From positions 1-64,000 of the IMG/VR virus record IMGVR_UViG_3300013116_000108: a stretch of 64,000 nt of DNA. One strand, written 5' to 3'. The DNA is from a virus. The number at the start of each line of letters is the position of its first letter. Positions within the stretch are counted from its first letter, which is position 1. Under the pieces are notes generated by a model that ran no database searches, was not told the origin of the DNA, and worked only from the letters and a program-made list of their open reading frames with translations. Position numbers and translations under genes: made by a program. Shown here piece after piece: positions 1-64,000 of this stretch.

Positions 1-42
1 TATCTTTTTTGGTTTTTTAACAGTAATTAACCAGGAGGCATA

Positions 43-3000
43 ATGCTATCAAAGTCAATCAAAGGTATATTAATAAGTTCATTAATATTTCTGCTAACTG
101 CTTGTGGAGGCGGTGGAGGTGGCGGTTCTATAACTTTAAATACTCCAACAAATCCAGATACCCCAATAGACACATCTTTTGGTAATACTGCTACAAGTAG
201 TATTAATGCTATTAATAATGGACTTCAAGTTTTAAATAATTCAACCGGCATGGAACTTAGTGCCATAAGACAAATTAAAGATAAAGATAATCTTAAAACT
301 GTTTTGGATAGTTTTAAAGCAATCGGTACTCTTAAATCCACATGGGACGGATTTGATGCTGAAACTAAAACTGCCTTAAACAGTTTGTTTACTGTTACAT
401 TTACATTTAAAGAAGGCGGTGCTAGTAAAACAGTTAACATGGGTACAGCAATTAATATTGCCCATGGAATGTATACAAGGTATTATGAAGGTCATGAAAC
501 ATTTTGGAATGATGCTGTTAATACAGGTCAGTTTGACGATACTGATTCTAGTTATACTTCTATTAAAAATAATGTTGAAACAGATTGGAACAAGAGTTCA
601 GAAGATTTATTAGATGAGTTTGATAACGGTTCTACAAAAAATGTTGTAGTAAATACAACCGAAACTGTTAGAGTAATAGTTGAAACAAATGCTACAAGAA
701 CATCATCAACAGAAGCAACTGAAACAGAAACAGTAGGTACTGTAACAAATACCTATAAGGTTACAACTACTGTAACAACAACATACAGTTCATACAGAGA
801 CGACACAGTTAACTATACAAGAACTGATGTTGTAACTACTTACACAAATGGTAAAGTTGAAACTACTACAGGTACGACTACCGAAGCAAGTAGAACTCAA
901 GGTACTGTTGTGGAACACGATGTAACTACAAGCGAATCGGTTAGTAGAGAATTAATAGAAACAGTAGATTCAGCAGAAATTAATATTAACACATTTGGAA
1001 ATAATATTATTCAACAAGTAAAAATTGTTGACAATGCTTTATCTATATTAAAGCAAACTGGCAATATGGTTAGTGCTATGGTTAGTATAGAACAAAGCGA
1101 CTATGTATCTGCTTTAGCAGGGTTTAAAGAAATAGCAACACTAAAGGAGACATTTGACGGATTATCAAATGCTGACAAACTTACACTACAAAGTATGACA
1201 GTGACTATTACATACGGAAATGGTTCATCCGAAACTACAAATCTAGTTGATGCTATCGCTATCGCTGATGGTATGTATAATAGATATTATAAAGGACATG
1301 AAACATTCTGGGAGAATGGTGCTACTAATGGACAAGTGGATGATTCAAGTTCTGACTTTACTAGTTTATCAGAAAAAGTAACTGCTGATGCTAGTAAGTC
1401 TAAAGATGATTTGATTGCTACTTATAATGGAACATACGAAGAACCAGAAGAAGAAACTGTAACTCTAGTTTCAACAACAAGTAATGTAGTAAACACTCAA
1501 GAAACTGTTAGGGTAATTATATCAACAAATGCTACAGAAATTATTACATCACAATCAACTAGTACAGAAGTAACAGGCACTATTACTAAAACTTACAGAG
1601 ACACATATGAAGTAACAAGGACATATAGTTCTTATAGAGATGATACTGTAAGTTATACTAGAACTGATATAGTAAAAACATATAGCGACGGTACAACTAC
1701 AACTACTACTGGTACAACTAGTGAGGTTGCTAGAACACAAGGTAATATAGTAGAGCATGGAGTAACTGATAGTGAACCCGTTCGTGTTAATAGAGAATTA
1801 ATATCAACCGTAGATTCAGCAGAAACAGGTACAGTCAACGAAGCACACTTAGGTACTAAGACTACAGGATTGTCAGATGATGCTGACAGTTTCTTAACAG
1901 GAGAAACAAGAGGTTACTGTGGCAACTGGCAAGGATGTACAGTAGACAACTTAACAGTTTGGACTGAAACAGACATTGCTAATGGCACAGGTACAAGTTA
2001 TCAACACATAGACGCCTCAGGTATTAATGATGCTTGGGCAAAAGGTTGGACAGGTAAAGGAGTTAACATAGGTATTATTGATACAGGTGTTAACATTGAC
2101 CACGATGAATTAGATGGACAAATAGGTGGCGTATATAATAACAGTTCAACAGACTGGAATGGACACGGCTCACACGTTGCTGGTACTATTGTTGCTAAAC
2201 ATGATGGACAAGGTACAGTAGGTGTAGCATTTGATTCTAAATTGTTTGTTGTTAGAACTCCTAGTTTAAGTTATTTAGATCACAACTATTGGAATTATTT
2301 TAAAGAAAATGATGTTGACGTAGTTAATTTAAGTATTAACGGTCGTTGGGATCAGAATGTTAGTTTCGATGATAGTTATGTTGTTGGTAGTGATCCTAAT
2401 AATCAAAACAACACTTATCAATCACTATCACTCATTGATGCTGATAAGAACTTATACAAATGGAATAAGACTATATTCAAAAATGGCGGGTATGTAAACT
2501 TAGATCAAGTTATAGCACAAGATGATAACGGCAATCTTGTTTATGGAGGTATGGATTCAATTAATGCTTTAGCAAGTAATATGGCTAACAGTGATATTAT
2601 ACTTGTTAATAGTGCTGGTAATAATCAAAAGATAGCAATGGCTCCAGGTTGGTATGCTACTGCTACAAACGACGATGGTAGTTTAATGCTAGACGGAAGA
2701 TTAATTATTGTTGGATCTTATGATCCTGCTAGTGGAACGAATAATAGTCATTCTGCTAATGCTGGAAGTATTTGTTGGGACGTAGTAAACGATGTATGTC
2801 AAGATGAATATCATGTTAGTGACTTCTTTATTAGAGCACCAGAGAGTATGACATCATTAGACAACTCCGGTTCTAAATATGTAAACATGAATGGTACTAG
2901 TATGGCGGCTCCAGTAGTAACTGGTAGTATTGCTTTACTTAGACAAATGTGGCCACACATGACCGGTTCTAATACAGTACAACTAATTTTACAAACTGCT

Positions 3001-3909
3001 GATTCAAGTTATGATGGATACAATGTAGGACTTGATGGACACGGTAGATTAGATATGGATGCCGCGACACAGCCAATTGGTGCTGTTGGTATTCCAACAG
3101 ATGGTAGAACAGATGGTGCCACTACTAGTACAACTGGCTACACAGCAGGCGGTAATAGTTTACCTAGTTCACTAAGTTCATTGATAGTAGAAACTACAGA
3201 AATGGGATTTAACAGAGATTGGTTAATACCACTTGCTAATGCTCATGTACCAATAGACACAGCATTTCATTCATTTACAAACTATGCTGGTTTAACAGGA
3301 TATGGTAATAGCGACTTTGCTGTACACTTAAAAGAAAATAGTACAGATAGTATTGCTGTAACACTAGATGGAACTACATTTGGTTACATGAAAGAGGATG
3401 GACAATACTTAGGAAGATACTTTAATGGTATGTTTGATATTGGTGAAACACAAACTGCTTTCTTACAAACAGGTAGAGTTTGGGAAACATCAGCAACTAA
3501 CAGACTATCTGCTAATATAAATTTAGGTTATACAACTGTTGACACAGTTAATGGATCACTTATTAATAGTAGTGACGACTTAATGAGTTATGGTTGGAAA
3601 CTACAAAATGATACAGTACTTAACGATAAGTGGAGTATGTCAAGTTATATTAGTCAACCAGTTAATGTATTTTCAGGTAACATGAATATACATGCTCCGA
3701 CTAGTAGAGGTGGAAATGAACTAAGTTCTAACCAAGTAAGTTATACAGATACAGAATGGAGCCAAACTGCTAAAACTGAAACTGATATCGGAATAGGATT
3801 TAACTATACCGAAGGAGACTTTAGTTGGAGCATAAGCACAGTATCAAGGTTTGATACTGCTGTTGGCAATGATCACAATGTTACCGCTTCATTTAAGTGG
3901 GTATTTTAG
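43..3909 (+). CDS. Surface lipoprotein subtilase (S8 family) with duplicated N-terminal domain and autotransporter-like C-terminus
   Basis: This 1288-residue protein starts behind an AGGAGG ribosome site with a signal peptide ending in a lipobox (LTAC followed by a glycine run), so it is probably an exported lipoprotein. Residues about 50-620 are two diverged copies of one Thr/Ser-rich domain; both contain TYSSYRDDTV and end near TVDSAE. A subtilisin domain follows with all three catalytic residues visible: Asp680 in IIDTG, His708 in GHGSHVAG and Ser953 in GTSMAAP. The last 230 residues alternate polar and hydrophobic and end in phenylalanine, as outer-membrane beta-barrels do. By family it should be a serine endopeptidase; surface display and its target (host surface or virion proteins) are inference. 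Such a protease is unusual in a phage. Confidence 0.85.
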   Translation: MLSKSIKGILISSLIFLLTACGGGGGGGSITLNTPTNPDTPIDTSFGNTATSSINAINNGLQVLNNSTGMELSAIRQIKDKDNLKTVLDSFKAIGTLKSTWDGFDAETKTALNSLFTVTFTFKEGGASKTVNMGTAINIAHGMYTRYYEGHETFWNDAVNTGQFDDTDSSYTSIKNNVETDWNKSSEDLLDEFDNGSTKNVVVNTTETVRVIVETNATRTSSTEATETETVGTVTNTYKVTTTVTTTYSSYRDDTVNYTRTDVVTTYTNGKVETTTGTTTEASRTQGTVVEHDVTTSESVSRELIETVDSAEININTFGNNIIQQVKIVDNALSILKQTGNMVSAMVSIEQSDYVSALAGFKEIATLKETFDGLSNADKLTLQSMTVTITYGNGSSETTNLVDAIAIADGMYNRYYKGHETFWENGATNGQVDDSSSDFTSLSEKVTADASKSKDDLIATYNGTYEEPEEETVTLVSTTSNVVNTQETVRVIISTNATEIITSQSTSTEVTGTITKTYRDTYEVTRTYSSYRDDTVSYTRTDIVKTYSDGTTTTTTGTTSEVARTQGNIVEHGVTDSEPVRVNRELISTVDSAETGTVNEAHLGTKTTGLSDDADSFLTGETRGYCGNWQGCTVDNLTVWTETDIANGTGTSYQHIDASGINDAWAKGWTGKGVNIGIIDTGVNIDHDELDGQIGGVYNNSSTDWNGHGSHVAGTIVAKHDGQGTVGVAFDSKLFVVRTPSLSYLDHNYWNYFKENDVDVVNLSINGRWDQNVSFDDSYVVGSDPNNQNNTYQSLSLIDADKNLYKWNKTIFKNGGYVNLDQVIAQDDNGNLVYGGMDSINALASNMANSDIILVNSAGNNQKIAMAPGWYATATNDDGSLMLDGRLIIVGSYDPASGTNNSHSANAGSICWDVVNDVCQDEYHVSDFFIRAPESMTSLDNSGSKYVNMNGTSMAAPVVTGSIALLRQMWPHMTGSNTVQLILQTADSSYDGYNVGLDGHGRLDMDAATQPIGAVGIPTDGRTDGATTSTTGYTAGGNSLPSSLSSLIVETTEMGFNRDWLIPLANAHVPIDTAFHSFTNYAGLTGYGNSDFAVHLKENSTDSIAVTLDGTTFGYMKEDGQYLGRYFNGMFDIGETQTAFLQTGRVWETSATNRLSANINLGYTTVDTVNGSLINSSDDLMSYGWKLQNDTVLNDKWSMSSYISQPVNVFSGNMNIHAPTSRGGNELSSNQVSYTDTEWSQTAKTETDIGIGFNYTEGDFSWSISTVSRFDTAVGNDHNVTASFKWVF

Positions 3910-3920
3910 GAGAAGAAATA

Positions 3921-4634
3921 ATGGCAAAAAGATTGTTTAGGGTAGACATGGGAATTAACGGAGGCGAATTAATTATTGGCAAAGTTAATGACGAATTTGT
4001 TAGACACTTTGTTGACAAAGACGAAGGGGATTTAATTGATGCTTTACATACAGCAGAGCATGATCCAGAAGAATATGATGGTCCTGAAATATGTGATAAC
4101 TTTTGTGCCTGGAACGAATGTGACGATATTGAACATCTCAATAATTCATATGGAGATACAGAATGGTCGTGGGTAGAGTTGCCTGCAGGTACTAAACCAG
4201 GCACCAGAGACTCAATGGAAAATGAATACGAAGGCGAGAGTTTTGAACCTTTACATTTATTTGATAGAGAAGCATACCATGAAGATAACGATAGTGCCAA
4301 AGATGAACATAATGTTGTTCCTGTACTAGTATATCATACAGGTGAAAAAGGTGGCATGGGTTGTTGGTTTGTTGAAACCGATGGCGAAGACTTTGACCCT
4401 AACAAGTTTTGTTATTCAACAGTAGCAACTAATGTTAGTGAAATTATAGAACAAGCATGGTATGATAAAGAAGAATTAGATCATAACATGGACTGGGCAG
4501 ATACAAGGAGTAAAGGCGATTGGGCACGAGTAGGCTGGATGAACATGGACTGGCATGACACCCGAGAACAACGATTAAATGATGAATACCTTTGGGAAAC
4601 CTATGATGAAATACAAGAAGAAGGAGAGGGCTAA
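3921..4634 (+). CDS. Hypothetical acidic protein
   Basis: The ATG at 3921 follows an AGGAG box at 8 bases; a GTG further upstream (3897) would overlap the subtilase and has no such box. The 237-residue product is strongly acidic (many Asp/Glu) and rich in Trp, with no signal peptide or membrane segment. I do not recognise a family. It ends in a TAATG overlap with the next gene, so it is translated as part of the plus-strand operon that continues into the phosphoribosyltransferase. Confidence 0.6.
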   Translation: MAKRLFRVDMGINGGELIIGKVNDEFVRHFVDKDEGDLIDALHTAEHDPEEYDGPEICDNFCAWNECDDIEHLNNSYGDTEWSWVELPAGTKPGTRDSMENEYEGESFEPLHLFDREAYHEDNDSAKDEHNVVPVLVYHTGEKGGMGCWFVETDGEDFDPNKFCYSTVATNVSEIIEQAWYDKEELDHNMDWADTRSKGDWARVGWMNMDWHDTREQRLNDEYLWETYDEIQEEGEG

Positions 4635-4828
4635 TGGATTGGTACACAACATGGTGGTTACTTGCCGCATATACAATTGGTACAGTATTAGGATATAAAA
4701 TGGCAACTAGACGAAACTATATTATTATTTCTGAAACTATAGATGGTTTAAGAAGAGGTGGGTTTCTAAAAGTTAAAGAAACAGGTAATGACAATTATGA
4801 AATATTAAAGGTAAAACAAAATGATTAA
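4634..4828 (+). CDS. Small single-pass membrane protein
   Basis: The 64-residue product has one hydrophobic N-terminal segment (about residues 5-22, WWLLAAYTIGTVLGYKM) followed by a basic cytoplasmic tail. Its ATG overlaps the previous stop codon and has an AGGAG box upstream. Its stop overlaps the next start by 8 bases, so it is coupled to the phosphoribosyltransferase. Function is not recognisable. Confidence 0.55.
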   Translation: MDWYTTWWLLAAYTIGTVLGYKMATRRNYIIISETIDGLRRGGFLKVKETGNDNYEILKVKQND

Positions 4829-5300
4829 GAAGAAAATTTATAGTTGGCATGACGTTGAAAAAATGTGTTCACAATTACTTGTACAACTTTACAACAGTGA
4901 ATGGAGACCTGATTACATTGTAGGTATTACACGTGGCGGGAATGTACCTGCTACAATTTTAAGTAACATGACAGGTATTAGATGTGAGGCTGTTAAGGTT
5001 GCTTTACGAGATGGCGAGTCTGGTAAAACTGGAGACAGTATTGCTTGGATGGCCGAAGATGCTAAAATGGGCAAAAATATTTTAGTAGTAGATGACATTA
5101 ACGATACTGGTGCTACTTTTAAATGGTTATCAGAAGACTGGGGTCTTAATGGTGGGGACAATGTTCGTTTTGCTACATTAACAGAAAACTTATCAAGTGA
5201 TTTCGATGGAGTCGATTATTACTGTGATGAAGTTAACAAAGCCGAAGAAGATGTTTGGCTTGTTTATCCTTGGGAAAATGTAGGTGAATATAATGGATAA
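4821..5300 (+). CDS. Purine-type phosphoribosyltransferase
   Basis: The 159-residue protein has the type I phosphoribosyltransferase fold signature: an N-terminal beta strand with ITRGGNVPA and the PRPP-binding motif ILVVDDINDTGAT near residues 90-102. By family it would join a purine base (hypoxanthine, xanthine or guanine) to PRPP to give a nucleoside monophosphate. Length fits the Gpt-type salvage enzymes; the specific base cannot be read from the sequence. A GMP reductase at 37.9-39.0 kb and the queuosine-type genes in this window make a purine salvage role plausible. Confidence 0.8.
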   Translation: MIKKKIYSWHDVEKMCSQLLVQLYNSEWRPDYIVGITRGGNVPATILSNMTGIRCEAVKVALRDGESGKTGDSIAWMAEDAKMGKNILVVDDINDTGATFKWLSEDWGLNGGDNVRFATLTENLSSDFDGVDYYCDEVNKAEEDVWLVYPWENVGEYNG

Positions 5301-5559
5301 AGAATACAAAAAATACACTTGTAAGTATAAAGCCGAATGGCCAGTTGATAAATTTGGTAGGATTGGTGGTATGTATAGTACGGCTGATTTACCTGTTCAA
5401 GGTTATGTAGAATTGGAAAGAACGGGCACTTTAGTATCCCAAGATTCCAAACGTGAAATGTACGAAGTACAAGATGGCGAAAGAATGTTTGTAAAGAGGG
5501 TGGTTCCTTTTACAAAAGTCACAGATATAGAGGAAGTCGTTAATGAATCAGATAAATAA
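5293..5559 (+). CDS. Hypothetical protein
   Basis: I place the start at the ATG at 5293, which has a TAGGTGA box upstream and overlaps the previous stop by 8 bases; a GTG at 5284 is possible but less well placed. The 88-residue product is charged, without membrane segments, and resembles no family I know. It closes the first plus-strand operon; a sigma70 promoter begins 2 bases after its stop. Confidence 0.5.
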   Translation: MDKEYKKYTCKYKAEWPVDKFGRIGGMYSTADLPVQGYVELERTGTLVSQDSKREMYEVQDGERMFVKRVVPFTKVTDIEEVVNESDK

Positions 5560-5560
5560 G

Positions 5561-5590
5561 TTGACAATCCCATATACTTTATGTTATAAT
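5561..5590 (+). promoter_or_regulatory. Sigma70-type promoter for queD-clpP-queE
   Basis: A perfect -35 (TTGACA, 5561-5566) and a perfect -10 (TATAAT, 5585-5590) are separated by 18 bases. It sits between the end of one gene and the queD leader, so it should drive queD, clpP and queE as an early, host-polymerase transcript. Confidence 0.8.
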
Positions 5591-5605
5591 TATAACATGA
5601 TAAAC

Positions 5606-5665
5606 GAGGTCTACAAGGGATCAACCCTCACAAAATATTCTGCCCCCTCTATTAACAATCGGAGG
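5606..5665 (+). promoter_or_regulatory. Structured queD leader, possible preQ1-type riboswitch
   Basis: Between the promoter and the queD ribosome site lie complementary blocks GAGG (5606), AGGG (5616), CCCTC (5625) and CCCTC (5645). They can form either a nested hairpin pair or an H-type pseudoknot with an A-rich third loop (ACAAAATATT), and the two folds exclude each other. PreQ1-I riboswitches have such a short pseudoknot with an A-rich tail and sit before que genes. The core does not match the consensus I remember, so this is a candidate only. Confidence 0.3.
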
Positions 5666-5673
5666 ATAAAATA

Positions 5674-6159
5674 ATGGCTAATGCCAAACAAAAAAAATAT
5701 GTTTCAACAAAAACGTACAGACAAGGATTTCCAGTTGCTTACAGACAATGGAGAGCCGACAGTCATTGTAATATAATTCATGGATATGCTTTGAGTTTCC
5801 ATTTTGAGTTTGAGTCAGATGACTTAGATGTAAGAAATTGGGTTATGGACTTTGGCGGTTTAAAACCACTAAAACAATTATTAGAAGATTGGTTTGATCA
5901 TACACTATTGTTAGCACTTGATGATCCAAACTATGATGATTTTAAGAAACTAGGCGAACTAGGACTAGCAAAGATTACAGAAGTTGAAAAAACAGGCTGT
6001 GAAGGTATTGCTGATTTCTTGTATGAATATATCAATACTATTTTCTTAAAAGATTATGGTGAAGCAGATAGAATATGGTGTTCTAGAGTAGAAGTAAGAG
6101 AAACAGATTCTAATATGTCCTACAGACAAGGACATAGAGAAGATGGCGATTTTGAATAA
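5674..6159 (+). CDS. queD: 6-carboxy-tetrahydropterin synthase-like protein (QueD)
   Basis: The 161-residue protein has the QueD/PTPS pattern seen in marine T4-like phages: [15 protein letters not shown] near residues 25-39, then the MDFGGLKPL strand and WFDHTLLL. In the pathway it turns dihydroneopterin triphosphate into 6-carboxy-tetrahydropterin, the precursor of 7-deazaguanines. The usual HGH zinc motif reads HGY here, a variation to note. It starts after GGAGG (5661) and is first in an operon with clpP and queE. Confidence 0.8.
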
Positions 6160-6175
6160 TAATAAAGGAGATAAC

Positions 6176-6763
6176 ATGGCATTAATACCAATTGTAGTAG
6201 AACAAACATCAAAAGGCGAACGTAGTTACGACATTTATAGTAGACTATTAAAAGACCGTATTGTAATGTTAAGCGGTGTAGTTGAAGAAAATATGTCAAA
6301 TGCCATTGTTGCTCAATTACTATTTTTAGAAAGTCAAGATCCTGAAAAAGATATTACACTATATATTAACTCACCTGGTGGTTCAGTAACTGCTGGAATG
6401 AGTATGCTTGATACAATGAACTTTATTAAACCTGATATCTCAACTGTAGTTATGGGCCAGGCTTGTTCGATGGGTTCATTGTTAGCAAGTTCAGGTACTA
6501 AAGGTAAACGTTTTATGTTACCTAATGCTAGACACATGATACATCAACCCTTAGGTGGATTTAGTGGACAAGCAACTGACGTAGAAATTAGAGCAAACGA
6601 GTTGTTACGTTGGAAGAAAGTATTAACTGAAGTGTATGTTACTAACACAGGCAAAGACTTTGATACATTAAGTAAAGACATGGATCGTGATAACTTTATG
6701 ACAAGTGAAGAAGCGGTTGCTTACGGACTTGCTGATAAAATTATTGCCGAAAGAGAAAAGTAA
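6176..6763 (+). CDS. clpP: ATP-dependent Clp protease proteolytic subunit ClpP
   Basis: The 195-residue product is a full-length ClpP lacking an obvious propeptide. The start is the ATG at 6176 after AAAGGAG. The catalytic triad is visible: Ser in GQACSMGS, His in MIHQPLGG and Asp in DMDRDNFM; the INSPGGSV strand is intact. ClpP forms the proteolytic barrel fed by an AAA+ unfoldase. This phage also encodes ClpX at 43.2-44.4 kb with the loop that docks on ClpP, so a phage-encoded ClpXP is likely. It lies between queD and queE with no functional tie to them. Confidence 0.93.
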
Positions 6764-6767
6764 ATTA

Positions 6768-7703
6768 ATGATGTCACTTAAATATAGTAGTGAACCAGTA
6801 ATGAAAAAAGAAGAGAAAAAGTTTTATTACTCTGAAATATTTCATTCTATCCAAGGAGAAGGTCATTATACAGGTGTTCCTACTGCTTGGATACGGTTCT
6901 TTTTATGTAACTTACAATGTAGTGGATTTGGACAAGTAGATCCAACTAACCCAGATACATATGAACTTCCATTTGAAGATTTTGATGTATCAAGTGTAAG
7001 TCGTGTTGAAGACTTGCCAGTATGGGAGAAAGGTTGTGATAGTTCTTATACATGGGCTAAGAAATTTAAAAGTTTAATGGGCTATGAAACACCTACTACA
7101 CTAGCAAATAAAATTGTAGATGTTTTAAAAAATGAAAGTAATCCACAAGGCTTGTTTTTACATCCGGTAAGTAAACAACATCAACACTTATGTTTTACAG
7201 GTGGTGAACCGTTGATGTTAACAGGACAAATGGCTACAATGGGAATTTACAATGAACTTAAAAGACAAAACAATTTACCAAGTTCAATGACATTTGAAAC
7301 AAATGGAACACAACCATTAAAGCCTGAATTTATAGAATGGGCAAACACTATACCTGAAGAAGTATTCTTTTCGTGTAGTCCTAAATTGTTTACAGTATCA
7401 GGCGAGAAACCAGAAAAGGCTATTAGACCAGAAATTGTAGGCAAGTATATGTCAGCATCTATTAAAGGACAACTAAAATTTGTAGTTGGAGATAAAGACA
7501 GAGAGTGGGATGAAATGGAATCAGCAATACAGAAATTTAGAGATGCTGGTGTTGATTGGCCTGTATGGGTTATGCCCACAGGAGCAAGAGAAGAAGAACA
7601 AACTGCTGGTGCCGGTAAGGTGGCAGAAAAGGCATTTAAACGAGGATATAATGTAGCGGCAAGAGTACACGTTTATTTGTTTGGAAATGCTATAGGAACA
7701 TAA
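6768..7703 (+). CDS. queE: 7-carboxy-7-deazaguanine synthase-like radical SAM protein (QueE)
   Basis: The start is ATG 6768, just after the clpP stop (6771 is an alternative). The N-terminus has the QueE signature FHSIQGEGHYTGVPTAWIRF, followed by CNLQC. The third cluster cysteine of the radical SAM CxxxCxxC motif is not adjacent: after a 38-residue insertion comes GCDSSYTW, which matches the CDTxYTW end of the motif. TGGEPL and the glycine-rich strand are conserved. The enzyme contracts 6-carboxy-tetrahydropterin to 7-carboxy-7-deazaguanine. At about 311 residues it is longer than bacterial QueE because of the insert. Confidence 0.82.
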   Translation: MMSLKYSSEPVMKKEEKKFYYSEIFHSIQGEGHYTGVPTAWIRFFLCNLQCSGFGQVDPTNPDTYELPFEDFDVSSVSRVEDLPVWEKGCDSSYTWAKKFKSLMGYETPTTLANKIVDVLKNESNPQGLFLHPVSKQHQHLCFTGGEPLMLTGQMATMGIYNELKRQNNLPSSMTFETNGTQPLKPEFIEWANTIPEEVFFSCSPKLFTVSGEKPEKAIRPEIVGKYMSASIKGQLKFVVGDKDREWDEMESAIQKFRDAGVDWPVWVMPTGAREEEQTAGAGKVAEKAFKRGYNVAARVHVYLFGNAIGT

Positions 7704-8009
7704 ATGACTCTAAGAGATATTTGGTATACTGCTGAACAAATTGCTTTAAAATTTACACTAAAGCCTCAAGTACAGAAGTTTGGGGAAGTAACAATTAAAA
7801 TAGCACATACTATTGTTTTACTTGTTTTATGTATATGTGTTTTTATATATCTTGGTTTTACAGCATTATTTAAAATGCTACAAGATAAGTTTAAAACAAA
7901 TGAAATTGAAGATCAGGTTACTGAAATTTCCGAAGATGATTATAAACCTAAAAAAGCAGAATTAGATGAACCTGAATTTGTTAAAAGACTAAGAAAGAAT
8001 GGTATATAG
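7704..8009 (+). CDS. Small membrane protein
   Basis: The 101-residue product has a hydrophobic segment at about residues 34-56 (TIVLLVLCICVFIYLGF) and a charged, acidic-then-basic C-terminal tail. It starts at the codon following the queE stop. No family is recognised. Confidence 0.55.
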   Translation: MTLRDIWYTAEQIALKFTLKPQVQKFGEVTIKIAHTIVLLVLCICVFIYLGFTALFKMLQDKFKTNEIEDQVTEISEDDYKPKKAELDEPEFVKRLRKNGI

Positions 8010-8017
8010 GAGAATAT

Positions 8018-8380
8018 ATGGAAAATCCATTTAAAAATTTGTTTAGCAAAAAGGCTAAAACAAAAGAAGAGCATAAAACTGAAAAAGATATTGCTACAGA
8101 TAAGCAACAACCTTATGTAAATGTAATAGGATTAAGTTTAGATGATCCTAAGAAACCAGACCAAGGTGCTTTTGAACTTGATTGGAATATTTACTTTGTT
8201 AATCAATTGAGGAAAGAAGGGTACCAAGGTATTAAAGATGAAGATGTTGTTGACCAATGGTTCCAAAAAGTTTGTAGGAATGTAGCATTAGAAACTTGGG
8301 AAAATTACGACGCTGATCCTGAAAACAGAACTACTGTTAATAAGGTAAGGCGAGACGATGGTAAAACTGAGGTTAGTTAA
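8018..8380 (+). CDS. Hypothetical protein
   Basis: The 120-residue soluble protein has a lysine-rich N-terminus and a more structured second half (ELDWNIYFVNQLRKEGYQG, then VVDQWFQKVCRNV). The start follows a good TAGGAG box. No known domain is seen; it is embedded in the plus-strand phage operon. Confidence 0.55.
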   Translation: MENPFKNLFSKKAKTKEEHKTEKDIATDKQQPYVNVIGLSLDDPKKPDQGAFELDWNIYFVNQLRKEGYQGIKDEDVVDQWFQKVCRNVALETWENYDADPENRTTVNKVRRDDGKTEVS

Positions 8381-8382
8381 AA

Positions 8383-9411
8383 ATGCATTTTCTAAGTTTT
8401 GGTGACGGCCATGCTGGCGGAGTTTGTAGTTTTACAGACTATTTAAAAGCAAATGATGACGGAGCATGGGTTGGTTTAGAACGTTATCCACACCCTGTGG
8501 ATTCGCAATACAGTTGGACGTCTAGGCTAGCAGAAGTATATTCAGCAAGAAATAAAAGTTTTTGTAGACATAATGCTTGTATAGAATCAATACTACAAGA
8601 AGTAAGTCAAACTTTAAGTATATATGACTTTGATGATTGTTATTATTTTATAGGGCTACCTAGTTGGAAGAGGAAACTGTTTCCTCTTTACGGTGACTGG
8701 GGTAGTGCTAAAGATCACCTCTGGAGTTCTTCTTTACATTCTTTTGGCGTTGACTGTAAAATGGACGGTACGGATTTTGACAGAGAATACGGTAAGCAAC
8801 TTATAATTGAAATGCTTAGAACAAACGGAGTCCGACCAAAAGATACTACATTTAAATCATGGTATGATGAACGGTTTGCTTCTCTTTTAACTCAAAATGA
8901 TTTAAACTTAGGTGAGGAATATGATCCTATGGTTTCATATCATCCAGATGACGATCGTTTTACTAAGATTATAGACATTTGGTTAGATACTTGCGAACAA
9001 GAGTATTTAAAAGAATGTGAAAGAATAGAAAACATAGAAGAAGATGATACTATGTCAAAGAATATTCATTTTATTTTTGATTTAATAGACTTTTTAAAAA
9101 CTGCTAAAGAAACCAAACATAAATTTTATTTTTACTTCACGGAACATACATGGCCATTACCAAATGACGATGATATAATTAAAACATCAACTAAGATCTG
9201 GGGTGATCCAAAGCCAAAAGAATTAGAGGAAGTTATAGTTAAACTAAATTATCCAAATATCCATTGGCTTTGGAATGTTTGTATGACACGGTTTTTTAAC
9301 GAAGATTTAGATAATGCTAGGCCAAAAACAAAGGGCTACTTTAAGCATGAAGACCATTATCAATTTTCAAGACATATGAGAAAACATTTAATCGACAATA
9401 GTTTAATTTAA
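8383..9411 (+). CDS. Hypothetical protein, possible SGNH-like N-terminus
   Basis: This 342-residue protein opens with MHFLSFGDGHAGG, a strand followed by a small-residue turn similar to the nucleophile elbow of SGNH-type proteins, although the usual GDS is GDG. The rest is rich in Trp and acidic residues and I recognise no further motif. It ends 4 bases before a strong promoter, so it closes the queD operon. Confidence 0.5.
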   Translation: MHFLSFGDGHAGGVCSFTDYLKANDDGAWVGLERYPHPVDSQYSWTSRLAEVYSARNKSFCRHNACIESILQEVSQTLSIYDFDDCYYFIGLPSWKRKLFPLYGDWGSAKDHLWSSSLHSFGVDCKMDGTDFDREYGKQLIIEMLRTNGVRPKDTTFKSWYDERFASLLTQNDLNLGEEYDPMVSYHPDDDRFTKIIDIWLDTCEQEYLKECERIENIEEDDTMSKNIHFIFDLIDFLKTAKETKHKFYFYFTEHTWPLPNDDDIIKTSTKIWGDPKPKELEEVIVKLNYPNIHWLWNVCMTRFFNEDLDNARPKTKGYFKHEDHYQFSRHMRKHLIDNSLI

Positions 9412-9414
9412 GTC

Positions 9415-9443
9415 TTGACAAGTCGGCCTGAATAGTATATAAT
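9415..9443 (+). promoter_or_regulatory. Sigma70-type promoter for the RNase H-like nuclease gene
   Basis: TTGACA (9415-9420) and TATAAT (9438-9443) are both perfect and are 17 bases apart. The nuclease start codon lies 29 bases downstream with an AGAGG box. Confidence 0.85.
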
Positions 9444-9471
9444 ATTATTATATAGGCAATAAGAGGATCAT

Positions 9472-10458
9472 ATGAAATACCTAATAGTAGACACAGCAAA
9501 CACATTTTTTAGAGCAAGACATATCGCCTTTCGTGGTGCTTCACTTGACGAGAAAGTTGGACTAAGCATTCACATTACAATGAATAGTGTTAACAAAGTA
9601 TTCCGAAAGTTTCAAGCAGATCATGTAGTATTTTGCTTAGAAGGACGTAGTTGGCGTAAAGACTTTTACGAACCTTATAAAAAGAATAGACAAGTTGCTA
9701 GGTTGGCCCAAACAGATCAAGAAGCAGAAGAAGATAAAGTGTTTTGGGAAACATATGATGACCTCACATCATTCTTACGTGATAAAAGTAATTGTACTGT
9801 TCTTCGAAATGAAATAGCAGAAGCAGATGATCTTATTGCTAGATTTATTGCTAAACATCCAAATGATGAACATTTCATTATTAGTAGCGACACAGACTTT
9901 ATACAACTAATATCACCTACAGTTAAACAGTACAACGGTATTACAGATGAGTTACATACTACAGAAGGTATATTTAACGACAAAGGTAATAGGGTTCTTG
10001 ACAAGAAGACCAAAGAGCCCAAAGCAATACCAGATCCTAAATGGTTACTATTTGAGAAATGTATGAGAGGTGATACCAGCGATAACGTGTTTAGTGCTTT
10101 TCCTGGTGTTCGTAAAAAAGGTACAAAGAATAAAGTAGGACTATTAGAAGCCTTTGAGGACAAAGATCGTAAAGGTTTTAATTGGAACAACTTAATGCTA
10201 CAACGTTGGGTAGATCACAACGAAGTAGAACACAGGGTGTTAGATGATTATCAACGTAATGTTACATTGATTGATTTGACAGAACAACCTGAAGAAATAA
10301 AAAGTTTTATAGATGAAACTATTGATTCTATAGAACCTAAGAACTTTCCTATGGTAGGGGCAAGGTTCTTAAAATTTTGTGGAAAATATGACTTACAAAA
10401 AATTAGTGAGCAAATAGATAGTTATGCTCACTTCTTACAACTAGGATATAAGGAGTAA
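9472..10458 (+). CDS. rnh: RNase H / 5'-3' flap exonuclease (T4 Rnh type)
   Basis: The 328-residue product belongs to the FEN-1/T4 RNase H family. Visible signatures are the N-terminal metal site VDTANTFFRARH, the acidic EAEAD-D helix (AEADDLIARF), ISSDTDFIQL, and a later GDTSDNV loop that precedes the helix-hairpin-helix region. In T4 this enzyme removes RNA primers from Okazaki fragments. Its own strong promoter suggests early expression with the replication genes. Confidence 0.88.
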   Translation: MKYLIVDTANTFFRARHIAFRGASLDEKVGLSIHITMNSVNKVFRKFQADHVVFCLEGRSWRKDFYEPYKKNRQVARLAQTDQEAEEDKVFWETYDDLTSFLRDKSNCTVLRNEIAEADDLIARFIAKHPNDEHFIISSDTDFIQLISPTVKQYNGITDELHTTEGIFNDKGNRVLDKKTKEPKAIPDPKWLLFEKCMRGDTSDNVFSAFPGVRKKGTKNKVGLLEAFEDKDRKGFNWNNLMLQRWVDHNEVEHRVLDDYQRNVTLIDLTEQPEEIKSFIDETIDSIEPKNFPMVGARFLKFCGKYDLQKISEQIDSYAHFLQLGYKE

Positions 10459-10463
10459 TATCA

Positions 10464-10961
10464 ATGACAGTTAAGTTAAAAACAATAGTTAAAAATAACT
10501 TTTGGATACTAGAAGAAGATGGTACCAAAGTTGGAACAGTTAGTAAGAAAGATAAAAAGAATTATCAACTTCTTAGTTTACATCAAGATCAACCTGTTAC
10601 TATGACAATGACAGATATCATTAATAAATGGGGAGAGGATTGTTTTAAAGAACCAGTTAAAGTTGATGTAGAAAAAAGTATAACAACTGCCGGTGAAGTA
10701 TATCTACTTTTTGGATATCCTTGTGCTAGTAAACCAACAAATGAAATGTATGATGTACAACGTAAATTGCCTTTGTATACGAAAAATAACAAATCAAATA
10801 GTGTACATTCAGCAGGCTATTACATTGTAAAATATCCAAGCAACGGATGGTCGAGAGGGTTTTGTCCTAAGTTAGTTACATTAGAACGTTATCCGTATAA
10901 AGGCCCATTTAAAACTAAAGCAGATATGTCTTTGGCACTAAAGCAAAGTAGATACGAGTAA
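10464..10961 (+). CDS. Conserved phage-type hypothetical protein
   Basis: The 165-residue soluble protein starts after AGGAG, 5 bases behind the nuclease stop. It begins with a small beta-rich part (FWILEEDGTKVGTVSKKDKKNY) and ends with a basic segment. No named domain is recognised. Its position just after the flap nuclease suggests a nucleic-acid-related role, which is only inference. Confidence 0.55.
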   Translation: MTVKLKTIVKNNFWILEEDGTKVGTVSKKDKKNYQLLSLHQDQPVTMTMTDIINKWGEDCFKEPVKVDVEKSITTAGEVYLLFGYPCASKPTNEMYDVQRKLPLYTKNNKSNSVHSAGYYIVKYPSNGWSRGFCPKLVTLERYPYKGPFKTKADMSLALKQSRYE

Positions 10962-11188
10962 TGAGTTTACATATAGATAAATTTAGACAGTTAGTACAGG
11001 CAAACCAACAAAAACAGGCGTCTAGCACCGTCTTAGACACCCGTACAGCGACGGATTTATTACATAGCATTACTGAACTTCAAACAAAATTAATTAACGT
11101 ACAAGACGAATTAATTAACACACAAAAAAAACTTATAGATAGCCAAACTGTTAATGTAGAATTTGACGGAGAAAATTGGTCTAATTAA
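10961..11188 (+). CDS. Small coiled-coil hypothetical protein
   Basis: The 75-residue product overlaps the previous stop by one base (TAATG). Its middle is a heptad-like helix (ITELQTKLINVQDELINTQKKL), so it probably oligomerises through a coiled coil. No function is evident. Confidence 0.5.
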   Translation: MSLHIDKFRQLVQANQQKQASSTVLDTRTATDLLHSITELQTKLINVQDELINTQKKLIDSQTVNVEFDGENWSN

Positions 11189-11189
11189 A

Positions 11190-11240
11190 TACTCATATAA
11201 AAAGGGTTATATACTCATAGAATAATGATAAATACTCGTA
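11190..11240 (+). repeat. Three TACTC(A/G)TA repeats before gene 11257
   Basis: Copies lie at 11190-11197, 11212-11219 and 11233-11240, spaced 22 and 21 bases, about two helical turns. The third overlaps GATAAATA (11227-11234), a T4-late-type -10 element, and precedes the AGGAG of the next gene. The arrangement looks like a protein-binding array on a promoter. Confidence 0.45.
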
Positions 11241-11256
11241 TAATAGGAGTAATCAA

Positions 11257-11547
11257 GTGAGTAGACCAAAACCAGTTGTTATATTAGAACAAACAGATAA
11301 GAAGTCTTATCAGACAATTCAAGTATTAGCCAGTGACGGGATATGGGCAGTCTACTATGAAGACCGCCCCATTAATGTAAAAACATTTAATATGTTAGTA
11401 AGTTATCCTGGACCTAAATATAAAAAGGTGGCATTTTCCAATCCTGGTCATGCTATTAACTTAGCAAAGAAAATGAACTTAAAATACGACACTGATAGAT
11501 TTACCGTAGTGAAGTTAGACCGTGGCGAAAAAGTTCCCCTCCAATAA
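11257..11547 (+). CDS. Conserved phage-type hypothetical protein
   Basis: The start is a GTG at 11257 behind AGGAGTAATCAA. The 96-residue product is basic and beta-rich (YQTIQVLASDGIWAVYYEDRP) without membrane segments; no family is recognised. It overlaps the next gene by 26 bases, so the two are probably translationally coupled. Confidence 0.5.
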   Translation: MSRPKPVVILEQTDKKSYQTIQVLASDGIWAVYYEDRPINVKTFNMLVSYPGPKYKKVAFSNPGHAINLAKKMNLKYDTDRFTVVKLDRGEKVPLQ

Positions 11548-11908
11548 GTTAGAAATTACTCGAGCATTAATTCAACAATTAGACAATGTATCTGAAGAAG
11601 AAGCATTATCTCAATGGTGGAGAAATACACGAGTAGAATCAGGGTTAAGGCTAACTGAAGTTGGCTTTGAAGTGTTTGTACAGAAACTATTTGTAAAACG
11701 ATATACAATTTCAATAGAGCAATCAATAAAACATATTAGAAGCAATCCTAGGGTATTACTAGACTTGGACAAATATTTAACTTGCCCTTATTACTTTCCT
11801 CCTCGTAAACAGGCTATTGTGTTATTTGGCGAACAAGAAGCAAATATGGTGTCATTATACAACGGTGATATCATGCTTTATATGAAAAACACGTCTGCTT
11901 GGTACTAA
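11522..11908 (+). CDS. Hypothetical protein
   Basis: The 128-residue product starts at a GTG inside the end of the previous gene. It is mostly helical by eye and ends with an unusual aromatic segment (DIMLYMKNTSAWY). I do not recognise it. The 152 bases after it hold an AT-rich stretch and a promoter. Confidence 0.5.
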   Translation: MAKKFPSNKLEITRALIQQLDNVSEEEALSQWWRNTRVESGLRLTEVGFEVFVQKLFVKRYTISIEQSIKHIRSNPRVLLDLDKYLTCPYYFPPRKQAIVLFGEQEANMVSLYNGDIMLYMKNTSAWY

Positions 11909-11998
11909 ATTTAAGGCCAAAAATACCTAAAATCTAAAAAAAGATTAAAAAGCCTTATAAATCAATGGTTTACAAGCGAAAAAAAGACGTCAAAATGG

Positions 11999-12027
11999 TT
12001 GACAAATTGGCCGATAGACTGTATACT
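11999..12027 (+). promoter_or_regulatory. Sigma70-type promoter for the MoxR/VWA operon
   Basis: TTGACA (11999-12004) and TATACT (12022-12027) are 17 bases apart. The downstream leader carries AAAGGAG before the ATG at 12061. Confidence 0.8.
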
Positions 12028-12060
12028 GTAAGTATAGTTAATAAAAAGGAGTAAGAAAAT

Positions 12061-13170
12061 ATGTCAATAACAGAACACAGAACAGTAACTTCCGAGGGTG
12101 CTAAAAGAAGCATAACTAAAGCATTTGCTAAAAAGCGTCCTATTTTCCTTTGGGGGCCAATGGGTATTGGTAAATCCGAACTAGCACAAGGTTTGGTTGA
12201 TTCTGGTGAACTTGGTAATGCTTTACTAATTGATCTTAGAATGGCACTTATGGAACCTACAGATATTAAAGGTATTCCTTTTTATAATAAAGACACAGGT
12301 ACAATGGATTGGGCTCCACCAGTTGATTTACCTAGTAAAGAATTAGCAAAACAATATGACACAGTTGTATTGTTTTTAGACGAACTTAACTCTGCTCCTC
12401 CAAGTACACAGGCGGCGGCATACCAGTTAGTTCTTAACAGACGTGTTGGTAATTATGTATTACCTGAAAACGTTGTTATGATTGCGGCGGGTAATAGAGA
12501 AACTGATAAAGGTGTTGTTTACAGAATGCCTGCTCCGTTGGCAAACAGATTTTTACATTTGGAAATGAGAGTTGATTACGACAGTTGGTTGAACTGGGCC
12601 GTTAACAACGATATTCATTCTGATGTTATTGGACACATTACAGTTCATAAACAAGACTTGTTCGACTTTGATCCTAAAGGTTCAAGTCGTTCTTTTGCTA
12701 CACCTCGTTCTTGGACATTTGTTTCAGAACTAATCGATGATGATGATTTAGATGATGAAACATTTACTGATTTGGTTTCTGGTGCGATTGGTGAAGGCAT
12801 TGCTGTTAAGTTTATGGCAACTAGGAAGGCTAGAAACAAACTTCCTAACCCAACTGAAATTTTAGAAGGTAAGATTAAAACACTTGACAAAGATGTTGAA
12901 ATGTCAGGTCGTTATTCACTTACAATGTCTATGTGTTATGAGTTACGTGAAAGAGCTCAAAAATCAGGAGCAAGTACTCAAAAATATATTGAGAACTTCT
13001 TAAGGTTTATGATGGACAACTTCGATGCCGAACTTACTGTAATGGGAGCTCAGACTGCCATTGTAAGATACGGTATTAATGTTAAGCCTAAAGAACTTCC
13101 GAGCTTTAACGAGTTCCACGAAAGGTTCGGTAAGTATATTAGAAAAGCTCGTTCAATGGATGAGAAATAG
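12061..13170 (+). CDS. MoxR-type AAA+ ATPase
   Basis: The 369-residue protein has Walker A GPMGIGKS near residue 32, Walker B VVLFLDELNSAP near residue 100, and the AAGNRETDKG sensor strand, as in MoxR ATPases. These usually work with a VWA-domain partner to remodel proteins or insert metal cofactors, and the partner follows 9 bases later. In a phage, a role in assembly or host takeover is inferred only. Confidence 0.85.
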   Translation: MSITEHRTVTSEGAKRSITKAFAKKRPIFLWGPMGIGKSELAQGLVDSGELGNALLIDLRMALMEPTDIKGIPFYNKDTGTMDWAPPVDLPSKELAKQYDTVVLFLDELNSAPPSTQAAAYQLVLNRRVGNYVLPENVVMIAAGNRETDKGVVYRMPAPLANRFLHLEMRVDYDSWLNWAVNNDIHSDVIGHITVHKQDLFDFDPKGSSRSFATPRSWTFVSELIDDDDLDDETFTDLVSGAIGEGIAVKFMATRKARNKLPNPTEILEGKIKTLDKDVEMSGRYSLTMSMCYELRERAQKSGASTQKYIENFLRFMMDNFDAELTVMGAQTAIVRYGINVKPKELPSFNEFHERFGKYIRKARSMDEK

Positions 13171-13179
13171 GAGGCTTTG

Positions 13180-14475
13180 ATGTCAAATATTAATCCTACC
13201 GCAAAAGAAGATATCAAACCTGGCTGTGAAGTTGGGTTTGAAACTGACCCTAAGTTAGATCTTAAGGTACGTGAGCAACTAGTTCAAGCAAGAATTGGTT
13301 TGCTTATACTTCATCCTTTTTATGGTAACCTTGCTTTAAGACTTAAACTTGTTAATGCTGATGCTTGGTGTCCAACTGCCGCAACTGATGGCAGACACTT
13401 TTTTTACAATACTAAGTTTATTGAAAAACTAACAGACGGTGAAATACTATTTTTAATGGGACATGAAATACTTCATGTAGTTTACGACCATATGGCTAGG
13501 AACCAAGGACGTAACCCACAGTTATCAAATATTGCCGCTGACTATTGTGTTAATGGTGACTTGGTACAAAACAAAGTTGGTACTCCTATTAAAGTAGTTC
13601 CTATTTTACACGAAACAAAATATTACGGTTGGTCATTTGAAAAAGTATATGACGACCTTTATGAGAATGCTGAAAAAATTGACATGGACGACTTGCTTGA
13701 AAAAATGTTAGATGAACATTTAGATGGTGATAGCGGAGATGGTGATTCAAACGGTAATCAAGAAACTGACGAAAACGGTAACCCTGTTAGTAAGAGCAAA
13801 CCTAAACTATCTGAAAAAGATCGTAGACAAATTAAAGATGAAATGAAAGAGGCAGTATTAAATGCGGCCGCGGCGGCTGGTAATAGTGCTGGTAACATTC
13901 CACAAGGTGTTAAAAGACTTATTGAACAATGGACCGCTCCTAAATTAGATTGGAGAGAAATACTTCAACAACAGATACAATCGACTATTAAGAACGACTT
14001 TACTTTCCAAAAGATTAACAGACGTTCTTGGCACATGGATGCCATTCTTCCGGGAATGGACAATGATGAAAAAATTGATATTTGTCTTTGTGTTGACATG
14101 TCAGGATCTGTTTCAAGTACAATGATAAAAGATTTCTTTAGTGAAGTTAAAGGTATTACTGATATGTACGAAGACTTTAACATTCAACTATGGTGCTTTG
14201 ATACTGAAGTATATGGATATAAGAAATTTGATCCAACTAACATTGATGAATTGTTAGACTATACTCCGTTAGGTGGAGGTGGTACAGAATTTGATGTTAA
14301 CTGGACATTTATGAAAGAACATGACATTGTACCTAAGAAATTAATTATGTTCACAGACGGTTACCCGTGGGGTAGTTGGGGTGACGAAAACTACTGTGAT
14401 ACAGTTTTTATTATTCACGGTGCTAAAGATGTTACTGCTCCGTTTGGTGTTACTTGTCATTACGAGGAGGCTTAA
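13180..14475 (+). CDS. VWA-like metallopeptidase-domain protein
   Basis: I place the start at ATG 13180 after AGGAGG (a TTG at 13177 is less likely). The 431-residue product has an N-terminal metallopeptidase-like part with GHEILHVVYDH, an HExxH zinc motif with a further His. An acidic, Ser/Asn-rich linker follows at about residues 190-230. The C-terminal VWA-like domain has DICLCVDMSGSVS (MIDAS) and MFTDGYPWG. It pairs with the MoxR ATPase directly upstream. Confidence 0.85.
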   Translation: MSNINPTAKEDIKPGCEVGFETDPKLDLKVREQLVQARIGLLILHPFYGNLALRLKLVNADAWCPTAATDGRHFFYNTKFIEKLTDGEILFLMGHEILHVVYDHMARNQGRNPQLSNIAADYCVNGDLVQNKVGTPIKVVPILHETKYYGWSFEKVYDDLYENAEKIDMDDLLEKMLDEHLDGDSGDGDSNGNQETDENGNPVSKSKPKLSEKDRRQIKDEMKEAVLNAAAAAGNSAGNIPQGVKRLIEQWTAPKLDWREILQQQIQSTIKNDFTFQKINRRSWHMDAILPGMDNDEKIDICLCVDMSGSVSSTMIKDFFSEVKGITDMYEDFNIQLWCFDTEVYGYKKFDPTNIDELLDYTPLGGGGTEFDVNWTFMKEHDIVPKKLIMFTDGYPWGSWGDENYCDTVFIIHGAKDVTAPFGVTCHYEEA

Positions 14476-14645
14476 TGACATTACTATTTTGGGCAGGATT
14501 ATATTTTGTTGTTTATATAGCATTATGGCTTTTGGCCAATATGCTACCAATACTAGGAACCATAATTAAAGGATTGCTTCTTATAGCATCTTTTATATTT
14601 TGGTTCTTTTGGTTTATAGCATTAATTTTAACGGTATTTGGATAA
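14475..14645 (+). CDS. Small hydrophobic membrane protein
   Basis: Starting at ATG 14475 (GAGGAGG upstream, one-base overlap with the previous stop), this 56-residue protein is almost entirely hydrophobic, with two or three aromatic-rich membrane segments separated by a short LPILGT turn. A holin-like role would fit its size but nothing in the sequence proves it. Confidence 0.55.
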   Translation: MTLLFWAGLYFVVYIALWLLANMLPILGTIIKGLLLIASFIFWFFWFIALILTVFG

Positions 14646-14935
14646 TGGAAAATGTTAACCCACTAAACGTATTAGGTAAACGAGTAGTACCTAATTTACC
14701 CCTACATTTTACTAAAATTAGTATTCCATGCGATTCATGGAGAGTTGGGGACAAGATTAAAGAACTAAAATACTGGATCTATACTTCATTAGAAGGTAGG
14801 TATTGGGTAGGCGAAGCAAGTGACGACTATTCATTTACTACCACCAATACTATTACAGTAGGATTTGAAGATTCAAGCGAAGCCACATATTTTAGTTTGG
14901 CCTATCCACAAGAAGATCAAGAAGATAGATTTTAA
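14645..14935 (+). CDS. Hypothetical protein
   Basis: The ATG at 14645 overlaps the preceding stop. The 96-residue product looks like a small beta-rich soluble protein (KELKYWIYTSLEGRYWVGEAS). It is unrecognised, and an acidic tail ends it. The 87 bases that follow are AT-rich and lead to the next ribosome site. Confidence 0.5.
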   Translation: MENVNPLNVLGKRVVPNLPLHFTKISIPCDSWRVGDKIKELKYWIYTSLEGRYWVGEASDDYSFTTTNTITVGFEDSSEATYFSLAYPQEDQEDRF

Positions 14936-15022
14936 ACCAGAAATTCATTTAATTGATTCTTTTTTAAGTAAATAATAATAGCATATAATGAAATAGTTAT
15001 ATGTATAACAATGGAGATAATA

Positions 15023-15376
15023 ATGACAGACGATACAAAAAATACTGAAGCAGAAGCAACGACAGAGACTACTGCTCCAGAAACTAAACCAGAAGCACCA
15101 GCAGGTGGTCCTGGATTAACTCTAGGTGATCTACGTTTAGTTGCTAGAATCATTCAGATTTCAAGCGAACGTGGAGCCATTAGAGCAGACGAAATGGCAA
15201 CTGTTGGAGATCTATATAATAGATTAGTACAATGGTTAAACTCAATTCAGCCAGCGCCTAAACCAGAAGGCGACGGAACTACACCAGTACCGGGTACTGC
15301 TGAATTACCAAACGATGAAACACCTACTGAAGAATCAACTGATTCAGATTCCAAGGAAGGAAACACAGGAGAATAA
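15023..15376 (+). CDS. Acidic protein with disordered flanks
   Basis: The start is ATG 15023 after TGGAG. The 117-residue product has Glu/Thr/Pro-rich low-complexity ends around a compact core (LTLGDLRLVARIIQISSERGAIRADEM, VGDLYNRLVQWL). Similar acidic proteins with this core occur in marine T4-like phages, as far as I recall. Function is unknown. Confidence 0.55.
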   Translation: MTDDTKNTEAEATTETTAPETKPEAPAGGPGLTLGDLRLVARIIQISSERGAIRADEMATVGDLYNRLVQWLNSIQPAPKPEGDGTTPVPGTAELPNDETPTEESTDSDSKEGNTGE

Positions 15377-15377
15377 C

Positions 15378-16013
15378 ATGGCCTCATCAATTAAGCATAC
15401 AGGCACTCACAACGGAAAAAAAGTTGTAGTCTTGTTTAGGCAAACTCCAAACGAAGATCACATGGCTCTAGTAGTTTACAGTGATAGTATGCCATCATTA
15501 ATTCACGATGCCGTTATGGAGTGTGTTCAAAGTGATGTTGGGCAACAAGCAGATAATTTTGCTGATGCTCTACAAAGAAAAACTATGACCGATGGGAGAG
15601 TTGCTTTAACAGTACTCCACCAAGAAGGTTATATTAAGAAGGTCCAAACTAACCAAGTTATAATGACACCTAATGCTAAATCTACAGTAAGATTAGATGA
15701 GCTAAATGATGTTGTTAACAAACTAAAAGAAGGTGGAGAAGCCGCTGAAAGAATGAGAGAACTAGACCAAAATGCTGGTATGGTATCTCCGCAACCTCGT
15801 GGCAGAGACGTAGGCGAACCTATGATTGCTGAACGTACTCAAAATAATTCTGCTCTCGGCGATGAAGACCTTGCTAATAACTTGTTAAATCAGGCTAAAG
15901 GATTTGAAGACGAAGCCGTTAAGTTAAGGGAACAAGCATATGACTTGAATCCTGATCTTAGACCTCGTCGTGGTCGACCTGCTAAAAAGACCACGTCCGA
16001 TGTCAAAGCATAA
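15378..16013 (+). CDS. Hypothetical protein with basic AT-hook-like tail
   Basis: The start is ATG 15378 after AGGAG. The 211-residue product has a beta-rich N-terminal part (GKKVVVLFRQTPNEDHMALVVY), a helical middle and a C-terminus RPRRGRPAKKTT. That tail contains the RGRP core of an AT-hook, suggesting DNA contact. It overlaps the next gene by 14 bases. No family name can be given. Confidence 0.55.
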   Translation: MASSIKHTGTHNGKKVVVLFRQTPNEDHMALVVYSDSMPSLIHDAVMECVQSDVGQQADNFADALQRKTMTDGRVALTVLHQEGYIKKVQTNQVIMTPNAKSTVRLDELNDVVNKLKEGGEAAERMRELDQNAGMVSPQPRGRDVGEPMIAERTQNNSALGDEDLANNLLNQAKGFEDEAVKLREQAYDLNPDLRPRRGRPAKKTTSDVKA

Positions 16014-16329
16014 TGACAAGGAAATTGATTACGATAAAATAATACAATCTCAATGGAGTGATCTGTTATCAGAGATTCCAATGGAGGATGTACCATTAGA
16101 AGTAATTAATAAAGTTTTAATCCATTTTAAGAATGGAAAAATAAAATCTGTCGATATCTCTGGTATAGCAGATTCTGATTTAGATTATAGAAAATTAGAA
16201 TCTGCTTTACAACGACAACTAGACAGATTAGCCGACGAAATAAAAACTGTGGATTGGGTAATTAATAGTAAAAAAATTATTGATACAGTCGAAGATGCTA
16301 AGACTGAATTGTTTAAGGATAAAAAGTAA
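16000..16329 (+). CDS. Hypothetical protein
   Basis: The 109-residue acidic, helical protein starts at ATG 16000 inside the end of the previous gene. A longer frame opening at 15970 is possible but deeper in overlap. No motifs are recognised. Confidence 0.5.
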   Translation: MSKHNDKEIDYDKIIQSQWSDLLSEIPMEDVPLEVINKVLIHFKNGKIKSVDISGIADSDLDYRKLESALQRQLDRLADEIKTVDWVINSKKIIDTVEDAKTELFKDKK

Positions 16330-16358
16330 CTCTGGGGCGGGAGAAACGGTGCTACTAA

Positions 16359-16901
16359 ATGACAGAAACAATACGAATACATAATCCAACAACCTTAACT
16401 AACTTCCTCAAACTATGTAAACATATGGGCTTCGCAAATAACGAAAGCCTTACTGCTTTAAAGTGGCAATGGTTATTAGATAATAAAGGATCTTGGTGGG
16501 GTACAGTTTTAAGAGGTAATATAATTGCTGTAAGTGGCATACATCCTTTTAAAGATGGGTACCGAGCATTGTTTAGAGGAGTACAAACATTTCAAAGACC
16601 AGCAGGATTAAATAAATACCATATGTCTAGTTATGGCTTTGCTGAACACTTACCTGTACAAATAGAGTGGGCTCAGGTTATGTCTAATGACACAGATGTT
16701 CCAATATATATTACTACCAATGTCGACAACGATGCTAGTGGTAAAATGCTTCGAGTAAATAAAATTTTTAGCATTTTAGAGAAGCAAAAAATAGTTGACT
16801 TTGTAGGCGAAGAGGATGTATACTATACTAAACAAAACATATGGAAATTAAACAAGAAAGAATATTATGGATATAGATCTAAAACATTTAAAAAATATTA
16901 A
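16359..16901 (+). CDS. Putative GNAT-fold protein
   Basis: The 180-residue product has the size and strand pattern of an N-acetyltransferase (WGTVLRGNIIAVSGIHPFKDGYRALFRG, then a later VPIYITTNVDN strand), but the acetyl-CoA loop is not clear. It begins a small cluster with a membrane protein, an adenylate-forming enzyme and a P-loop protein. The cluster could modify a small molecule or glycan; that is inference. Confidence 0.4.
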   Translation: MTETIRIHNPTTLTNFLKLCKHMGFANNESLTALKWQWLLDNKGSWWGTVLRGNIIAVSGIHPFKDGYRALFRGVQTFQRPAGLNKYHMSSYGFAEHLPVQIEWAQVMSNDTDVPIYITTNVDNDASGKMLRVNKIFSILEKQKIVDFVGEEDVYYTKQNIWKLNKKEYYGYRSKTFKKY

Positions 16902-17088
16902 AACAGGCTATTTTAAGCATTTTGCCTATGCTACTTACTTTAACTTTTTAGCATTATTAGTTTTTATTACAGGAACTATACATAGCATTTTTCCATTTGT
17001 ATTCGCTTTTACACCATACAAGTTAGCAAAGAAGATAGTAGATGGAACTGAAAAACACCTTATCAAAAATACTAAAAGAAGGAACTGA
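16867..17088 (+). CDS. Small membrane protein (DUF6356-like)
   Basis: The 73-residue protein has a central hydrophobic helix with the pattern GYFKH...FLALLVFITGTIHSIFPF, which resembles the DUF6356 family of small membrane proteins. It overlaps the genes on both sides (35 and 47 bases), indicating coupled translation. Function of the family is unknown to me. Confidence 0.5.
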   Translation: MDIDLKHLKNIKTGYFKHFAYATYFNFLALLVFITGTIHSIFPFVFAFTPYKLAKKIVDGTEKHLIKNTKRRN

Positions 17089-17752
17089 TCTTTTAACTAG
17101 CGGTACTACAGGTGCCCCAAAAGTAATATTCCAAACTCCTGAAAAATTATATCATGCTAATAAGTCAGCAATAGATAGCCAACAACTTACAAAACAATCT
17201 AAAATTTATACAGTATGTAAAATGACACATGCTGGTGGCCTACTGGCTCAAACGTTACCAGGCTTCTCTATAGGTGCTGATATTACCGTTGTAAACTTCA
17301 ATGCTTACGAGTTTAATAAAGAGATAACAAAGTATACACATACTCACTTAACACCTACACACGGGCGTATTTTAGCCCTTACAAAAGGTTTTAAACACTT
17401 AAACTTAACAGGTATCCATGTTACCTGTGGCAGTGATCCTGTACCATGGGAAATGATAGAATCATTTGTTTCTAAAGGTGCTACATTTACTACTAATTGG
17501 GGAATGAGTGAAGTTGGACCTTGTGCTATTAACACCACCTTTACAAGTATGGATCAAGTAGCAGATTATAAGTCTAGAAGTATAAAAGGTGCTACATTAT
17601 TAGGTGATCAAGCATATTGTTCTGTGGATATACGTGACAATGAATTGTATGTCAAAGGTGACATAAGTGTACATGGTAACAAATGGTTTGCTACTGGAGA
17701 TATGATTACTGTGAATAGTAATGGGGAGTTTTATTATCTTGGACGAAAGTAA
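17042..17752 (+). CDS. Minimal adenylate-forming (ANL superfamily) enzyme core
   Basis: This 236-residue protein has adenylation motif A3 (LLTSGTTGAPK) almost at its N-terminus, A5 (NWGMSEVGP) in the middle, and A7/A8 (WFATGDM, YYLGRK) at the very end. Full-length acyl/aryl-CoA ligases are 450-600 residues; here the N-terminal subdomain and the mobile C-terminal domain are absent. No stop-interrupted remainder is visible on either side because other genes fill both flanks. It may be a stand-alone adenylation core, an enzyme needing a partner, or a decayed AMP ligase. The closest full-length relatives by feel are MenE-type ligases. Confidence 0.7.
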   Translation: MELKNTLSKILKEGTDLLTSGTTGAPKVIFQTPEKLYHANKSAIDSQQLTKQSKIYTVCKMTHAGGLLAQTLPGFSIGADITVVNFNAYEFNKEITKYTHTHLTPTHGRILALTKGFKHLNLTGIHVTCGSDPVPWEMIESFVSKGATFTTNWGMSEVGPCAINTTFTSMDQVADYKSRSIKGATLLGDQAYCSVDIRDNELYVKGDISVHGNKWFATGDMITVNSNGEFYYLGRK

Positions 17753-18485
17753 ATTAATATTTGTTAGTTTTGAAAAAGGATGCGGTGGTCACAGTATTGC
17801 TAGAACACTATGTTCGTTGCCAAATGTATATTGGTACAGTAATAAGAATAATGGCATACATCCTTGGAATGTTGCTAGTGCTAAAACTAGTGATATTAGA
17901 CAACGAAAAGTTGCTCCAAAACACTTTGATCGAGAAATGGAAAATGGCGATAGATTGCCTCCTATGTACGATTATGTACAAGACTATATTAATGATATTG
18001 ACTGGTATTTAAGAGCCATCTTTTATCCTGCCATCAAAAAAGCACAGCGACAGACGTCTAAAATGCTTGTTTTTCCGACTCATTTAACCACTTTTCAGTT
18101 AAGGCAGTACTTTGGTACTAGTGCCTGCTTAAACGTGTTATACGACCCCTTAAAAGCGTCTAAACGGTACATTACTACTGTTAGTAAGTTCCCTGCTTAT
18201 GTTAAATTTAACGGTATAATACCTAAAGATAACGAGTATTTAAAATGGTTAGAATCCATACATACCATAAAACCAAAGTTTACAGTAGCAGATGTTTGGG
18301 CTATGAAAAAGCATAATAAACTGTATGATAAACGTTTTGAAGAAGAATATTACAACGAAATACAAACCCAAATGAACGACCGATTAATAGTTCGCGAAGG
18401 TGCTCAAAGGGATAGTACTGTTTGTACTATTCATCAAGATAAAATTGATTGGAAAAAAGTTAAGACTTATTTAAATTCGTTGTAG
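17739..18485 (+). CDS. P-loop protein, sulfotransferase-like
   Basis: The product starts at a TTG (17739, GGGGAG upstream) or at ATG 17721 without a good box; either start overlaps the ligase gene. Its N-terminus LIFVSFEKGCGGHSIARTL is a strand followed by a glycine-rich loop that resembles the PAPS-binding loop of sulfotransferases. A protein with the same opening (PGMGGHFFQR) is encoded at 52251-53000. The assignment is weak because other sulfotransferase motifs are not obvious. It converges with uvdE, overlapping it by 19 bases. Confidence 0.4.
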   Translation: MDESKLIFVSFEKGCGGHSIARTLCSLPNVYWYSNKNNGIHPWNVASAKTSDIRQRKVAPKHFDREMENGDRLPPMYDYVQDYINDIDWYLRAIFYPAIKKAQRQTSKMLVFPTHLTTFQLRQYFGTSACLNVLYDPLKASKRYITTVSKFPAYVKFNGIIPKDNEYLKWLESIHTIKPKFTVADVWAMKKHNKLYDKRFEEEYYNEIQTQMNDRLIVREGAQRDSTVCTIHQDKIDWKKVKTYLNSL

Positions 18486-19477
18486 AATTTAATACTAGCA
18501 AGATTCTTCATTTTGCTTTCACACATAATATCAAAATCTTCAGTAAATGTCCAAGCCCATTCGTTAACAGGCTTGTTCCAGTAGTAATCAGAATGGCCAC
18601 GTAACTTGCCTTTCTTGTAACCACTTTCTAGTAGTTTAGTATAATCGGGTCTTACGTCGATCGGATGATCTACAATATAGTTTTCACGACTAACGCTGTA
18701 ATGACAAGCAGGACGGACACCCCGCCAACTATCAATAACACGTCTAATCCTGTCGTCGGTTGGTTCAATATACTCTCCGGCACTATGAACCCAGTGGTGG
18801 TGTATGTCGACAACTAATGCTACCTCCTTTTCAAGTTCGAGTGAGGCATCGAGGCCCCAACTGTTTTCGTCGTTTTCAATAGTAAGTGTGTTTCGTGCTT
18901 CTGTAGACAATCTTGGAAGGACGGCTTTGATACCGGCTGGACCTTGTCTGCCCGAGATGTGGACGTTACATTTGAAGTCTTGCCAGTTTTTACCGTAACC
19001 CATGTACCTGATGAGATCCGCATGATATTCAAACTCCTCTATACTTCTATTTACTATATCTTCATTGTCGCTGGCTAGTACTGTAAACTGACCAGGGTGC
19101 ATTGATAATCTAATGTTATGGCTACGAGCTAAGTCACCTACCTTAATAAGATGTTGTTGACAATAAGCAATTACATCTGGCTTCTGCCAAAAGTAAGACC
19201 ATTCAGGATGTGTATATACAGGAAGACAATCTGATCCTAAACGTACCATTTGTAGTTCAGTTGGAAGTGTACTCACATATTGTACAAGATTGTAATAAGA
19301 CTGAATATTATGTACCATAATATCCCATAATCGTTCTTCAGCAACATCACGTGTTTGCTTATTGAGCCATTGTACTGTAGTAGATCTAGTATTCAACGGA
19401 CGTTGAATATCTTCTAGTAGTTTTTTCTTTTGTGTTTGATCTGGGTGTAAGTATTTACAAGCGAAACCTATCTTCAT
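18467..19477 (-). CDS. uvdE: UV damage endonuclease UvdE
   Basis: The 336-residue TIM-barrel protein matches UvdE/UVDE. Visible signatures are MKIGFACKY at the start, RLSMHPGQFTVLAS, LTIENDENSWG, and VVDIHHHWV, which carry the metal-binding His, Glu and Asp. It nicks DNA 5' of UV photoproducts and starts an alternative excision repair. Such genes suit a phage of sunlit surface water. It has its own sigma70 promoter. Confidence 0.92.
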   Translation of the reverse strand: MKIGFACKYLHPDQTQKKKLLEDIQRPLNTRSTTVQWLNKQTRDVAEERLWDIMVHNIQSYYNLVQYVSTLPTELQMVRLGSDCLPVYTHPEWSYFWQKPDVIAYCQQHLIKVGDLARSHNIRLSMHPGQFTVLASDNEDIVNRSIEEFEYHADLIRYMGYGKNWQDFKCNVHISGRQGPAGIKAVLPRLSTEARNTLTIENDENSWGLDASLELEKEVALVVDIHHHWVHSAGEYIEPTDDRIRRVIDSWRGVRPACHYSVSRENYIVDHPIDVRPDYTKLLESGYKKGKLRGHSDYYWNKPVNEWAWTFTEDFDIMCESKMKNLASIKFYNEFK

Positions 19478-19509
19478 GTATAGTATTACCTAAGTTAAAT
19501 TATAGTATA

Positions 19510-19538
19510 ATTATACTACATTTAAATAGGATAGTCAA
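19510..19538 (-). promoter_or_regulatory. Sigma70-type promoter for uvdE
   Basis: Reading the minus strand, TTGACT (19538-19533) and TATAAT (19515-19510) are 17 bases apart and 33 bases before the uvdE start. It lies across the 3' end of the gene at 19522-20148. Confidence 0.8.
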
Positions 19539-20148
19539 CCAAAAAAGTTTCTAGACCTTGATATGTATCAACACTAAAATTTGAATATTCTTTCCATTCC
19601 TCAGGAACTTTCCAACCCTCAGTATTAATATAAACAAATTGTGTATCAGGATAATGTTTGAAAAGTTTAGCACTATGATAAATCCAAAATTTTGGATCTA
19701 CTGCTTCATCTGTTTTCTTTTTATAACCTAATGTTCCGGAATAAATGTTATTCTGCATATTGTTGGCAGTACCATATAAATCAAATCCTAACACTATAAT
19801 AATTTCGTGTCCTTTTTCACATGCTAATAACATAGAATAATGGCCACTTCCCCAATGCTCTGCCTTGTCGGCTTTATTAGGTCCTAAGTATGGCAAGTCA
19901 GGAACAACTTGTAAATTAGGATCTTTGTTACCATCTAGCCATCTTGCTCTACTGTATATAAAAGAGTTTTTAGTTATTTCTAAATCTGTTGCTTCTTTGA
20001 GCATAGTCTTATCACACGTTACAAGATAGTTAACTGCTATATCTCTGTGAATAGCATTTGATCCGTATGTAACTCCAGCAATGTTTAATCGTTTTAAATC
20101 AAAGCCTGTTCTACTTCTACCGTTACCTATTACAAATGCTGGTCTCAT
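19522..20148 (-). CDS. Hypothetical Rossmann-like protein (MptE/DUF115- or sialyltransferase-like)
   Basis: The start is ATG 20148 with GGGGAG upstream. The 208-residue product opens with a strand and loop AFVIGNGRSRTGF, and contains VNYLVTCDKTML and IIIVLGFDLYG. This layout resembles proteins related to MptE/DUF115 and family-42 glycosyltransferases. Function in the phage is unknown; it follows a fibre-type gene cluster. Confidence 0.45.
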   Translation of the reverse strand: MRPAFVIGNGRSRTGFDLKRLNIAGVTYGSNAIHRDIAVNYLVTCDKTMLKEATDLEITKNSFIYSRARWLDGNKDPNLQVVPDLPYLGPNKADKAEHWGSGHYSMLLACEKGHEIIIVLGFDLYGTANNMQNNIYSGTLGYKKKTDEAVDPKFWIYHSAKLFKHYPDTQFVYINTEGWKVPEEWKEYSNFSVDTYQGLETFLVDYPI

Positions 20149-20149
20149 T

Positions 20150-20341
20150 TTACTCCCCAAACGTATCCATTAAAGTAGGTCCAAATGTTGTAAAGGCATA
20201 CGATAAAGCAACGATTGTTATTACACCAAATATTAACCATTTCATTTTAAAATCATCTACAACCATCTTAAACCCTATAAGTTCGTTGCCTAATACTCTC
20301 ACAGACATTTCAATTTTGCCTTCGTCTTCTTTATTGCTCAT
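20150..20341 (-). CDS. Small membrane protein
   Basis: The 63-residue product has a charged N-terminus and one membrane segment near residues 34-52 (KWLIFGVITIVALSYAF). The start has AGGAAG upstream and overlaps the previous gene by 11 bases. Function is not known. Confidence 0.55.
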   Translation of the reverse strand: MSNKEDEGKIEMSVRVLGNELIGFKMVVDDFKMKWLIFGVITIVALSYAFTTFGPTLMDTFGE

Positions 20342-20474
20342 TTAATTCTTCCTCGGTTAATATATTTCCGTAATGTGGCCACCCATAATCATCAGGACTT
20401 TCTCCAACGTATCTCCAACGTATTACTCCTGTGTCTGGATTACGCTCGTAAATTTTTGGTCTTTCTTCGCTCAT
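20331..20474 (-). CDS. Small conserved phage protein
   Basis: The start chosen is ATG 20474 (TTTGGAGAAATCGA upstream), overlapping the fibre gene stop by four bases. The 47-residue product (PKIYERNPDTGVIRWRYVGE core) is acidic and looks like small proteins found near tail genes of marine T4-like phages, from memory. No function is assigned. Confidence 0.55.
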   Translation of the reverse strand: MSEERPKIYERNPDTGVIRWRYVGESPDDYGWPHYGNILTEEELNEQ

Positions 20475-21886
20475 TCGATTTCTCCAAACTTGGCCCAACG
20501 TGTTCTTCCTAAACACACCCAACCAATAGGTTGTCCTATTTGAGGTTGTGTGTTCCAATGTATATCTCCTATTGATCCGTCGATGCCAGGGATATTAGGT
20601 CCCTGTGTAAATCGTCTATCATCTAAGACAGGATTTTTAATAACAGTTGAGTCTTCTGTAATTGTAATTTTAGGATCTCTGTTAACACCTAATTCTAAAT
20701 CGTGTCCACGTCCTGTTCCAACCCAGCCAGTTTTTGCTTTGCTTCTACCTAAAGTAACTTGTACACCTTCGTCCCATATATCTATAGGCATTGTAGGCTC
20801 ATCAGTATTAACACCAATTCTTCCTAGTGGAGAAAAGTATACACTACTTGCTAAACTAGTTTCACCTGAAACTACTAACTCTCGTAATGTTCCAACTGTT
20901 CTTAAGTTAGAATTTATAACAGTATTTCCTAATGCTTGTTCTTCTAATACTACTCGTTTGCCAATAGTTAAACTGCCGCCTTCAGGAATAATACTTTCTA
21001 ATTCAACCTTAGTACTCATGTACTCTACTAAATCGTCTTTAATGCTTTCTGGTAGTTTTATGTTACCTTTAACATCTAAATCTTTCTCTACTGTTACACT
21101 TCCTAATACATTAAGATTACTAACTTGTGATTCGTTAACTACTAACGACTCTGCTGTAATAGATTGTGTATCTACAGATATAAAATTTCCTGTGCCACTA
21201 ACTGTTAATCTTTGTGATTCTATATTTTCTGTTTGTAAAGTTTGATGTACATTTACAACTTTATCACTAATGGTTAATTGTGTGCCAGTTGCGTTATCTT
21301 GTATACCGTCACTTTCAAAACTTTTTATTTTACCTGGATGTACTTGTGATTGATCTAATTTAAACCCTGTAAAATTAATAGCACCATGTGGTATTTGTCC
21401 ATCGTTAAATGTTACATCAATACCATTTAAAAATTTAGCAGGTCCTTTGAATTCGTTTTCACCTTGTGTTGTTAACTTGCCTAACACTAAAGCATCTTGA
21501 TGAAATAATGCTGATTCTGTAATAGATAAATTTTTGGCTTTTGCTCTACCGGCAACATCAATATTATTTTGGAGGGTAATGTTTGTTGCTACTAAAGAAT
21601 CTTCTACTACTACAGTATCATCTAAAATCGTAAGTTGAATATTATTTGATCTGTCCTCAATACCTGGTGTTTCATACGGATCATTAAATCCAATAAAATC
21701 AATTGACTCTGCTTTAATACTTCGTGGAGGGAATGAGTAATTTTGAAGAGATTTAGATAAATGGTCTGAAACTATTTCTTTAAAATTTAAAGTCTTCAGT
21801 GCTTTTAATACAGCATTATTAACTTGCGCCGCTACTGAATCTCTAACTAGCTCTTGGACTACTCCATCTAATAATTGATTTTTCAT
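20471..21886 (-). CDS. Fibre-like virion protein with repeated beta segments
   Basis: The 471-residue protein has an N-terminal helical part and then many short beta repeats of the type 'LTISDK/SGTGNFISV...TLQTENIESQRL'. Near the C-terminus is a structural-protein segment (VYFSPLGRIGVNTDEP). This architecture is typical of trimeric phage fibres or adhesin-like virion proteins. It is probably a late gene. The receptor, if any, cannot be told. Confidence 0.65.
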   Translation of the reverse strand: MKNQLLDGVVQELVRDSVAAQVNNAVLKALKTLNFKEIVSDHLSKSLQNYSFPPRSIKAESIDFIGFNDPYETPGIEDRSNNIQLTILDDTVVVEDSLVATNITLQNNIDVAGRAKAKNLSITESALFHQDALVLGKLTTQGENEFKGPAKFLNGIDVTFNDGQIPHGAINFTGFKLDQSQVHPGKIKSFESDGIQDNATGTQLTISDKVVNVHQTLQTENIESQRLTVSGTGNFISVDTQSITAESLVVNESQVSNLNVLGSVTVEKDLDVKGNIKLPESIKDDLVEYMSTKVELESIIPEGGSLTIGKRVVLEEQALGNTVINSNLRTVGTLRELVVSGETSLASSVYFSPLGRIGVNTDEPTMPIDIWDEGVQVTLGRSKAKTGWVGTGRGHDLELGVNRDPKITITEDSTVIKNPVLDDRRFTQGPNIPGIDGSIGDIHWNTQPQIGQPIGWVCLGRTRWAKFGEIE

Positions 21887-21894
21887 TGATTTTC

Positions 21895-22677
21895 CTATTC
21901 ATAGTCGATTGAAATAACGTGTTCAAATGTTTTATTAATTAGCGGTTTATAAAATAAGTTTTTATGAATAGTAAATCCTGTACTACCAGAATCGCTACTA
22001 AACTTTGCTAATTGTTTAAAGAACATCGTTCTCCTTTTAGTTTTACTTGCTCCAATTAGTTTATCTTCTTCGATATGTAACCAATTGTTTTCGTAGTTTT
22101 GTCTATCAACCGGATTCCATGTTCTGTGGTTCATAAACAAATTTTGTTTACCATTAATATTTATTGTTAACGGTAAGTCGGCCATCCTACTCTGGCTTGT
22201 TTGATTTTTATAGTCTACTAGACTTGTAATAAATTTACCTTTAGTAACCTTTGCTACTTGGCTTATAAACTCTTTTTGCTCGTCTTCAGAGTTAAAGTAT
22301 GTCATAGTTTGATCTAAACCTAATACTAAATCGTATGTGTTTCCTTCTTTAATTTCATTCTCTAACGTGTGATTAACCATGCCTTCCATAGTGTCTTTAT
22401 AACCATTAACACCTTCGAAAGTTGAAGAAAGAAAATCATGCTGTCCTATAGGACAATATATTGCTCTTACAGTATGTCCTCTAGCCGCTAATCCTGTAGC
22501 AACTAGGCTACAACCTAAACTCAAAACATTATAAGTTTTAGGATGTGTTCCTTTAGCAAAGCCAAGTGCCGTATCGATAATGCCCGTTTTAACGTCTGCG
22601 ATTTCTATTGTTTTCTTGGGGTTTGAAGCGATTACGGTCCTAATAGCGTCGTAGTATTCTGATTGATGATCATTCAT
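21895..22677 (-). CDS. Class I SAM-dependent methyltransferase-like protein
   Basis: The 260-residue product has a Rossmann motif I variant (YNVLSLGCSLVATGLAARGHTVRAIYC) near residue 50-75 and motif IV-like YDLVLGLDQTMTYF. This supports a small-molecule or protein methyltransferase, though substrate is unknown. The typical GxGxG loop reads LGCSLVATG. The start has no strong ribosome box and lies downstream of tRNA-Ala. Confidence 0.6.
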   Translation of the reverse strand: MNDHQSEYYDAIRTVIASNPKKTIEIADVKTGIIDTALGFAKGTHPKTYNVLSLGCSLVATGLAARGHTVRAIYCPIGQHDFLSSTFEGVNGYKDTMEGMVNHTLENEIKEGNTYDLVLGLDQTMTYFNSEDEQKEFISQVAKVTKGKFITSLVDYKNQTSQSRMADLPLTININGKQNLFMNHRTWNPVDRQNYENNWLHIEEDKLIGASKTKRRTMFFKQLAKFSSDSGSTGFTIHKNLFYKPLINKTFEHVISIDYE

Positions 22678-22737
22678 ATTTTTATCGATTCCTATTCGGT
22701 TACTGTATTTACCATTTAGAATGAGAATGTCAATGAG

Positions 22738-22813
22738 TGGTGGAGGATACCAGGATCGAACTGGTGACCTCCTGAATGCAAATCAGGCGCTCTCCCATCT
22801 GAGCTAATCCCCC
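22738..22813 (-). tRNA. tRNA-Ala (anticodon UGC)
   Basis: A 76-base cloverleaf can be drawn: acceptor GGGGGAT / ATCCTCC with the G3-U70 alanine identity pair, D arm GCTC..GAGC, anticodon loop TTTGCAT, T loop GTTCGATCC, and an encoded CCA end. The first base overlaps the last base of the speD stop codon. Confidence 0.93.
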
Positions 22814-23190
22814 TATTTTGTATGTGAGTCTAATTCAACTAAACTAGTTTCTCTATCGATAAACTTGTATTCAACTTTTACTGGATCAAATTCTTTCATT
22901 AGATCAAAAATTAATTGAGGATCAAAGTCGGAACAAGAATAAACATCCAATTGAACTAGCCCTGGATTAGATTCATCCCAACAATGTAAAGCAATGTGAG
23001 ATGTTTCAATTATTACCAAACCAGTTAAGCCAGCATTACCAGGAACATCAACGTATGCTGTAATTGGACCTTGGCATATTTTCATGTCTAATTTTTTTAC
23101 TAGATCTGTTAGCCAAGCATGACACCAACTAGGATCGTCTGGAGTTTTTCTAGTTTCTGCCCTTACAATTAGATGTTTATGCTTCGTCAT
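22813..23190 (-). CDS. speD: S-adenosylmethionine decarboxylase proenzyme (SpeD)
   Basis: The 125-residue protein matches the short bacterial/archaeal SpeD type. The self-cleavage and active-site region reads TSHIALHCWDE (processing before the Ser gives the pyruvoyl group), followed by LDVYSCSDFD with the catalytic Cys. It makes decarboxylated SAM, the aminopropyl donor for spermidine. SpeD is a known auxiliary gene in marine T4-like phages. It sits between two tRNAs and next to an amidinotransferase. Confidence 0.88.
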   Translation of the reverse strand: MTKHKHLIVRAETRKTPDDPSWCHAWLTDLVKKLDMKICQGPITAYVDVPGNAGLTGLVIIETSHIALHCWDESNPGLVQLDVYSCSDFDPQLIFDLMKEFDPVKVEYKFIDRETSLVELDSHTK

Positions 23191-23402
23191 TTAAAGTACT
23201 TATTTAAAACTTCAATTCTATCATTTTGTGTTGCTATAATATCTAACTCTTTTTGTATTGTTTCCAATATATCTGAGTGTTCACCAATCCCTACTGTCTT
23301 GGCTAGGTACACATCAATATTAGTTTTATGTAATGCTATTTCACCATGAGCGTGGTCAATCAAACCACCAATGATGCGTTCTCTCATTTCCTGTTCAGAC
23401 AT
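23187..23402 (-). CDS. Small helical hypothetical protein
   Basis: The start is ATG 23402 (AAAGGAAAAAAC upstream); a longer frame would run into tRNA-Thr. The 71-residue product is helical (EQEMRERIIGGLIDHAHGEIALHKTNIDVYL) and overlaps the speD start by four bases, so it is coupled to speD. Its function is unknown. Confidence 0.55.
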   Translation of the reverse strand: MSEQEMRERIIGGLIDHAHGEIALHKTNIDVYLAKTVGIGEHSDILETIQKELDIIATQNDRIEVLNKYFK

Positions 23403-23423
23403 GTTTTTTCCTTTCTTAATATC

Positions 23424-23499
23424 TGGTGCCGGCACACGGACTCGAACCGCGGACCTACTGATTACAAATCAGTTGCTCTACCAACTGAGCTATGCCGGC
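23424..23499 (-). tRNA. tRNA-Thr (anticodon UGU)
   Basis: A 76-base cloverleaf is visible: acceptor GCCGGCA / TGCCGGC, D arm AGCTCAGTTGGTAGAGC, anticodon stem ACTGA/TCAGT with loop TTTGTAA, T arm CGCGGTTCGAGTCCGTG, and encoded CCA. The anticodon TGT reads ACA, a common codon in this AT-rich genome. Confidence 0.92.
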
Positions 23500-23522
23500 T
23501 ATCAATACTTATCCTACAGTAT

Positions 23523-24707
23523 TTAAACACCGTAATCTTCTTGTCCGCCTTCACGTTCAATATCTAGTGTAACACAATGCCATCCTGCGTCCCAGAAGTG
23601 CCTGTGTCTGTTTGGTACATGGATCATGTCAATACCATGTGAGTTGAATGTTTTTTCTAATTCTAAATTCTCAGCATTTACTACTGCTGTTTTTTCGTCT
23701 AGCATTAACAGATTAACATCAAAAACTGTTTCTTCTACAAACCCAACCCAATCGTCTAACCAGGTTTCTACAAAGTCTGTAAACTCAGCATTATCTTCTT
23801 CACCAGGCATCCACCATTTACCTTCGTTATGCTTTTTAATATCTAAAAACGGTCTTACTTGATTTAAGTTGCTTTCTGGTAAGAATATTTTATCCCAACC
23901 TGGGAAAGATTCAGCGTAATGTCCAATATCTTGTGTTGTTAATAATACGCCCGGTTTTAGCACATTAAAAACAGCATCATTATGACCACCAATAAAAACA
24001 CCTTTATAGTTGAACTGCGGATATGCCAATTCCATGTAGTCAGCAATATCTACTGCCTGTTGAGTATCAGCAAAACAAGTCTTTCCTACTCTAGTTAATT
24101 CCGGAGCACAAAACCCTGTCATTCTATCTGTTGTATGTTGCTCTTGTTCTAATTCTAATAATGTGTCAATATCGCTATCTTTAATACCTAACCGACCTAA
24201 TCTATTTCTGTGATTTGCTGTTGTTCTTGTAAACTTCTTTTTATTTTTAACAATGCTCCAATCAAAGTTATCACCAAACCATTTCTCAAGCAATGGAACC
24301 CATGGTTTGGATTCAAAAGCACTTCCAGTCATTACTACTTGATTGCCCATTGTAACAAAATCATCACGCGGATTAAGTGGTGGGACAGGTAGTTGATTTC
24401 TGCCCTTTTCATGTTGACCATGTTTATCACTTCCCATGCCCAACTTACCTTCTTCATCCAAATAGTCCATTATACTTGTTTTGTATCCAAGTTCTTCTGT
24501 TGTAGTAGTATATGTTTTAGCACCGAAGTCTTCTACTACCTTTTTTAAGTTATCTAAATCTTCTAATGTTTCACTAGCAATACGCTGAAGACAATCTCTT
24601 GCTTTAGAGTTTTTAACGTCTTCAAAAAATTCTGGAGGATAAGTTGTACCAATTACTAATTGTTTGAGCGGTTGGAATTCGCTCCATGAGTTTACTTTAT
24701 TTGTCAT
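23523..24707 (-). CDS. Amidinotransferase paralogue 1 (GATM/StrB family)
   Basis: The 394-residue protein belongs to the arginine:glycine amidinotransferase family. The start VNSWSEFQPLKQLVIG, the catalytic His in FIGGHNDAVFNVLKPG and the catalytic Cys in GWHCVTLDIERE match the GATM pattern. By family it moves the amidino group from arginine to an amine. The acceptor cannot be predicted. Two paralogues lie at 51.2 and 54.4 kb; this one overlaps the preceding gene and lies before tRNA-Thr. Confidence 0.82.
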   Translation of the reverse strand: MTNKVNSWSEFQPLKQLVIGTTYPPEFFEDVKNSKARDCLQRIASETLEDLDNLKKVVEDFGAKTYTTTTEELGYKTSIMDYLDEEGKLGMGSDKHGQHEKGRNQLPVPPLNPRDDFVTMGNQVVMTGSAFESKPWVPLLEKWFGDNFDWSIVKNKKKFTRTTANHRNRLGRLGIKDSDIDTLLELEQEQHTTDRMTGFCAPELTRVGKTCFADTQQAVDIADYMELAYPQFNYKGVFIGGHNDAVFNVLKPGVLLTTQDIGHYAESFPGWDKIFLPESNLNQVRPFLDIKKHNEGKWWMPGEEDNAEFTDFVETWLDDWVGFVEETVFDVNLLMLDEKTAVVNAENLELEKTFNSHGIDMIHVPNRHRHFWDAGWHCVTLDIEREGGQEDYGV

Positions 24708-25059
24708 TTAATGATTCTCTGTGTTTAGTTAAATCGTCGGGGAAATCCCTGTATAAGAAATGCTGTATTGTTTCCAGTTCAACATACTTGTTAAAGCCGT
24801 GATGCTCGTCTTCAATCTTGTTTTCGTTTGTTACTACACTAGACATGGCATCATCTAGTTGTTGCATATTTTTAAATTCCATATCAATACGAAATTCCGG
24901 TAATTCCATTGAACGAAATCCTAATTTCATTCTTGTAATTCTATATGATTCCATTCGTCCTGCTTGAACTAACTTATCTAAGAATTTAGTCATATATCTT
25001 ATGAATTCATGAGCTGTGACCTCTTCGGTATGATCTGAGTAAATAGTATAAACATCCAT
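24697..25059 (-). CDS. Hypothetical protein
   Basis: The start is ATG 25059 after AAAGGAAG; the longer frame to 25146 would add a hydrophobic leader and collide with the divergent gene. The 120-residue product (MDVYTIYSDHTEEVTAHEFIRYMTKFLDK) is soluble with a small alpha/beta pattern. ATTAAATA, a late-type motif, lies 15-25 bases upstream. No family is recognised. Confidence 0.5.
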   Translation of the reverse strand: MDVYTIYSDHTEEVTAHEFIRYMTKFLDKLVQAGRMESYRITRMKLGFRSMELPEFRIDMEFKNMQQLDDAMSSVVTNENKIEDEHHGFNKYVELETIQHFLYRDFPDDLTKHRESLNDK

Positions 25060-25125
25060 TTGATAACTTCCTTTTGTATTTAATATATAAGTAATTATCA
25101 GAGCATATAACAGAAAAACAAATTC

Positions 25126-25809
25126 ATGAAAGTTTATTACGATCACATTTACGGAACCATGGAAAACATGGATATCCGTTGTACAGAAATATTAGCAAAA
25201 CACGTTAAACCAGAAGAAGAATTAAAAGCATTAGACATGGGCTTTTTGTGGTCTAAGGTTGCTGACGATGGCGAAATATGGTATAACAGTCGTTCAGTTA
25301 GAGTTGATTTAAGCACCTGGAAAACAAGAAGAAGTAAGCCTGTTTGGAATAATGTAAAAGAACTTAAAAGAACTGATCCTCGCTGGCCTACTATGTACCG
25401 CGATTATATAAAAAGTAAAGGCTTGTATCCGTACCCAGGTGATGACGAACTACACAAAGAAAACAAACTGCTTGGCTACTTTGATGACAATGACAAATTA
25501 TTAGGATTGTCTAAATTACGTGAATATGTGGGAGCCTGGGAGACTTGTGTATTTGTACATGACCATTCTATTCCTAACTTCGGACGTATAACACTTGACC
25601 ATGAAATTCATCTTGCTACTATGTTAGGACATAAACACATTTACATTGGTTCTGGTTATGAGAAAACTTGTATATACAAAGGCAAGTTAAAAGGTTTTGA
25701 ATTTTGGACTGGCGAAAAATGGAATAGCAATAAAGAAGATTACATTAAACTTTGTCAGCGTGATAGTCTTGTTAGGACTTTACAGGATCTTCATGATGTC
25801 TCCAGTTAA
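25126..25809 (+). CDS. GNAT-fold protein resembling Bpt/Ate1 aminoacyl-protein transferases
   Basis: Isolated on the plus strand, this 227-residue protein resembles the C-terminal catalytic half of Bpt/Ate1 (leucyl- or arginyl-tRNA-protein transferase). The stretch SIPNFGRITLDHEIHLATMLG followed by HIYIGSGYEKTCIYKGKLKGFEFW mirrors the Bpt/Ate1 'SLGT..., YLGYxIxxxPxMxYKxxFxPxE' block. The N-terminal zinc-cysteine part is not seen. If real, it would add an amino acid to protein N-termini, feeding the ClpS adaptor encoded at 40.0 kb. The match is from memory and could be a different GNAT. Confidence 0.45.
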   Translation: MKVYYDHIYGTMENMDIRCTEILAKHVKPEEELKALDMGFLWSKVADDGEIWYNSRSVRVDLSTWKTRRSKPVWNNVKELKRTDPRWPTMYRDYIKSKGLYPYPGDDELHKENKLLGYFDDNDKLLGLSKLREYVGAWETCVFVHDHSIPNFGRITLDHEIHLATMLGHKHIYIGSGYEKTCIYKGKLKGFEFWTGEKWNSNKEDYIKLCQRDSLVRTLQDLHDVSS

Positions 25810-26284
25810 CTACATCATCTAAATTTTCTTTACTCCAAACATCATAGTATCCTCTCTTTTTAAGTATACCACTAAACATTTGTATTTTACTCAATCGTTG
25901 CATTAACATAATAGGATATTTCCCATTGTTCATTATTATACCGTTAATGTTTTCTTCTTCATCTGGGTGGTCTTCTAACACCACAAAATCCTGCTCCATT
26001 AAATAAAGTTTATTTGTATTTTCTACCATAACACTTAAATTAGTAGAATTAATATTAGGAACAAAAATACAACATACATCTGTATCCTCATTCCAGCGTT
26101 TTGCTTTTTCTTTAAGGTATGAGTCAATTTTAATTTCACATACTTCAAACTCTACTTTGTTATCTATTATTGCCTGCTTGGCAAAAGGACATGGCGGAAA
26201 GTTGTTTAGGTCTGGATTTGGTTGCGATACAAAATCGTCTATCCATTTTAGGATATAAGTTTGTGCTTCTTCTAAATTAAACAT
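25772..26284 (-). CDS. Hypothetical protein
   Basis: The 170-residue product contains FPPCPFAKQAI near residue 28 and VCCIFVPNINSTN, and is otherwise unremarkable and soluble. It overlaps the plus-strand Bpt-like gene by 38 bases at the 3' ends and the next minus gene by 8 bases. No function is recognised. Confidence 0.5.
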   Translation of the reverse strand: MFNLEEAQTYILKWIDDFVSQPNPDLNNFPPCPFAKQAIIDNKVEFEVCEIKIDSYLKEKAKRWNEDTDVCCIFVPNINSTNLSVMVENTNKLYLMEQDFVVLEDHPDEEENINGIIMNNGKYPIMLMQRLSKIQMFSGILKKRGYYDVWSKENLDDVVNWRHHEDPVKS

Positions 26285-27194
26285 TGAATGTATCCGAATG
26301 TATTTCTAAGTTAGTGTCATATAACTTTGCTATTACAATAGAATTAGAAGAATACCTAACCCTTGCTATAATAATCATAAGTTCGTTAAATGATGTTGTC
26401 AAATAAGTCATCATAGAAGTTAAAAAGTTTCCTATAAGCCAAACTGTATCAGTTGGATATAATTCTAACTTTTCTTTTAATTCATCTATTGTAGAAAATG
26501 TATCACTATGTTCGTAATCTTTAACAATTGATTTTATATCATCTGTAAAATTTTTGTGATACACAATATTTGTTTTTCCTGAGTTACGGAGTATGGATTT
26601 ATGTGACGGAGATACCTTCCATGGATTTTCTAAATAGATATCTTTGGGGAAATCATCAACAGTCCATTTAGTATAATCTATATCGTTTTGAGAACGATCA
26701 TAAATCATTGTATTATCTACAATAATTTTTAAGTTATTTGCCTTACAGCATTCTTCTATTTCAGCAATATTATTACTTTTATAAACATAACTATAATTAG
26801 GATTTATAATAAAGTACTTGTCGTGGTCTCCCCTAACTAGGCCCCAATCATTACCTAAACTTCCAATCTTATCTACTAAATCGTTTCTAAAAGATATGCC
26901 TAACATTACTCCTGGCTTAATAACTATAATACCATAAGTAGCAATTAAACTAGTATGTGCTGTCCACGATATTCTATGTAAATCATCACCTACGTTATAT
27001 GCTACATTGTCACATGATAAATCATTTGAAGACCCAGGCACCGTACATCTATAATAGTATGCTGTTCTTTGTGCTAAGTTATGTGTTTGTAAGTCAGCAT
27101 GATCGGAGTAAATTAAATATAAGCAACTGCCCTTGTTAGTAGTTGCCTTTTCCTCTATTGTATTTTTAGTATCACTTATTATTGTTAATGGCAC
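26277..27194 (-). CDS. Orphan protein
   Basis: The start is a GTG at 27194 after AAGGAGCGATATTAGT. The 305-residue product shows no signal peptide, membrane segment or familiar motif; it is rich in Asn, Ile, Tyr and Ser. It is coupled by overlap to both neighbours. It may be host-range or takeover related, but nothing in the sequence shows that. Confidence 0.45.
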   Translation of the reverse strand: MPLTIISDTKNTIEEKATTNKGSCLYLIYSDHADLQTHNLAQRTAYYYRCTVPGSSNDLSCDNVAYNVGDDLHRISWTAHTSLIATYGIIVIKPGVMLGISFRNDLVDKIGSLGNDWGLVRGDHDKYFIINPNYSYVYKSNNIAEIEECCKANNLKIIVDNTMIYDRSQNDIDYTKWTVDDFPKDIYLENPWKVSPSHKSILRNSGKTNIVYHKNFTDDIKSIVKDYEHSDTFSTIDELKEKLELYPTDTVWLIGNFLTSMMTYLTTSFNELMIIIARVRYSSNSIVIAKLYDTNLEIHSDTFNV

Positions 27195-27658
27195 ACTAAT
27201 ATCGCTCCTTCTCGTAATGTTAATTTGCTTATGGATTCATTTAAAGAATCTAACCTAGTATTATTTGTTTTGTAAACTAATACATCGCTGTTATCAAAAG
27301 ATGTGATAGTATCTTTTTCAATATAAAATATTTTTTTAAAATTGGTAATCTCAACTTCTTGCGGTAATACTAAATTGTACAATATAATTTTCTTTAATTT
27401 TAAAAATTCAATCCATTGATCTAATATTTTAGTATTATTAAGTTCAACAAGGTACCCTTCTTTACTATTCCATATAACCATACCTTCAGATCCAACTTTA
27501 TATTTCATTGACCTTAATTCTATTATAAGTTTAATATCAAGTGTTTCTACTCTCAAGTGTGAAAGAGTATCTACTTCCTTGATATCAAATTCTTTATCAA
27601 TAGGCTTTGGTGTACTAGTCAATTTTCTATTGACGATTGAAGTTGTTTTGAGTGTCAT
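27185..27658 (-). CDS. Orphan protein
   Basis: The 157-residue product starts at ATG 27658 after TAAAGGTAATC. A late-type AATAAATA motif (27677-27684) sits just upstream. It has no recognisable domain and overlaps the next gene by 10 bases. Confidence 0.45.
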   Translation of the reverse strand: MTLKTTSIVNRKLTSTPKPIDKEFDIKEVDTLSHLRVETLDIKLIIELRSMKYKVGSEGMVIWNSKEGYLVELNNTKILDQWIEFLKLKKIILYNLVLPQEVEITNFKKIFYIEKDTITSFDNSDVLVYKTNNTRLDSLNESISKLTLREGAILVCH

Positions 27659-27683
27659 GATTACCTTTATTTTAGGTATTTAT

Positions 27684-28619
27684 TTACGCGGCAATCGGTG
27701 CGGCTTGAAAACGTTTTCCAAAGATATTTTTAGTAAACAATCCCCAATCAGCATCTTTAGGATGCCATTCTTTTTTAGGAATTTCGCCGTTACTAAACTG
27801 CCATAGCCAACTACCAACACAACATGCTTCAGCATAATGCCAAGCACTAGCACCTTGTGTAGCAGGAACTCTAGTGTAGTAAAGTTCATTCTGAGGTTTC
27901 TTAAATTTAGTACCATTAATATTACAAAATATATCTAAGTAACTGTCTGTATGATTATACAAATGTCCTTCTTTACTATTGTGAACAATATCCCTATACT
28001 TCTTGCTCAGATACAACCAATTTAAACTATAATCATGGTTGTGATAAGGCAAATATAATGAGTGGCTTATAGTTTCAGCAATATAGTTTCTACTTCTTAA
28101 ACTTATTTCTGTAAAATGTTCTGTACCACTTTGTACAATATCTTTATATAACCTAGGATCTAAATTAGGAGCAATAGGTGTTCGGCCGTCCCACATATTT
28201 GGATTCATTCCAATATAATAATCAAGTCGGTCAACTGTTGAATATTCTCCTATCATTACTGCTGACATCATATCCATTAAACCTGAAAAAACGCCAATAC
28301 CATCTACTATGTTTTTTCCTGTTCCGTGAAACATGTCTGTTCTATTAATAGTAATAAGTGTATTATGCTCTGTCATAGCATTTGCTAGAGCATGAGTTAC
28401 ACCAAAGTCGCTATTACTAACAATATAATCGTGATTTTTTGTTATATCTTCTGGTGTAAAATTAGAAAACGGTAATGCTCCTTGTGAGAGTGTTTTACCT
28501 ACAGATGTATCATCAAACCAAGTACAAACAACTTCTGTATTAAACCGATTCTTTTGTCTAGTGATAACGCTTCTAATTGCGGATCCTAGTTGGCCGTTAC
28601 ATACTATTGCTACTCTCAT
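27684..28619 (-). CDS. Orphan protein with Rossmann-like N-terminus
   Basis: The 311-residue protein begins with VAIVCNGQLGSAIRSVI, a strand-turn-helix like a Rossmann nucleotide-binding start. It continues with no recognised motif; the C-terminal third is Trp-rich (ASAWHYAEACCVGSWLW). AGAGGTGATCAA precedes the ATG, and the upstream late-type promoter is shared back to back with the small plus-strand genes. Confidence 0.45.
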   Translation of the reverse strand: MRVAIVCNGQLGSAIRSVITRQKNRFNTEVVCTWFDDTSVGKTLSQGALPFSNFTPEDITKNHDYIVSNSDFGVTHALANAMTEHNTLITINRTDMFHGTGKNIVDGIGVFSGLMDMMSAVMIGEYSTVDRLDYYIGMNPNMWDGRTPIAPNLDPRLYKDIVQSGTEHFTEISLRSRNYIAETISHSLYLPYHNHDYSLNWLYLSKKYRDIVHNSKEGHLYNHTDSYLDIFCNINGTKFKKPQNELYYTRVPATQGASAWHYAEACCVGSWLWQFSNGEIPKKEWHPKDADWGLFTKNIFGKRFQAAPIAA

Positions 28620-28637
28620 TTGATCACCTCTATTTTG

Positions 28638-28651
28638 TATAAATATTTATC
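28638..28651. promoter_or_regulatory. Back-to-back T4-late-like promoter elements
   Basis: TATAAATA, the exact T4 late -10, is on the plus strand at 28638-28645. GATAAATA is on the minus strand at 28651-28644. They overlap in a palindromic TATAAATATTTAT core between divergent genes. Confidence 0.5.
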
Positions 28652-28700
28652 GAAGATGTCTAATCAAATATTGAAAAAAGAATTAGGTAGGGAATAATTT

Positions 28701-28862
28701 ATGGATTTGAGTCTTATAGAATTGGTCACTCAATTATGGCCATTATTTTTAGGTTTTATCACATTAGTTATAGTATTAGCAAAAATGCATTCTGCTATTA
28801 CTGTTTTAGAAGAAAAAGTTAAAGTATTATTTGAACTTGTTAACAAAATCAATAGTAAATAA
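28701..28862 (+). CDS. Small membrane protein with coiled-coil tail
   Basis: A 53-residue reading frame starts at ATG 28701 after TAGGG. It has one membrane segment (LWPLFLGFITLVIVLAKM) and a C-terminal heptad helix (ITVLEEKVKVLFELVNKI). It reads with the following small gene. The layout is like small phage lysis or inner-membrane proteins, but function is not established. Confidence 0.5.
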   Translation: MDLSLIELVTQLWPLFLGFITLVIVLAKMHSAITVLEEKVKVLFELVNKINSK

Positions 28863-28872
28863 AGGGAATATT

Positions 28873-29022
28873 ATGAGTAAAGACGACCAACGTGCTTGGA
28901 ATATGTTTAAAATATCAAACGGTGGACAATTATGGACCAGTTGTGATTTATGTAAAACGTTTTGTCTTGGCTTAATTGCTGGACTTTGTATAACTTTTAT
29001 ACTTGTTGCTATTATTTTGTAG
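28873..29022 (+). CDS. Small membrane protein
   Basis: The 49-residue product starts at ATG 28873, 10 bases after the previous gene, with AAAGGGAATATT upstream. It has a C-terminal hydrophobic helix (FCLGLIAGLCITFILVAIIL) and three cysteines. It converges with the cyclase gene and overlaps its 3' end by 11 bases. Confidence 0.5.
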   Translation: MSKDDQRAWNMFKISNGGQLWTSCDLCKTFCLGLIAGLCITFILVAIIL

Positions 29023-31111
29023 TAGCAACATACACACCATCCCATTCTTTAGGTGGAGGATTTTTCTTAAATTCTTCAATCCTATCTGTGATGATTTCGT
29101 AATAACTATCTAGAGAACCACTAAACTGCCCCTTAAGATTATCAATACAATCTTTACAATGTTTCCAATCTTGTTTACGATAACTTTTTCTCAATTCTAT
29201 ATGTAGTTTAACAAATTGCATTACAGTTGGTAAGTCATGTATTCCAACAACATCAGGATCTAATACTGTGTAAATAGCAACCGGTTCTGTTTTGCCTTTT
29301 ACAGCAATTTGATCTAGTTCTAAAATTGTATGTTTATCAGATAAACTCCTTGCTGTTTCTTCGCCAAATAATATTTTCACACCATATCCTTTCGTTTGTC
29401 CTTCTAACCTAGCGGCTAAATTAACAGCATCACCTAAACAACTGTAATCAAATCTTTGATCTGATCCCATATTTCCAACTACGGCATCACCTGTATTAAG
29501 TCCAATGCCTATGTTAATTGGTAGTTTATTTTCTGCCGTTAACTGAGTATTTAACTCCTCTAATCCCTTTAACATCAATAAACTGGTATCAACTGCCTTG
29601 TCAGCCTGTTCGTCAACATCTAAAGGAGCGTTCCAAAATGCCATAATACAATCGCCCATGTATTTGTCGACCGTACCTTCTTTTTCCATAATAATATTTG
29701 TCATAGGTGTTAAGAACCTGTTAACTAATTCTGTTAAACCTTGTGGATTAGTTTTGAATTGTTCTGATATAGGAGTGAACCCTCTAATATCGCAAAACAG
29801 CAATGTAAGTTTTCTAGTATCTCCACCTAGTTTTAATAAGTCTGGATCTTTTTGTAATTTCTTAACCATGCTCGGTGCTAGGTAATGTTCAAACTGCTTT
29901 TTGATTTGTTGCTTTAATCTAAACTCTTTTACAAATCTATTAAACACAGCATGGAAGCCAACAATTAATAACATTAATGCCGGCATTGTAGGATCTATTA
30001 ACCATAACTTAGATTGGAACAAATATGTCACGCCATATACTATGCCATTTAAACTAGCAATAATAACAACACCACTAAACCAATAAGGAGCAAAGGCTAC
30101 AATAATAACAAGTAACATGCCCATAGCAATAATGCCACCTAGTTCATATAAATCCGCCCACATAGGACGTTCAACAGTTTCGCCTAATATAATTGTGCTT
30201 AGTGTACTGCCTATAATTTCATGTGGATATTTTTCACCTATAGGTGTACCAACTGGATTGCCTAATCCTTCTGCTGTTAATCCTATAATAACTGTTTTAC
30301 CTTCAATACTTTGTAAACTATCTACAGTATAATCTAATGTAGGAATGTCAGCATTCCAACGTAAAAATAATCTACCCCTGTCATCAGTTTTAATAATTCC
30401 TCTGTTAACAGGAAAACCTTTTACTCTAACACTATCTATTCCATAAGGCGTAGTTTTCATTTGATAACTGTCTACGCCCATCATTACTCTTAGTGTTTCT
30501 ACTGCTATATTAGGATATAAATCTCCTTGTACATTTATAAGCAAAGGAACACGTCTTACAACGCCATCTACCTCTGGTGCTGTAGTTATTACACCTACAC
30601 CATCAACAACGTCTGCTAGTTCTTTTAGAGGCCCTAGCATACCTGAATATGTAAACAAGTTATTAGCCGCATCTTTGTTACCGCCAACCATACTAACACC
30701 ACGTGGTATACCTGTTGTGCTTTTTTGTATGCTACCTGTTTGTGCTATAACTACACCATTCTGGTATAGTGTTTCCATAAATTCCTGATCTTTGAGAAAT
30801 CTATCTGCTTCACTAAACAGTACAGGTAATACAATAACGCCTGCTCCGTTTTCGCGAAGTTCCCAAATAAGATTGGAAATTAAATCTCTTGGCCAAGGCC
30901 ATTGGCCATTTGTTTCGATACTTGCTTCCCCCAATGTTACATAAACAAGATTATTATCTACATAAGGTTCTTCTTTTTGTAATTGATAATCAAAACTTTT
31001 TAATTTTGCTGTTTGTACTACCCAAGGATTTAAGAATACTATATAAGCAATAGCAAATACAGTTAAAAAAGGTATACTCCAATGTGTTAGAATTCTACTT
31101 AACTTCGACAT
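29012..31111 (-). CDS. CHASE2-domain class III nucleotide cyclase
   Basis: The 699-residue membrane protein has an N-terminal membrane anchor and a periplasmic CHASE2 sensor (about residues 35-325, with LITPEVDGVVRRVPL-like and GNPVGTPIGEKYPHEIIGS segments). Three more membrane helices follow at about 330-415. The C-terminal cyclase domain shows both metal aspartates, in LLFCDIRGF and KYMGDCIMAFW, plus the later VVGNMGSDQRFDYSCLGD signature. It would make cAMP or cGMP on an external cue. It is the last gene of the curli/FecR island and is highly unusual in a phage. Confidence 0.88.
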   Translation of the reverse strand: MSKLSRILTHWSIPFLTVFAIAYIVFLNPWVVQTAKLKSFDYQLQKEEPYVDNNLVYVTLGEASIETNGQWPWPRDLISNLIWELRENGAGVIVLPVLFSEADRFLKDQEFMETLYQNGVVIAQTGSIQKSTTGIPRGVSMVGGNKDAANNLFTYSGMLGPLKELADVVDGVGVITTAPEVDGVVRRVPLLINVQGDLYPNIAVETLRVMMGVDSYQMKTTPYGIDSVRVKGFPVNRGIIKTDDRGRLFLRWNADIPTLDYTVDSLQSIEGKTVIIGLTAEGLGNPVGTPIGEKYPHEIIGSTLSTIILGETVERPMWADLYELGGIIAMGMLLVIIVAFAPYWFSGVVIIASLNGIVYGVTYLFQSKLWLIDPTMPALMLLIVGFHAVFNRFVKEFRLKQQIKKQFEHYLAPSMVKKLQKDPDLLKLGGDTRKLTLLFCDIRGFTPISEQFKTNPQGLTELVNRFLTPMTNIIMEKEGTVDKYMGDCIMAFWNAPLDVDEQADKAVDTSLLMLKGLEELNTQLTAENKLPINIGIGLNTGDAVVGNMGSDQRFDYSCLGDAVNLAARLEGQTKGYGVKILFGEETARSLSDKHTILELDQIAVKGKTEPVAIYTVLDPDVVGIHDLPTVMQFVKLHIELRKSYRKQDWKHCKDCIDNLKGQFSGSLDSYYEIITDRIEEFKKNPPPKEWDGVYVATTK

Positions 31112-31307
31112 CTGGTTTCCATTGTAATTTTTCTCTTGTTTCTAATTGAGATTTAAATTTATCTGTAACATTTGGGTTATCACAGGCAGATACAAACATC
31201 TTAATTGCTACATATCCATCACCTTTAAATTTAAGCACATTATTTTCGTAGAAAGTTGCTTTGCTTTCCTGTAAATCTAAAGAATATTTTTTATATCTAT
31301 ATATCAC
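31095..31307 (-). CDS. Small hypothetical protein
   Basis: The frame opens at a GTG (31307) with no clear ribosome box but with AGTAAATA just upstream, so the start is uncertain. The 70-residue product is basic and unrecognised. Its end overlaps the cyclase start by 17 bases, which supports it being translated. Confidence 0.4.
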   Translation of the reverse strand: MIYRYKKYSLDLQESKATFYENNVLKFKGDGYVAIKMFVSACDNPNVTDKFKSQLETREKLQWKPDVEVK

Positions 31308-31318
31308 GTTAGTATTTA

Positions 31319-32764
31319 CTAATTTTGTGTCACACTAGTTGAGCATCCGGAACTGTTTGTACAATCTTGTGTAAGTGTATAATTTTGGTTTGTACTGCTG
31401 TTTTGGTCTAATGTTACAGTACTTGCTCCTCCCGAATTTGTTACACTTATCCTAGCACCGTGATCGCCTGAGCCTTGCTGTGTTGTTGTAATAGTATGGC
31501 TATTACCGTTAACATCAATATCTAAATAATGGTTTCCTGTATTTTTTTGGTCTAATGTTAATGTATTACTTGAGCCGTCTAGGTCAATAAACAGAACTTT
31601 ATCGGAGTTATTTCGTTGATGTGCTGTAATTGTATTAGAACTTCCTAACACGTCTATATCTCCGTAATGCCCTGAATCAGTGGCACCATCATTATACTGA
31701 TAAAGTGTTACTGAATTTGTATCACCATCAACTTTTAATTTTGCTCTATGTCCGCCGGTGTCACTACTGCCCATTGTGCCTTGCCTAATCATTACTGTAT
31801 TAGTATTACCATCTACATCTATTCCTATACCATTATTACTTGACGATCCTAAACTGTCGGATCCTTGTTCTAATGTTATGTTTAAATTATCTCCAGTAAG
31901 TGTTCCTCTGCTAGACCAATCTGTTCCTTCGATAAAATTATTGTCGCCTGATTGTACAATATCTAAATCTAAATTTGCTCCACTTTGTGTAATTCTAACA
32001 CTATTTCCTGTAATTGTTCTACTCTGTGCTGTAGTTACAGATGTACTTTGAGAACTTGTAATAGTAACTGTTGATGTTTGACTAAGTATTCCTTCTTCTT
32101 CAAGAGTTTCTTCTACAAAAGTAAACACTCTGGTTTCATTAGTGCCTGTCATGTTGAATTGATCTTGGTCAAATGTAATAATAAGTTTACCACCATTTGA
32201 TCCATAATCATACACCGCCCAAGTTTCCCAGATGCTATTGTTCAATGCCAAGGCTGTGCCTCCACTGTCCATATCAAACACAAGGTCAACACCCCATTGG
32301 TTGCTACTGCCTGTTAGTGAGTATTGTGAGCCTGAGGCATAAGATACATATCCTGAACTACTAGATGTGCCATATATTGTTATTGTACCAACACTTAATT
32401 TTGATTCAACTAACTGCTCGATATTGCCGTTCCTGTTAGTTGCGCCACCATCACCTGCAATGATCACAGTACCACCATTACCGATATAAGTTTCGTATGC
32501 TGTTTTACAAGTACTGCCACAATTTGAGCTACCTGCGATATTGATGTGTAAATCTTTGCCTGTGAAATCACTGAGACTGATTGATCCACTGTTGGTTCCT
32601 GTGACTGTAAACCCCATGTCTTCCAAATGGCCTTTGATGTTGGTGTAGTGATTTGATGTGGCACTGGTATAATTGATATGTGCCGTTTCTGCCCAAACAG
32701 ATTGTGGAATAAAAACTAAAGCAAAAAATAATAAACTAATTACCTTGCTGAACGATTGTAACAT
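31319..32764 (-). CDS. Secreted curlin-like repeat protein
   Basis: I use ATG 32764, which has GGAGG at 5 bases. A Sec signal peptide (to about AETAHI) leads into a Rossmann-like or ThuA-like domain (residues 30-220). Then come about nine curlin-type repeats of the form G(D/S)xNTVxLxQ, seen as DGNTNTVMIRQ, DGDTNSVTLYQ and DGSSNTLTLDQ. Curlin repeats stack as cross-beta amyloid strands. Together with CsgG/CsgF it is the likely exported fibre subunit. Confidence 0.75.
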   Translation of the reverse strand: MLQSFSKVISLLFFALVFIPQSVWAETAHINYTSATSNHYTNIKGHLEDMGFTVTGTNSGSISLSDFTGKDLHINIAGSSNCGSTCKTAYETYIGNGGTVIIAGDGGATNRNGNIEQLVESKLSVGTITIYGTSSSSGYVSYASGSQYSLTGSSNQWGVDLVFDMDSGGTALALNNSIWETWAVYDYGSNGGKLIITFDQDQFNMTGTNETRVFTFVEETLEEEGILSQTSTVTITSSQSTSVTTAQSRTITGNSVRITQSGANLDLDIVQSGDNNFIEGTDWSSRGTLTGDNLNITLEQGSDSLGSSSNNGIGIDVDGNTNTVMIRQGTMGSSDTGGHRAKLKVDGDTNSVTLYQYNDGATDSGHYGDIDVLGSSNTITAHQRNNSDKVLFIDLDGSSNTLTLDQKNTGNHYLDIDVNGNSHTITTTQQGSGDHGARISVTNSGGASTVTLDQNSSTNQNYTLTQDCTNSSGCSTSVTQN

Positions 32765-33836
32765 CATTACCTCCTTGGCCACCTAGTTCATAATTGTATA
32801 TTTCTATATCTCCTTGCTTAACATTTATATTATAGTTGCTATCTCGATTAAGTTCTAAGTCAATAGTGTTATTGCCATCTACTCTCCTACTCCAATTCCA
32901 ACTATCTGCTCTAACAATTAACACAATTCCTCTGTCGTCTACTCCTGATTTTTTCTCTTTCTTCTTGCCACTTAAAGCATCCATACTCAATAGTGCTATT
33001 AATTCTTTGTTAACTTGTTCTAAGATATCTGGTAATAGGTCAAAGTCTAAAAAATTAATATCTAGTTCGTTAAATTCTTCTTCTGTTGCCAATAAGTCAA
33101 CATCTAACTCTTTAAACTCTAAAAAGTCTATATCTAGTATGTTTATGATTTTTACTCGACCTGTCTCGTCTTCATCATCTACTAATTTTTTCTTTCTTAT
33201 TAGTAGCATATTGTTAATTAAATTTTCATCTAATTCTAATTGTACAACTGGAGCCGGTGGACGTTCACGTGAGCTAGTATAAGTTGCCTGAAATGCCTGG
33301 TTGAGAATAACAATACCAACATCGGTCTCAACCTCAATTTCGCCAACGTAACAATATCCTGAAATATCGCAAGAGGGAAGTAATATGATAGTACTGCCCC
33401 CGAGTTCATCCACCGACATAGTAAAGTCAGTACCCCTGACTCCGATTGTTGATGTTGGTGTTTCTATTTTTACGTTTTGCCTAAAGTTTTTTGCCAGTTT
33501 GCCTGAAGCGTATCTTATTGTGCCTAATTTTGCCTGTAAATTCAAAGAGCCTTCATTATTACTTGGATCATATACATAATCATCAATAGTAAGAAGTGAC
33601 TGAGGAGTCATATCTACAATCGTCTCGTCTATGAATGTAAGTCTATGTGCTCCTTGAAATGTTTCAATACGGTCCATCATTTGTAATGGAGTATTTTCTT
33701 GTGTTTCTAGTTTCTCTCCAGATTCTCTTTTTAAAGTACCTGAAGATTCTGCGGCTGTTACTATTCCAATTGAATGATCTTCAGCGTTTACCAGCGTCGG
33801 TAAAACGATCAACAATGTTAATAACAGCCTCAGCAT
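32736..33836 (-). CDS. FecR-domain periplasmic protein
   Basis: The 366-residue protein has a signal peptide (LLLTLLIVLPTLVNA) and a FecR domain at about residues 25-180 (DRIETFQGAHRLTFIDETIVDMTP, KIETPTSTIGVRGTDF). The C-terminus carries curlin-like strands (INVKQGDIEIYNY, VTIVQQGN). FecR-type proteins act in surface signalling. It overlaps both curlin-like neighbours and belongs to their operon. Confidence 0.8.
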   Translation of the reverse strand: MLRLLLTLLIVLPTLVNAEDHSIGIVTAAESSGTLKRESGEKLETQENTPLQMMDRIETFQGAHRLTFIDETIVDMTPQSLLTIDDYVYDPSNNEGSLNLQAKLGTIRYASGKLAKNFRQNVKIETPTSTIGVRGTDFTMSVDELGGSTIILLPSCDISGYCYVGEIEVETDVGIVILNQAFQATYTSSRERPPAPVVQLELDENLINNMLLIRKKKLVDDEDETGRVKIINILDIDFLEFKELDVDLLATEEEFNELDINFLDFDLLPDILEQVNKELIALLSMDALSGKKKEKKSGVDDRGIVLIVRADSWNWSRRVDGNNTIDLELNRDSNYNINVKQGDIEIYNYELGGQGGNDVTIVQQGN

Positions 33837-33843
33837 ATTTCAT

Positions 33844-34536
33844 TTAGTCACTCACTGTAATGTCTACGTCATGACTAGCACCTGATGTAATTGTGCTTAC
33901 ATTAGCATCATTTGTACCACTTACGACAACATCGAAGTTACCCGACGATCCTGTATGTTGCATAGTTACACTATGACCAGCACTATCTCCGTCACCGTCT
34001 ACATCTACGTTAAATGTATTAGTAGATCCTGTTACAGTTAAAGATACTGGAGCACTAGCACCATCAATATCAATATTTGCTGTGTTAGTATCACCTGTAA
34101 TCTGTAAAGTAACATCAGAGTCAGCAGAGTTTCTAATTGTTCCTACATCAATGTCAATGTTGTTACTATCACCTGTTGATCCTGAATCGGTTACGTCAAT
34201 ATCTACATTCCAGTTATCACAGTTATAGTTTCCTGTAGCGTCACAATTTAACACAATGTCGTTTGAGTTACCAGTTACGTCAATATCAACGTTAGCACTA
34301 GCACCTTCTACGTCTGCGTCTAAAATGTTACTATTACCTGTTTGAGTTACACTAAATGCCATACTTGAGCCTATTAACGAAATTCTGTCACTACTAGTAC
34401 CAGCAACGTTATTTGTACCATCTTGGACAATATCTAAGTTTAAGTTATCACCACTTTGTGTAATATAGATATCGTTTGCTTTGGCTCCAGTTAACCCTAA
34501 TGCAACTAAAAATGATATTAATATTATTTTTTTCAT
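33844..34536 (-). CDS. Secreted curlin-like repeat protein
   Basis: The 230-residue protein has a signal peptide and then a regular array of Asp/Ser/Thr/Asn repeats (NIDIDVGT, TANIDIDG, NTFNVDVDG). These resemble curlin or other secreted beta-solenoid subunits, and the first mature segment DIYITQSGDNLNLDIVQ is a perfect curlin-style repeat. It lies directly after csgG and is probably exported by it. Confidence 0.72.
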   Translation of the reverse strand: MKKIILISFLVALGLTGAKANDIYITQSGDNLNLDIVQDGTNNVAGTSSDRISLIGSSMAFSVTQTGNSNILDADVEGASANVDIDVTGNSNDIVLNCDATGNYNCDNWNVDIDVTDSGSTGDSNNIDIDVGTIRNSADSDVTLQITGDTNTANIDIDGASAPVSLTVTGSTNTFNVDVDGDGDSAGHSVTMQHTGSSGNFDVVVSGTNDANVSTITSGASHDVDITVSD

Positions 34537-35519
34537 AATTTATTTTCCTCAAGGTTGAAGTACGAAGAATGTAAATCGTTACCGTCTTTGATATTATTAG
34601 TTTTATCTTCTTGGTTTTGTTTTTCAACTGCTTCGTCAACTTCTGCCCAAGCCTTTTCTTCTTCGGCTCTGGCATCTGCTTCTTGATCCGATATTGTTTC
34701 TTGTACTTCATTCTGTAAATCTAACCCGTCGTTAGATTTAAACGCCCAAAGTTTTTTTTGATTACCACGTTCAATTAAGTCGCATACTGCTAATTCTATG
34801 GCTAGTCTTACAGCCACGTTTACAGGTTCATTGAGTGCTACTCCTACTTCTCCTTCTACAGGTAATGTACCAGCATCAAACCATCTAAATATATCACCTT
34901 GTGTTTTAGCACCAATGATTGTTTTTGTGGTTGTTGATGTTAGTAATATTTCTCCCGATGAAACTGAAACTAGTCTTATGCTAATTGTTACAGAATCTCT
35001 TGTATATTGAGAATTTGCTCCAATGCCTAATATCCTTGCTCCATTTCCACCACTTTCGAGATTGCTATCGTATCCTACTATTGCGCCTTCAATTATCACT
35101 CCAGCAAATAACAATGGTCTTAATTTTTCTTTGTCTTCGTTTAGTTCCCTGGTTTGCCTAATAATTTGTCGTTCTTTTATAAGGTGATCAATTCCTGCTC
35201 TTTCAACTACTTGAAACCAAGTGCCATTTCCTACTTCCTTTAGTGTTTCTATCAAATAAGCATCGGCTCCTTGGGTTACTGCCGAACTTAAATGTGCTAT
35301 ATTCAATCCAGGTTTTCTTTGACCTGTTTTGTCGGAAAACTGATAAACAGCAACCGTCATTGCGGGTCCATCTAACTCTGGATGATTTTTGACATCTTGA
35401 CTAGCATGTTGTACACCGGCTATATTATACTTGTCAGTATAAAGTTTATTATTCTTAGTCGTTGTAGTACATCCTGTTAAGAAGATTACTAAAATTATAA
35501 TTGATAAAATCTGTTTCAT
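34533..35519 (-). CDS. csgG: Curli secretion channel CsgG
   Basis: The 328-residue protein is a lipoprotein (signal ending LTGC). It shows the CsgG signatures TVAVYQFSDKTGQRKP, LIETLKEVGNGTWFQVVERAG and GVIIEGAIVGYDSN, with conserved transmembrane hairpins (YTRDSVTISIRLVSVSSGEIL). A nonameric CsgG pore exports curlin subunits across the outer membrane. The charged C-terminal tail beyond residue 280 is extra. csgF precedes it and curlin-like proteins follow. Confidence 0.92.
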   Translation of the reverse strand: MKQILSIIILVIFLTGCTTTTKNNKLYTDKYNIAGVQHASQDVKNHPELDGPAMTVAVYQFSDKTGQRKPGLNIAHLSSAVTQGADAYLIETLKEVGNGTWFQVVERAGIDHLIKERQIIRQTRELNEDKEKLRPLLFAGVIIEGAIVGYDSNLESGGNGARILGIGANSQYTRDSVTISIRLVSVSSGEILLTSTTTKTIIGAKTQGDIFRWFDAGTLPVEGEVGVALNEPVNVAVRLAIELAVCDLIERGNQKKLWAFKSNDGLDLQNEVQETISDQEADARAEEEKAWAEVDEAVEKQNQEDKTNNIKDGNDLHSSYFNLEENKL

Positions 35520-35968
35520 TAGAAAGCAAAGTCTCCTACTGGTACTGACATTGTAGTAACTGTTCCATCGGCTTCTGTAATTCTGATATTAATATTACCG
35601 TTTACTTTTTCCCAGTATACTATGTTGCCTTCTATTTCTGCTGTGCCTGAAGTGGCACTACCTTCTCCAAACATATTATCAACTAACTGCTTGGATAATT
35701 GAGCATATATACGACTTTCAACGTTAACTAAGAATTTTTTAACCGTGTTTTGCGATGATTTTCGTTCTTGCTCTTTTCTTTCTGATTCTTCTTTTTCTTT
35801 TATTTCTTTTTCACGAGAAAAGCGAAGTTGCTCTACAGATAACACATGATTACTGTAGCCATTTCCTGAATGAAAACTAGGATTTTTAAACCCAAACGTT
35901 AAGTCTTGTGCTGTCGCACCAACAGAAATTAAACTACAAATAAATGCTATTGTTATAAGTTGTTTCAT
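35519..35968 (-). CDS. csgF: Curli assembly factor CsgF
   Basis: The 149-residue protein has a signal peptide followed at once by QDLTFGFKNPSFHSGNGYSNH. This is the CsgF N-terminus, which plugs the CsgG channel with its F/NPSF motif. A charged helix follows (about residues 50-75) and a beta-rich C-terminus. It is translated directly into csgG (overlap at the stop). CsgF couples export to fibre nucleation. Confidence 0.88.
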   Translation of the reverse strand: MKQLITIAFICSLISVGATAQDLTFGFKNPSFHSGNGYSNHVLSVEQLRFSREKEIKEKEESERKEQERKSSQNTVKKFLVNVESRIYAQLSKQLVDNMFGEGSATSGTAEIEGNIVYWEKVNGNINIRITEADGTVTTMSVPVGDFAF

Positions 35969-35989
35969 TATTAACCCTTCCCATGGTAT

Positions 35990-36232
35990 TTACTCTGATT
36001 CTTTTTGGGTTAATAGTTGCTTATATTCTTCAGATGATACACAAGCGAAATCATATAGCACAAGTTCTGTGTTGTATGCTTCGTTGACGTGATTGTTTAC
36101 AATCGGATAATTTTCCTGAGCAAAACTAATACAAGCCGTTTCATTTTTAAATGAAAGGCTGTCAAACTTGTAGACTTCATAGTCAGTGCCTTCTTGACTG
36201 ACTATTGCCATCAAAATCCAAAATAATTTCAT
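35990..36232 (-). CDS. Small exported-type protein, first gene of the curli island
   Basis: The 80-residue product has a short hydrophobic N-terminus (KLFWILMAIVS) that could be a signal peptide or anchor. It is not CsgE by sequence. A late-type GATAAATA (36260-36267) and AGGAG lie upstream, suggesting expression with the island. Confidence 0.5.
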   Translation of the reverse strand: MKLFWILMAIVSQEGTDYEVYKFDSLSFKNETACISFAQENYPIVNNHVNEAYNTELVLYDFACVSSEEYKQLLTQKESE

Positions 36233-36259
36233 ATATCTTCCCTAAAGACTCCTCAACAA

Positions 36260-36267
36260 TATTTATC
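36260..36267 (-). promoter_or_regulatory. T4-late-like promoter before the curli island
   Basis: GATAAATA on the minus strand, close to the T4 late TATAAATA, lies 27 bases before the start of the first island gene and beyond the end of queC. Confidence 0.4.
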
Positions 36268-36271
36268 AAAT

Positions 36272-36964
36272 CTACTTATCAATTTCCGGTTGTTTTAGGA
36301 GAGGATCTACTAGGTTAAGTTGTTTGAATGCCCATTGCCTTTCATGGCACCACATACAGTCGTAACAATGCCCTTCTTTTGTTGCTGTACAACTATGTGT
36401 TACTTCTATTAATTCTTCAGCATCAAATCTATAAAATAAGTCTACAATATGATATTTGTATAAGTGTAAAAACGGTGTTTTAAGTCCAGGAACATCAATA
36501 TTCCATGGTCTTTGCCCATTGGCCATACCCCTAGATTGTAAAGTGTTAAATTCTTCAGGTATGCCAAAATCAAAGCCTAAAGGAACTTGGTGATTTACAC
36601 CGTCGTACACTAACTTAAATTTCTTTGATCTTACTAAATCACCTGTGGGTTTAGTACTATCAATAGAGTTAGCATTTCCTAATATCTCAGGTGACGGTAT
36701 TCCTGAATCTAGCATAGTTGATATTTTTTTATGTACGTTTAAAGAATGATGAAGAGAATTGTCTACTTCTCTTGGTACACAAAAAGTTTTAATCGTTTTA
36801 GTTGGATTTAATACTTTTAAAGCATAAAACAAAATAGCACTATCCATGCCACCTGAAACCATTACTGCTACTTCATTTACGTCATCGGGTATTTTTAAAT
36901 CAATTAAACGTTTATCCCAATGTGGGCCTACTACAAAATTATCAGGGTATGGATATCTTCTCAT
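36272..36964 (-). CDS. queC: 7-cyano-7-deazaguanine synthase-like protein (QueC)
   Basis: The 230-residue protein has the PP-loop motif SGGMDSAIL near residue 37. Its C-terminal cysteine cluster is of QueC type (HSCTATKEGHCYDCMWCHER). QueC turns 7-carboxy-7-deazaguanine into preQ0, using ATP and ammonia. It completes the queD-queE steps encoded 30 kb away and on the other strand. Two bases separate it from the Dam-like gene. Confidence 0.82.
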   Translation of the reverse strand: MRRYPYPDNFVVGPHWDKRLIDLKIPDDVNEVAVMVSGGMDSAILFYALKVLNPTKTIKTFCVPREVDNSLHHSLNVHKKISTMLDSGIPSPEILGNANSIDSTKPTGDLVRSKKFKLVYDGVNHQVPLGFDFGIPEEFNTLQSRGMANGQRPWNIDVPGLKTPFLHLYKYHIVDLFYRFDAEELIEVTHSCTATKEGHCYDCMWCHERQWAFKQLNLVDPLLKQPEIDK

Positions 36965-36966
36965 GT

Positions 36967-37869
36967 TTATTCTTCAAACAAATCGTCAAAGTTATTTAGA
37001 GGTTCTATTTCCTCACTAGGATCATAATTCATAATTAATAATTCTGTTCTTTCTGGTCTTATGCCAGCCGCATCAGAGCCGTCTTTTCTTACAGCACCTT
37101 CTTCTTTAACTAATCCGTTGTTTGTAATTGTTGTTTCTTCGTGCCAATAATACTGATCACGAGGTAGCATCTTTTCAAGTTCATCAAAATGATAATAACT
37201 TAATGCCCATTTACCTTTTGTTTGTTTAAGTAAATCTAGCAACTCTAAATGATCACCTTTACCAAACTCATCTTCTGTGTAATAACTTTCAAGTTTAAAA
37301 TAAGGAGGATCAACATAAAAGAAAGTATCTTTATGATCATACTTTCTAATTAAATCTCTACAATCTATATTTTCAACTGTTAAATGATTTAGTTTGTCTA
37401 AGTATCTTACTTGCTGAAACTTTTCTGTAAATGTTTTAAACTTTGCTTTATAATTTTTATTATAATACATTTTAGACTTTTCTGTTAAGCCATTTCCACC
37501 AGCAAATATCTGTAATTGGCAAAGCATATACTTTGCCGCTAAATCATAATCAGGAATAGGAAACTGTTGACTGTAAATAGAAAATACTTCATCTCTGTAT
37601 TTTGTAAAAGTATCGCCATCATGTAAATCATTATAATAACTTTTACAAGTTTGTTCCATTTTTTGAGGATCTGTACTGCTACATAAAAATACGTTTGCTA
37701 GGTGTCTGTTAAAATCATTATAAACATTTTTATCTACTGGAAATTTGCCACTCATCCAGTAACACCACATAGCACCACCAAACACTTCTACATAAGTTTT
37801 AGACTCACTAGGAAATAAAGGATCAATCCATCTGCTATGATGTTTTTTACCACCTATATACGGAAACAT
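36967..37869 (-). CDS. D12-class adenine-N6 DNA methyltransferase (Dam-like)
   Basis: The 300-residue protein starts [11 protein letters not shown] (motif I, SAM binding) and has motif IV DPPY in TFFYVDPPYF, with VEVFGGAMW between, as in Dam/D12-class enzymes. It would methylate adenine at a short site; the site is unknown. No restriction partner is visible, so self-protection is the likely role. Its start overlaps the GMP reductase stop. Confidence 0.88.
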   Translation of the reverse strand: MFPYIGGKKHHSRWIDPLFPSESKTYVEVFGGAMWCYWMSGKFPVDKNVYNDFNRHLANVFLCSSTDPQKMEQTCKSYYNDLHDGDTFTKYRDEVFSIYSQQFPIPDYDLAAKYMLCQLQIFAGGNGLTEKSKMYYNKNYKAKFKTFTEKFQQVRYLDKLNHLTVENIDCRDLIRKYDHKDTFFYVDPPYFKLESYYTEDEFGKGDHLELLDLLKQTKGKWALSYYHFDELEKMLPRDQYYWHEETTITNNGLVKEEGAVRKDGSDAAGIRPERTELLIMNYDPSEEIEPLNNFDDLFEE

Positions 37870-38969
37870 TATTCACCTATCGTTGAACTTTCGTAAACTG
37901 TGTTTAACTGATTATTAACTTGAATAAATGTAGCACACTTTGAAAGACTTTTTAACATATTAGCACCAACGTATGTACAAGCACTTCTAACACCTCCAAG
38001 TATATCTTGAATTGTATGGTCAACATTTCCTCGATAAGGTACAAGTACTGTTCTACCTTCACTTGAGCGATATTTCTTAAGTCCATCAAAGTGTTTATCG
38101 TTGGCTGTTTTACTGCTCATACCATAGAATTGTACAAATGATTTTTCTTCATAAACTTGTTCAAGTCCTTGAACTTCATTTGTAATATATTTTTTAGTGA
38201 TTATCTCGCCACCGCCTTGATCATGTCCTGCTAACATACCACCAAGCATAACGTAATCTGCTCCGCCGGCAAATGCTTTTGCTACATCACCTGGGCAAGT
38301 ACAACCGCCGTCAGCAATAATATGGCCACCGAGCCCGTGTGCCGCATCGGCACATTCGATAACTGCTGATAGTTGAGGATAACCAACGCCAGTCTTAAGC
38401 CTAGTAGTACAAACACTACCAGGGCCAATGCCCACTTTAACAATATCAGCGCCATTTAATATTAACTCCTGTGTCTGATCTGCTGTAACTACGTTACCGG
38501 CAATAATAATTATACCTGGATACTTTTTATGAAACATATGAATAAAATCTAAAAATCTTTCACTATAACCATTTGCTACATCAATACAAACATACTTTAA
38601 CCTGTCGCTAACTGCCTTATAAACATCATCAAATTTATGTCTATCATGATCTAAAATACCAATGCTCATAGCAACAAAGTTTCCCCTGTCGGGTCTTGAT
38701 GTATCATTAAAATAATTTACTAACTCTTCTACTGAATATGTTTTAACTAAACAAGTAAAAATTCTTTGCTCTGCTAATCTGTCAGCCATTTCAAATGTAC
38801 CAACTCCATCCATATTACTTGCCATAATAGGAATGCCTTCCCACTTCTTCTTACTTTTAAATGTAAATTCTCTTGTAAGTTTTACATCTTTTCTTGAACC
38901 TAATACACTACGTTTAGGTCTCAAAAGTACACTAGAATAATCTAGTTTAATATCCGGCTCAATTCTCAT
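37869..38969 (-). CDS. guaC: GMP reductase (IMPDH/GMPR family)
   Basis: The 366-residue TIM-barrel enzyme is closer to GMP reductase than IMP dehydrogenase. It starts [21 protein letters not shown], has [13 protein letters not shown] with the catalytic Cys, and [14 protein letters not shown] with no CBS insert. GMP reductase turns GMP to IMP with NADPH. It would recycle host guanine nucleotides toward adenine or the purine-salvage pool. It overlaps both neighbours. Confidence 0.88.
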
Positions 38970-39373
38970 TGTTCACACACCCTTTTTCTCAAATCAGTTG
39001 TACTAAATCTGTGATCTCGTTTGTTGAAATAAATTTGTATATCCCTTGATTTACAAATCTCCTTGCCTGTAAAGTCTTTAGTTCTATATTCTTCACCTAG
39101 TATTCTAATATTAATAGGATACATAGATAAAATATCTTCTAAGTCACGCTCAGTAGCATAAGGTACAATTTCATCAACATACTTTACAGCATCTAATTGA
39201 GAAAACCTTTCTACTAAACTTTGTATTGGTGAATTCTTTTCTGCTCTATCTATACTTGGATCAACTTGTAATCCTACAATCAAATGATCGCAAGTACTTT
39301 TTGCTTCTCTCAGCATTTCAATATGTCCAGCGTGTAATAAGTCAAAAGTTGAACAAGTAAAACCTATTTTCAT
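38966..39373 (-). CDS. Cytidylyltransferase-like nucleotidyltransferase (TagD type)
   Basis: The 135-residue protein shows the HxGH motif ([14 protein letters not shown]), [10 protein letters not shown] and the C-terminal STTDLRKRV motif of the glycerol-3-phosphate cytidylyltransferase group. It would couple a phosphorylated alcohol to CTP. Substrate is open. It begins with ATGA overlapping a short reading frame upstream. Confidence 0.82.
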
Positions 39374-39459
39374 TTTTTTGGATCCTCTTTATTCATTTTA
39401 TATAACAAACCTACAGGAATTATAAAACAACACAATGTAAAAATTATGGCTGTTACCAT
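39370..39459 (-). CDS. Very small membrane protein (29 residues)
   Basis: The frame runs MVTAIIFTLCCFIIPVGLLY then KMNKEDPKK, one membrane segment with a charged tail. It overlaps the exonuclease stop by 7 bases and the next start by 4 (ATGA). It fills an otherwise empty 79-base gap. Coupled overlaps on both sides make it likely translated. Confidence 0.45.
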   Translation of the reverse strand: MVTAIIFTLCCFIIPVGLLYKMNKEDPKK

Positions 39460-39995
39460 CTCTTAGTAACTCCAAAGTGTTTAAATGTTTTCTGAACACA
39501 TTTTGCTTGATAATAACAATCAGCCAAAGCATTATGTAAGTCTTCTTGAATTGCTTTACGCGGATCAACTGGCATTAAATTAAATAAAGTCCTCGAATCT
39601 TGTATTTGCCAAAAGTTCCACGGTGTAGGGGTGTTTAGTTGTCTATATAAATGTTCTAAAATAGCAATATCAAACACTGGTCCTTGAGCCCATATTTTGT
39701 CTACACCAACAAGACTTTTATTAAGTTGTTCTAATACTTGTGTTAAATTTGTACGTCCTTCTTCTGACAATGCTTCGTTTCTTACTTTAGCATCTTGTTT
39801 GCCCCACCAAGCCATTGTATCATCATCTACACTTCTATTTAAATCATTTTGTTCGTTGATGTCTAATTTCAGGTACAAACCATCATAAGGTTCGCTATCC
39901 GAATATGGATCAAACTTTATAGCACCTAGAGATGTAATAACACAATCTGGTTTTGTTCCAAATGTTTCTAAGTCGATCATAGCATGAACAGACAT
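39453..39995 (-). CDS. dexA: DEDDh exonuclease (T4 DexA type)
   Basis: The 180-residue protein has the exonuclease motifs IDLETFG (I), GPVFDIAIL (II) and HNALADC (III, DEDDh His and Asp), in a length similar to phage DexA-like enzymes. It would trim DNA 3' ends or degrade host DNA or RNA. It follows clpS by 2 bases. Confidence 0.82.
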   Translation of the reverse strand: MSVHAMIDLETFGTKPDCVITSLGAIKFDPYSDSEPYDGLYLKLDINEQNDLNRSVDDDTMAWWGKQDAKVRNEALSEEGRTNLTQVLEQLNKSLVGVDKIWAQGPVFDIAILEHLYRQLNTPTPWNFWQIQDSRTLFNLMPVDPRKAIQEDLHNALADCYYQAKCVQKTFKHFGVTKRW

Positions 39996-39997
39996 TG

Positions 39998-40306
39998 TTA
40001 TTCCTTTTCTATTTTTACTTGTAATGGGAAACCTCTGCTTCGAGCAAGTACTGTTACTTCTATTCCTTTTTGCTCAGCAATTTCATAAGGTAATACGGCT
40101 ACTACAGCCATGCCATCCTCGTGGATTTTTACTGTAATGCCTTCAGCGTCATCTGGATTGTAATCAAATATGTCTAATAATGTTTCAACAACAAATTCCA
40201 TTGTTGTTAATTCGTCATTCATATAAATGACTTTATACAGGCCAGGTTCAGTAACTTTTATTCGTGTTACTGTGGACGGTTTTTCTTTTATTTGTGTGTC
40301 GCTCAT
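39998..40306 (-). CDS. clpS: ClpS-like N-degron adaptor
   Basis: The 102-residue protein matches ClpS. YKVIYMNDELTTMEFVVETL aligns with the YKVxLxNDDxTPMEFVVxVL helix and holds the Asn-Asp and Met of the N-degron pocket. VKIHEDGMAVVAV holds the pocket His, and FPLQVKIEKE is the standard end. ClpS delivers proteins with bulky N-terminal residues to ClpA. No ClpA is encoded here, so it either uses the host's or works with phage ClpX. It has its own promoter. Confidence 0.88.
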   Translation of the reverse strand: MSDTQIKEKPSTVTRIKVTEPGLYKVIYMNDELTTMEFVVETLLDIFDYNPDDAEGITVKIHEDGMAVVAVLPYEIAEQKGIEVTVLARSRGFPLQVKIEKE

Positions 40307-40330
40307 AGTTACCTCTTGTTAGTAACTGTT

Positions 40331-40359
40331 ATTATAACAAAAATTGAGTATGTTGTCAA
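40331..40359 (-). promoter_or_regulatory. Sigma70-type promoter for clpS
   Basis: On the minus strand TTGACA (40359-40354) and TATAAT (40336-40331) are perfect with 17 bases between. The clpS ATG (40306) lies 25 bases past the -10, with AGAGG upstream of it. Confidence 0.85.
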
Positions 40360-40360
40360 G

Positions 40361-40400
40361 AAAAAAGATAGGATTAGCCAAAATAAACTAACCCTATCTT
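40361..40400 (-). terminator. Rho-independent terminator after hsp20
   Basis: On the minus strand AAGATAGGGTTAG pairs with CTAATCCTATCTT across a short loop and is followed by TTTT. It ends hsp20 transcription immediately before the clpS promoter. Confidence 0.8.
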
Positions 40401-40416
40401 CAATTGTTAACTAGAA

Positions 40417-40845
40417 TTATTTGATACTAATTGTTCTTGGCTTTTTGGCCTCAGGAACAATTTTCTCCAATGATACTTTTAGTAAGCCATCTTTTAATTC
40501 CGCCCCATTTACAACTACGTCATCAGCAATAGTGAAAGATCTCTTGAATTGACGTTTTGAAATTCCTCTGTGTAATACACTTGGATCTTCGCTTTCGTCT
40601 TTTTCACTTTGAACTGAATTAACAGTTAGATTGTTATCAGCATATTTTACTTCAATGTCTTTTTTGCCAAATCCGGCTAAAGCCATTTCGATGTCATATG
40701 TGAAGTCACCTGTTTTTACGATATTGTATGGTGGAAAATTCACTTGTGGCATATCTGTCATACGTTCAAATGTATCGAACATATCGTCGAAGCCTACTGT
40801 GAATGGTTTAAGGTTATTAAAGATAGATAGTCTTGCGTTTGTCAT
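40417..40845 (-). CDS. hsp20: Small heat-shock protein Hsp20 (IbpA-like)
   Basis: The 142-residue protein has the alpha-crystallin domain at about residues 35-125: FPPYNIVKTGDFTYDIEMALAGFGKKDIEV through GLLKVSLEKIVPE, with the classic LxVxL-type strand. It prevents aggregation of unfolded proteins. Hsp20 is common in marine T4-like phages and fits the proteostasis genes nearby. AAGGAG precedes the ATG. Confidence 0.9.
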   Translation of the reverse strand: MTNARLSIFNNLKPFTVGFDDMFDTFERMTDMPQVNFPPYNIVKTGDFTYDIEMALAGFGKKDIEVKYADNNLTVNSVQSEKDESEDPSVLHRGISKRQFKRSFTIADDVVVNGAELKDGLLKVSLEKIVPEAKKPRTISIK

Positions 40846-40925
40846 TGTTTTCTCCTTATATTAAGCAAGTTAACTTTGTGTACCCGACCTTTCGGCGTAC
40901 AATAGTATTTAGCATACTATACTAT

Positions 40926-40955
40926 ATTATATAAGCATTAATGATAAAAAGTCAA
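40926..40955 (-). promoter_or_regulatory. Sigma70-type promoter for hsp20
   Basis: TTGACT (40955-40950) and TATAAT (40931-40926) are 18 bases apart on the minus strand. The rest of the 80-base leader has a TAAATAC motif and AAGGAG. Confidence 0.7.
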
Positions 40956-40972
40956 GTCTTTTTTGGAAATAA

Positions 40973-41002
40973 ATCCAAAAAAAATCCCCCAATTAAGGGG
41001 GA
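40973..41002 (-). terminator. Rho-independent terminator
   Basis: On the minus strand TCCCCC-TTAA-TTGGGGGA is a strong hairpin followed by a run of eight T. It ends the transcript of the gene at 41071-41403, just before the hsp20 promoter. Confidence 0.85.
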
Positions 41003-41070
41003 CTTTGAATAGTGTGGGATTTTAGTTTTTTTAGAGCTCAAAAATCCCCTGGAAAGTTGCTCTTGTGTTG

Positions 41071-41403
41071 TTAGGAATAAATGGAATTATCCCCAACCAC
41101 TTCTCCGTCCTCTACTTCAAACATCGCAAGTATTGGCGAATTCAACCACTGATTTAATCCATCACTAAATTGGATCTTATCAGCAAACTTTAACTTATCT
41201 ACTGGCTTTCTAAATGAACGCTCTAGTGCTTTCATCTTAGTAGCCTGTTCTAATGTAACTTTAACAATTTCGCCGTCATCTGTTTTAACAGTATCTAGCG
41301 GTTTAATATTTTCTTGTGAATCTTCAATTTTACTAAATTGGACAAACATTTTCTGTTGCTTGTAACCCGGACCAAACTCATCATTGTCAATCTTAAAACC
41401 CAT
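41071..41403 (-). CDS. Hypothetical protein
   Basis: The 110-residue soluble protein (FVQFSKIEDSQENIKPLDTVKTDDGEIV) lies between a sigma70 promoter and a terminator, so it is a one-gene unit. No family is recognised. The strong control signals on both sides suggest it is important early in infection. Confidence 0.55.
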   Translation of the reverse strand: MGFKIDNDEFGPGYKQQKMFVQFSKIEDSQENIKPLDTVKTDDGEIVKVTLEQATKMKALERSFRKPVDKLKFADKIQFSDGLNQWLNSPILAMFEVEDGEVVGDNSIYS

Positions 41404-41435
41404 TTAGAACCTCACTTTTATTATTAATACTATGT

Positions 41436-41464
41436 ATTATACACTCTTTATATCCAAAAGTCAA
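41436..41464 (-). promoter_or_regulatory. Sigma70-type promoter for gene 41071-41403
   Basis: TTGACT (41464-41459) and TATAAT (41441-41436) lie 17 bases apart on the minus strand. The leader carries GTGAGG before the ATG. Confidence 0.8.
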
Positions 41465-41470
41465 CCAAAA

Positions 41471-42097
41471 TCACGTCTTTTTTCCACCTTTTTTACCAAC
41501 TATTAATTTAAAAATAGCATTATGTCCTTGCTGTGTGTAAGTATAATCGTAGTTATAATGGCTATTTGTGGCTATCAAATCCTCGATTTTAGCGTGGTTT
41601 TCTGTATCTATGCCATATATGTTACACCAGCGAATAAACTGCTCAGATAATGAATATTTGTGAAAATATGGGGTCATAGTAGTCTCTAATAGTGTTTCGC
41701 CTACACACGGGCGTATTTGAGCCCACTCTGTAACGATTTTAACGTCTTTTCTTATAGTTTTAATAGCATTATAAAACCCCATATTATGCTCAACCAAACT
41801 ATCCGGAGTATGTGTCATTAATAACATATCACGTCTACGAGTAAAGTTCACATCTAAGTAATTGTCATTACTCCAATTATATACAAAATTTCCTATTTTT
41901 TGATGTACAAAATCAGGAAACATTACTATTATATTCTTATGGTCTTTTTGATGTTTAATAAATTGTTGAAAGGTATCTTCGTTAGATTCTGTAACTATAA
42001 CTTTAGGTTCTTCTTTGTAATGGTCTGCTAATTGAAGAACCCAATGTCCTTCGCCGTGATTGGTTATACTAACTGTGTCATTACCTATTACTAACAT
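41471..42097 (-). CDS. Hypothetical protein
   Basis: The 208-residue protein has an alpha/beta start (MLVIGNDTVSITNHGEGHWVLQLADHY) but no motif I can name. It overlaps the SGNH-like gene by 17 bases, so both probably act together. Confidence 0.5.
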   Translation of the reverse strand: MLVIGNDTVSITNHGEGHWVLQLADHYKEEPKVIVTESNEDTFQQFIKHQKDHKNIIVMFPDFVHQKIGNFVYNWSNDNYLDVNFTRRRDMLLMTHTPDSLVEHNMGFYNAIKTIRKDVKIVTEWAQIRPCVGETLLETTMTPYFHKYSLSEQFIRWCNIYGIDTENHAKIEDLIATNSHYNYDYTYTQQGHNAIFKLIVGKKGGKKT

Positions 42098-42884
42098 CTA
42101 TCTTCTCTTTTACTAATTTAGCAAAGTCTTTGTTAGTTTTTGGGCCAGGATGTTTACCATCAGAACCATATTCTTGTGTATTATCTAACAACTCTAAAAT
42201 ACCTGTTTCTAGCCAGTTAGTTTTGTCAATTTTATTTGCTAACTGCTTTACATTTAGTAACGGTCCATCTTCTATTTCACTTAAAAAAGTTAAGGGATGC
42301 CACTCTCCCCAATCACCTGGATACTTAAAATCGCCTGTATAAAACCAGTCTCCTCCATTTACAAACAAGTAAGGTTGCCCTATATCTTTAAAATAGTTTT
42401 GTAAGACATAGGCATTTTTAATTAAACTTAAAAAACTAGTTGCTGAGTCTTCTAACAAAACATACTGCCTACCTCTATTGCTATCTACCCAACTACCATG
42501 TTCTATACTAGCATAACCTGTTGGACCGTTATCTACTGTCCAAAAATTTTGAGTACCTTTAACTCTAGAATGTGTCAACGTTTCATAATTACCATCTATA
42601 CTACTTTCAGTTAATTGTGTTTCGTCAGTTTGCTTTTGAATACCTATTGTTTCCCAACGTGGCAAGCCTGTCCATTGAACGACAACCATTTCAGGCTTAT
42701 AGTGTTCACAGTAACTCCATGCTCTTCTGGCTATAAAATCATTAGAACTTCCGCATACACCGTGGTTAACTACTTTAGAAAAACCCAAGTGATTGGTCCA
42801 ACTATCTTTATAACTATCTAAATAATGGTAATGGCTGTTACTACAGCCTGATATGTAAACTGTGTCTATTAGAGGTTTTGCCAC
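42081..42884 (-). CDS. SGNH-hydrolase-like protein
   Basis: The 267-residue protein has a strand-nucleophile turn VYISGCSNSHYHYLD near the N-terminus, GVCGSSNDFIARRAW (block II-like) and, near the C-terminus, SDGKHPGPKTN, the DxxH pair of SGNH esterases. The GDSL motif reads GCSNS, so it is divergent. The family removes acyl or acetyl groups from glycans or lipids; a substrate cannot be named. Confidence 0.6.
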   Translation of the reverse strand: MAKPLIDTVYISGCSNSHYHYLDSYKDSWTNHLGFSKVVNHGVCGSSNDFIARRAWSYCEHYKPEMVVVQWTGLPRWETIGIQKQTDETQLTESSIDGNYETLTHSRVKGTQNFWTVDNGPTGYASIEHGSWVDSNRGRQYVLLEDSATSFLSLIKNAYVLQNYFKDIGQPYLFVNGGDWFYTGDFKYPGDWGEWHPLTFLSEIEDGPLLNVKQLANKIDKTNWLETGILELLDNTQEYGSDGKHPGPKTNKDFAKLVKEKIDVSNR

Positions 42885-42894
42885 TAGTACTCAC

Positions 42895-43200
42895 CTAGTA
42901 CATTCTCTTTTGAGAAAATCCCCATTGTGCTTCTTGTTCACGTTGTTTCTTTAACCAACGATTACGGCCTGCTTTTTTGGCTAGTCTTTTCTTTTCGCTA
43001 GGTTTTATAAAATACTGCCTATCTCGACATTCTTGTAAAGTATTGTCTGCTTGGAGTTTTTTCTTTAGTTTTCTTAATGCCTTTGTGACATCATTGTTGT
43101 GAACTATAACAGTTGTTCCACCTGTTAAATCTTGAGCTCTTTTAGGTTGATTTCTATTACCAAAGCCTGCTCTGTTATTGCTTTTTCTATTTACAAACAT
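42895..43200 (-). CDS. rpsU: Ribosomal protein bS21-like
   Basis: The 101-residue basic protein has a core VIVHNNDVTKALRKLKKKLQADNTLQECRDRQYFIKPSEKKR that matches bS21 (V..N...ALRR.K......L.E.R.R..Y.KPS..R). Residues before it are an extension. bS21 helps small-subunit binding of mRNA starts; phage copies are known in aquatic phages and can bias ribosomes to phage messages. It overlaps the clpX stop by one base. Confidence 0.85.
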   Translation of the reverse strand: MFVNRKSNNRAGFGNRNQPKRAQDLTGGTTVIVHNNDVTKALRKLKKKLQADNTLQECRDRQYFIKPSEKKRLAKKAGRNRWLKKQREQEAQWGFSQKRMY

Positions 43201-44363
43201 TAAGCCTCCTGTACGTCTGTGTCATTAATAATTACTTCCTTTCCTTTAAGTTGATCTAACTCGTAATAGTATTCAAGCAAAGTATTTTCTAATATACCTT
43301 TTAATGCTCTAGCACCTACCTTATATTGTAACGCAAGTTCGACTATTTTGTCAAGTGCTTTCTCCGAAAATATCAAACTAACATTATCTAAATCAAAATA
43401 GAACCTAGTTTGCTCAATTAGGTTATTATCAATATCAGCCAATACTTGTTTTAATTCATCTTTGGAAAGTTCTGTTGTTTGAACAACAACTGGAAAGCGA
43501 CCAATAAATTCAGGTATCATTCCAAAGTCAATTAACTCGCTTGAAATTAGTTTACTTTGGCCTCCGTGTGTTTCTCCAAACCCAATAGTATTTGTTTTTT
43601 GGCTGTCCATTCCAACAAATGCTCCACTTCCAATAAACAAAATCTTACTAGTATCTACTTCAATCATTTCTTGCTGTGGATGTTTTCTTCCACCTTGTGG
43701 TGCTACTCTAACAGTTGTACCTTCAACTAATTTTAACAATGCTTGTTGTACACCTTCGCCTGAAACATCTCTAGTAATTGAAACGTTCTCACTTTTCCTG
43801 CCAATTTTATCAATTTCATCTAAAAATACAATACCTTGTTCTGCTCTTGCTACATTGTAATCTACTTTCATTAGCAAAGAACTAATAATACTTTCAACAT
43901 CATCACCAACATACCCACTTTCAGTTAAACTTGTAGCATCAGCAATTACAATAGGCACATCTAAAAACTTAGCAATTTGTTTTGCCATAAAAGTTTTACC
44001 ACTACCAGTAGGACCAATTATTAATTGATTATTCTTTTCAATAGTACCTTTTCTATCATACATTAATCTCTTGTAGTGATTTACTACACCTACTGCCATA
44101 TGACGTTTTGCTTTATGTTGTCCAACTACTGTTTCGTCTAAAAATGCTACAATCTCTTTTGCTGTTTTGGGTTCTAATTCCTTTGCCCATTGCTTTGCCT
44201 TTTCATCTGTGAGGACTTTACTACACAAATCTATACATTCATCACAAATACCAACACCTTCTGCTACAATAATCTTGTATACTTGGTCTTTTGTTTTGCC
44301 ACAAAAATTACACTGACTGACTGAACGAATTTGATCTATACTAGTTGATTTATCATCTGTCAT
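43200..44363 (-). CDS. clpX: ATP-dependent Clp unfoldase ClpX
   Basis: I use ATG 44363 (AAAAGG upstream). The 387-residue protein is complete: N-terminal zinc finger (CNFCGKTK...CDECIDLC), Walker A GPTGSGKT, Walker B IVFLDEIDKI, pore loop GYVGDD, an RKHP loop like the one that reads the ssrA tag, and TNTIGFGE, the IGF loop that docks ClpP. ClpX unfolds tagged proteins and feeds ClpP, which this phage also encodes. The tmRNA tag at 54.1 kb ends in LAA, a ClpX signal. Confidence 0.93.
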   Translation of the reverse strand: MTDDKSTSIDQIRSVSQCNFCGKTKDQVYKIIVAEGVGICDECIDLCSKVLTDEKAKQWAKELEPKTAKEIVAFLDETVVGQHKAKRHMAVGVVNHYKRLMYDRKGTIEKNNQLIIGPTGSGKTFMAKQIAKFLDVPIVIADATSLTESGYVGDDVESIISSLLMKVDYNVARAEQGIVFLDEIDKIGRKSENVSITRDVSGEGVQQALLKLVEGTTVRVAPQGGRKHPQQEMIEVDTSKILFIGSGAFVGMDSQKTNTIGFGETHGGQSKLISSELIDFGMIPEFIGRFPVVVQTTELSKDELKQVLADIDNNLIEQTRFYFDLDNVSLIFSEKALDKIVELALQYKVGARALKGILENTLLEYYYELDQLKGKEVIINDTDVQEA

Positions 44364-44730
44364 TTGAGAGCCTTTTTTGTAATATCCAGTCAACTGGAAC
44401 TGTTAGTTTTCTATTATTTAATGAATCGTAATTCTCTTCATGATGTATATCATCACACCACCAAACGTTTGGCATAGACATCAAGTACCCTGTAACAATT
44501 TTATTTTCATATTCATTGCTTACAATAACTACAGATGATCTAGTTGCTGTATTAACAATCCAATCAACTTTGCTATTTTGTTCGCCTATGTGTAAACTAT
44601 AATCGCCGTATTTAGGTAATTCCTTAATATATTGCTCAACTGTCCAGTTATCACAACCTACAAGGAATACACTTTCTTGTTTACCAAACCAATAATCTGG
44701 TTCTGTTACTACTGTTACATTATTGTCCAA
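44353..44730 (-). CDS. Hypothetical protein
   Basis: The 125-residue product (FLVGCDNWTVEQYIKELPKYGDYSLHIGE) looks like a small alpha/beta protein. Its end overlaps clpX by 11 bases and its start overlaps the coiled-coil gene by 11. No function is recognised. Confidence 0.5.
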   Translation of the reverse strand: MDNNVTVVTEPDYWFGKQESVFLVGCDNWTVEQYIKELPKYGDYSLHIGEQNSKVDWIVNTATRSSVVIVSNEYENKIVTGYLMSMPNVWWCDDIHHEENYDSLNNRKLTVPVDWILQKRLSNDR

Positions 44731-45295
44731 GGACGTCCCTTCTTGTTAAGTAATTTGATACAGCCGTTTTTTCTTCAGCACTCAAGTCGTCAACATCTTG
44801 AGTATTTCTTGCTAACTGATCCACTAAGTGTTTAATGTAATCATTTGTTAAGTATGCTGATGTTCCATCTTTGTCTACATCAATCCACTTATTGCCATTC
44901 CATTTTTTAAGTTCATGTGGGTATACATTTGTTAATGTATGTAGTTGACCTTTTTCTGGATCTGCTGGAAAACTATCACCATACGTTGCTTTAACACCTA
45001 AGTTTTCTTCTTCCTCTTTTATTTTTGTTTTATCAATAAGATCGTATTTTTGACTTATTCTTTCAATAGCCTGATCTCTACTTGCTACTTGAGTTTGTAA
45101 GTCTATAATATCTCTGTTAAGTGAATCAATGCCCGAAGTATCTTTGATAATTACTTCTTTCTCAACTTCAACTTCTTTTATTTCAGGTGGTTTGTTTTCT
45201 AATTCTAACACTTGCGATTGTAGTGCTTGGTTTTCTTTTTCAAGTTTGGCAATAGTACTCGTTGCTTTCCTTGTTAGGTCGTCAACTTCATCCTT
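44720..45295 (-). CDS. C-terminal extension reached by -1 frameshift
   Basis: This open frame (about 191 codons) has no good start; the first possible one is a GTG at 45211. It continues in the -1 frame from the A9 run at 45302-45294. Its first residues (KDEVDDLTRKATSTIAKLEKENQALQSQVLELENK) are a coiled coil that continues the heptads of the frame-0 product. A globular tail follows (HELKKWNGNKWIDVDKDGTSAYLTNDYIKHL). It is best read as the C-terminal part of a fusion of about 729 residues with the gene upstream. Confidence 0.65.
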   Translation of the reverse strand, partial: KDEVDDLTRKATSTIAKLEKENQALQSQVLELENKPPEIKEVEVEKEVIIKDTSGIDSLNRDIIDLQTQVASRDQAIERISQKYDLIDKTKIKEEEENLGVKATYGDSFPADPEKGQLHTLTNVYPHELKKWNGNKWIDVDKDGTSAYLTNDYIKHLVDQLARNTQDVDDLSAEEKTAVSNYLTRRDVLGQ

Positions 45296-46905
45296 TTTTT
45301 TTGAAGGCTGGAATACTCCTTCTCTAACTCCGCTTTTTCTTCTGTGAGAGTGTCGTGCTCTTTTTGAAGAGAAGCCAATTCCGCTTTAGTCATTTTACCA
45401 CTTGCTATTGCTCCGTCAAGTTGTTCTTCTAACTTTAGCAGAAGGTCTGTATGCTCTTGTATTTTCATTTCAAGTTCCCTCTCTCTTTTTGATTGCTTTT
45501 TTTTTGATTCTGTTGGTTCTGGTTCTTTAGGCGGATGCCAAGGTTTGTGGCCTTTTTGTTGCCTCGCCCAACTTATAGTTTGAACACCTGCCAGCACCAA
45601 CATAATAGCAAGTGGGTCAAATACTAATACAATAATAATGATAACCCAACGTACAGCACGTTCGAGTAATTCGGTATCTGCTTTTTCACCATAAACAAAT
45701 TCAGCAATGTACTTAATTGGTCCTACTTCTGCTTCTAGTTTTCTATACTCTTTTTGTATATCAAACTTTTCATCAATTAGGGTATCAATCTTATCATTTG
45801 ATTCTTTAATCTTTGCTAACTGTTCATCAATCAAAGCATCAGCAGATTCAGTTGTGCCTTGCCCTAGTTGAGAACGTAATCTTGTAATAACTTCATTAGC
45901 ATTTCTAATTTCTTCTTCTGCTATACCACGTAAACGTTTAATTTCTTCTCTAGCATTGTTTATAATATCATTGTCAACGCCTGTGTTAGACTCTTGTGCT
46001 TCTGCTGTTTCTCTTAAACGTTGCTTTTCTTTATTTGCTTGTACAATAGCATAATTAAATTTTGCTCCATCTTTAATCTCTTTAATTTCTTCTAGTACTT
46101 CTAATCGTCTTGCTGTTAACTCATCTTTAAATTTCTTCAAAGCCGTTCTAGTAGCATAACCAAACTTGCCATCAGCATTAACACCAATTAGTGCTTGTAG
46201 TTCTTTAATCTTATCTTCAGCAGGCCAAGTTTCTAACTTGTTCATCTTCTCGTCTATTACTTCTATTTCGTCTAAGTACGGTTGAATTGTATCTGCTAGT
46301 TTCTGCTCTTCTCTTTCAATAATAGCATTTTGCTCATCAATAGCAGGCTGGATTCTTTCAAATGCTTCGTTGACTCTGCCTAGTTCTTGGTCAATAATTA
46401 ATTGTTGTTGATCAATAGCAGGTTGCTGTCTAGCATAAGCATTATTAATACGTTCTTCTTCTGTTGCTATTTGCTCTTGTATTCTAGCATCTTTATTATC
46501 GTCTTGATTTTCTGCGGCAACAATTTTTTCTTCCGCTCTAGTAATAATAAGTTCAAACCTGTCAATTTCAGATTCAATTCTTACTAACTGTTGTTGGTTT
46601 TCTTCACTTTGTGATGTTTGTTCAATATGTGCTTTAGATAAGAAACCAAAGATACCCATACTCGTAATAAACATAATGATTATTACTGCGGCCGCTAGGT
46701 AAGTTTTCATCCATTTTTTAGAATCAAACCAATATTGATGTAGCCAGACTGTTGTTACAATTTTACCAACTTCTAAAACACCACCCATAATAATTACAGG
46801 AACAACTGCGGCGGCAAAAATAGCCGTTAATCCTATTATTGAGTAGTATGCGGCAACACCTGATATACATAGTGCTACAAATAAAATGAAAAGTCCGAAT
46901 ATCAT
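45274..46905 (-). CDS. Membrane coiled-coil protein with peptidoglycan-binding motif; frame-0 product
   Basis: The first 100 residues hold two or three membrane helices (LFILFVALCISGVAAYYSIIGL; WMKTYLAAAVIIIMFITSMGIF). A long coiled coil follows, broken by LQALIGVNADGKFGYATRTALKKF, a PG_binding_1-like motif. Another membrane pair sits near residue 425 (WVIIIIVLVFDPLAIMLVLAG), then more coiled coil. It ends soon after CAA AAA AAA AGG, a -1 slip site with AGGAG 13 bases upstream. A membrane scaffold touching the cell wall is inferred. Start may be ATG 46908 or 46905. Confidence 0.75.
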   Translation of the reverse strand: MIFGLFILFVALCISGVAAYYSIIGLTAIFAAAVVPVIIMGGVLEVGKIVTTVWLHQYWFDSKKWMKTYLAAAVIIIMFITSMGIFGFLSKAHIEQTSQSEENQQQLVRIESEIDRFELIITRAEEKIVAAENQDDNKDARIQEQIATEEERINNAYARQQPAIDQQQLIIDQELGRVNEAFERIQPAIDEQNAIIEREEQKLADTIQPYLDEIEVIDEKMNKLETWPAEDKIKELQALIGVNADGKFGYATRTALKKFKDELTARRLEVLEEIKEIKDGAKFNYAIVQANKEKQRLRETAEAQESNTGVDNDIINNAREEIKRLRGIAEEEIRNANEVITRLRSQLGQGTTESADALIDEQLAKIKESNDKIDTLIDEKFDIQKEYRKLEAEVGPIKYIAEFVYGEKADTELLERAVRWVIIIIVLVFDPLAIMLVLAGVQTISWARQQKGHKPWHPPKEPEPTESKKKQSKRERELEMKIQEHTDLLLKLEEQLDGAIASGKMTKAELASLQKEHDTLTEEKAELEKEYSSLQKKRMKLTT

Positions 46906-46922
46906 CATGTATTTATCGCCTC

Positions 46923-48317
46923 TTAGATGTTATTAAGCATATTTTTCAACTTGCTCGCCTGTACATCTGCTGTAATTTTAGGTTCTTCTGTAGTGTCCTC
47001 TTGACCGCCTACAGTTGATCTAGTTTTAAGTTTTTCCACAACATCACTTGTATGCTGTTCTGGTTGATGGTCTTCGCCTAAATCTAATATTCTTAAACTG
47101 TTTATATCAAATCCTAGTTCAACCTTTTGTCCAACACCTGAACTACTTCTAGTTTTCATAAGTTGTAACTGATACTTGCCACGTTCTCTCATTGCTCTAC
47201 TTGTAAAGATACCAAATACATTGTCTGCTGTATTAATCTTACTAATACCACCAGCAATATGAGAGTGGTCAAATTCAATTTCTTCTACTGCTCCTCTGTT
47301 TAACTGCGAAGCCGTTACAAATAATACATTAAGTTCTTTAGATAAGTTTCTTAGTTCTTCACTAACATACTTGTCTTTAATAAACTGATCATTTGGACTT
47401 ACTTTAACACTAACAGGACTTAACAAGTCTAAATAATCAACTAGCATAAAGTCTAGTTTGTTTCCTGTTTTAATTTGTAGTTCTTTACAATATGCTCTAA
47501 TATCATTAATTGTACTTTGTGCTGGCATATACTTAATTCTTAAGTTACCTGCTTTCTTGCCTACCATTTTAACTTTAAAGTCTAAGTCATCTAAATCTTT
47601 AAAAATATCTTTGCTTGGAATATCTGTAAGCATACTATCAATTCTCATAGAACATAAGTTCTCACTTAATTCTAGTGTTACATAACAACCATTCAATCCT
47701 TTTAATGCCCAGTTACATGCCAAGTTCTGTAAGAACAAACTCTTACCAGATCCACTACCACCAGCAAATATATTAAGTTCACCTTTACTCATACCGCCAA
47801 ATAGTTTTCTATCTAGCATTGGCCAACCTGTACTTACTTGTCCGTTGTTATCTTTTAATGCTAACAATCTTTGCTTAGGTTCTAAGAAATAATCTGTACC
47901 TAAGTCTCTTGTCAAACTAATTTGTACAGCATCTTTGATTAATTTTTCTACTGGAGCATAATTGCCCTTCTCTAAATGATCAGCACTTTTTAAAATTGCT
48001 CTTTCTAATTCTTGTCGTCTTGTAAAGTTTTCAAACTCTTCAAAGAACCAACTGTAATGTCCATCTTGTAATTCTGGAGTTGCTTTTAAATTTGTATTAG
48101 CAAAAGCATTTACTTGTTCTAGTGTAGGCATTGTACTTTGCTTTTCAGCATGATCAAAAATAAATTCAGCCGCCTTCCTCAAACTTCTATCAAAGTTTTC
48201 AGCATTAAAAATATTTTGTACTCTGACATAACTCTGAGCATCATTAACCATCATTTCTAAAAATAGTTTTTGAAGTTCTACTGTATAATCAGTTATTTTA
48301 TTTTCTTCAGTTTCCAA
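46923..48317 (-). CDS. gp41: Replicative DNA helicase (DnaB/T4 gp41 type)
   Basis: The 464-residue protein has an N-terminal helical domain. The RecA-like core shows Walker A GGSGSGKSLFLQNL near residue 190 and Walker B LDFMLVDYLDLL near residue 290, plus the SQLNRGAVEE sensor strand. It unwinds DNA at the phage fork and pairs with the primase that overlaps its start by 11 bases. Confidence 0.9.
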   Translation of the reverse strand: METEENKITDYTVELQKLFLEMMVNDAQSYVRVQNIFNAENFDRSLRKAAEFIFDHAEKQSTMPTLEQVNAFANTNLKATPELQDGHYSWFFEEFENFTRRQELERAILKSADHLEKGNYAPVEKLIKDAVQISLTRDLGTDYFLEPKQRLLALKDNNGQVSTGWPMLDRKLFGGMSKGELNIFAGGSGSGKSLFLQNLACNWALKGLNGCYVTLELSENLCSMRIDSMLTDIPSKDIFKDLDDLDFKVKMVGKKAGNLRIKYMPAQSTINDIRAYCKELQIKTGNKLDFMLVDYLDLLSPVSVKVSPNDQFIKDKYVSEELRNLSKELNVLFVTASQLNRGAVEEIEFDHSHIAGGISKINTADNVFGIFTSRAMRERGKYQLQLMKTRSSSGVGQKVELGFDINSLRILDLGEDHQPEQHTSDVVEKLKTRSTVGGQEDTTEEPKITADVQASKLKNMLNNI

Positions 48318-49311
48318 GTTTCTTCCTTGCTAATTGTATTTTTAATTTGTTACGTTGTGTTGCTTCTAAAATACTACTTAACGTAAATAATTTACCATAT
48401 TTCAAAACAGCATCACTAACATCTTTCACATCATCATGCCAGTTTGGAAAACTTACTCCCCAACCATATTCTAGAGCACTATCAATTAACTGCTCTCCTG
48501 CTTTATCTCTATCTGGCACTACTATTACTTCTTTACCAATGCTATCAATAATATCTGCTTGTTGCTCGTTAATGTTACTTCCTAACACACCAACACCATC
48601 AATTGCTATAGCATCAAATACTCCTTCAACTACTATTATACACTCTCTACTACCAGTTTGTCTATCAGAATTAAAAACATATCCAGCAGGCCTATGAGCC
48701 ATATATTTTTGCTTTATATTATCAACTACTGCCCTTGCGGCATATCCAACAATTTTATCCTTCCACATAAACGGTATAATAACTCTATGCTTCATTAATG
48801 TCGAATTTGACCAATACGTTGGCCATTTGTAATTTGGATCTCTATCTAACAAATATTGGCAACATTCAGTAAACGGCTCAATGTCGTTTTCTGATAACTT
48901 GTCACCCCAATCGTTAATTTCCAAACTACCTTCTGGTAATTCATATTCATCAAAATTAACTTCAACTTCGTGTTGTACTTCTTCAAGTACACCAACTTCA
49001 TCTTTAACCCTTACTGCTTCAATTACTAAACGTTGTATTTCACCGTCATTAGCACCAAGCCAAGTAAGTAACTTCCTCATCTTGTATCCAAGATGTCCTC
49101 CAGGTTTCCAACCAGTTTTAAAATTACAATTAAAACAGTGGTAAGAGATGGCACCGTCACCTTGGGCAATAATGCCACCTCTACCACGAGTATCTTGGCT
49201 CTCGCCATTATGAACACAGCACGGAGCATTGAAACTTGTCCAGCCTGACGGTGTAGTCTTGCGACGAGGAGGAAGAAAGGATACTACACTATCTTGTATG
49301 CTTGTGTTCAT
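48307..49311 (-). CDS. gp61: DNA primase (T4 gp61 type)
   Basis: The 334-residue protein has an N-terminal zinc ribbon (CCVHNG...CFNCNF) and a TOPRIM core (IIVVEGVFDAIAIDGVGVLG, VVPDRDKAGEQL) with the conserved Glu and Asp-x-Asp. It makes RNA primers for lagging-strand synthesis. A sigma70 promoter drives the primase-helicase pair. Confidence 0.9.
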   Translation of the reverse strand: MNTSIQDSVVSFLPPRRKTTPSGWTSFNAPCCVHNGESQDTRGRGGIIAQGDGAISYHCFNCNFKTGWKPGGHLGYKMRKLLTWLGANDGEIQRLVIEAVRVKDEVGVLEEVQHEVEVNFDEYELPEGSLEINDWGDKLSENDIEPFTECCQYLLDRDPNYKWPTYWSNSTLMKHRVIIPFMWKDKIVGYAARAVVDNIKQKYMAHRPAGYVFNSDRQTGSRECIIVVEGVFDAIAIDGVGVLGSNINEQQADIIDSIGKEVIVVPDRDKAGEQLIDSALEYGWGVSFPNWHDDVKDVSDAVLKYGKLFTLSSILEATQRNKLKIQLARKKLGN

Positions 49312-49318
49312 AGTTATT

Positions 49319-49348
49319 ATTATACTAGAAGTAGTACTTTAAAGTCAA
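49319..49348 (-). promoter_or_regulatory. Sigma70-type promoter for primase-helicase
   Basis: TTGACT (49348-49343) and TATAAT (49324-49319) are 18 bases apart on the minus strand. The -10 ends only 7 bases before the ATG at 49311, so the mRNA may be leaderless. Confidence 0.75.
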
Positions 49349-49352
49349 CCTT

Positions 49353-50015
49353 TTATTTCGATTGCTTTAAATATATATAGATTTTTTTCAGTAGTCTCTT
49401 AATTACTGGATTGGAGGCATCGTAGTTAAAAAGAGAAAAGTATGCTAATAAGTCTGGACTCAAAAAATGTCCTATCTCTGTTTTAAATTGTGCTGTCTTT
49501 TTAGCCATTCTCAATAGTTGGAATGCTCCATCTTTTCCAACGTGTCTTGTTAATTCATCTGCTATGTTCATAGCATAGGCTTCAATTTCATCCGGGCGAC
49601 TCATGTATTCGTAATTGTTATCACGTTGGTCGTAACCTTCTCTACCTGGATGGAAATCTCTCATTCTGTGTTGACTTAAATGTAGTAGTTCGTGCTTCAT
49701 TACATCTTGTAACTTATAAAGAAAAAACTTTCTACCTTGCTTTGTCCATTCAAGTTCGTCATCATCTTTATTACTAAACATTAAGTCTATATGTATTGGC
49801 AATCTACCTTCCTCATCAGCATCTGGATCATAATGAGCACCTATGTTCATTGAACCTGAGTCTATTTTAGGTGTAGTATGTACATCGACAGTTGTCATTG
49901 GAAAATGTTTAGCAACAAGTTTGGCTATTTCACTATGGGTTTGTGTTCCTCGGATTTCTTTTGCTAATCCAATTAACTCTACTTGACTGGGTTTTGTTAT
50001 TTCAAACAATCTCAT
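49353..50015 (-). CDS. Zinc metallopeptidase-like protein
   Basis: The 220-residue protein has MKHELLHLSQH, an HExxH zinc site with a further His, near residue 112. The following YMSRPDEIEAYAMNIADEL helix supplies a likely Glu ligand, as in SprT/minigluzincin-like domains. It has no signal peptide, so it acts inside the cell or virion. Substrate is unknown. It follows the SleB gene by 8 bases. Confidence 0.75.
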   Translation of the reverse strand: MRLFEITKPSQVELIGLAKEIRGTQTHSEIAKLVAKHFPMTTVDVHTTPKIDSGSMNIGAHYDPDADEEGRLPIHIDLMFSNKDDDELEWTKQGRKFFLYKLQDVMKHELLHLSQHRMRDFHPGREGYDQRDNNYEYMSRPDEIEAYAMNIADELTRHVGKDGAFQLLRMAKKTAQFKTEIGHFLSPDLLAYFSLFNYDASNPVIKRLLKKIYIYLKQSK

Positions 50016-50023
50016 AGTAATAT

Positions 50024-50665
50024 TTATTTCATGAATGTGTGGTTTCCTAAAGTACCAATAAATGTTTTAGTATCAGCCCAATTAGGATATACTAAATTGT
50101 GAGCATAATAATATACTGCTCCGTTTGTATTATCTTTTATTGACATTGTGCCAACTTCAAGAATATATATTGCTACTTCAACTGCTTCTCGCCATGCCCT
50201 AGCATTGCCTTCAATTGTTTGTCCAGTTTTTTCGTAGTTTGCCCAGATAACATCTGCTTGTCCATCACAATACCAACTAAATTGACATCTGTGTTTTCTA
50301 GGATAATAAACTCTTTCTGAATCTGGTAAATCGGCGTGTTGTTTAGTCTTCCACGATTCTCTTACAGGACCTTGTGTAACAACATCACAATAAGTTGACG
50401 GCCATCTTTTATCTAAAACTCTGTTTCTAGTAACATTACCTACTGCCGCCTTACCTGAAAAACTTTCTGCTCTTGCTTCAAAGTAAATATTTTCTGCTAG
50501 ACATTGTACTTCTGGGTGATGCTTATTTTGAACTCCTTCTGATGCTAGTATTTGCCAAAGGATATGTTCTGCTTGAGATGTTAAACTTGCTCCTGTAGTT
50601 GCCATTGCTGGCATAACACTAAAAGTTGTTAGCATTACTACTAACCCCGCCATTAGTTTCTTCAT
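50024..50665 (-). CDS. Cell wall hydrolase (SleB family) with signal peptide
   Basis: The 213-residue protein has an N-terminal signal sequence (KKLMAGLVVMLTTFSVMPAMA) and a SleB/CwlJ core with CLAENIYFEARAESFSGKAAVGNVTRNRV, which includes the catalytic Glu. It likely cleaves peptidoglycan after export by the host Sec system, either as endolysin or for local wall opening. A strong sigma70 promoter precedes it. Confidence 0.85.
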   Translation of the reverse strand: MKKLMAGLVVMLTTFSVMPAMATTGASLTSQAEHILWQILASEGVQNKHHPEVQCLAENIYFEARAESFSGKAAVGNVTRNRVLDKRWPSTYCDVVTQGPVRESWKTKQHADLPDSERVYYPRKHRCQFSWYCDGQADVIWANYEKTGQTIEGNARAWREAVEVAIYILEVGTMSIKDNTNGAVYYYAHNLVYPNWADTKTFIGTLGNHTFMK

Positions 50666-50699
50666 AATATGCTTCTTTCTTTATTGTTAATATAGTAAT

Positions 50700-50728
50700 A
50701 TTATAGCATATTTTGGCCAAACTGTCAA
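50700..50728 (-). promoter_or_regulatory. Sigma70-type promoter for the SleB hydrolase
   Basis: TTGACA (50728-50723) and TATAAT (50705-50700) are perfect with 17 bases between on the minus strand, 34 bases before the ATG. Confidence 0.85.
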
Positions 50729-50778
50729 CCAATATTAGGGGCAGGTTTGTTGTAATAATGCAACAAATCTGTTAATTT

Positions 50779-51207
50779 TTATAGTTTTACTACACCTTCA
50801 CGAATTAATTTATCTCTATTAACAAGGTGCTTTGCTTGTATTTCTTCTTTAGATCCACCGAAGTATGCTACAGCATGACCTTCTTCAACAAGGATGTCAG
50901 TAACCATTTTACCGTTTTCAGTAACAAAGTCTCCTAAGACTCTACCAAACTTACCTTTCATGTCCTCGCCTTTTTTATTAATTTGAGTTTTTAGAACTGT
51001 AGTTTTACCTAACAATTCTTTAAGTCTGGTCTTTGATGCTAGTCCAAATTTCTTTTCTACTTTGTCTCTAGTTCTTGACTCCGGTGTGTCAATGCCCATT
51101 ATTCTAACTCTTTCATTGTTCAGCGAAATGCCAAACCCTAAATCAATGTCCACATCAACGGTGTCACCATCTACAACTTTTATAACTTTTGCTCTATATT
51201 CGTACAT
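50779..51207 (-). CDS. Thermonuclease-like (SNase) nuclease
   Basis: The 142-residue protein has the staphylococcal nuclease core KVIKVVDGDTVDVDIDLG, RVRIMGIDTPESR and FGRVLGDF, with catalytic Arg and Asp residues in place. It has no signal peptide, so it acts in the cell, possibly on host DNA or RNA. Similar genes occur in marine T4-like phages. It overlaps no neighbour; 3 bases separate it from the amidinotransferase. Confidence 0.88.
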   Translation of the reverse strand: MYEYRAKVIKVVDGDTVDVDIDLGFGISLNNERVRIMGIDTPESRTRDKVEKKFGLASKTRLKELLGKTTVLKTQINKKGEDMKGKFGRVLGDFVTENGKMVTDILVEEGHAVAYFGGSKEEIQAKHLVNRDKLIREGVVKL

Positions 51208-51210
51208 TAT

Positions 51211-52251
51211 CTATTCTCTCCATAGTTCGCCGAAATCGAGATCGTCTTTTCTATTAAAGAGATCTTCAATGTTGCTTTGTCTTTCTATATCAAAAGTAAC
51301 ACAATGACTACCACCGTCCCAAAAATATTTGTGTCGCAAAGGACAATGTATTACTTCAATTCCATTTGTATTTAACAATCTTGTAACACTATCGTTTACA
51401 TGACTAGTAATAACAGTCTCAGGATTAATATGTAACATGTTAACTTCAAATGTAGTTTCTTGACTATAACCAATCCAATGTGTTAGATACTGCTTAATAA
51501 AATCTACTGCTTCTTGCTGTGGCTCGTTAACTAACTTAAAACTAAAATCTTCCCATAATCTATGATAACGTTCTAAATCGTTTGGCATATAATGAGGGAG
51601 TTTATGTATTTCCCAACCTTTGAACGTATCAGAATATTGATCTACTTCATAACGTGTTAGTAATAATCCAGGCTTTATAGGACATACACTACTATCACTA
51701 TGTCCCCCAATACTTGCTGTATGTATGTTTACATCTAGATGGACCAACTCTCTATATTTCTTTATCCATTCAACAAATGGCAAGTTTAATTTATTTTCTG
51801 TATCTATTAATAAATCTTTACCTAACCTAAAAACATCACTAGCACAAAAGTAATCAAAAAGTATAACATCATCTTTATATGATGCTAGTGCTTCTTTGCC
51901 ATAATTTTCCCAGGCCCAATTAGCACCAACAAATATTTTATCATGCCAACGTAATAAATGATTTCTTACAGCAAACGGTTGTCCTGGTAATTGTTTACGT
52001 TCTGCTATTGTTTGTTCAGCAAGAGTAAACCCTTCGTTATCCATGTATGTTTTAACGTCTGGTCGTACCACCTTAACACCTTGCGATTTTAATACCGAAC
52101 ACATGTTGTTTAAATCTTCTTGTGTTTCTTCTGTAATTTGTACTAGACAATTTTTTATTTGGGCAGGCAGTCCCTCGTAAACACTTGTAGGTAAAACGTC
52201 ACCCACTAATACTTTAGATAACTCTCCCCAATTATGAAAACAATTTTCCAT
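51211..52251 (-). CDS. Amidinotransferase paralogue 2
   Basis: The 346-residue protein has the family pattern: NWGELSKVLVGDVLP start, SIGGHSDSSVCPIKPG with the catalytic His, and GGSHCVTFDIERQ with the catalytic Cys. It is the shortest of the three paralogues. It overlaps the P-loop protein at 52251-53000 by one base. The acceptor of the arginine-derived amidino group is unknown. Confidence 0.78.
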   Translation of the reverse strand: MENCFHNWGELSKVLVGDVLPTSVYEGLPAQIKNCLVQITEETQEDLNNMCSVLKSQGVKVVRPDVKTYMDNEGFTLAEQTIAERKQLPGQPFAVRNHLLRWHDKIFVGANWAWENYGKEALASYKDDVILFDYFCASDVFRLGKDLLIDTENKLNLPFVEWIKKYRELVHLDVNIHTASIGGHSDSSVCPIKPGLLLTRYEVDQYSDTFKGWEIHKLPHYMPNDLERYHRLWEDFSFKLVNEPQQEAVDFIKQYLTHWIGYSQETTFEVNMLHINPETVITSHVNDSVTRLLNTNGIEVIHCPLRHKYFWDGGSHCVTFDIERQSNIEDLFNRKDDLDFGELWRE

Positions 52252-53000
52252 TATTCTAAACCCTTTATCAATTTTTTGTTTTCTACATTATACCATCGAA
52301 TTGAATTTACAATATCCTCATCCGGAATAACTGGTTCTAGTTTATAATAATCATCCACTTCTTTAAAACAACTAATATCACCATCAATTAAATCATCATA
52401 GTTGAAAATTATGTCGGCATATTTTACTTCTAAATCCATAATATTTCTAATTTTTAATCTTTCTATATGGGGTATTGGTAATAATTCCTTAGCACCTAAT
52501 TCTAAAGGTGAAGGCCCTTCTTCATGCCAAATTTCTTTTTCTCTGATATCCATATTTTTATCGTCACGTAAATCAAAGTGATCTTTCATTAATGATTTTA
52601 CATCTCTTAACTGACGACAAAACAATGCTGTCTTTATATTCTTTGTTGTGAGAAAAATATTAGGACATTCAATTCCTTTTACTTTTTTCATTGACTCATT
52701 TAAATTTGGAAAAATTTGATGGTCAAGTATAAAAGAATTTGTGTTTGGAACTTCAAACGTTTCTAGATATTTTTCTAATACTGTTGAGTCATAATGTTTA
52801 GTTTCTATCCATTCTTCACCATACTCTAAATCTATCTGTAACCTAGGCATTTCTGGTAGGCGCCAATATGTTTCAGGGAAGTGATATTCATTCCAGTAAC
52901 TATTAGATTTGGGCTTGTTTACAAATCCCCATCTCCAAAATAAAAGTCTTTGAAAAAAATGACCACCCATACCAGGTTGAAAAGAAAAGTATGCTATCAT
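52251..53000 (-). CDS. P-loop protein, sulfotransferase-like
   Basis: The 249-residue protein opens with YFSFQPGMGGHFFQRLLFWRWGF, similar to the opening of the protein at 17739-18485 (VSFEKGCGGHS) and to sulfotransferase PAPS loops. Beyond the opening I see no clear family motif. It sits in an operon with amidinotransferase 2, so it may act on the same molecule. Confidence 0.4.
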   Translation of the reverse strand: MIAYFSFQPGMGGHFFQRLLFWRWGFVNKPKSNSYWNEYHFPETYWRLPEMPRLQIDLEYGEEWIETKHYDSTVLEKYLETFEVPNTNSFILDHQIFPNLNESMKKVKGIECPNIFLTTKNIKTALFCRQLRDVKSLMKDHFDLRDDKNMDIREKEIWHEEGPSPLELGAKELLPIPHIERLKIRNIMDLEVKYADIIFNYDDLIDGDISCFKEVDDYYKLEPVIPDEDIVNSIRWYNVENKKLIKGLE

Positions 53001-53016
53001 ACTAGTAATTATTCAT

Positions 53017-53054
53017 AAAAAAAAGCAGACACCATCTTAATGATATCTGCTTTT
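53017..53054 (-). terminator. Rho-independent terminator after the porin gene
   Basis: On the minus strand AAAAGCAGA...TCTGCTTTT forms a stem with an AT-rich loop and is followed by a run of T. It ends the porin transcript before the next gene. Confidence 0.8.
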
Positions 53055-53074
53055 AAGATAAAACTACAAATAGT

Positions 53075-53983
53075 TTAGAATGAGTATTTAATTCCTAATG
53101 CCATTTGTGTAGTATCAGTACCAGAGTCAACATCAGTTAACTGGTACTCAGCGTATGTTGACAAAGATTCAGATAAGTCACGGCTAACTCCCGCTGTGTA
53201 GTAGTTGCCTGTACCTTCTTTATCTTGTAAACTAACAGCAATCGTGTTTCCAGCGATTGAAGTAGATGCTGAGTATTCAAGACCTGTTAAGTCTGTAGTT
53301 GCTGTATCTTTGTACGAGTATGTACCTGCTAGTGTAATACCAGCAACGTCAATACTTGCAGAAGCAATGTTGTACTTAACAACATTTACTTTGTCATCAA
53401 CCATAGCACCAGAAAGTGCTACTGGACCTACGTCCATTGAAGCAGATACATCAATAACATCAAGACCATCCTTACCTGTAGAACCATCAATTACTGCCAT
53501 AGCATTAATTGTAACTGGGCCTACTGAGTTAGAATATTTTACAGAGTTTGAACTACGGTCAGCATATTTAAATGTGGCGTTTCCACCATAGACGTTAAAT
53601 ATGTTAGTTTTACTAACTCCAGCACCTGGATTTGCTTGTCTACCAGCCGCTACTGAACCTAAAGTACCTGCATCTACACCAACGTATGCTAGTCTAGAGT
53701 CAAATGTATCAGATCCTGAATCATCGGCGTCAACGCCAACCTCTACTTTACCGAATCCAGTAAGACCGCCTTTTTCGTTGCCCTCAGCATCAACTAATGT
53801 TTCGCTAAATTCAACACCGATCTTAGATCCGTTGTTTTGTGCCTTTAAGTGTGCCTTTCCTGTAGAATCATCATCGTTAGAAACCATGTAATTTACAGAA
53901 CCATAAACGTTAACATCAGCAAGTACCGGAGCACTTAAAAATGATAAGCCTAAAGCAACTGTGGCAATTAGTATATTTTTCAT
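53075..53983 (-). CDS. Gram-negative outer-membrane porin
   Basis: The 302-residue protein has a signal peptide (IATVALGLSFLSAPVLA) and then the general bacterial porin pattern: DVNVYGSVNYMVSNDD, GKVEVGVD, RLAYVGVDAGTLGSVAAGRQ, and the last strand ending QMALGIKYSF with terminal Phe. As a Gram-negative porin it would be inserted in the host outer membrane. It lies directly after the tmRNA gene. Confidence 0.85.
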   Translation of the reverse strand: MKNILIATVALGLSFLSAPVLADVNVYGSVNYMVSNDDDSTGKAHLKAQNNGSKIGVEFSETLVDAEGNEKGGLTGFGKVEVGVDADDSGSDTFDSRLAYVGVDAGTLGSVAAGRQANPGAGVSKTNIFNVYGGNATFKYADRSSNSVKYSNSVGPVTINAMAVIDGSTGKDGLDVIDVSASMDVGPVALSGAMVDDKVNVVKYNIASASIDVAGITLAGTYSYKDTATTDLTGLEYSASTSIAGNTIAVSLQDKEGTGNYYTAGVSRDLSESLSTYAEYQLTDVDSGTDTTQMALGIKYSF

Positions 53984-54009
53984 ATTTTTTTCCTTTACAT
54001 ATATGTAAA

Positions 54010-54339
54010 GACCCTCGCCACTAGAGGCGAGAGCCCTCTTCTAGAAGATTTCTGTTGATAGGCATCTTCCAAACCCCGAGCAACTATGCCGCTAAGGCAA
54101 AGTCCTCATGAAACACATTATCGTTTGCGTTTATACGTTTTGTTCGCGTTAACCGAGCTTACATCCGGGCAACTCCACTCTCCTAATAACTACCTGTCGA
54201 TCCTTTTTCAACCCCATCATAAACACATTCATATAATCACACCAAAATCTGTGTTGTTACTTTTGGAATGTGTTTATGGTGGAGTTGCTGGGTACCGCCC
54301 CCAGGTCCAGATTAGCGTTTGAATAACTTCATCGTTACG
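54010..54339 (-). ncRNA. ssrA: Two-piece (permuted) tmRNA, tag ANDNVFHEDFALAA
   Basis: This stretch on the minus strand is a permuted tmRNA gene. First comes the acceptor piece, ending in CAACTCC-A-CCA (CCA at 54279-54277). A spacer follows with a perfect 12-bp inverted repeat (54266-54277 / 54219-54230). Then the coding piece starts GGGGTTG at 54215. GGGGTTG pairs with CAACTCC in 7 bp and keeps the G3-U70 alanine identity pair; GGATCGACAGG is the tmRNA D-like region. The tag frame (54128-54084) reads ANDNVFHEDFALAA then TAG, much like alphaproteobacterial tags. The T arm CTGGG/CCCAG has an unusual loop, GGCGGTA. A sigma70 promoter lies directly upstream. Confidence 0.92.
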
Positions 54340-54345
54340 ACATTA

Positions 54346-54374
54346 TTTATAACATAAAGTAGAAAAAATGTCAA
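54346..54374 (-). promoter_or_regulatory. Sigma70-type promoter for the tmRNA
   Basis: TTGACA (54374-54369) and TATAAA (54351-54346) are 17 bases apart on the minus strand, placing transcription start near 54339, just before the acceptor piece. Confidence 0.8.
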
Positions 54375-54410
54375 GAAAGTGATTTGAAAAAACGAAGGAA
54401 AACATAGGTT

Positions 54411-55652
54411 TTATATGTCGTAATCGGTTTGCTCACCAACTCTGTGTATATCTAATGTGTTACAATGCCAGCCTCCGTCCCAAAAGAAACGATGCCTTAA
54501 TGGAACAAAAATTGGTGTGATGCCTCGTTGTTCTAATTGATCTTTTAAATTTTTATCGTTACTATTAATGACAACGTGCTTTTCGTCTAATACTAAAACG
54601 TTAACATCAAAAATAGTTTCGTCAACTTGTCCGTGCCAATTGTCTAACCATTTGTTAATAAAGTTTTCTAGTTGTGGATTCTCTTCGACTTCCGGTGTCC
54701 AGTAACAACCTTGATTATTATGTCTTAAATTAATTGCTGATTTAACTTCCTTGCCCCAACTTGGTTGATCAAACCAAATAATATCCCAACCTTTAAAAAT
54801 GTCAGCATAAGGTTTGAACCAAGGAGTAGCAATTACTAATCCAGGACGAACTACACTAAACACACTATCGTTATGTCCGCCTATAAAAATTTTATGAAAG
54901 TCAAAGTTTTTGTAATTAGGTTCTAAAAATTCTTCTACTACTTCTGGTGTTTGCCACACATCTACTAAAACTTTATTTCCTAGTCTTGTTAAGTTTGGAG
55001 CACACCACCCATTAAGCGGTGTAGAGTCTTGTAACTTTTCTAACTCGTCCATGTCCTCAACATCAATAGACAAGTGATGTCTCTCTGCCCAACTTTTAAC
55101 GTTTTTAATACTACGTCTAAAGTTAATATTCTTTTCATATATGCTATTATCAACCACAGCATCGCCAAACATTTCTTTATACTTTATAGCAGATAGGTTA
55201 GTACTGTATACATGAGCCTGTGTAATTAATATCTTATCTCCCATTACAAGAGCATCATCTCTTATTGCTAATGGCGGTTGTGGTATTCCTGTACTAGAAT
55301 CGCGTGATAAACGTATATTACGATGGTTTACACCAAAGTTACTTGCTTCTGGAAAGTCTTTTATAGGACTACTAACACCTATTTCACCTGTTTGCCAGTT
55401 AGTGTAGTCTAGTATACTATCTTGGTATCCTAATTCTTTTGGAGTAAGTTGTATTACATCAATGCCGTGGCTTAATAATGTTTGCTTAAAGTATTCAATA
55501 TCTTCTCTTGTTTCTCGAAGTATCTTTGCTAAGCCGTTTTTAATAGTTGTATTTTTAATACCGTCTAAGAAACTATCCTCAAAGACTGACCCTACCATTA
55601 CAGTTTGTAGTGGTTGAAATTCATCCCAAGAATTGACAGTTAACTTTGTCAA
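54411..55652 (-). CDS. Amidinotransferase paralogue 3
   Basis: The 413-residue protein is the longest paralogue. It has VNSWDEFQPLQTVMVG at the start (closest to paralogue 1), FIGGHNDSVFSVVRPG with the catalytic His, and GGWHCNTLDIHRVG with the catalytic Cys. It is the last gene of the ribonucleotide reductase operon, directly after an Sm-like small protein. Acceptor unknown. Confidence 0.82.
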   Translation of the reverse strand: MTKLTVNSWDEFQPLQTVMVGSVFEDSFLDGIKNTTIKNGLAKILRETREDIEYFKQTLLSHGIDVIQLTPKELGYQDSILDYTNWQTGEIGVSSPIKDFPEASNFGVNHRNIRLSRDSSTGIPQPPLAIRDDALVMGDKILITQAHVYSTNLSAIKYKEMFGDAVVDNSIYEKNINFRRSIKNVKSWAERHHLSIDVEDMDELEKLQDSTPLNGWCAPNLTRLGNKVLVDVWQTPEVVEEFLEPNYKNFDFHKIFIGGHNDSVFSVVRPGLVIATPWFKPYADIFKGWDIIWFDQPSWGKEVKSAINLRHNNQGCYWTPEVEENPQLENFINKWLDNWHGQVDETIFDVNVLVLDEKHVVINSNDKNLKDQLEQRGITPIFVPLRHRFFWDGGWHCNTLDIHRVGEQTDYDI

Positions 55653-55655
55653 AGT

Positions 55656-55988
55656 TTAGTTTGCTTTTGTTTTTAGTTTTTCAGGGTTACTAGTAGTAGC
55701 CATAACTAGACCACTAGTTGTTTGTAAATAACTATCTGTAACATTCTTGTTTGGAACACTAGCAGAAATAATTGCTGACTTGTTATAAGAAATTTCAGCA
55801 TTTTGATCTACTGTTACCATAGCAGGAACCATTACAACACCCTTAGGTCCATTAACTAGTGCTAATGGTTTTGATACTGTGTATGTAGTATCTGATTCTG
55901 CTTTTAGTTTTGCTACAATTTCTTCGCCTGTAGTAATTCTAAAACAGATAATATCGTTTTCTTTATATGAACTTGTTGTTACTAACAT
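55656..55988 (-). CDS. Sm-fold-like small protein
   Basis: The 110-residue product begins with a five-strand-like pattern (SYKENDIICFRITTGEEIVAKLKAESDTTYTVSKPLAL) that resembles a single Sm/SH3 barrel. Similar small proteins next to nrd genes occur in marine T4-like phages, from memory. RNA binding is possible but not shown. It overlaps the glutaredoxin by 7 bases. Confidence 0.55.
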   Translation of the reverse strand: MLVTTSSYKENDIICFRITTGEEIVAKLKAESDTTYTVSKPLALVNGPKGVVMVPAMVTVDQNAEISYNKSAIISASVPNKNVTDSYLQTTSGLVMATTSNPEKLKTKAN

Positions 55989-56251
55989 TCTTCTTCTCCT
56001 TGAATTTGTTCTACTCTTTCATTGATTTGCTCTGTTGATAATCTAACTAGTTCGTTGGCACCGCCGGCAACTAATAATTTTTTACCTACAAAAATTTGAG
56101 GTACTGATCTAAGACCTTGCTCTACTAAAAAGTTTCTGCCATCTCTATCTTCTTCTATATTGATTGTTTCGTATGCTATTCCTTTCATGTCTAAAAAGTT
56201 TTTTGCTTTGACACAATAAGGGCAAACATTCTTTGTATATACTGTTAACAT
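55982..56251 (-). CDS. nrdC: Glutaredoxin (NrdC-like)
   Basis: The 89-residue protein has the glutaredoxin active site CPYCVKAK, then GLRSVPQIFVGKK (cis-Pro) and AGGANELVRL. It recycles the ribonucleotide reductase and is encoded just after nrdB. Length is typical. Confidence 0.9.
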   Translation of the reverse strand: MLTVYTKNVCPYCVKAKNFLDMKGIAYETINIEEDRDGRNFLVEQGLRSVPQIFVGKKLLVAGGANELVRLSTEQINERVEQIQGEEEC

Positions 56252-56260
56252 AATTTCCCT

Positions 56261-57394
56261 TTAAAGTTTGAAGCCACTGAATGTTTCTTCAGTAACATCT
56301 TGTTTTGTTCCTCCAATAATGTAAGAACTTATTTCTGTTTCTTGTGGTGCTACTTGTACGTCACTTCCTGCTATCCATTTTTCTGTCCACGGTAGAGGGT
56401 TTGCTCCTGGTACTTTAATTGGACTAGGTAAATTAACTGCTAGTAATCTTCTATGAGCAATCCAATCTACATACTGATTTAATAGTTCAGCATTTAATCC
56501 AATCATTGATCCATCTCTAAACAAATAGTTGGCCCAATCTTTTTCTTGCTGTACAGCATCCATGAACATATTAATACATTCTTGTTCTGTTTCTTTTGCG
56601 ATCTTTTTAAAGTCAGGATCGTCATTTGGCAATAACTTCAATAATGTTTGTGTACTTGCTAGGTGAACATTTTCATCTCTAGCAATAAACTTAATAATTT
56701 TAGCATTACCTTCCATTTTCTTTAGTTCAGCAAATGCCCAACTACAAGCAAATGAAACATAGAAGCGAACACCTTCAAGTATATTTACACTCATTAAGCA
56801 CTTCCAGAGTAACGTCTTGAGCTCATATATTTTGATAACTTCTTTTTTACCATTAATGGTATGTGTGCCTTCACCAAATAATTCGTAAATTTTAGACTTA
56901 TAAATCAATTCGTCGTATGCTTCAGTAATGCTGTCAGCACAATCTACAATTTCCTTAATGTCTAACATTTCATCAAAAATAAGACTAGGATTACTATAAA
57001 TGTTACGAATAATATGTGTATAACTGCGACTATGAATTGTTTCACTAAATGTCCAAGTTATAATCCAGTTTTCTAATTCAGGTAAACTGACAATAGGACC
57101 AAAGGCTTCTGCTGGTGCTCTACCTTGAACACTATCCAAAAGAATTTGACGTTTTAAGTTTGAGGTGAAAATATGTTGTTCCCATTCGCTCAACTCTTTA
57201 AAGTCTTTGGAATCTTTAATAACATCAACTTCTTCTGGTCGCCAGAAAAAACCTAATTGCTTATCTGTTAACTTGTCAAATTGTCTATATTTTAATGTAT
57301 CGTAACGTTGTATTGCTACGCCACCTGCTGGATCTAAAAATGCTAAACTCTTTGTATGATCCTTTTTACCGTCGGTTTGAAAAACTGTCTTCAC
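56261..57394 (-). CDS. nrdB: Ribonucleotide reductase class Ia small subunit NrdB
   Basis: The 377-residue protein has the diiron and radical residues in place: Asp in LLDSVQG, Glu/His/Tyr in FSETIHSRSYTHI, Glu in LEGVRFYVSFA and Glu/His in IARDENVHLAST. It makes the tyrosyl radical for NrdA. The C-terminus SGFKL is the docking tail. Confidence 0.94.
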   Translation of the reverse strand: MKTVFQTDGKKDHTKSLAFLDPAGGVAIQRYDTLKYRQFDKLTDKQLGFFWRPEEVDVIKDSKDFKELSEWEQHIFTSNLKRQILLDSVQGRAPAEAFGPIVSLPELENWIITWTFSETIHSRSYTHIIRNIYSNPSLIFDEMLDIKEIVDCADSITEAYDELIYKSKIYELFGEGTHTINGKKEVIKIYELKTLLWKCLMSVNILEGVRFYVSFACSWAFAELKKMEGNAKIIKFIARDENVHLASTQTLLKLLPNDDPDFKKIAKETEQECINMFMDAVQQEKDWANYLFRDGSMIGLNAELLNQYVDWIAHRRLLAVNLPSPIKVPGANPLPWTEKWIAGSDVQVAPQETEISSYIIGGTKQDVTEETFSGFKL

Positions 57395-57443
57395 TCTATT
57401 ATTTCCTTGATTGTGTTGTTTCTAGTTGTGAATGTGTACTTAG

Positions 57444-59777
57444 TTAAATAGCACAAGATTCACAATATTCGTCATATTCGGCGTCACTGCTGAACTCATT
57501 CCTCTCTAGCATTGTAACTTCTTCAGCCTCATTGACCATGTCTTTGATTTCAATTTCGCCAGCACCGTCATAAGTGTTAAAGTAGTATAATTGCTTTCCG
57601 CCGTACTTGTAAAAAGTTAATAAATGTCCAAGCATAGTACTCATTGGAATTTTTTCATCTTCATGATGTACTGGATTATAACTTGTATTAACACTAATAC
57701 CTTGGTCAATATACTTTTGTAATATTGCCATAATCTTAATATAACCCTCAGGAGACTTTTGATCCCAAAGTAATTCATACTTGTTTTTTAATTGGTGTAT
57801 ACCTGGTACTACTTGTTTTAATACACCGTGCTTACTTTGTTTAACACTAACAAGACTACGAGGAGGTTCAATGCCATTAGTACTGTTACTAATTTGTGCT
57901 GATGTTTCAGCAGGCATAAGTGCCATTAGTGTTGAGTTTTTAATACCAGTTTCTTTAAGTTGCTTTCTTAAACTTGTCCATGCCATACGTTCTTTGTGTG
58001 GAACTAATTCATCGACATCTTTTTTATATGTGTCAATAGGTAGCAATCCTTCTCCGTATTTTGTTTCGTTAGTACCCGGACAAGCACCTTGCTCTACAGC
58101 CAAATCGGCACTTGCTTTAATTAAGTAATAACTCCATGCTTCTGCCCATCTATCAATTAATTCTAGATTAGGCTCACTGTATGTCATATTATTTTTGGCC
58201 ATCCAATAAGCAAGATTAATAATACCAACACCTAATGGGCGTCTTTTCATTGTACTATTTTCTGCCGCTTTAACAGGATAATTTTGATAATCTAATAAAG
58301 CATCTAATCCTCTTACTGCTAATTCACAAGGCATTTGAAAATCTCTAGGATCTTTTATATTGCCCCAATTAATTGCGGAAAGAGTACATAAAGCAATTTC
58401 ACCTTCCTCGTCACTAAAATCATTTAGTGGTTTAGTAGGTAAGTCAATTTCACAACATAAATTACTTTGCTTGATAGGTGCGACATCTTGTTTAAATGCT
58501 CCATGCTCGTTAGCATTGTCAACATTCATTAAATAAATTCTGCCTGTGTTTTTACGTTCTTCCATAAAATCACCAAACAATTTAGAAGCGGGAATAGATT
58601 TTTTACGAATTTTAGTAGACCTTTCTGCTCGTTCATACAGTTCTTTGAACTTGTCTTGATCGGCAAAAAATGAATCATAAAGCCCTGGAACATCGTGTGG
58701 GCTGAACAACGTAATGTTACCACCTTCGATTAATCTTTCGTACATAAGTTTATTAAACTGTACACCATAATCCATGTGTCTAACACGGTTGTCTTCTGTT
58801 CCTTTATTGTTCTTTAATACTAATAAATCTTCAATCTCGTAATGCCAAACAGGATAATAAAGAGTGGCGGCACCATTTCTTACTCCGCCTTGACTACAAC
58901 TCCTTGTCGCCGCTTGAAACATTTTATAAAAAGGAACGACACCTGTATGATAAGCATCGCCCTTTCTAATTGGTGACCCTAAAGCACGAATAGAACCTGC
59001 GCCAATCCCGATACCTGCCTTTTGACTAACGTACTTTACAATACTACTTGTTGTAGCGTTAATCGAATCTAGGCTATCACCTGTTTCAATAAGAACACAA
59101 CTACTAAATTGTCTTTGTGGTGTTCTAACTCCTGCCATAACTGGCGTAGGTAAACTTAAATCAAAATTGCTAATAGCATCATAATAATTTTTTACCCATC
59201 TTAATCTTGTTTCTTTAGGATACTTGCTAAACAAAGTTGCGGCAATTAGCATATAAGTCATTTGAGGTGTTTCTTTAAGTTCCCCAGTAACTCTATTTTG
59301 TACTAGGTACTTTCCTCTAAACTGCTCCATTGCGGCATAAGTTAAATTTTCATCGCGGTCGTGTTTGATGAAACTGTTAAGTTTATCCCACTCGTTTTCT
59401 GTGTATGTTTCTAATAATTCTTTATCGTAATATTCTTCAGCAACATTTTTCTTAACTAGATCTAAAATGTGCCATGGTTCAAACTGTCCGTAAACCATCT
59501 TTCTTAAATGATATGATATTAATCTTCCTCCAACGTATTGATAGTTGGGCGTATTTTCACTAATTAAATCTGCGGCGCTTTTAATTAATGTTTCTTGAAT
59601 TTCTGATGTTGTCATTCCGTCGAAAAAACTTAAATGACTATTAATTTCTACTTGACTAGCACTTACGTTTGCTAATCCTTCACAAGCAAAAAATACAACC
59701 TTATGCATCTTTTCTAGATCTAAAGGTTCGTTGACTCCGTCTCTTTTTTTAATTTGAATTTGTTTTACTGCCACCAT
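57444..59777 (-). CDS. nrdA: Ribonucleotide reductase class Ia large subunit NrdA
   Basis: I use ATG 59777, after GTAGGGAAT, rather than a start further upstream that overlaps the previous gene. The 777-residue protein starts with an ATP-cone (KQIQIKKRDGVNEPLDLEKM). It has catalytic cysteines in SSCVLIETGDS, NLCCEIDLPT and ALCTLSAINW, and the C-terminal CESCAI redox pair. It reduces ribonucleotides to deoxyribonucleotides for phage DNA synthesis and works with NrdB and glutaredoxin downstream. Confidence 0.94.
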   Translation of the reverse strand: MVAVKQIQIKKRDGVNEPLDLEKMHKVVFFACEGLANVSASQVEINSHLSFFDGMTTSEIQETLIKSAADLISENTPNYQYVGGRLISYHLRKMVYGQFEPWHILDLVKKNVAEEYYDKELLETYTENEWDKLNSFIKHDRDENLTYAAMEQFRGKYLVQNRVTGELKETPQMTYMLIAATLFSKYPKETRLRWVKNYYDAISNFDLSLPTPVMAGVRTPQRQFSSCVLIETGDSLDSINATTSSIVKYVSQKAGIGIGAGSIRALGSPIRKGDAYHTGVVPFYKMFQAATRSCSQGGVRNGAATLYYPVWHYEIEDLLVLKNNKGTEDNRVRHMDYGVQFNKLMYERLIEGGNITLFSPHDVPGLYDSFFADQDKFKELYERAERSTKIRKKSIPASKLFGDFMEERKNTGRIYLMNVDNANEHGAFKQDVAPIKQSNLCCEIDLPTKPLNDFSDEEGEIALCTLSAINWGNIKDPRDFQMPCELAVRGLDALLDYQNYPVKAAENSTMKRRPLGVGIINLAYWMAKNNMTYSEPNLELIDRWAEAWSYYLIKASADLAVEQGACPGTNETKYGEGLLPIDTYKKDVDELVPHKERMAWTSLRKQLKETGIKNSTLMALMPAETSAQISNSTNGIEPPRSLVSVKQSKHGVLKQVVPGIHQLKNKYELLWDQKSPEGYIKIMAILQKYIDQGISVNTSYNPVHHEDEKIPMSTMLGHLLTFYKYGGKQLYYFNTYDGAGEIEIKDMVNEAEEVTMLERNEFSSDAEYDEYCESCAI

Positions 59778-59811
59778 ATTCCCTACTTTCGTTTGATATT
59801 CACTATTTTCT

Positions 59812-60264
59812 TTATAAGTACGTCTCTGTTCTAAGTTCAACATAATTGTATCTCCAAATTCTACTATTGGAACTATTTTCTACTACTGAAGTATTTACAA
59901 CGTCGCCATTACTCCAATTAAGAGTATATTTGTTGTAGACATCAACAGTAGGGGTTAATGTTGAACTTTCTTTATTGTTATATATTACTACATCTAGGTC
60001 CCGTTTGTCAAATCTATTTGTCAAAAAAAGTGTATAATATATTCCTAATGTTTTCCCTACGTCATCAAAAGCATGGTATGACATTAAGTCCCAAGGCTGA
60101 GGCCAAGTGTCCGGCAAATCGTAAGCCAAATGTGGCATGGCTATTGGTGCCATTGCCCACAAAGTCGCTGTGCGATTTAGTATAACATCTCTATCCAGCC
60201 AAGAAACTTCTAGGCGAAAATTACGCCATGCTCTGACTTTCTCTTGATACGAAAGGTCAAACAT
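59812..60264 (-). CDS. Hypothetical phage-type protein
   Basis: The 150-residue product is Trp-rich (RAWRNFRLEVSWLDRDVILNR, YDLPDTWPQPWDLMSYHAFDD). It is soluble and unrecognised, though it has the look of conserved T4-like phage proteins. It precedes nrdA by 34 bases and follows the fibre gene by 15. Confidence 0.5.
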   Translation of the reverse strand: MFDLSYQEKVRAWRNFRLEVSWLDRDVILNRTATLWAMAPIAMPHLAYDLPDTWPQPWDLMSYHAFDDVGKTLGIYYTLFLTNRFDKRDLDVVIYNNKESSTLTPTVDVYNKYTLNWSNGDVVNTSVVENSSNSRIWRYNYVELRTETYL

Positions 60265-60279
60265 TCTTTGTATATGTAA

Positions 60280-61839
60280 TTAGTAATTTTGTTCTATTTT
60301 ATAATAGAAATCGGCAGTACTGCCCTGATTGTTTGTTGTATAAAATAATTTTGTATCACTTCCGCTTCTATCTAATGTAAAAGTAACACCTACATCTGCT
60401 TCTTCAACAAAATCATCCTCAATAGAACTATCTGCGGTTGTATTGGTTATCCACATATTACCATTTCTCATACGAGCGCCTCTGCTAATACTATAGGATA
60501 TTTTTATACCTGTGTCTGCTTGTCTGTCTAAAGAAATACCAGTTGTTATTGCTGAAGTTTGATTATCTGCTAACACAATTTTTTTACCAGCAAATTCTTT
60601 TGAATATCCGTATCCAATAAAGTTATCTGCTAACGTTGAATAAACTTCATTACCATTATGTTCTACCCTAGGAAACGTTTTAGCATCAGCATCATTTCTA
60701 TCAAACCAATCACCAAAAGCACCATTGCCGTTTTGACTAAATTCAATAACAGGTACTATAGGATTTCCTGCTCCTACATTATTTGTACCACAATCTAAAT
60801 AAGTGTTAAATGCTGACGTAACTGCTTTGCCATTAAAAATGTAAAGAGCTCTGCCTGTAATTTTATCAAATTGTGAATTTTGTACTCTTAACCCTTTAGG
60901 ATATTGCCCACTAGCAATATTTTCACCTATTCTAAATCCTTCATACAAATAAGAGAAAGAACAAGAATCAAATACAACGTTTGTATGTGCTACATCTGAA
61001 ATAACACCTATGTCATTAAATGTAAAATCACACCCGTCAAATACAACATGACTTGTAACATGTGTATTAGTTTGATCTATTTTAACACAAGAATATTTGT
61101 TGCCTAATAATGTTGGAACTGCTGACAGCCTTCCTTTAAATCCTACATTATTAAATCTCACTTCGTTACATTGTTCAACAAGAGCAACGTCATGCCCTGT
61201 TGTATTCCATAATGTTATTCCTGTAACTGTAATGTATCTAGGTGTTATTGCTGTGCCTGTACCAATACTAGAAGATACATTTTGATCACTGTCTGCTGTT
61301 CTAAGAACTGTTTTGCCGCCTGCTGTTTGTTGTTTAAGGATAGTTTTTTCTTGGCCAGCACCTATCATATGAGCGTATGGTGGAACTTTTAATTCGTCTG
61401 AATTTAATAAGTAAGTTCCTGGTGGGAAATACAATATTCTTCTTGTAATTGTACTTGTATCTTGTACACAATACAATTGGTATAAAGCATTATTAATAGC
61501 CACTGTATCATCTGTAGCACCGTCTCCTTTGGCACCAAAGTCTAATACACTAACTAGTTCGTCTAGTTTTGCTTGTAGACTTCTTGCTGATGTGCTACCT
61601 GCTGTGTAACCTGCTCTAGCACCTTTATAAGTGTAACTACTAGCACCTTCTAAAATATTACTATGTTCAGTTAATACTTCAGTATTACCTATAGTTGGTG
61701 CTCCTTCTACAGTAGAACCGTTACCTATATAAAGTTTACGTTGATTTATAACCCAGCCTAACTCTGCTGATGATAGTTGAGGTAAGTCGTCACTTAACCC
61801 TCGTCTGTGTTGGATTCTAGATATTTGAACTACAGCCAT
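60280..61839 (-). CDS. Tail fibre-type protein with pectate-lyase fold
   Basis: The 519-residue protein starts QISRIQHRRGLSDDLPQLSSAELGWVINQRKLYIGNG, a baseplate/tropism-determinant-like attachment domain. It then has VLDFGAKGDGATDDTVAINNAL, the start of a right-handed beta-helix (pectate-lyase superfamily), and ends in a beta-rich tip. Such proteins bind or cut surface glycans. TATAAGGAG precedes the ATG and CATAAATA (61870-61863) lies upstream, fitting late expression. Confidence 0.8.
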   Translation of the reverse strand: MAVVQISRIQHRRGLSDDLPQLSSAELGWVINQRKLYIGNGSTVEGAPTIGNTEVLTEHSNILEGASSYTYKGARAGYTAGSTSARSLQAKLDELVSVLDFGAKGDGATDDTVAINNALYQLYCVQDTSTITRRILYFPPGTYLLNSDELKVPPYAHMIGAGQEKTILKQQTAGGKTVLRTADSDQNVSSSIGTGTAITPRYITVTGITLWNTTGHDVALVEQCNEVRFNNVGFKGRLSAVPTLLGNKYSCVKIDQTNTHVTSHVVFDGCDFTFNDIGVISDVAHTNVVFDSCSFSYLYEGFRIGENIASGQYPKGLRVQNSQFDKITGRALYIFNGKAVTSAFNTYLDCGTNNVGAGNPIVPVIEFSQNGNGAFGDWFDRNDADAKTFPRVEHNGNEVYSTLADNFIGYGYSKEFAGKKIVLADNQTSAITTGISLDRQADTGIKISYSISRGARMRNGNMWITNTTADSSIEDDFVEEADVGVTFTLDRSGSDTKLFYTTNNQGSTADFYYKIEQNY

Positions 61840-61862
61840 TTTTAAAACTCCTTATATAGAAG

Positions 61863-61870
61863 TATTTATG
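61863..61870 (-). promoter_or_regulatory. T4-late-like promoter before the fibre gene
   Basis: CATAAATA on the minus strand lies 24 bases before the fibre ATG and matches the late -10 TATAAATA in seven of eight positions. Part of it is the stop codon of the upstream gene, so chance cannot be excluded. Confidence 0.35.
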
Positions 61871-62549
61871 CTGATTGACGATAGTATGTTTGGACTCTGT
61901 TTAACCAATGTTCAGTAAAAAGTTCAAATTCCTCACCTTTTAGCACCCATTTTTGGAATTCAAAGTCTTTGCTACACATTAAAATAACACCTTGTTTAAT
62001 GTTAGTTTCGTATACTTCATTGTGTGCTAAGGCATAGGCTACTAACTGTGTTTTATAATCATCTACCCATTCGTCTTTTTTAGGTTTATTTGTTTGTTTA
62101 AAATCAATAATACTAGGTTCGCCGTTAAAAACACCTACAGCATCAGTTGTACCAGCATATAATTCTGGGAAATACATAGGAACTTCTGTTCCCCATATTT
62201 CATCAACATCACACATACCTTCATCAATAATAACTTGTGCCATTTTATTTGCTTGTTGGCTAAATGGATTAGATCCAGGAGAATTTAATACACTTTCAAT
62301 ACAATAATCTTCTAGGTATTTGTGCATCCTAGTACCGCGTCCTGCCGCCTCAGTAACAATTTCTTGTGCTTTTGCTTCACCTACACGTTTTTTCCAATTA
62401 GCAAGTGCTTGACGCTTTTCCTCGCTTTTAGTTTTATCAAGTATAGTCGTAACACTAGGAACGGCTGTGCCGTTAGGAGTCGTGTAAAGGCGTTTGCCTT
62501 CAACACTATTTCGTTTTAATTGAGTGTATTGGAACTTTTCTGTGATCAT
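61866..62549 (-). CDS. PD-(D/E)XK nuclease (RecB/Cas4-like)
   Basis: The 227-residue protein contains GTTDAVGVFNGEPSIIDFKQTNKPK with the D...D-x-K catalytic core, followed by YKTQLVAYALA (motif QxxxY). This is the RecB/Cas4-like nuclease pattern. A role in phage DNA end processing is likely. The promoter spacing suggests a leaderless mRNA, with the ATG at or next to the transcription start. Confidence 0.82.
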   Translation of the reverse strand: MITEKFQYTQLKRNSVEGKRLYTTPNGTAVPSVTTILDKTKSEEKRQALANWKKRVGEAKAQEIVTEAAGRGTRMHKYLEDYCIESVLNSPGSNPFSQQANKMAQVIIDEGMCDVDEIWGTEVPMYFPELYAGTTDAVGVFNGEPSIIDFKQTNKPKKDEWVDDYKTQLVAYALAHNEVYETNIKQGVILMCSKDFEFQKWVLKGEEFELFTEHWLNRVQTYYRQSA

Positions 62550-62555
62550 TTACAA

Positions 62556-62584
62556 AGTATAACAGGTTTACAACCTGCTGTCAA
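62556..62584 (-). promoter_or_regulatory. Sigma70-type promoter with palindromic operator in the spacer
   Basis: TTGACA (62584-62579) and TATACT (62561-62556) are 17 bases apart on the minus strand. Within the spacer lies a perfect inverted repeat, CAGGTT-TAC-AACCTG (62563-62577), suitable for a dimeric repressor. Only 6 bases separate the -10 from the ATG. Confidence 0.8.
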
Positions 62585-62601
62585 GTCTATTTGACTTTAA
62601 T

Positions 62602-63060
62602 TTACCACTTACGACAACTCCAGTACCTTGCTTTTGTCTTAGGTCCTGGATTATCACAGTTATGCCTTGCTCTAAATGATTTTCTTGCTTTAGGATTATT
62701 CTTTCTAATTTTCATAGCCTTGCCCTTAACACTAGAACCGCCATGACCAAAGTTTACTTTTTTAACATTTCCTGTTTTAGGATCTTTAACATAAACTTTA
62801 AATTTCTTAACGTCACCTTGCATTGGCTTGTTAAGTTTTACTTTACGACCTTGATACTCTGCTTCAAACGTATCACTTTCATCAATACTATAACCTAAGT
62901 ATCCGTAGTCTTCAAAAAATTCGTTATCACTATCGTATGAATATTCAGTTTCGCTAACTTTTACACAGTTATTAACACGTTTACCTTTGTTTTTTCCTGT
63001 GCCGGGTTTAGTTCCTTGTTTTTTGTAACCATCCCAACAATCTATTTCACTTATTCTCAT
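62602..63060 (-). CDS. Conserved T4-like phage protein, basic C-terminus
   Basis: The 152-residue protein starts MRISEIDCWDGYKKQGTKP, is acidic in the middle (DNEFFEDYGYLGYSIDESD) and has a strongly basic C-terminus (KIRKNNPKARKSFRARHNCDNPG). I recall similar proteins in marine T4-like phages, probably virion-associated. The cysteines and basic tail could mean DNA or metal binding. Confidence 0.6.
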   Translation of the reverse strand: MRISEIDCWDGYKKQGTKPGTGKNKGKRVNNCVKVSETEYSYDSDNEFFEDYGYLGYSIDESDTFEAEYQGRKVKLNKPMQGDVKKFKVYVKDPKTGNVKKVNFGHGGSSVKGKAMKIRKNNPKARKSFRARHNCDNPGPKTKARYWSCRKW

Positions 63061-63064
63061 AAAT

Positions 63065-63397
63065 TTACCTTCTTTTGTTTAATGCTCGTTTGGCCATATC
63101 ATCTACTTTTTTATCAGCATCTATTTCTGGCTCTTCAGCGTCGATTGAATCATTGTCTATTTCATCAGGGGATTTTAGTATAATACTATCCTGATTTATG
63201 TCAGCGATAAGGTTTTGTAAATTAGGATTTTCGTCGTATGCTTTTTTAATAGCAGGATAACTTAAAGGTATTCCCATTTTTTGACCCATAGCAATAAAGG
63301 CCTTCATAGGCATTTCTTTGTTGTCACCTTCTATTTTGTTGGCTAGGAAAGCCATTAATGAAGATAATTTAGTAGGAGCAAACTCAACGAGTCGCAT
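63065..63397 (-). CDS. Hypothetical phage protein
   Basis: The 110-residue product is helical at the start (FAPTKLSSLMAFLANKIEGDNK) with an acidic middle and a basic end. It overlaps the next gene by one base and is likely in the same virion-type operon. Function unknown. Confidence 0.5.
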   Translation of the reverse strand: MRLVEFAPTKLSSLMAFLANKIEGDNKEMPMKAFIAMGQKMGIPLSYPAIKKAYDENPNLQNLIADINQDSIILKSPDEIDNDSIDAEEPEIDADKKVDDMAKRALNKRR

Positions 63398-63981
63398 TAG
63401 CGTTCCTCTCTGTCTAACCCCGGTTCACCTTCAGTTCCGCCTTCTGGAGCATCTAAGTCCATAGCAGGAATTTCAGCATCTAAATCTAAATCGCCTGCTG
63501 GTTCCATAGCATCAGCACCATCTTCAGGTTCAGCACCTAAGTCAATACCTGTTTCTTCACCAGTTAACATTCTAGCGGCACTATCCATTCCACTTCTTGC
63601 TGATTCAACAGCACTTAAACAAGTTTCAATTGTTCCTTTAGCGGCATTTGAGAATCCATCTGCTTTATCTTGGCCCATTTCATCTCTAATAGCATCTACT
63701 AATGGTGGAAGGTTTTCATTTTGTAATTCGCCTAGTTGCTCTTGCATTTTTTGAAGTTGGTCAACCATATCTTTAGCGGCTAATACTAATTCTGCTGATT
63801 CCATTTCGCCTTCTTTTAAAATGCCTTCTTTAATTTTTAACATTCTTTTACTTCTTTTATCTAACTGTTGCATTATTCTAACGTTAGATAAACTTGCTGA
63901 CATAACGTTTTCTAGTAAGTCTAGTAATGGAACTAGACCTTCCATAAAGTTTGCCGGAACGCTTTTACCTGCTTTTGCCAT
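63397..63981 (-). CDS. Virion or scaffold-type helical protein
   Basis: The 194-residue product is mainly amphipathic helix (VPLLDLLENVMSASLSNVRIMQQL, AKDMVDQLQKMQEQLGEL) with an Asp/Glu/Pro/Gly-rich C-terminal tail. This suits a scaffold or assembly chaperone, but no family name is certain. The frame is complete; 19 bases of upstream DNA remain in the window. Confidence 0.5.
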   Translation of the reverse strand: MAKAGKSVPANFMEGLVPLLDLLENVMSASLSNVRIMQQLDKRSKRMLKIKEGILKEGEMESAELVLAAKDMVDQLQKMQEQLGELQNENLPPLVDAIRDEMGQDKADGFSNAAKGTIETCLSAVESARSGMDSAARMLTGEETGIDLGAEPEDGADAMEPAGDLDLDAEIPAMDLDAPEGGTEGEPGLDREER

Positions 63982-64000
63982 CTTAAGGGCATTTATGGCT

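Follow-up and report, generated by a model that had tools for sequence, protein, structure and literature searches.

A nine-adenine run conserved in a family of phage membrane-protein genes and its probable role in a programmed −1 frame change

Bacteria are well known to recode at A runs, with dnaX, TssM and type III secretion as described cases (PMC5009743, PMC3711429), and nine A/T is a recognised slippage run length (PMC5009743). In Citrobacter rodentium, two length variants of the membrane protein TssM are made via poly-A slippage and both are needed (PMC4256274). In some bacteria, the frame shift in dnaX yields the longer of the two products (PMC5009743). Among tailed phages, the well-documented frameshift is that of the tail-assembly chaperones; in phage lambda (gpG/gpGT), a conserved −1 frameshift leads to two forms, one short and the other extended at its C-terminus (PMC5009743). 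The gene described here takes phage recoding beyond these chaperones, to a separate and broadly distributed membrane-protein family. No report of this phage family, of its slip run or of its recoding was found in the open-access articles that were searched. Judged from the sequences, the recoding would be of a known kind and the gene family that carries it would be new.

The slip-run gene and its close relatives

The window is a stretch of 64,000 nucleotides (positions 1 to 64,000 of IMG/VR record IMGVR_UViG_3300013116_000108), and the metagenome-derived virus record that contains it has 204,100 bases. The slip-run gene lies on the minus strand, as do its parts, its downstream neighbours and the tmRNA gene given below. 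Its zero frame (45274-46908) encodes a protein of 544 aa with four predicted TM helices and a cytoplasmic coil, TM3 and TM4 being joined by a long coiled-coil loop. The 3′ end of this frame reads CTT CAA AAA AAA AGG ATG AAG TTG ACG ACC TAA, with the A9 run at 45294-45302 and the stop codon occupying 45274-45276. In the −1 frame, the open stretch begins 83 nt upstream of A9 and continues from the run to its own stop (44720-45302), adding an extension of 183 codons past the zero-frame stop and giving a predicted fusion of 729 aa. The end of the extension (44723-45037) encodes a C-terminal module, and a Shine-Dalgarno-like AAGGAG is located at 45316-45321, 13 nt 5′ of the run. A preliminary description of this DNA had reported the codons CAA AAA AAA AGG with a stop soon after and an AGGAG 13 bases upstream, all of which were found at these positions, and its other measurements were right within a few codons. 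It had also counted about 190 extra codons with no proper start; the extension is indeed open, but a GTG is present at 45211.

When the gene was compared with three close relatives from IMG/VR (L001, L002 and L003; 67-83 % amino acid identity), the sequence CTTC-A9-GGA was unchanged in all of them. The zero frame was as in the window, with the stop at the common position 26 nt beyond the A9 start, and the −1 extension measured 183-192 codons in the four genes. Synonymous sites differed pairwise at 41-69 %, and 13 of the 30 invariant lysines in the four-genome alignment were coded AAA throughout. dN/dS was 0.10-0.15 in the extension versus 0.16-0.29 in the N-terminal part, and by this measure the extension is under purifying selection.

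A pattern search of the whole 204-kb record found five A9/T9 runs, two of them inside the slip-run gene. The second A9 of the gene (45497-45505) lies 203 nt upstream of the first; it is A8 in L001 and L002 and lost in L003, and a slip at this upstream run would end the protein 12 codons on, just past TM4. The sole further genic A9 of the record (L175, record positions 65766-65774, minus strand) is in frame in a kinase-like gene, and the two remaining runs are intergenic.

Fused and split modules across the family

The motif VGPIKYIA, used as a query, retrieved about 145 family members, and two closer searches added more. The slip-run gene belongs to a large, previously undescribed phage family with a membrane core common to all members. 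In the AlphaFold (AF2) model of a single-frame relative (L021), helices at residues 10-37, 41-64 and 71-88 are followed by a helical hairpin loop and a long fourth helix (221-269), after which a disordered linker leads to a C-terminal domain. From the charged residues, we infer that the C-terminus is cytoplasmic. Two types of C-terminal module were observed. The first, present in the window, combines four short strands with two helices and has a W-N-G-x-x-W motif; the second is a short tail that ends in Y-[IVQ]-Q-N-x-E-Q...W.

Fold searches in PDB and BFVD gave no functional match for the protein or the module. In PDB, neither the module nor a full-length relative had a significant match; in BFVD, there was one clear match, a phage protein without a name, and there were partial matches to tail-fibre-type proteins, in which the similarity spans about 40 residues in the beta part. 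When the extension alone was compared with the phages collection, no matches were obtained. In Pfam, Tetraspanin (PF00335) reached 19.4 bits against a cut-off of 32.1, the likeness being one of helix order only, and a PG_binding_1 match was also below cut-off. PHROG matches were weak and of the coiled-coil or structural kind. Residues 231-264 of the window gene form a peptidoglycan-binding-like stretch (LQALIGVNADGKFGYATRTALKKF) in the coiled-coil loop, with an E-value of only about 0.1, and such a stretch would fit a periplasmic loop.

After near-identical tails had been removed, the module was in frame in 89 distinct members and split off in 47; the window-type module was in frame in 70 distinct relatives. 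The split members (21 CTD-type and 26 YQN-type) all carry the module in the −1 frame and none in the +1 frame. At the junction, 43 of the 47 have A9, and A8, A10 and A11 occur once each; the remaining member (L146, junction CCA AAA AAG GAC) has no long run. In several clades, an A run leads to the same modules. Split and fused members are interleaved in the tree, which needs at least seven changes, and each of the two modules is found either fused in frame or behind A9, repeatedly in evolution. Standard gene callers would split such proteins and drop the C-terminal module.

Some members show other arrangements. L080, the sister of the split L145, has A9 with its tail module in frame, so that a slip there would yield the short form and the polarity would be flipped. 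The sites of L045, L066, L077, L080 and L164 read xxY AAA AAA AAA with the long form in frame 0, and L215 has a ten-A run with the module in frame, the arrangement expected from insertion of one A. In six genes (L127, L149, L065, L066, L077 and L164), A8/A9 runs lie well upstream of the gene end; a −1 slip at these early runs would produce a short basic tail resembling KKRYRIIGRIKK, and the products are possibly truncated isoforms. In the L128 clade and its relatives (L183-L252), the zero-frame tail after the run is a conserved stretch of about 20 residues resembling KKKTYMIKDETGQ, and the same DNA also encodes the −1 tail. The conservation of this zero-frame tail suggests that both isoforms may be under selection in the L128 clade.

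In the first set, the 3′ parts of the family genes contained 23 A9 runs in 83 kb and no longer runs, compared with 3 A9 and one A10 in 1,167 kb of coding strand elsewhere in the same loci, an enrichment of about 100-fold in loci that share ancestry and hence are not independent trials. When codons were redrawn synonymously with each locus's own usage, 13.0 A9 runs were expected in the tails and 21 were observed, while in background ORFs (200,000 codons) 29.4 were expected and none was observed. The excess in the tails is partly due to their being Lys-rich; since A9 is wholly avoided in the background ORFs, its retention in the tails is telling. The A9 is not a chance occurrence, because it is invariant in four genomes despite about 40-70 % synonymous divergence, because two of only five A9/T9 runs in the record fall in this gene, and because the 3′ part of the gene is enriched in A9 family-wide.

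Agent of slippage and other explanations

Frames, conservation, selection and family-wide recurrence can be read from the sequences directly. A programmed −1 frame change, by whichever agent, is almost certain, and the slip run kept by dozens of related viruses appears to be a genuine control element rather than an artefact of sequencing. The preliminary description had proposed two products (544 and 729 aa) from a programmed −1 shift in a dnaX-like arrangement. The two programmed products are strongly supported by conservation, including the retention of A9 in all close relatives, but polymerase slippage had not been considered, and transcriptional slippage fits at least as well as the dnaX-like reading. 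That description had named, as a finding that would refute it, relatives whose two frames are fused and which lack the slip site; distant members are indeed fused, but the close ones all keep A9.

The A9 occurs in three codon phases, namely CAA AAA AAA AGG in the window clade, xxA AAA AAA AAG in most members, and xxY AAA AAA AAA. Run length is constant at nine in all three, which favours the polymerase over ribosomal slippage as the agent. Conservation gives indirect evidence of what is expected under transcriptional slippage, a run of about nine A's whose length is kept regardless of codon phase. A two-isoform programmed gene with the polymerase as slipping agent is the explanation that we favour, with moderate confidence, from these sequence comparisons.

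Programmed −1 ribosomal frameshifting of the dnaX type is possible and, in our judgement, rather less probable. According to this explanation, tRNAs would slip on A_AAA_AAA in the window or on A_AAA_AAG in other clades, aided by the Shine-Dalgarno-like element. In its favour, one of these heptamers is in frame at every tabulated site, and L146 has a bare A_AAA_AAG in place of a long run. However, the run is still nine long in those phases that could form the heptamer from fewer A's, and sites of phase 0 retain AAA AAA AAA followed by another base instead of AAA AAA AAG (the exception is L190, with A8). In phase 2, the third Lys codon is AAG at 39 of 41 sites against a usage of 0.32, which would suit a ribosomal site, but ending the run at nine requires AAG in this phase and the excess could merely reflect that. 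The codon before the phase-2 run ends in A at 40 of the 41 sites; this A lengthens the run and is unneeded for A_AAA_AAG, and it also adds a second overlapping heptamer.

The stimulatory elements were compared as well. The AAGGAG of the window has partial matches at 13-14 nt in L002 and L003, but L001 and almost every other clade lack the element. When 21 A9 sites were scanned for downstream RNA structure and Shine-Dalgarno conservation, no shared signal was found; MFE z-scores for pseudoknot-free folds of the downstream 70 nt ranged around zero (+1.6 to −2.6), with no shared stem-loop. The likeness to dnaX is only partial and its details are weak; the heptamer of the window is A_AAA_AAA and not the A_AAA_AAG of dnaX. 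Gain, loss and reversal of the slip run make this family a natural experiment on polymerase versus ribosome slippage as the target of selection.

Three further explanations are very improbable. The A run could be a phase-variable contingency tract, in which length mutations toggle genomes between short and long forms; L215, with A10 and its module in frame, does indicate that a length change can interconvert the states, but 43 of the 47 split genes have A9, as does each of the four close genomes, which is the picture of a stabilised and not a variable run. It is just as hard to believe that the extension is a separate protein, started at the internal GTG at 45211 and translationally coupled to the upstream stop. 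A GTG is present in the −1 frame of the window and L001, but in L002 and L003 there is no ATG, GTG or TTG in this frame from the A9 run to the stop, so that their extension is reachable by a frame switch only and independent initiation is ruled out; moreover, most relatives carry the module as an in-frame fusion. An indel from sequencing or assembly, or a decaying pseudogene, is scarcely credible even for error-prone homopolymers in metagenomic contigs, because the run and frames are alike in four independent assemblies, the extension is under strong purifying selection, and errors or decay would have produced both −1 and +1 instead of −1 throughout.

Neighbourhood, possible function and known systems

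The slip-run gene is flanked by a DnaB-like helicase gene (46923-48317) and by a small downstream gene of the TEPD/TxPD type (44353-44730), and at most loci the family gene has a small gene like this one after it. Next are genes for a ClpX-like AAA+ protein (43200-44393; zf-C4_ClpX and AAA_2), Hsp20 (40417-40845) and a ClpS-like protein (39998-40306). These three, along with a gene for ribosomal protein S21 (42895-43200), form a proteostasis cluster (39998-44393). The window also contains a tmRNA gene (53993-54369) with the tag ANDNVFHEDFALAA, and an annotated tmRNA is present in Pelagibacter phage Mosig as well. At most loci checked, the order is family gene, small gene, and then clpX or dnaK with hsp20 and a ClpS-like gene; clpP was nearby in two. 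Neighbours were named from sequence motifs, except for the library-searched ClpX, Hsp20 and ClpS of the window. In the cultured Salicola phage SCTP-2, clpX directly follows the family gene and a clpS homologue is found two genes beyond.

We infer that both products are made, which agent slips, that the assembly is mixed, and any connection with the proteostasis genes. In the proposed mechanism, one gene would give two membrane proteins that share an N-terminus. The majority product would be the 544-aa form ending just past A9, and a −1 switch within A9 would yield a minority of the 729-aa form, with a longer coiled coil and the small C-terminal module, which is probably cytoplasmic. Most likely, RNA polymerase would insert one A at A9, and the A10 mRNA would be translated normally into the fused frame. 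Both isoforms would probably co-assemble in the inner membrane at a set ratio, with the module on some subunits only, and the mixed oligomer would adjoin the phage ClpX, Hsp20 and ClpS, or DnaK in other loci. By analogy with TssM, a mixed membrane oligomer in which some subunits bear a cytoplasmic module would be the simplest mechanistic reading.

A link to the Clp and DnaK proteins is suggested by the neighbourhood alone. As a speculation, and an unlikely one, the family may be a widespread phage membrane scaffold beside ClpX/ClpS/Hsp20/DnaK, where the nine-A polymerase slip run would serve as an evolvable dial for the number of docking-module subunits and so tether a phage folding/degradation machine to the host inner membrane.

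Among named phages, the membrane core is shared with SCTP-2 gene 195, Mosig_00157 of Pelagibacter phage Mosig and ORF242 of Xanthomonas phage XacN1 (26-49 % identity). These are hypothetical proteins that match in the core and not in the C-terminal module, and no A9 split was seen or reported in them.

We also considered a tail-assembly chaperone of the gpG/gpGT type. It was rejected as the neighbours are the DnaB-like helicase, the small gene and ClpX, and not tape-measure or major tail genes. In both systems, a −1 frameshift gives, or here would give, a common short form and a form extended at the C-terminus. However, the present gene encodes a membrane protein, sits between the DnaB-like helicase gene and clpX, and has a run of A's where gpG/gpGT has its G/GT slippery site. 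With dnaX (tau/gamma), it would share one gene with an A run and two products that differ at the C-terminus, but the protein is different, the Shine-Dalgarno-like element and stem-loop are not conserved, and the heptamer of the window clade is A_AAA_AAA.

The tssM genes (C. rodentium tssM1, with A11, and Yersinia pseudotuberculosis tssM3; PMC4256274) encode, as here, an inner-membrane protein with a poly-A run near the zero-frame stop, at which transcriptional slippage takes place. The polarity of tssM varies among relatives, a slip leading to the long or the short form, and in the phage family the predicted polarity varies likewise. TssM, however, is part of a secretion system, whereas the present case is a phage gene whose A9 run, kept in dozens of genomes, would be the site of a comparable slippage.

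Follow-up and report, generated by a model that had tools for sequence, protein, structure and literature searches.

The window, the whole stretch of 64,000 nucleotides that was analysed, is part of a 204,100-base IMG/VR virus record whose genes include those for a terminase, a portal, a tail sheath and a baseplate. The terminase is nearest to those of jumbo phages, PA5oct, Phosso and Atu_ph07 among them, at ~ 50% identity. An earlier note had read positions 54010-54374 as a phage-encoded, permuted two-piece tmRNA of alphaproteobacterial type with a promoter of its own. These coordinates are right, the strand is the minus strand, and the terminase, portal and sheath genes in the same record bear out the phage origin. 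The parts of the locus are collected in Table 1, together with the other genes discussed below.

ARAGORN calls a permuted tmRNA with the tag ANDNVFHEDFALAA at 53993-54369 (-), and two Rfam models match well above their gathering scores: RF01849 (alpha_tmRNA) with 117 bits against 50 (E 3e-31, whole model covered) and RF04321 (tmRNA_permuted) with 110.6 bits against 47. ARAGORN, Rfam and the predicted fold agree on the permuted order, with the CCA-bearing acceptor piece first, a spacer between and the coding piece last, and they recover the parts as described in the note. The acceptor CAACTCCACCA pairs with GGGGTTG, G3-U70 included. The precursor folds at -48.6 kcal/mol (z -4.64), a value equalled by none of 200 shuffles, and in this fold a 13-pair spacer stem prolongs the acceptor stem, with the T arm formed as well. 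As predicted, the tag terminates in ALAA; its end, ...EDFALAA-stop, is a ClpX-type degron, and [LIMV]AA closes the tag in 62 of 68 phage tmRNAs. The two-piece phage tmRNA gene is real. The hairpin at its 3' side has no good T run and was not called in a terminator scan that works by fixed rules; by eye, relatives carry a hairpin of other sequence there.

Table 1. Features of the tmRNA locus and associated genes, in window positions
Feature	Position	Strand	Basis and remarks
ClpP peptidase	6143..6763	+	PF00574, 266.8 bits; NF001368, 315.5 (cut-off 249); PDB ClpP, 1e-81
Ribosomal protein bS21, adjoins clpX	42895..43200	-	TIGR00030, 54.3 bits
ClpX	43200..44363	-	NF003745, 463.7 bits (cut-off 359); TIGR00382, 438.4 (cut-off 370.75); PDB ClpX, 1e-110
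Outer-membrane porin, next gene after the tmRNA in the window and on six viral contigs	53075..53983	-	45% identical to HTVC008M porin
3' hairpin CTCGCC/GGCGAG, terminator-like, weak T run	54013..54033	-	Sequence
Coding piece, begins with acceptor strand GGGGTTG (G3 pairs with U70)	54041..54215	-	Rfam, covariation
Tag frame ANDNVFHEDFALAA-stop, resume codon GCA	54084..54128	-	ARAGORN; frame held in all relatives
Spacer, presumably removed on maturation; its ends pair and lengthen the acceptor stem	54216..54276	-	Fold
Acceptor piece, ~ 63 nt, with encoded CCA end	54277..54339	-	ARAGORN, Rfam, covariation, fold; 5' end placed from the promoter
T arm CTGGG/CCCAG and 3' acceptor strand CAACTCC, within the acceptor piece	54277..54339	-	
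-10 / T4-type late box TATAAATA, 17 nt past the -35 box	54344..54351	-	Invariant in 6/6 aligned sequences
-35 box TTGACA	54369..54374	-	Sequence; aligned relatives all have TTGAC[AT] here

Covariation of the tmRNA and its porin neighbour

Relatives of the porin are encoded on 16 viral contigs, six of which (L011, L012, L013, L015, L016 and L026) carry a two-piece tmRNA directly upstream of the porin gene, with nrdA, nrdB and small neighbours in the same order around the pair. The tmRNA alignment comprises the window and five relatives (n = 6), L015 being left out as a duplicate of the L012 gene. Across the 23 pairs of the tRNA-like domain, 99.3% of the cells in this alignment are paired; eight pairs have changed on both sides, against a shuffle mean of 3.6, and the covariation score amounts to 0.377 versus 0.159, with all slid versions scoring far lower. 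The acceptor and T stems co-vary, for example from CAACTCC/GGGGTTG to CGGCTCC/GGGGCCG, and the G3-U70 alanine pair noted earlier is invariant in all six sequences. Covariation among the relatives leaves in place both the acceptor pairing and the tag frame, the two features whose fate the earlier note had singled out. The tags themselves differ between the window and its relatives (ANDNVFHEDFALAA, AKDNVFFEDYAIAA, ANDNVFYEDFALAA and ANDNFAYEDYALAA), the frame DN...ED(F/Y)A(L/I)AA remaining constant despite this variation. The tags DDRKSS...ANDN that ARAGORN reports for L016 and L026 were attributed to wrong placement of the resume codon, given that the GCA codon is conserved in the alignment.

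Among 80 loci with nrdB relatives, almost none has a tmRNA or a porin at the corresponding place, which indicates that tmRNA and porin form a unit in one sub-lineage only. The gap between tmRNA and porin shows no second promoter and at most a weak terminator, and hence the porin may be read from the tmRNA promoter. Four diverged phrog_25854 paralogues are also present, at 51211-52251, 54411-55652 and 23523-24707 of the window and at 101060-102112 of the record; one of them shows weak arginine deiminase similarity, and two flank the tmRNA-porin unit.

A hybrid promoter and a late sigma factor

Directly upstream of the acceptor piece lies the element TTGACA-17-TATAAATA, in which a sigma70-type -35 box is joined to a T4-type late box, so the claim of an own promoter stands. 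A generic promoter scan missed this element, as its rules require the sixth base of the -10 box to be T. The hybrid precedes 42 of 67 distinct phage tmRNA genes, whereas plain TATAAT precedes none of the 67; in the rest of the same loci (838 kb) the proportions are reversed, with two hybrids versus 41 TTGAC-TATAAT sites. It also occurs in 62 of the 103 distinct upstream stretches of the acceptor-pattern set described below, among the matches listed. TATAAATA is found near the tmRNA gene in 46 of 68 phage cases versus 2 of 81 host cases, and the two host occurrences are at other places. The ordinary TTGACA promoters of this phage pair with TATAAT.

Genome-wide, TATAAATA has ten sites in 204 kb, seven of them fully intergenic although the genome is 96% coding; the intergenic share is 70%, compared with 7.7% for permuted 8-mers, and most sites are located 19-91 nt ahead of a gene. 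The Melnitz paper gives TATAAAT as the T4-type late promoter (PMC9004378), and a gp55-type late sigma is encoded at 162562-163485 of our record (phrog_12791, 258 bits). The distribution of TATAAATA is that expected for T4-type late promoters, and late transcription from it is predicted, though TATAAATA might simply be a -10 box variant. Early-plus-late use, if it occurs, would explain why the tmRNA promoter alone joins both boxes.

Abundance and ancestry of phage tmRNAs

The view that tmRNA genes are rare in phages had to be given up for marine phages. An exact 33-base acceptor pattern found no match among viral contigs; the sample used here was drawn with a degenerate acceptor pattern and holds at least 119 contigs. 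Among the matches listed, 103 of 119 viral contigs display the coding-piece signature of a two-piece tmRNA, and on this ground attachment-site fragments were rejected as an explanation of the ARAGORN-negative loci. ARAGORN calls a tmRNA in just 61 of these 119 loci (L027-L145, again among the matches listed), and the difference between 61 calls and 103 signatures implies that phage surveys based on this program undercount. A two-piece ssrA in the Methylophilales phage Melnitz was published in 2022, in a study that found 133 unique tmRNA structures in 402 phages, 53 of them two-piece and 50 of these 53 from aquatic phages (PMC9004378). The window element belongs to this known two-piece tmRNA family and to the known set of marine phage tmRNAs, and in marine phages such a gene is no rarity.

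Several other tmRNAs deserve mention in their own right. Unusually long tags of 19-31 residues, such as ANDNALSNVTFVDFSAPVTAVNEDFALAA, occur in marine phage loci L054, L075, L084, L069, L143, L273, L050 and L102. The Pelagibacter phage HTVC008M (KC465899) harbors an unannotated alpha-type tmRNA at 145103-145414 (83.8 bits, tag ANFNEYALAA), which overlaps or falls between small annotated genes, and Sinorhizobium phage Phosso (PV764938) harbors another at 349553-350242 (108 bits), where the annotation leaves a gap.

Phage tmRNAs were compared with host tmRNAs from a class-wide alphaproteobacterial sample and from three orders with small, A+T-rich genomes; the largest of these orders, the large streamlined order below, is probably SAR11, going by the size and number of its genomes. 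A tree of 142 tmRNAs places the window RNA in a phage-only group of 43 with support 98/98. Outside the group that contains all 80 host RNAs lie 59 of the 62 phage RNAs, with weak deepest forks, roughly aligned variable parts, long branches and hosts partly picked by similarity to the window. An earlier 99-row tree agrees. The motif GTGGAGT marks 36 of 68 tmRNAs from phages and none of the 81 from hosts, while CCGTTANCGG is present in 3 of 68 and 50 of 81, respectively, and no phage tag is identical to a sampled host tag. In BLAST against 385 alphaproteobacterial genomes, the window tmRNA matches only over ~ 36 nt of the T arm and acceptor, and naming the host by this route was rejected. The safe reading of these sequence comparisons is that the window tmRNA was not copied recently from any of the host genes sampled. 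Placed in a phage-only clade apart from the 80 sampled hosts, it does not identify the host, contrary to what the earlier note had expected of it.

Other genes offer hints at a SAR11-like host, as the porin, CsgG and an adenylate cyclase are shared with HTVC008M; the latter two are a CsgG-like curli pore (34533-35519) and a CHASE2 adenylate/guanylate cyclase (29012-31111), both common to the window and HTVC008M. On the host side, the large streamlined order has members (G522, G523, G516 and others) with additional partial copies of the tmRNA acceptor. These copies are ~ 75 nt long, several lie at a distance of 0.3-3 kb from the complete tmRNA gene, and they are probably integration scars.

Viral ClpX and ClpP and the role of the tmRNA

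The record also encodes both components of a protease that could act on the tag. The start of ClpX was set at an ATG 30 bases inside the longest ORF. In E. coli ClpX, the GYVG, RKH and IGF loops serve ssrA-tag engagement and ClpP docking; the alignment of the viral protein displays all three, along with the zinc finger and Walker A/B. The ClpP triad is recognizable by eye as Ser (QACSMGS), His (MIHQPLGG) and Asp (MDRDNF), and against the equivalog TIGR00493 the protein scores 303.9, just under the cut-off of 308.6. The row of genes around ClpP (4821-7703) includes some resembling phosphoribosyltransferase, QueD and QueE, a neighborhood that suggests deazaguanine DNA modification. In 64 of 80 phage clpX loci, a gene for bS21 follows within ~ 1 kb, forming a conserved clpX-bS21 pair. 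SmpB is present in nearly all bacteria; none was found in the phage record, so the tmRNA would depend on the host for this partner.

Six contigs read through (G000, G555, G558, G574, G575 and G576) all contain tmRNA and ClpX together, with clpX 6-13 kb downstream of the tmRNA on the same strand, though the six are not independent, being related or picked by similarity and for having ClpX. Three of them (G574, G575 and G576) are large contigs selected only by nrdB similarity and then found to have ClpX. Both genes also occur in Phosso and G568. Conversely, Atu_ph07 and PA5oct have ClpX and no tmRNA, and HTVC008M, Melnitz, G014, G015 and G016 have a tmRNA and no ClpX; tag and protease are therefore no obligate pair. 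Of 59 long phage clpX loci, only 2 come with a called tmRNA at up to 10 kb and 57 do not, in a test that cuts off near the true distance (L016's own tmRNA, 10 kb away, is lost) and suffers from the ARAGORN undercount. This result speaks against a general clpX-tmRNA link and is not decisive.

Starting from the observed gene with its covarying structure and tag frame, the conserved promoter boxes, the late sigma and the ClpX and ClpP genes, we consider it likely that the phage encodes a functional two-piece tmRNA that works by trans-translation; its promoter would serve both early and late, and viral ClpXP may dispose of tagged products. Transcription of the precursor would start at the hybrid promoter, driven by host RNA polymerase with sigma70 early in infection and by the gp55-type phage sigma on the same -10 box later on; such use of one promoter would make the tmRNA supply last through infection. 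The spacer would then be excised by host RNase P and 3' processing enzymes, and the two pieces would remain paired, allowing host AlaRS to charge the CCA end via G3-U70. Host SmpB and EF-Tu would deliver it to ribosomes that have stalled on broken mRNA; these ribosomes would be released while their products are tagged with ANDNVFHEDFALAA. Tagged products would be degraded by ClpXP, with the phage ClpX and ClpP possibly acting beside or instead of those of the host.

Several other readings of the tmRNA itself have to be weighed. The expressed RNA might serve as a decoy that titrates host SmpB or jams host trans-translation, without any tagging. Such an effect has been reported for the tag-less tmRNA-like RNA of phage DS6A (PMC4131195), and SmpB is missing from the phage. 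The full coding piece, a tag frame and hydrophobic-Ala-Ala end kept across divergent relatives and the retained G3-U70 make this improbable. Comparably slim is the chance that the unit exists mainly for porin expression, with a strong promoter and a processed RNA serving as leader of the porin mRNA and rescue being secondary. Such a leader would fit the adjoining porin in the window and six contigs and the gap with neither promoter nor good terminator; the hybrid promoter, however, also occurs outside the porin-linked group, for example in Melnitz (L002), where no annotated porin follows the tmRNA, and read-through is compatible with a rescue role. Still less probable is a functionless host fragment or attachment site gained by integration. 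Although tmRNA genes are common integration sites and many genomes of the large streamlined order have partial acceptor copies near the tmRNA gene, the gene here is complete, covarying and of phage-clade sequence, with an own promoter absent in hosts; covariation and conserved promoter largely refute this origin.

How the tag is disposed of is more evenly balanced, and we give about an even chance to the tmRNA relying on host ClpXP alone, in which case the viral pair would serve replication control, virion assembly or other tasks and be present by coincidence. Viral ClpX is widespread where no tmRNA lies close by, and the authors on AP-J-162 (PMC11242549) and on Atu_ph07 both connect ClpX to DNA replication. 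In the literature examined, phage ClpX is tied to replication or assembly and not to tmRNA; a search on phage-encoded ClpX returned no paper, and we found no prior description of the hybrid tmRNA promoter or of viral ClpX and ClpP alongside a tmRNA. Against host ClpXP acting alone stand the GYVG, RKH and IGF loops retained in the viral ClpX and the family-level identity of both viral proteins. From these features we infer a coupling of the phage tmRNA to viral ClpXP. A broader proposal, that large marine phages possess a near self-sufficient tag-and-degrade pathway of own tmRNA, early-plus-late promoter, viral tags and own ClpX and ClpP, is one we put forward tentatively and consider rather unlikely; if true, ribosome rescue and the clearance of tagged proteins would shift from host to phage control during takeover.

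Phage tmRNAs have been counted before. The present analysis points to a viral tmRNA lineage, rather than recent host copies, that is widespread in marine phages, with a conserved, putatively early-plus-late promoter predicting tmRNA expression throughout infection. As phages are able to encode tmRNA, ClpX and ClpP, virus control of ribosome rescue and of tagged-protein disposal becomes testable. Caution is due in that such tmRNAs are unsuitable for naming a host.

Compared with known systems, the window shares a phage-borne tmRNA gene with Bacillus phage G, mycobacteriophages and DS6A. The tmRNAs of Bacillus phage G and the mycobacteriophages are of the one-piece form. DS6A differs in having a TLD only and no tag (PMC4131195). 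Host RF01849 tmRNAs of the streamlined marine orders have the same permuted architecture and tRNA-like domain; they fall outside the phage-only clade and lack the hybrid promoter, and those of the large streamlined order encode short tags such as ANDELALAA. Closest in kind is the SsrA of Melnitz (PMC9004378; MZ577095), likewise a two-piece alphaproteobacterial-type tmRNA of a marine myophage, with the tag ANDNYVPVDYALAA and the same TTGACA-17-TATAAATA. Melnitz, in contrast to the window phage, belongs to another lineage (141 kb, Kyanoviridae) and encodes neither ClpX nor ClpP, and DNA similarity between the two tmRNAs is limited to the T-arm region. Melnitz carries a glutamine riboswitch inside ssrA (PMC9004378), whereas that of the window phage is far from the tmRNA, at 169817-169865 (-) of the record (L008:5817-5865; 58.2 bits). 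The rhizobial jumbo phages AP-J-162 and Phosso differ from the window phage in their soil hosts. A tmRNA and Clp ORFs are listed in the AP-J-162 paper, whose authors draw no connection between ClpX and tmRNA (PMC11242549), and Phosso (PV764938), a distant relative with a 50% identical terminase, combines an alpha-type tmRNA with ClpX and ClpP, as the window phage does.
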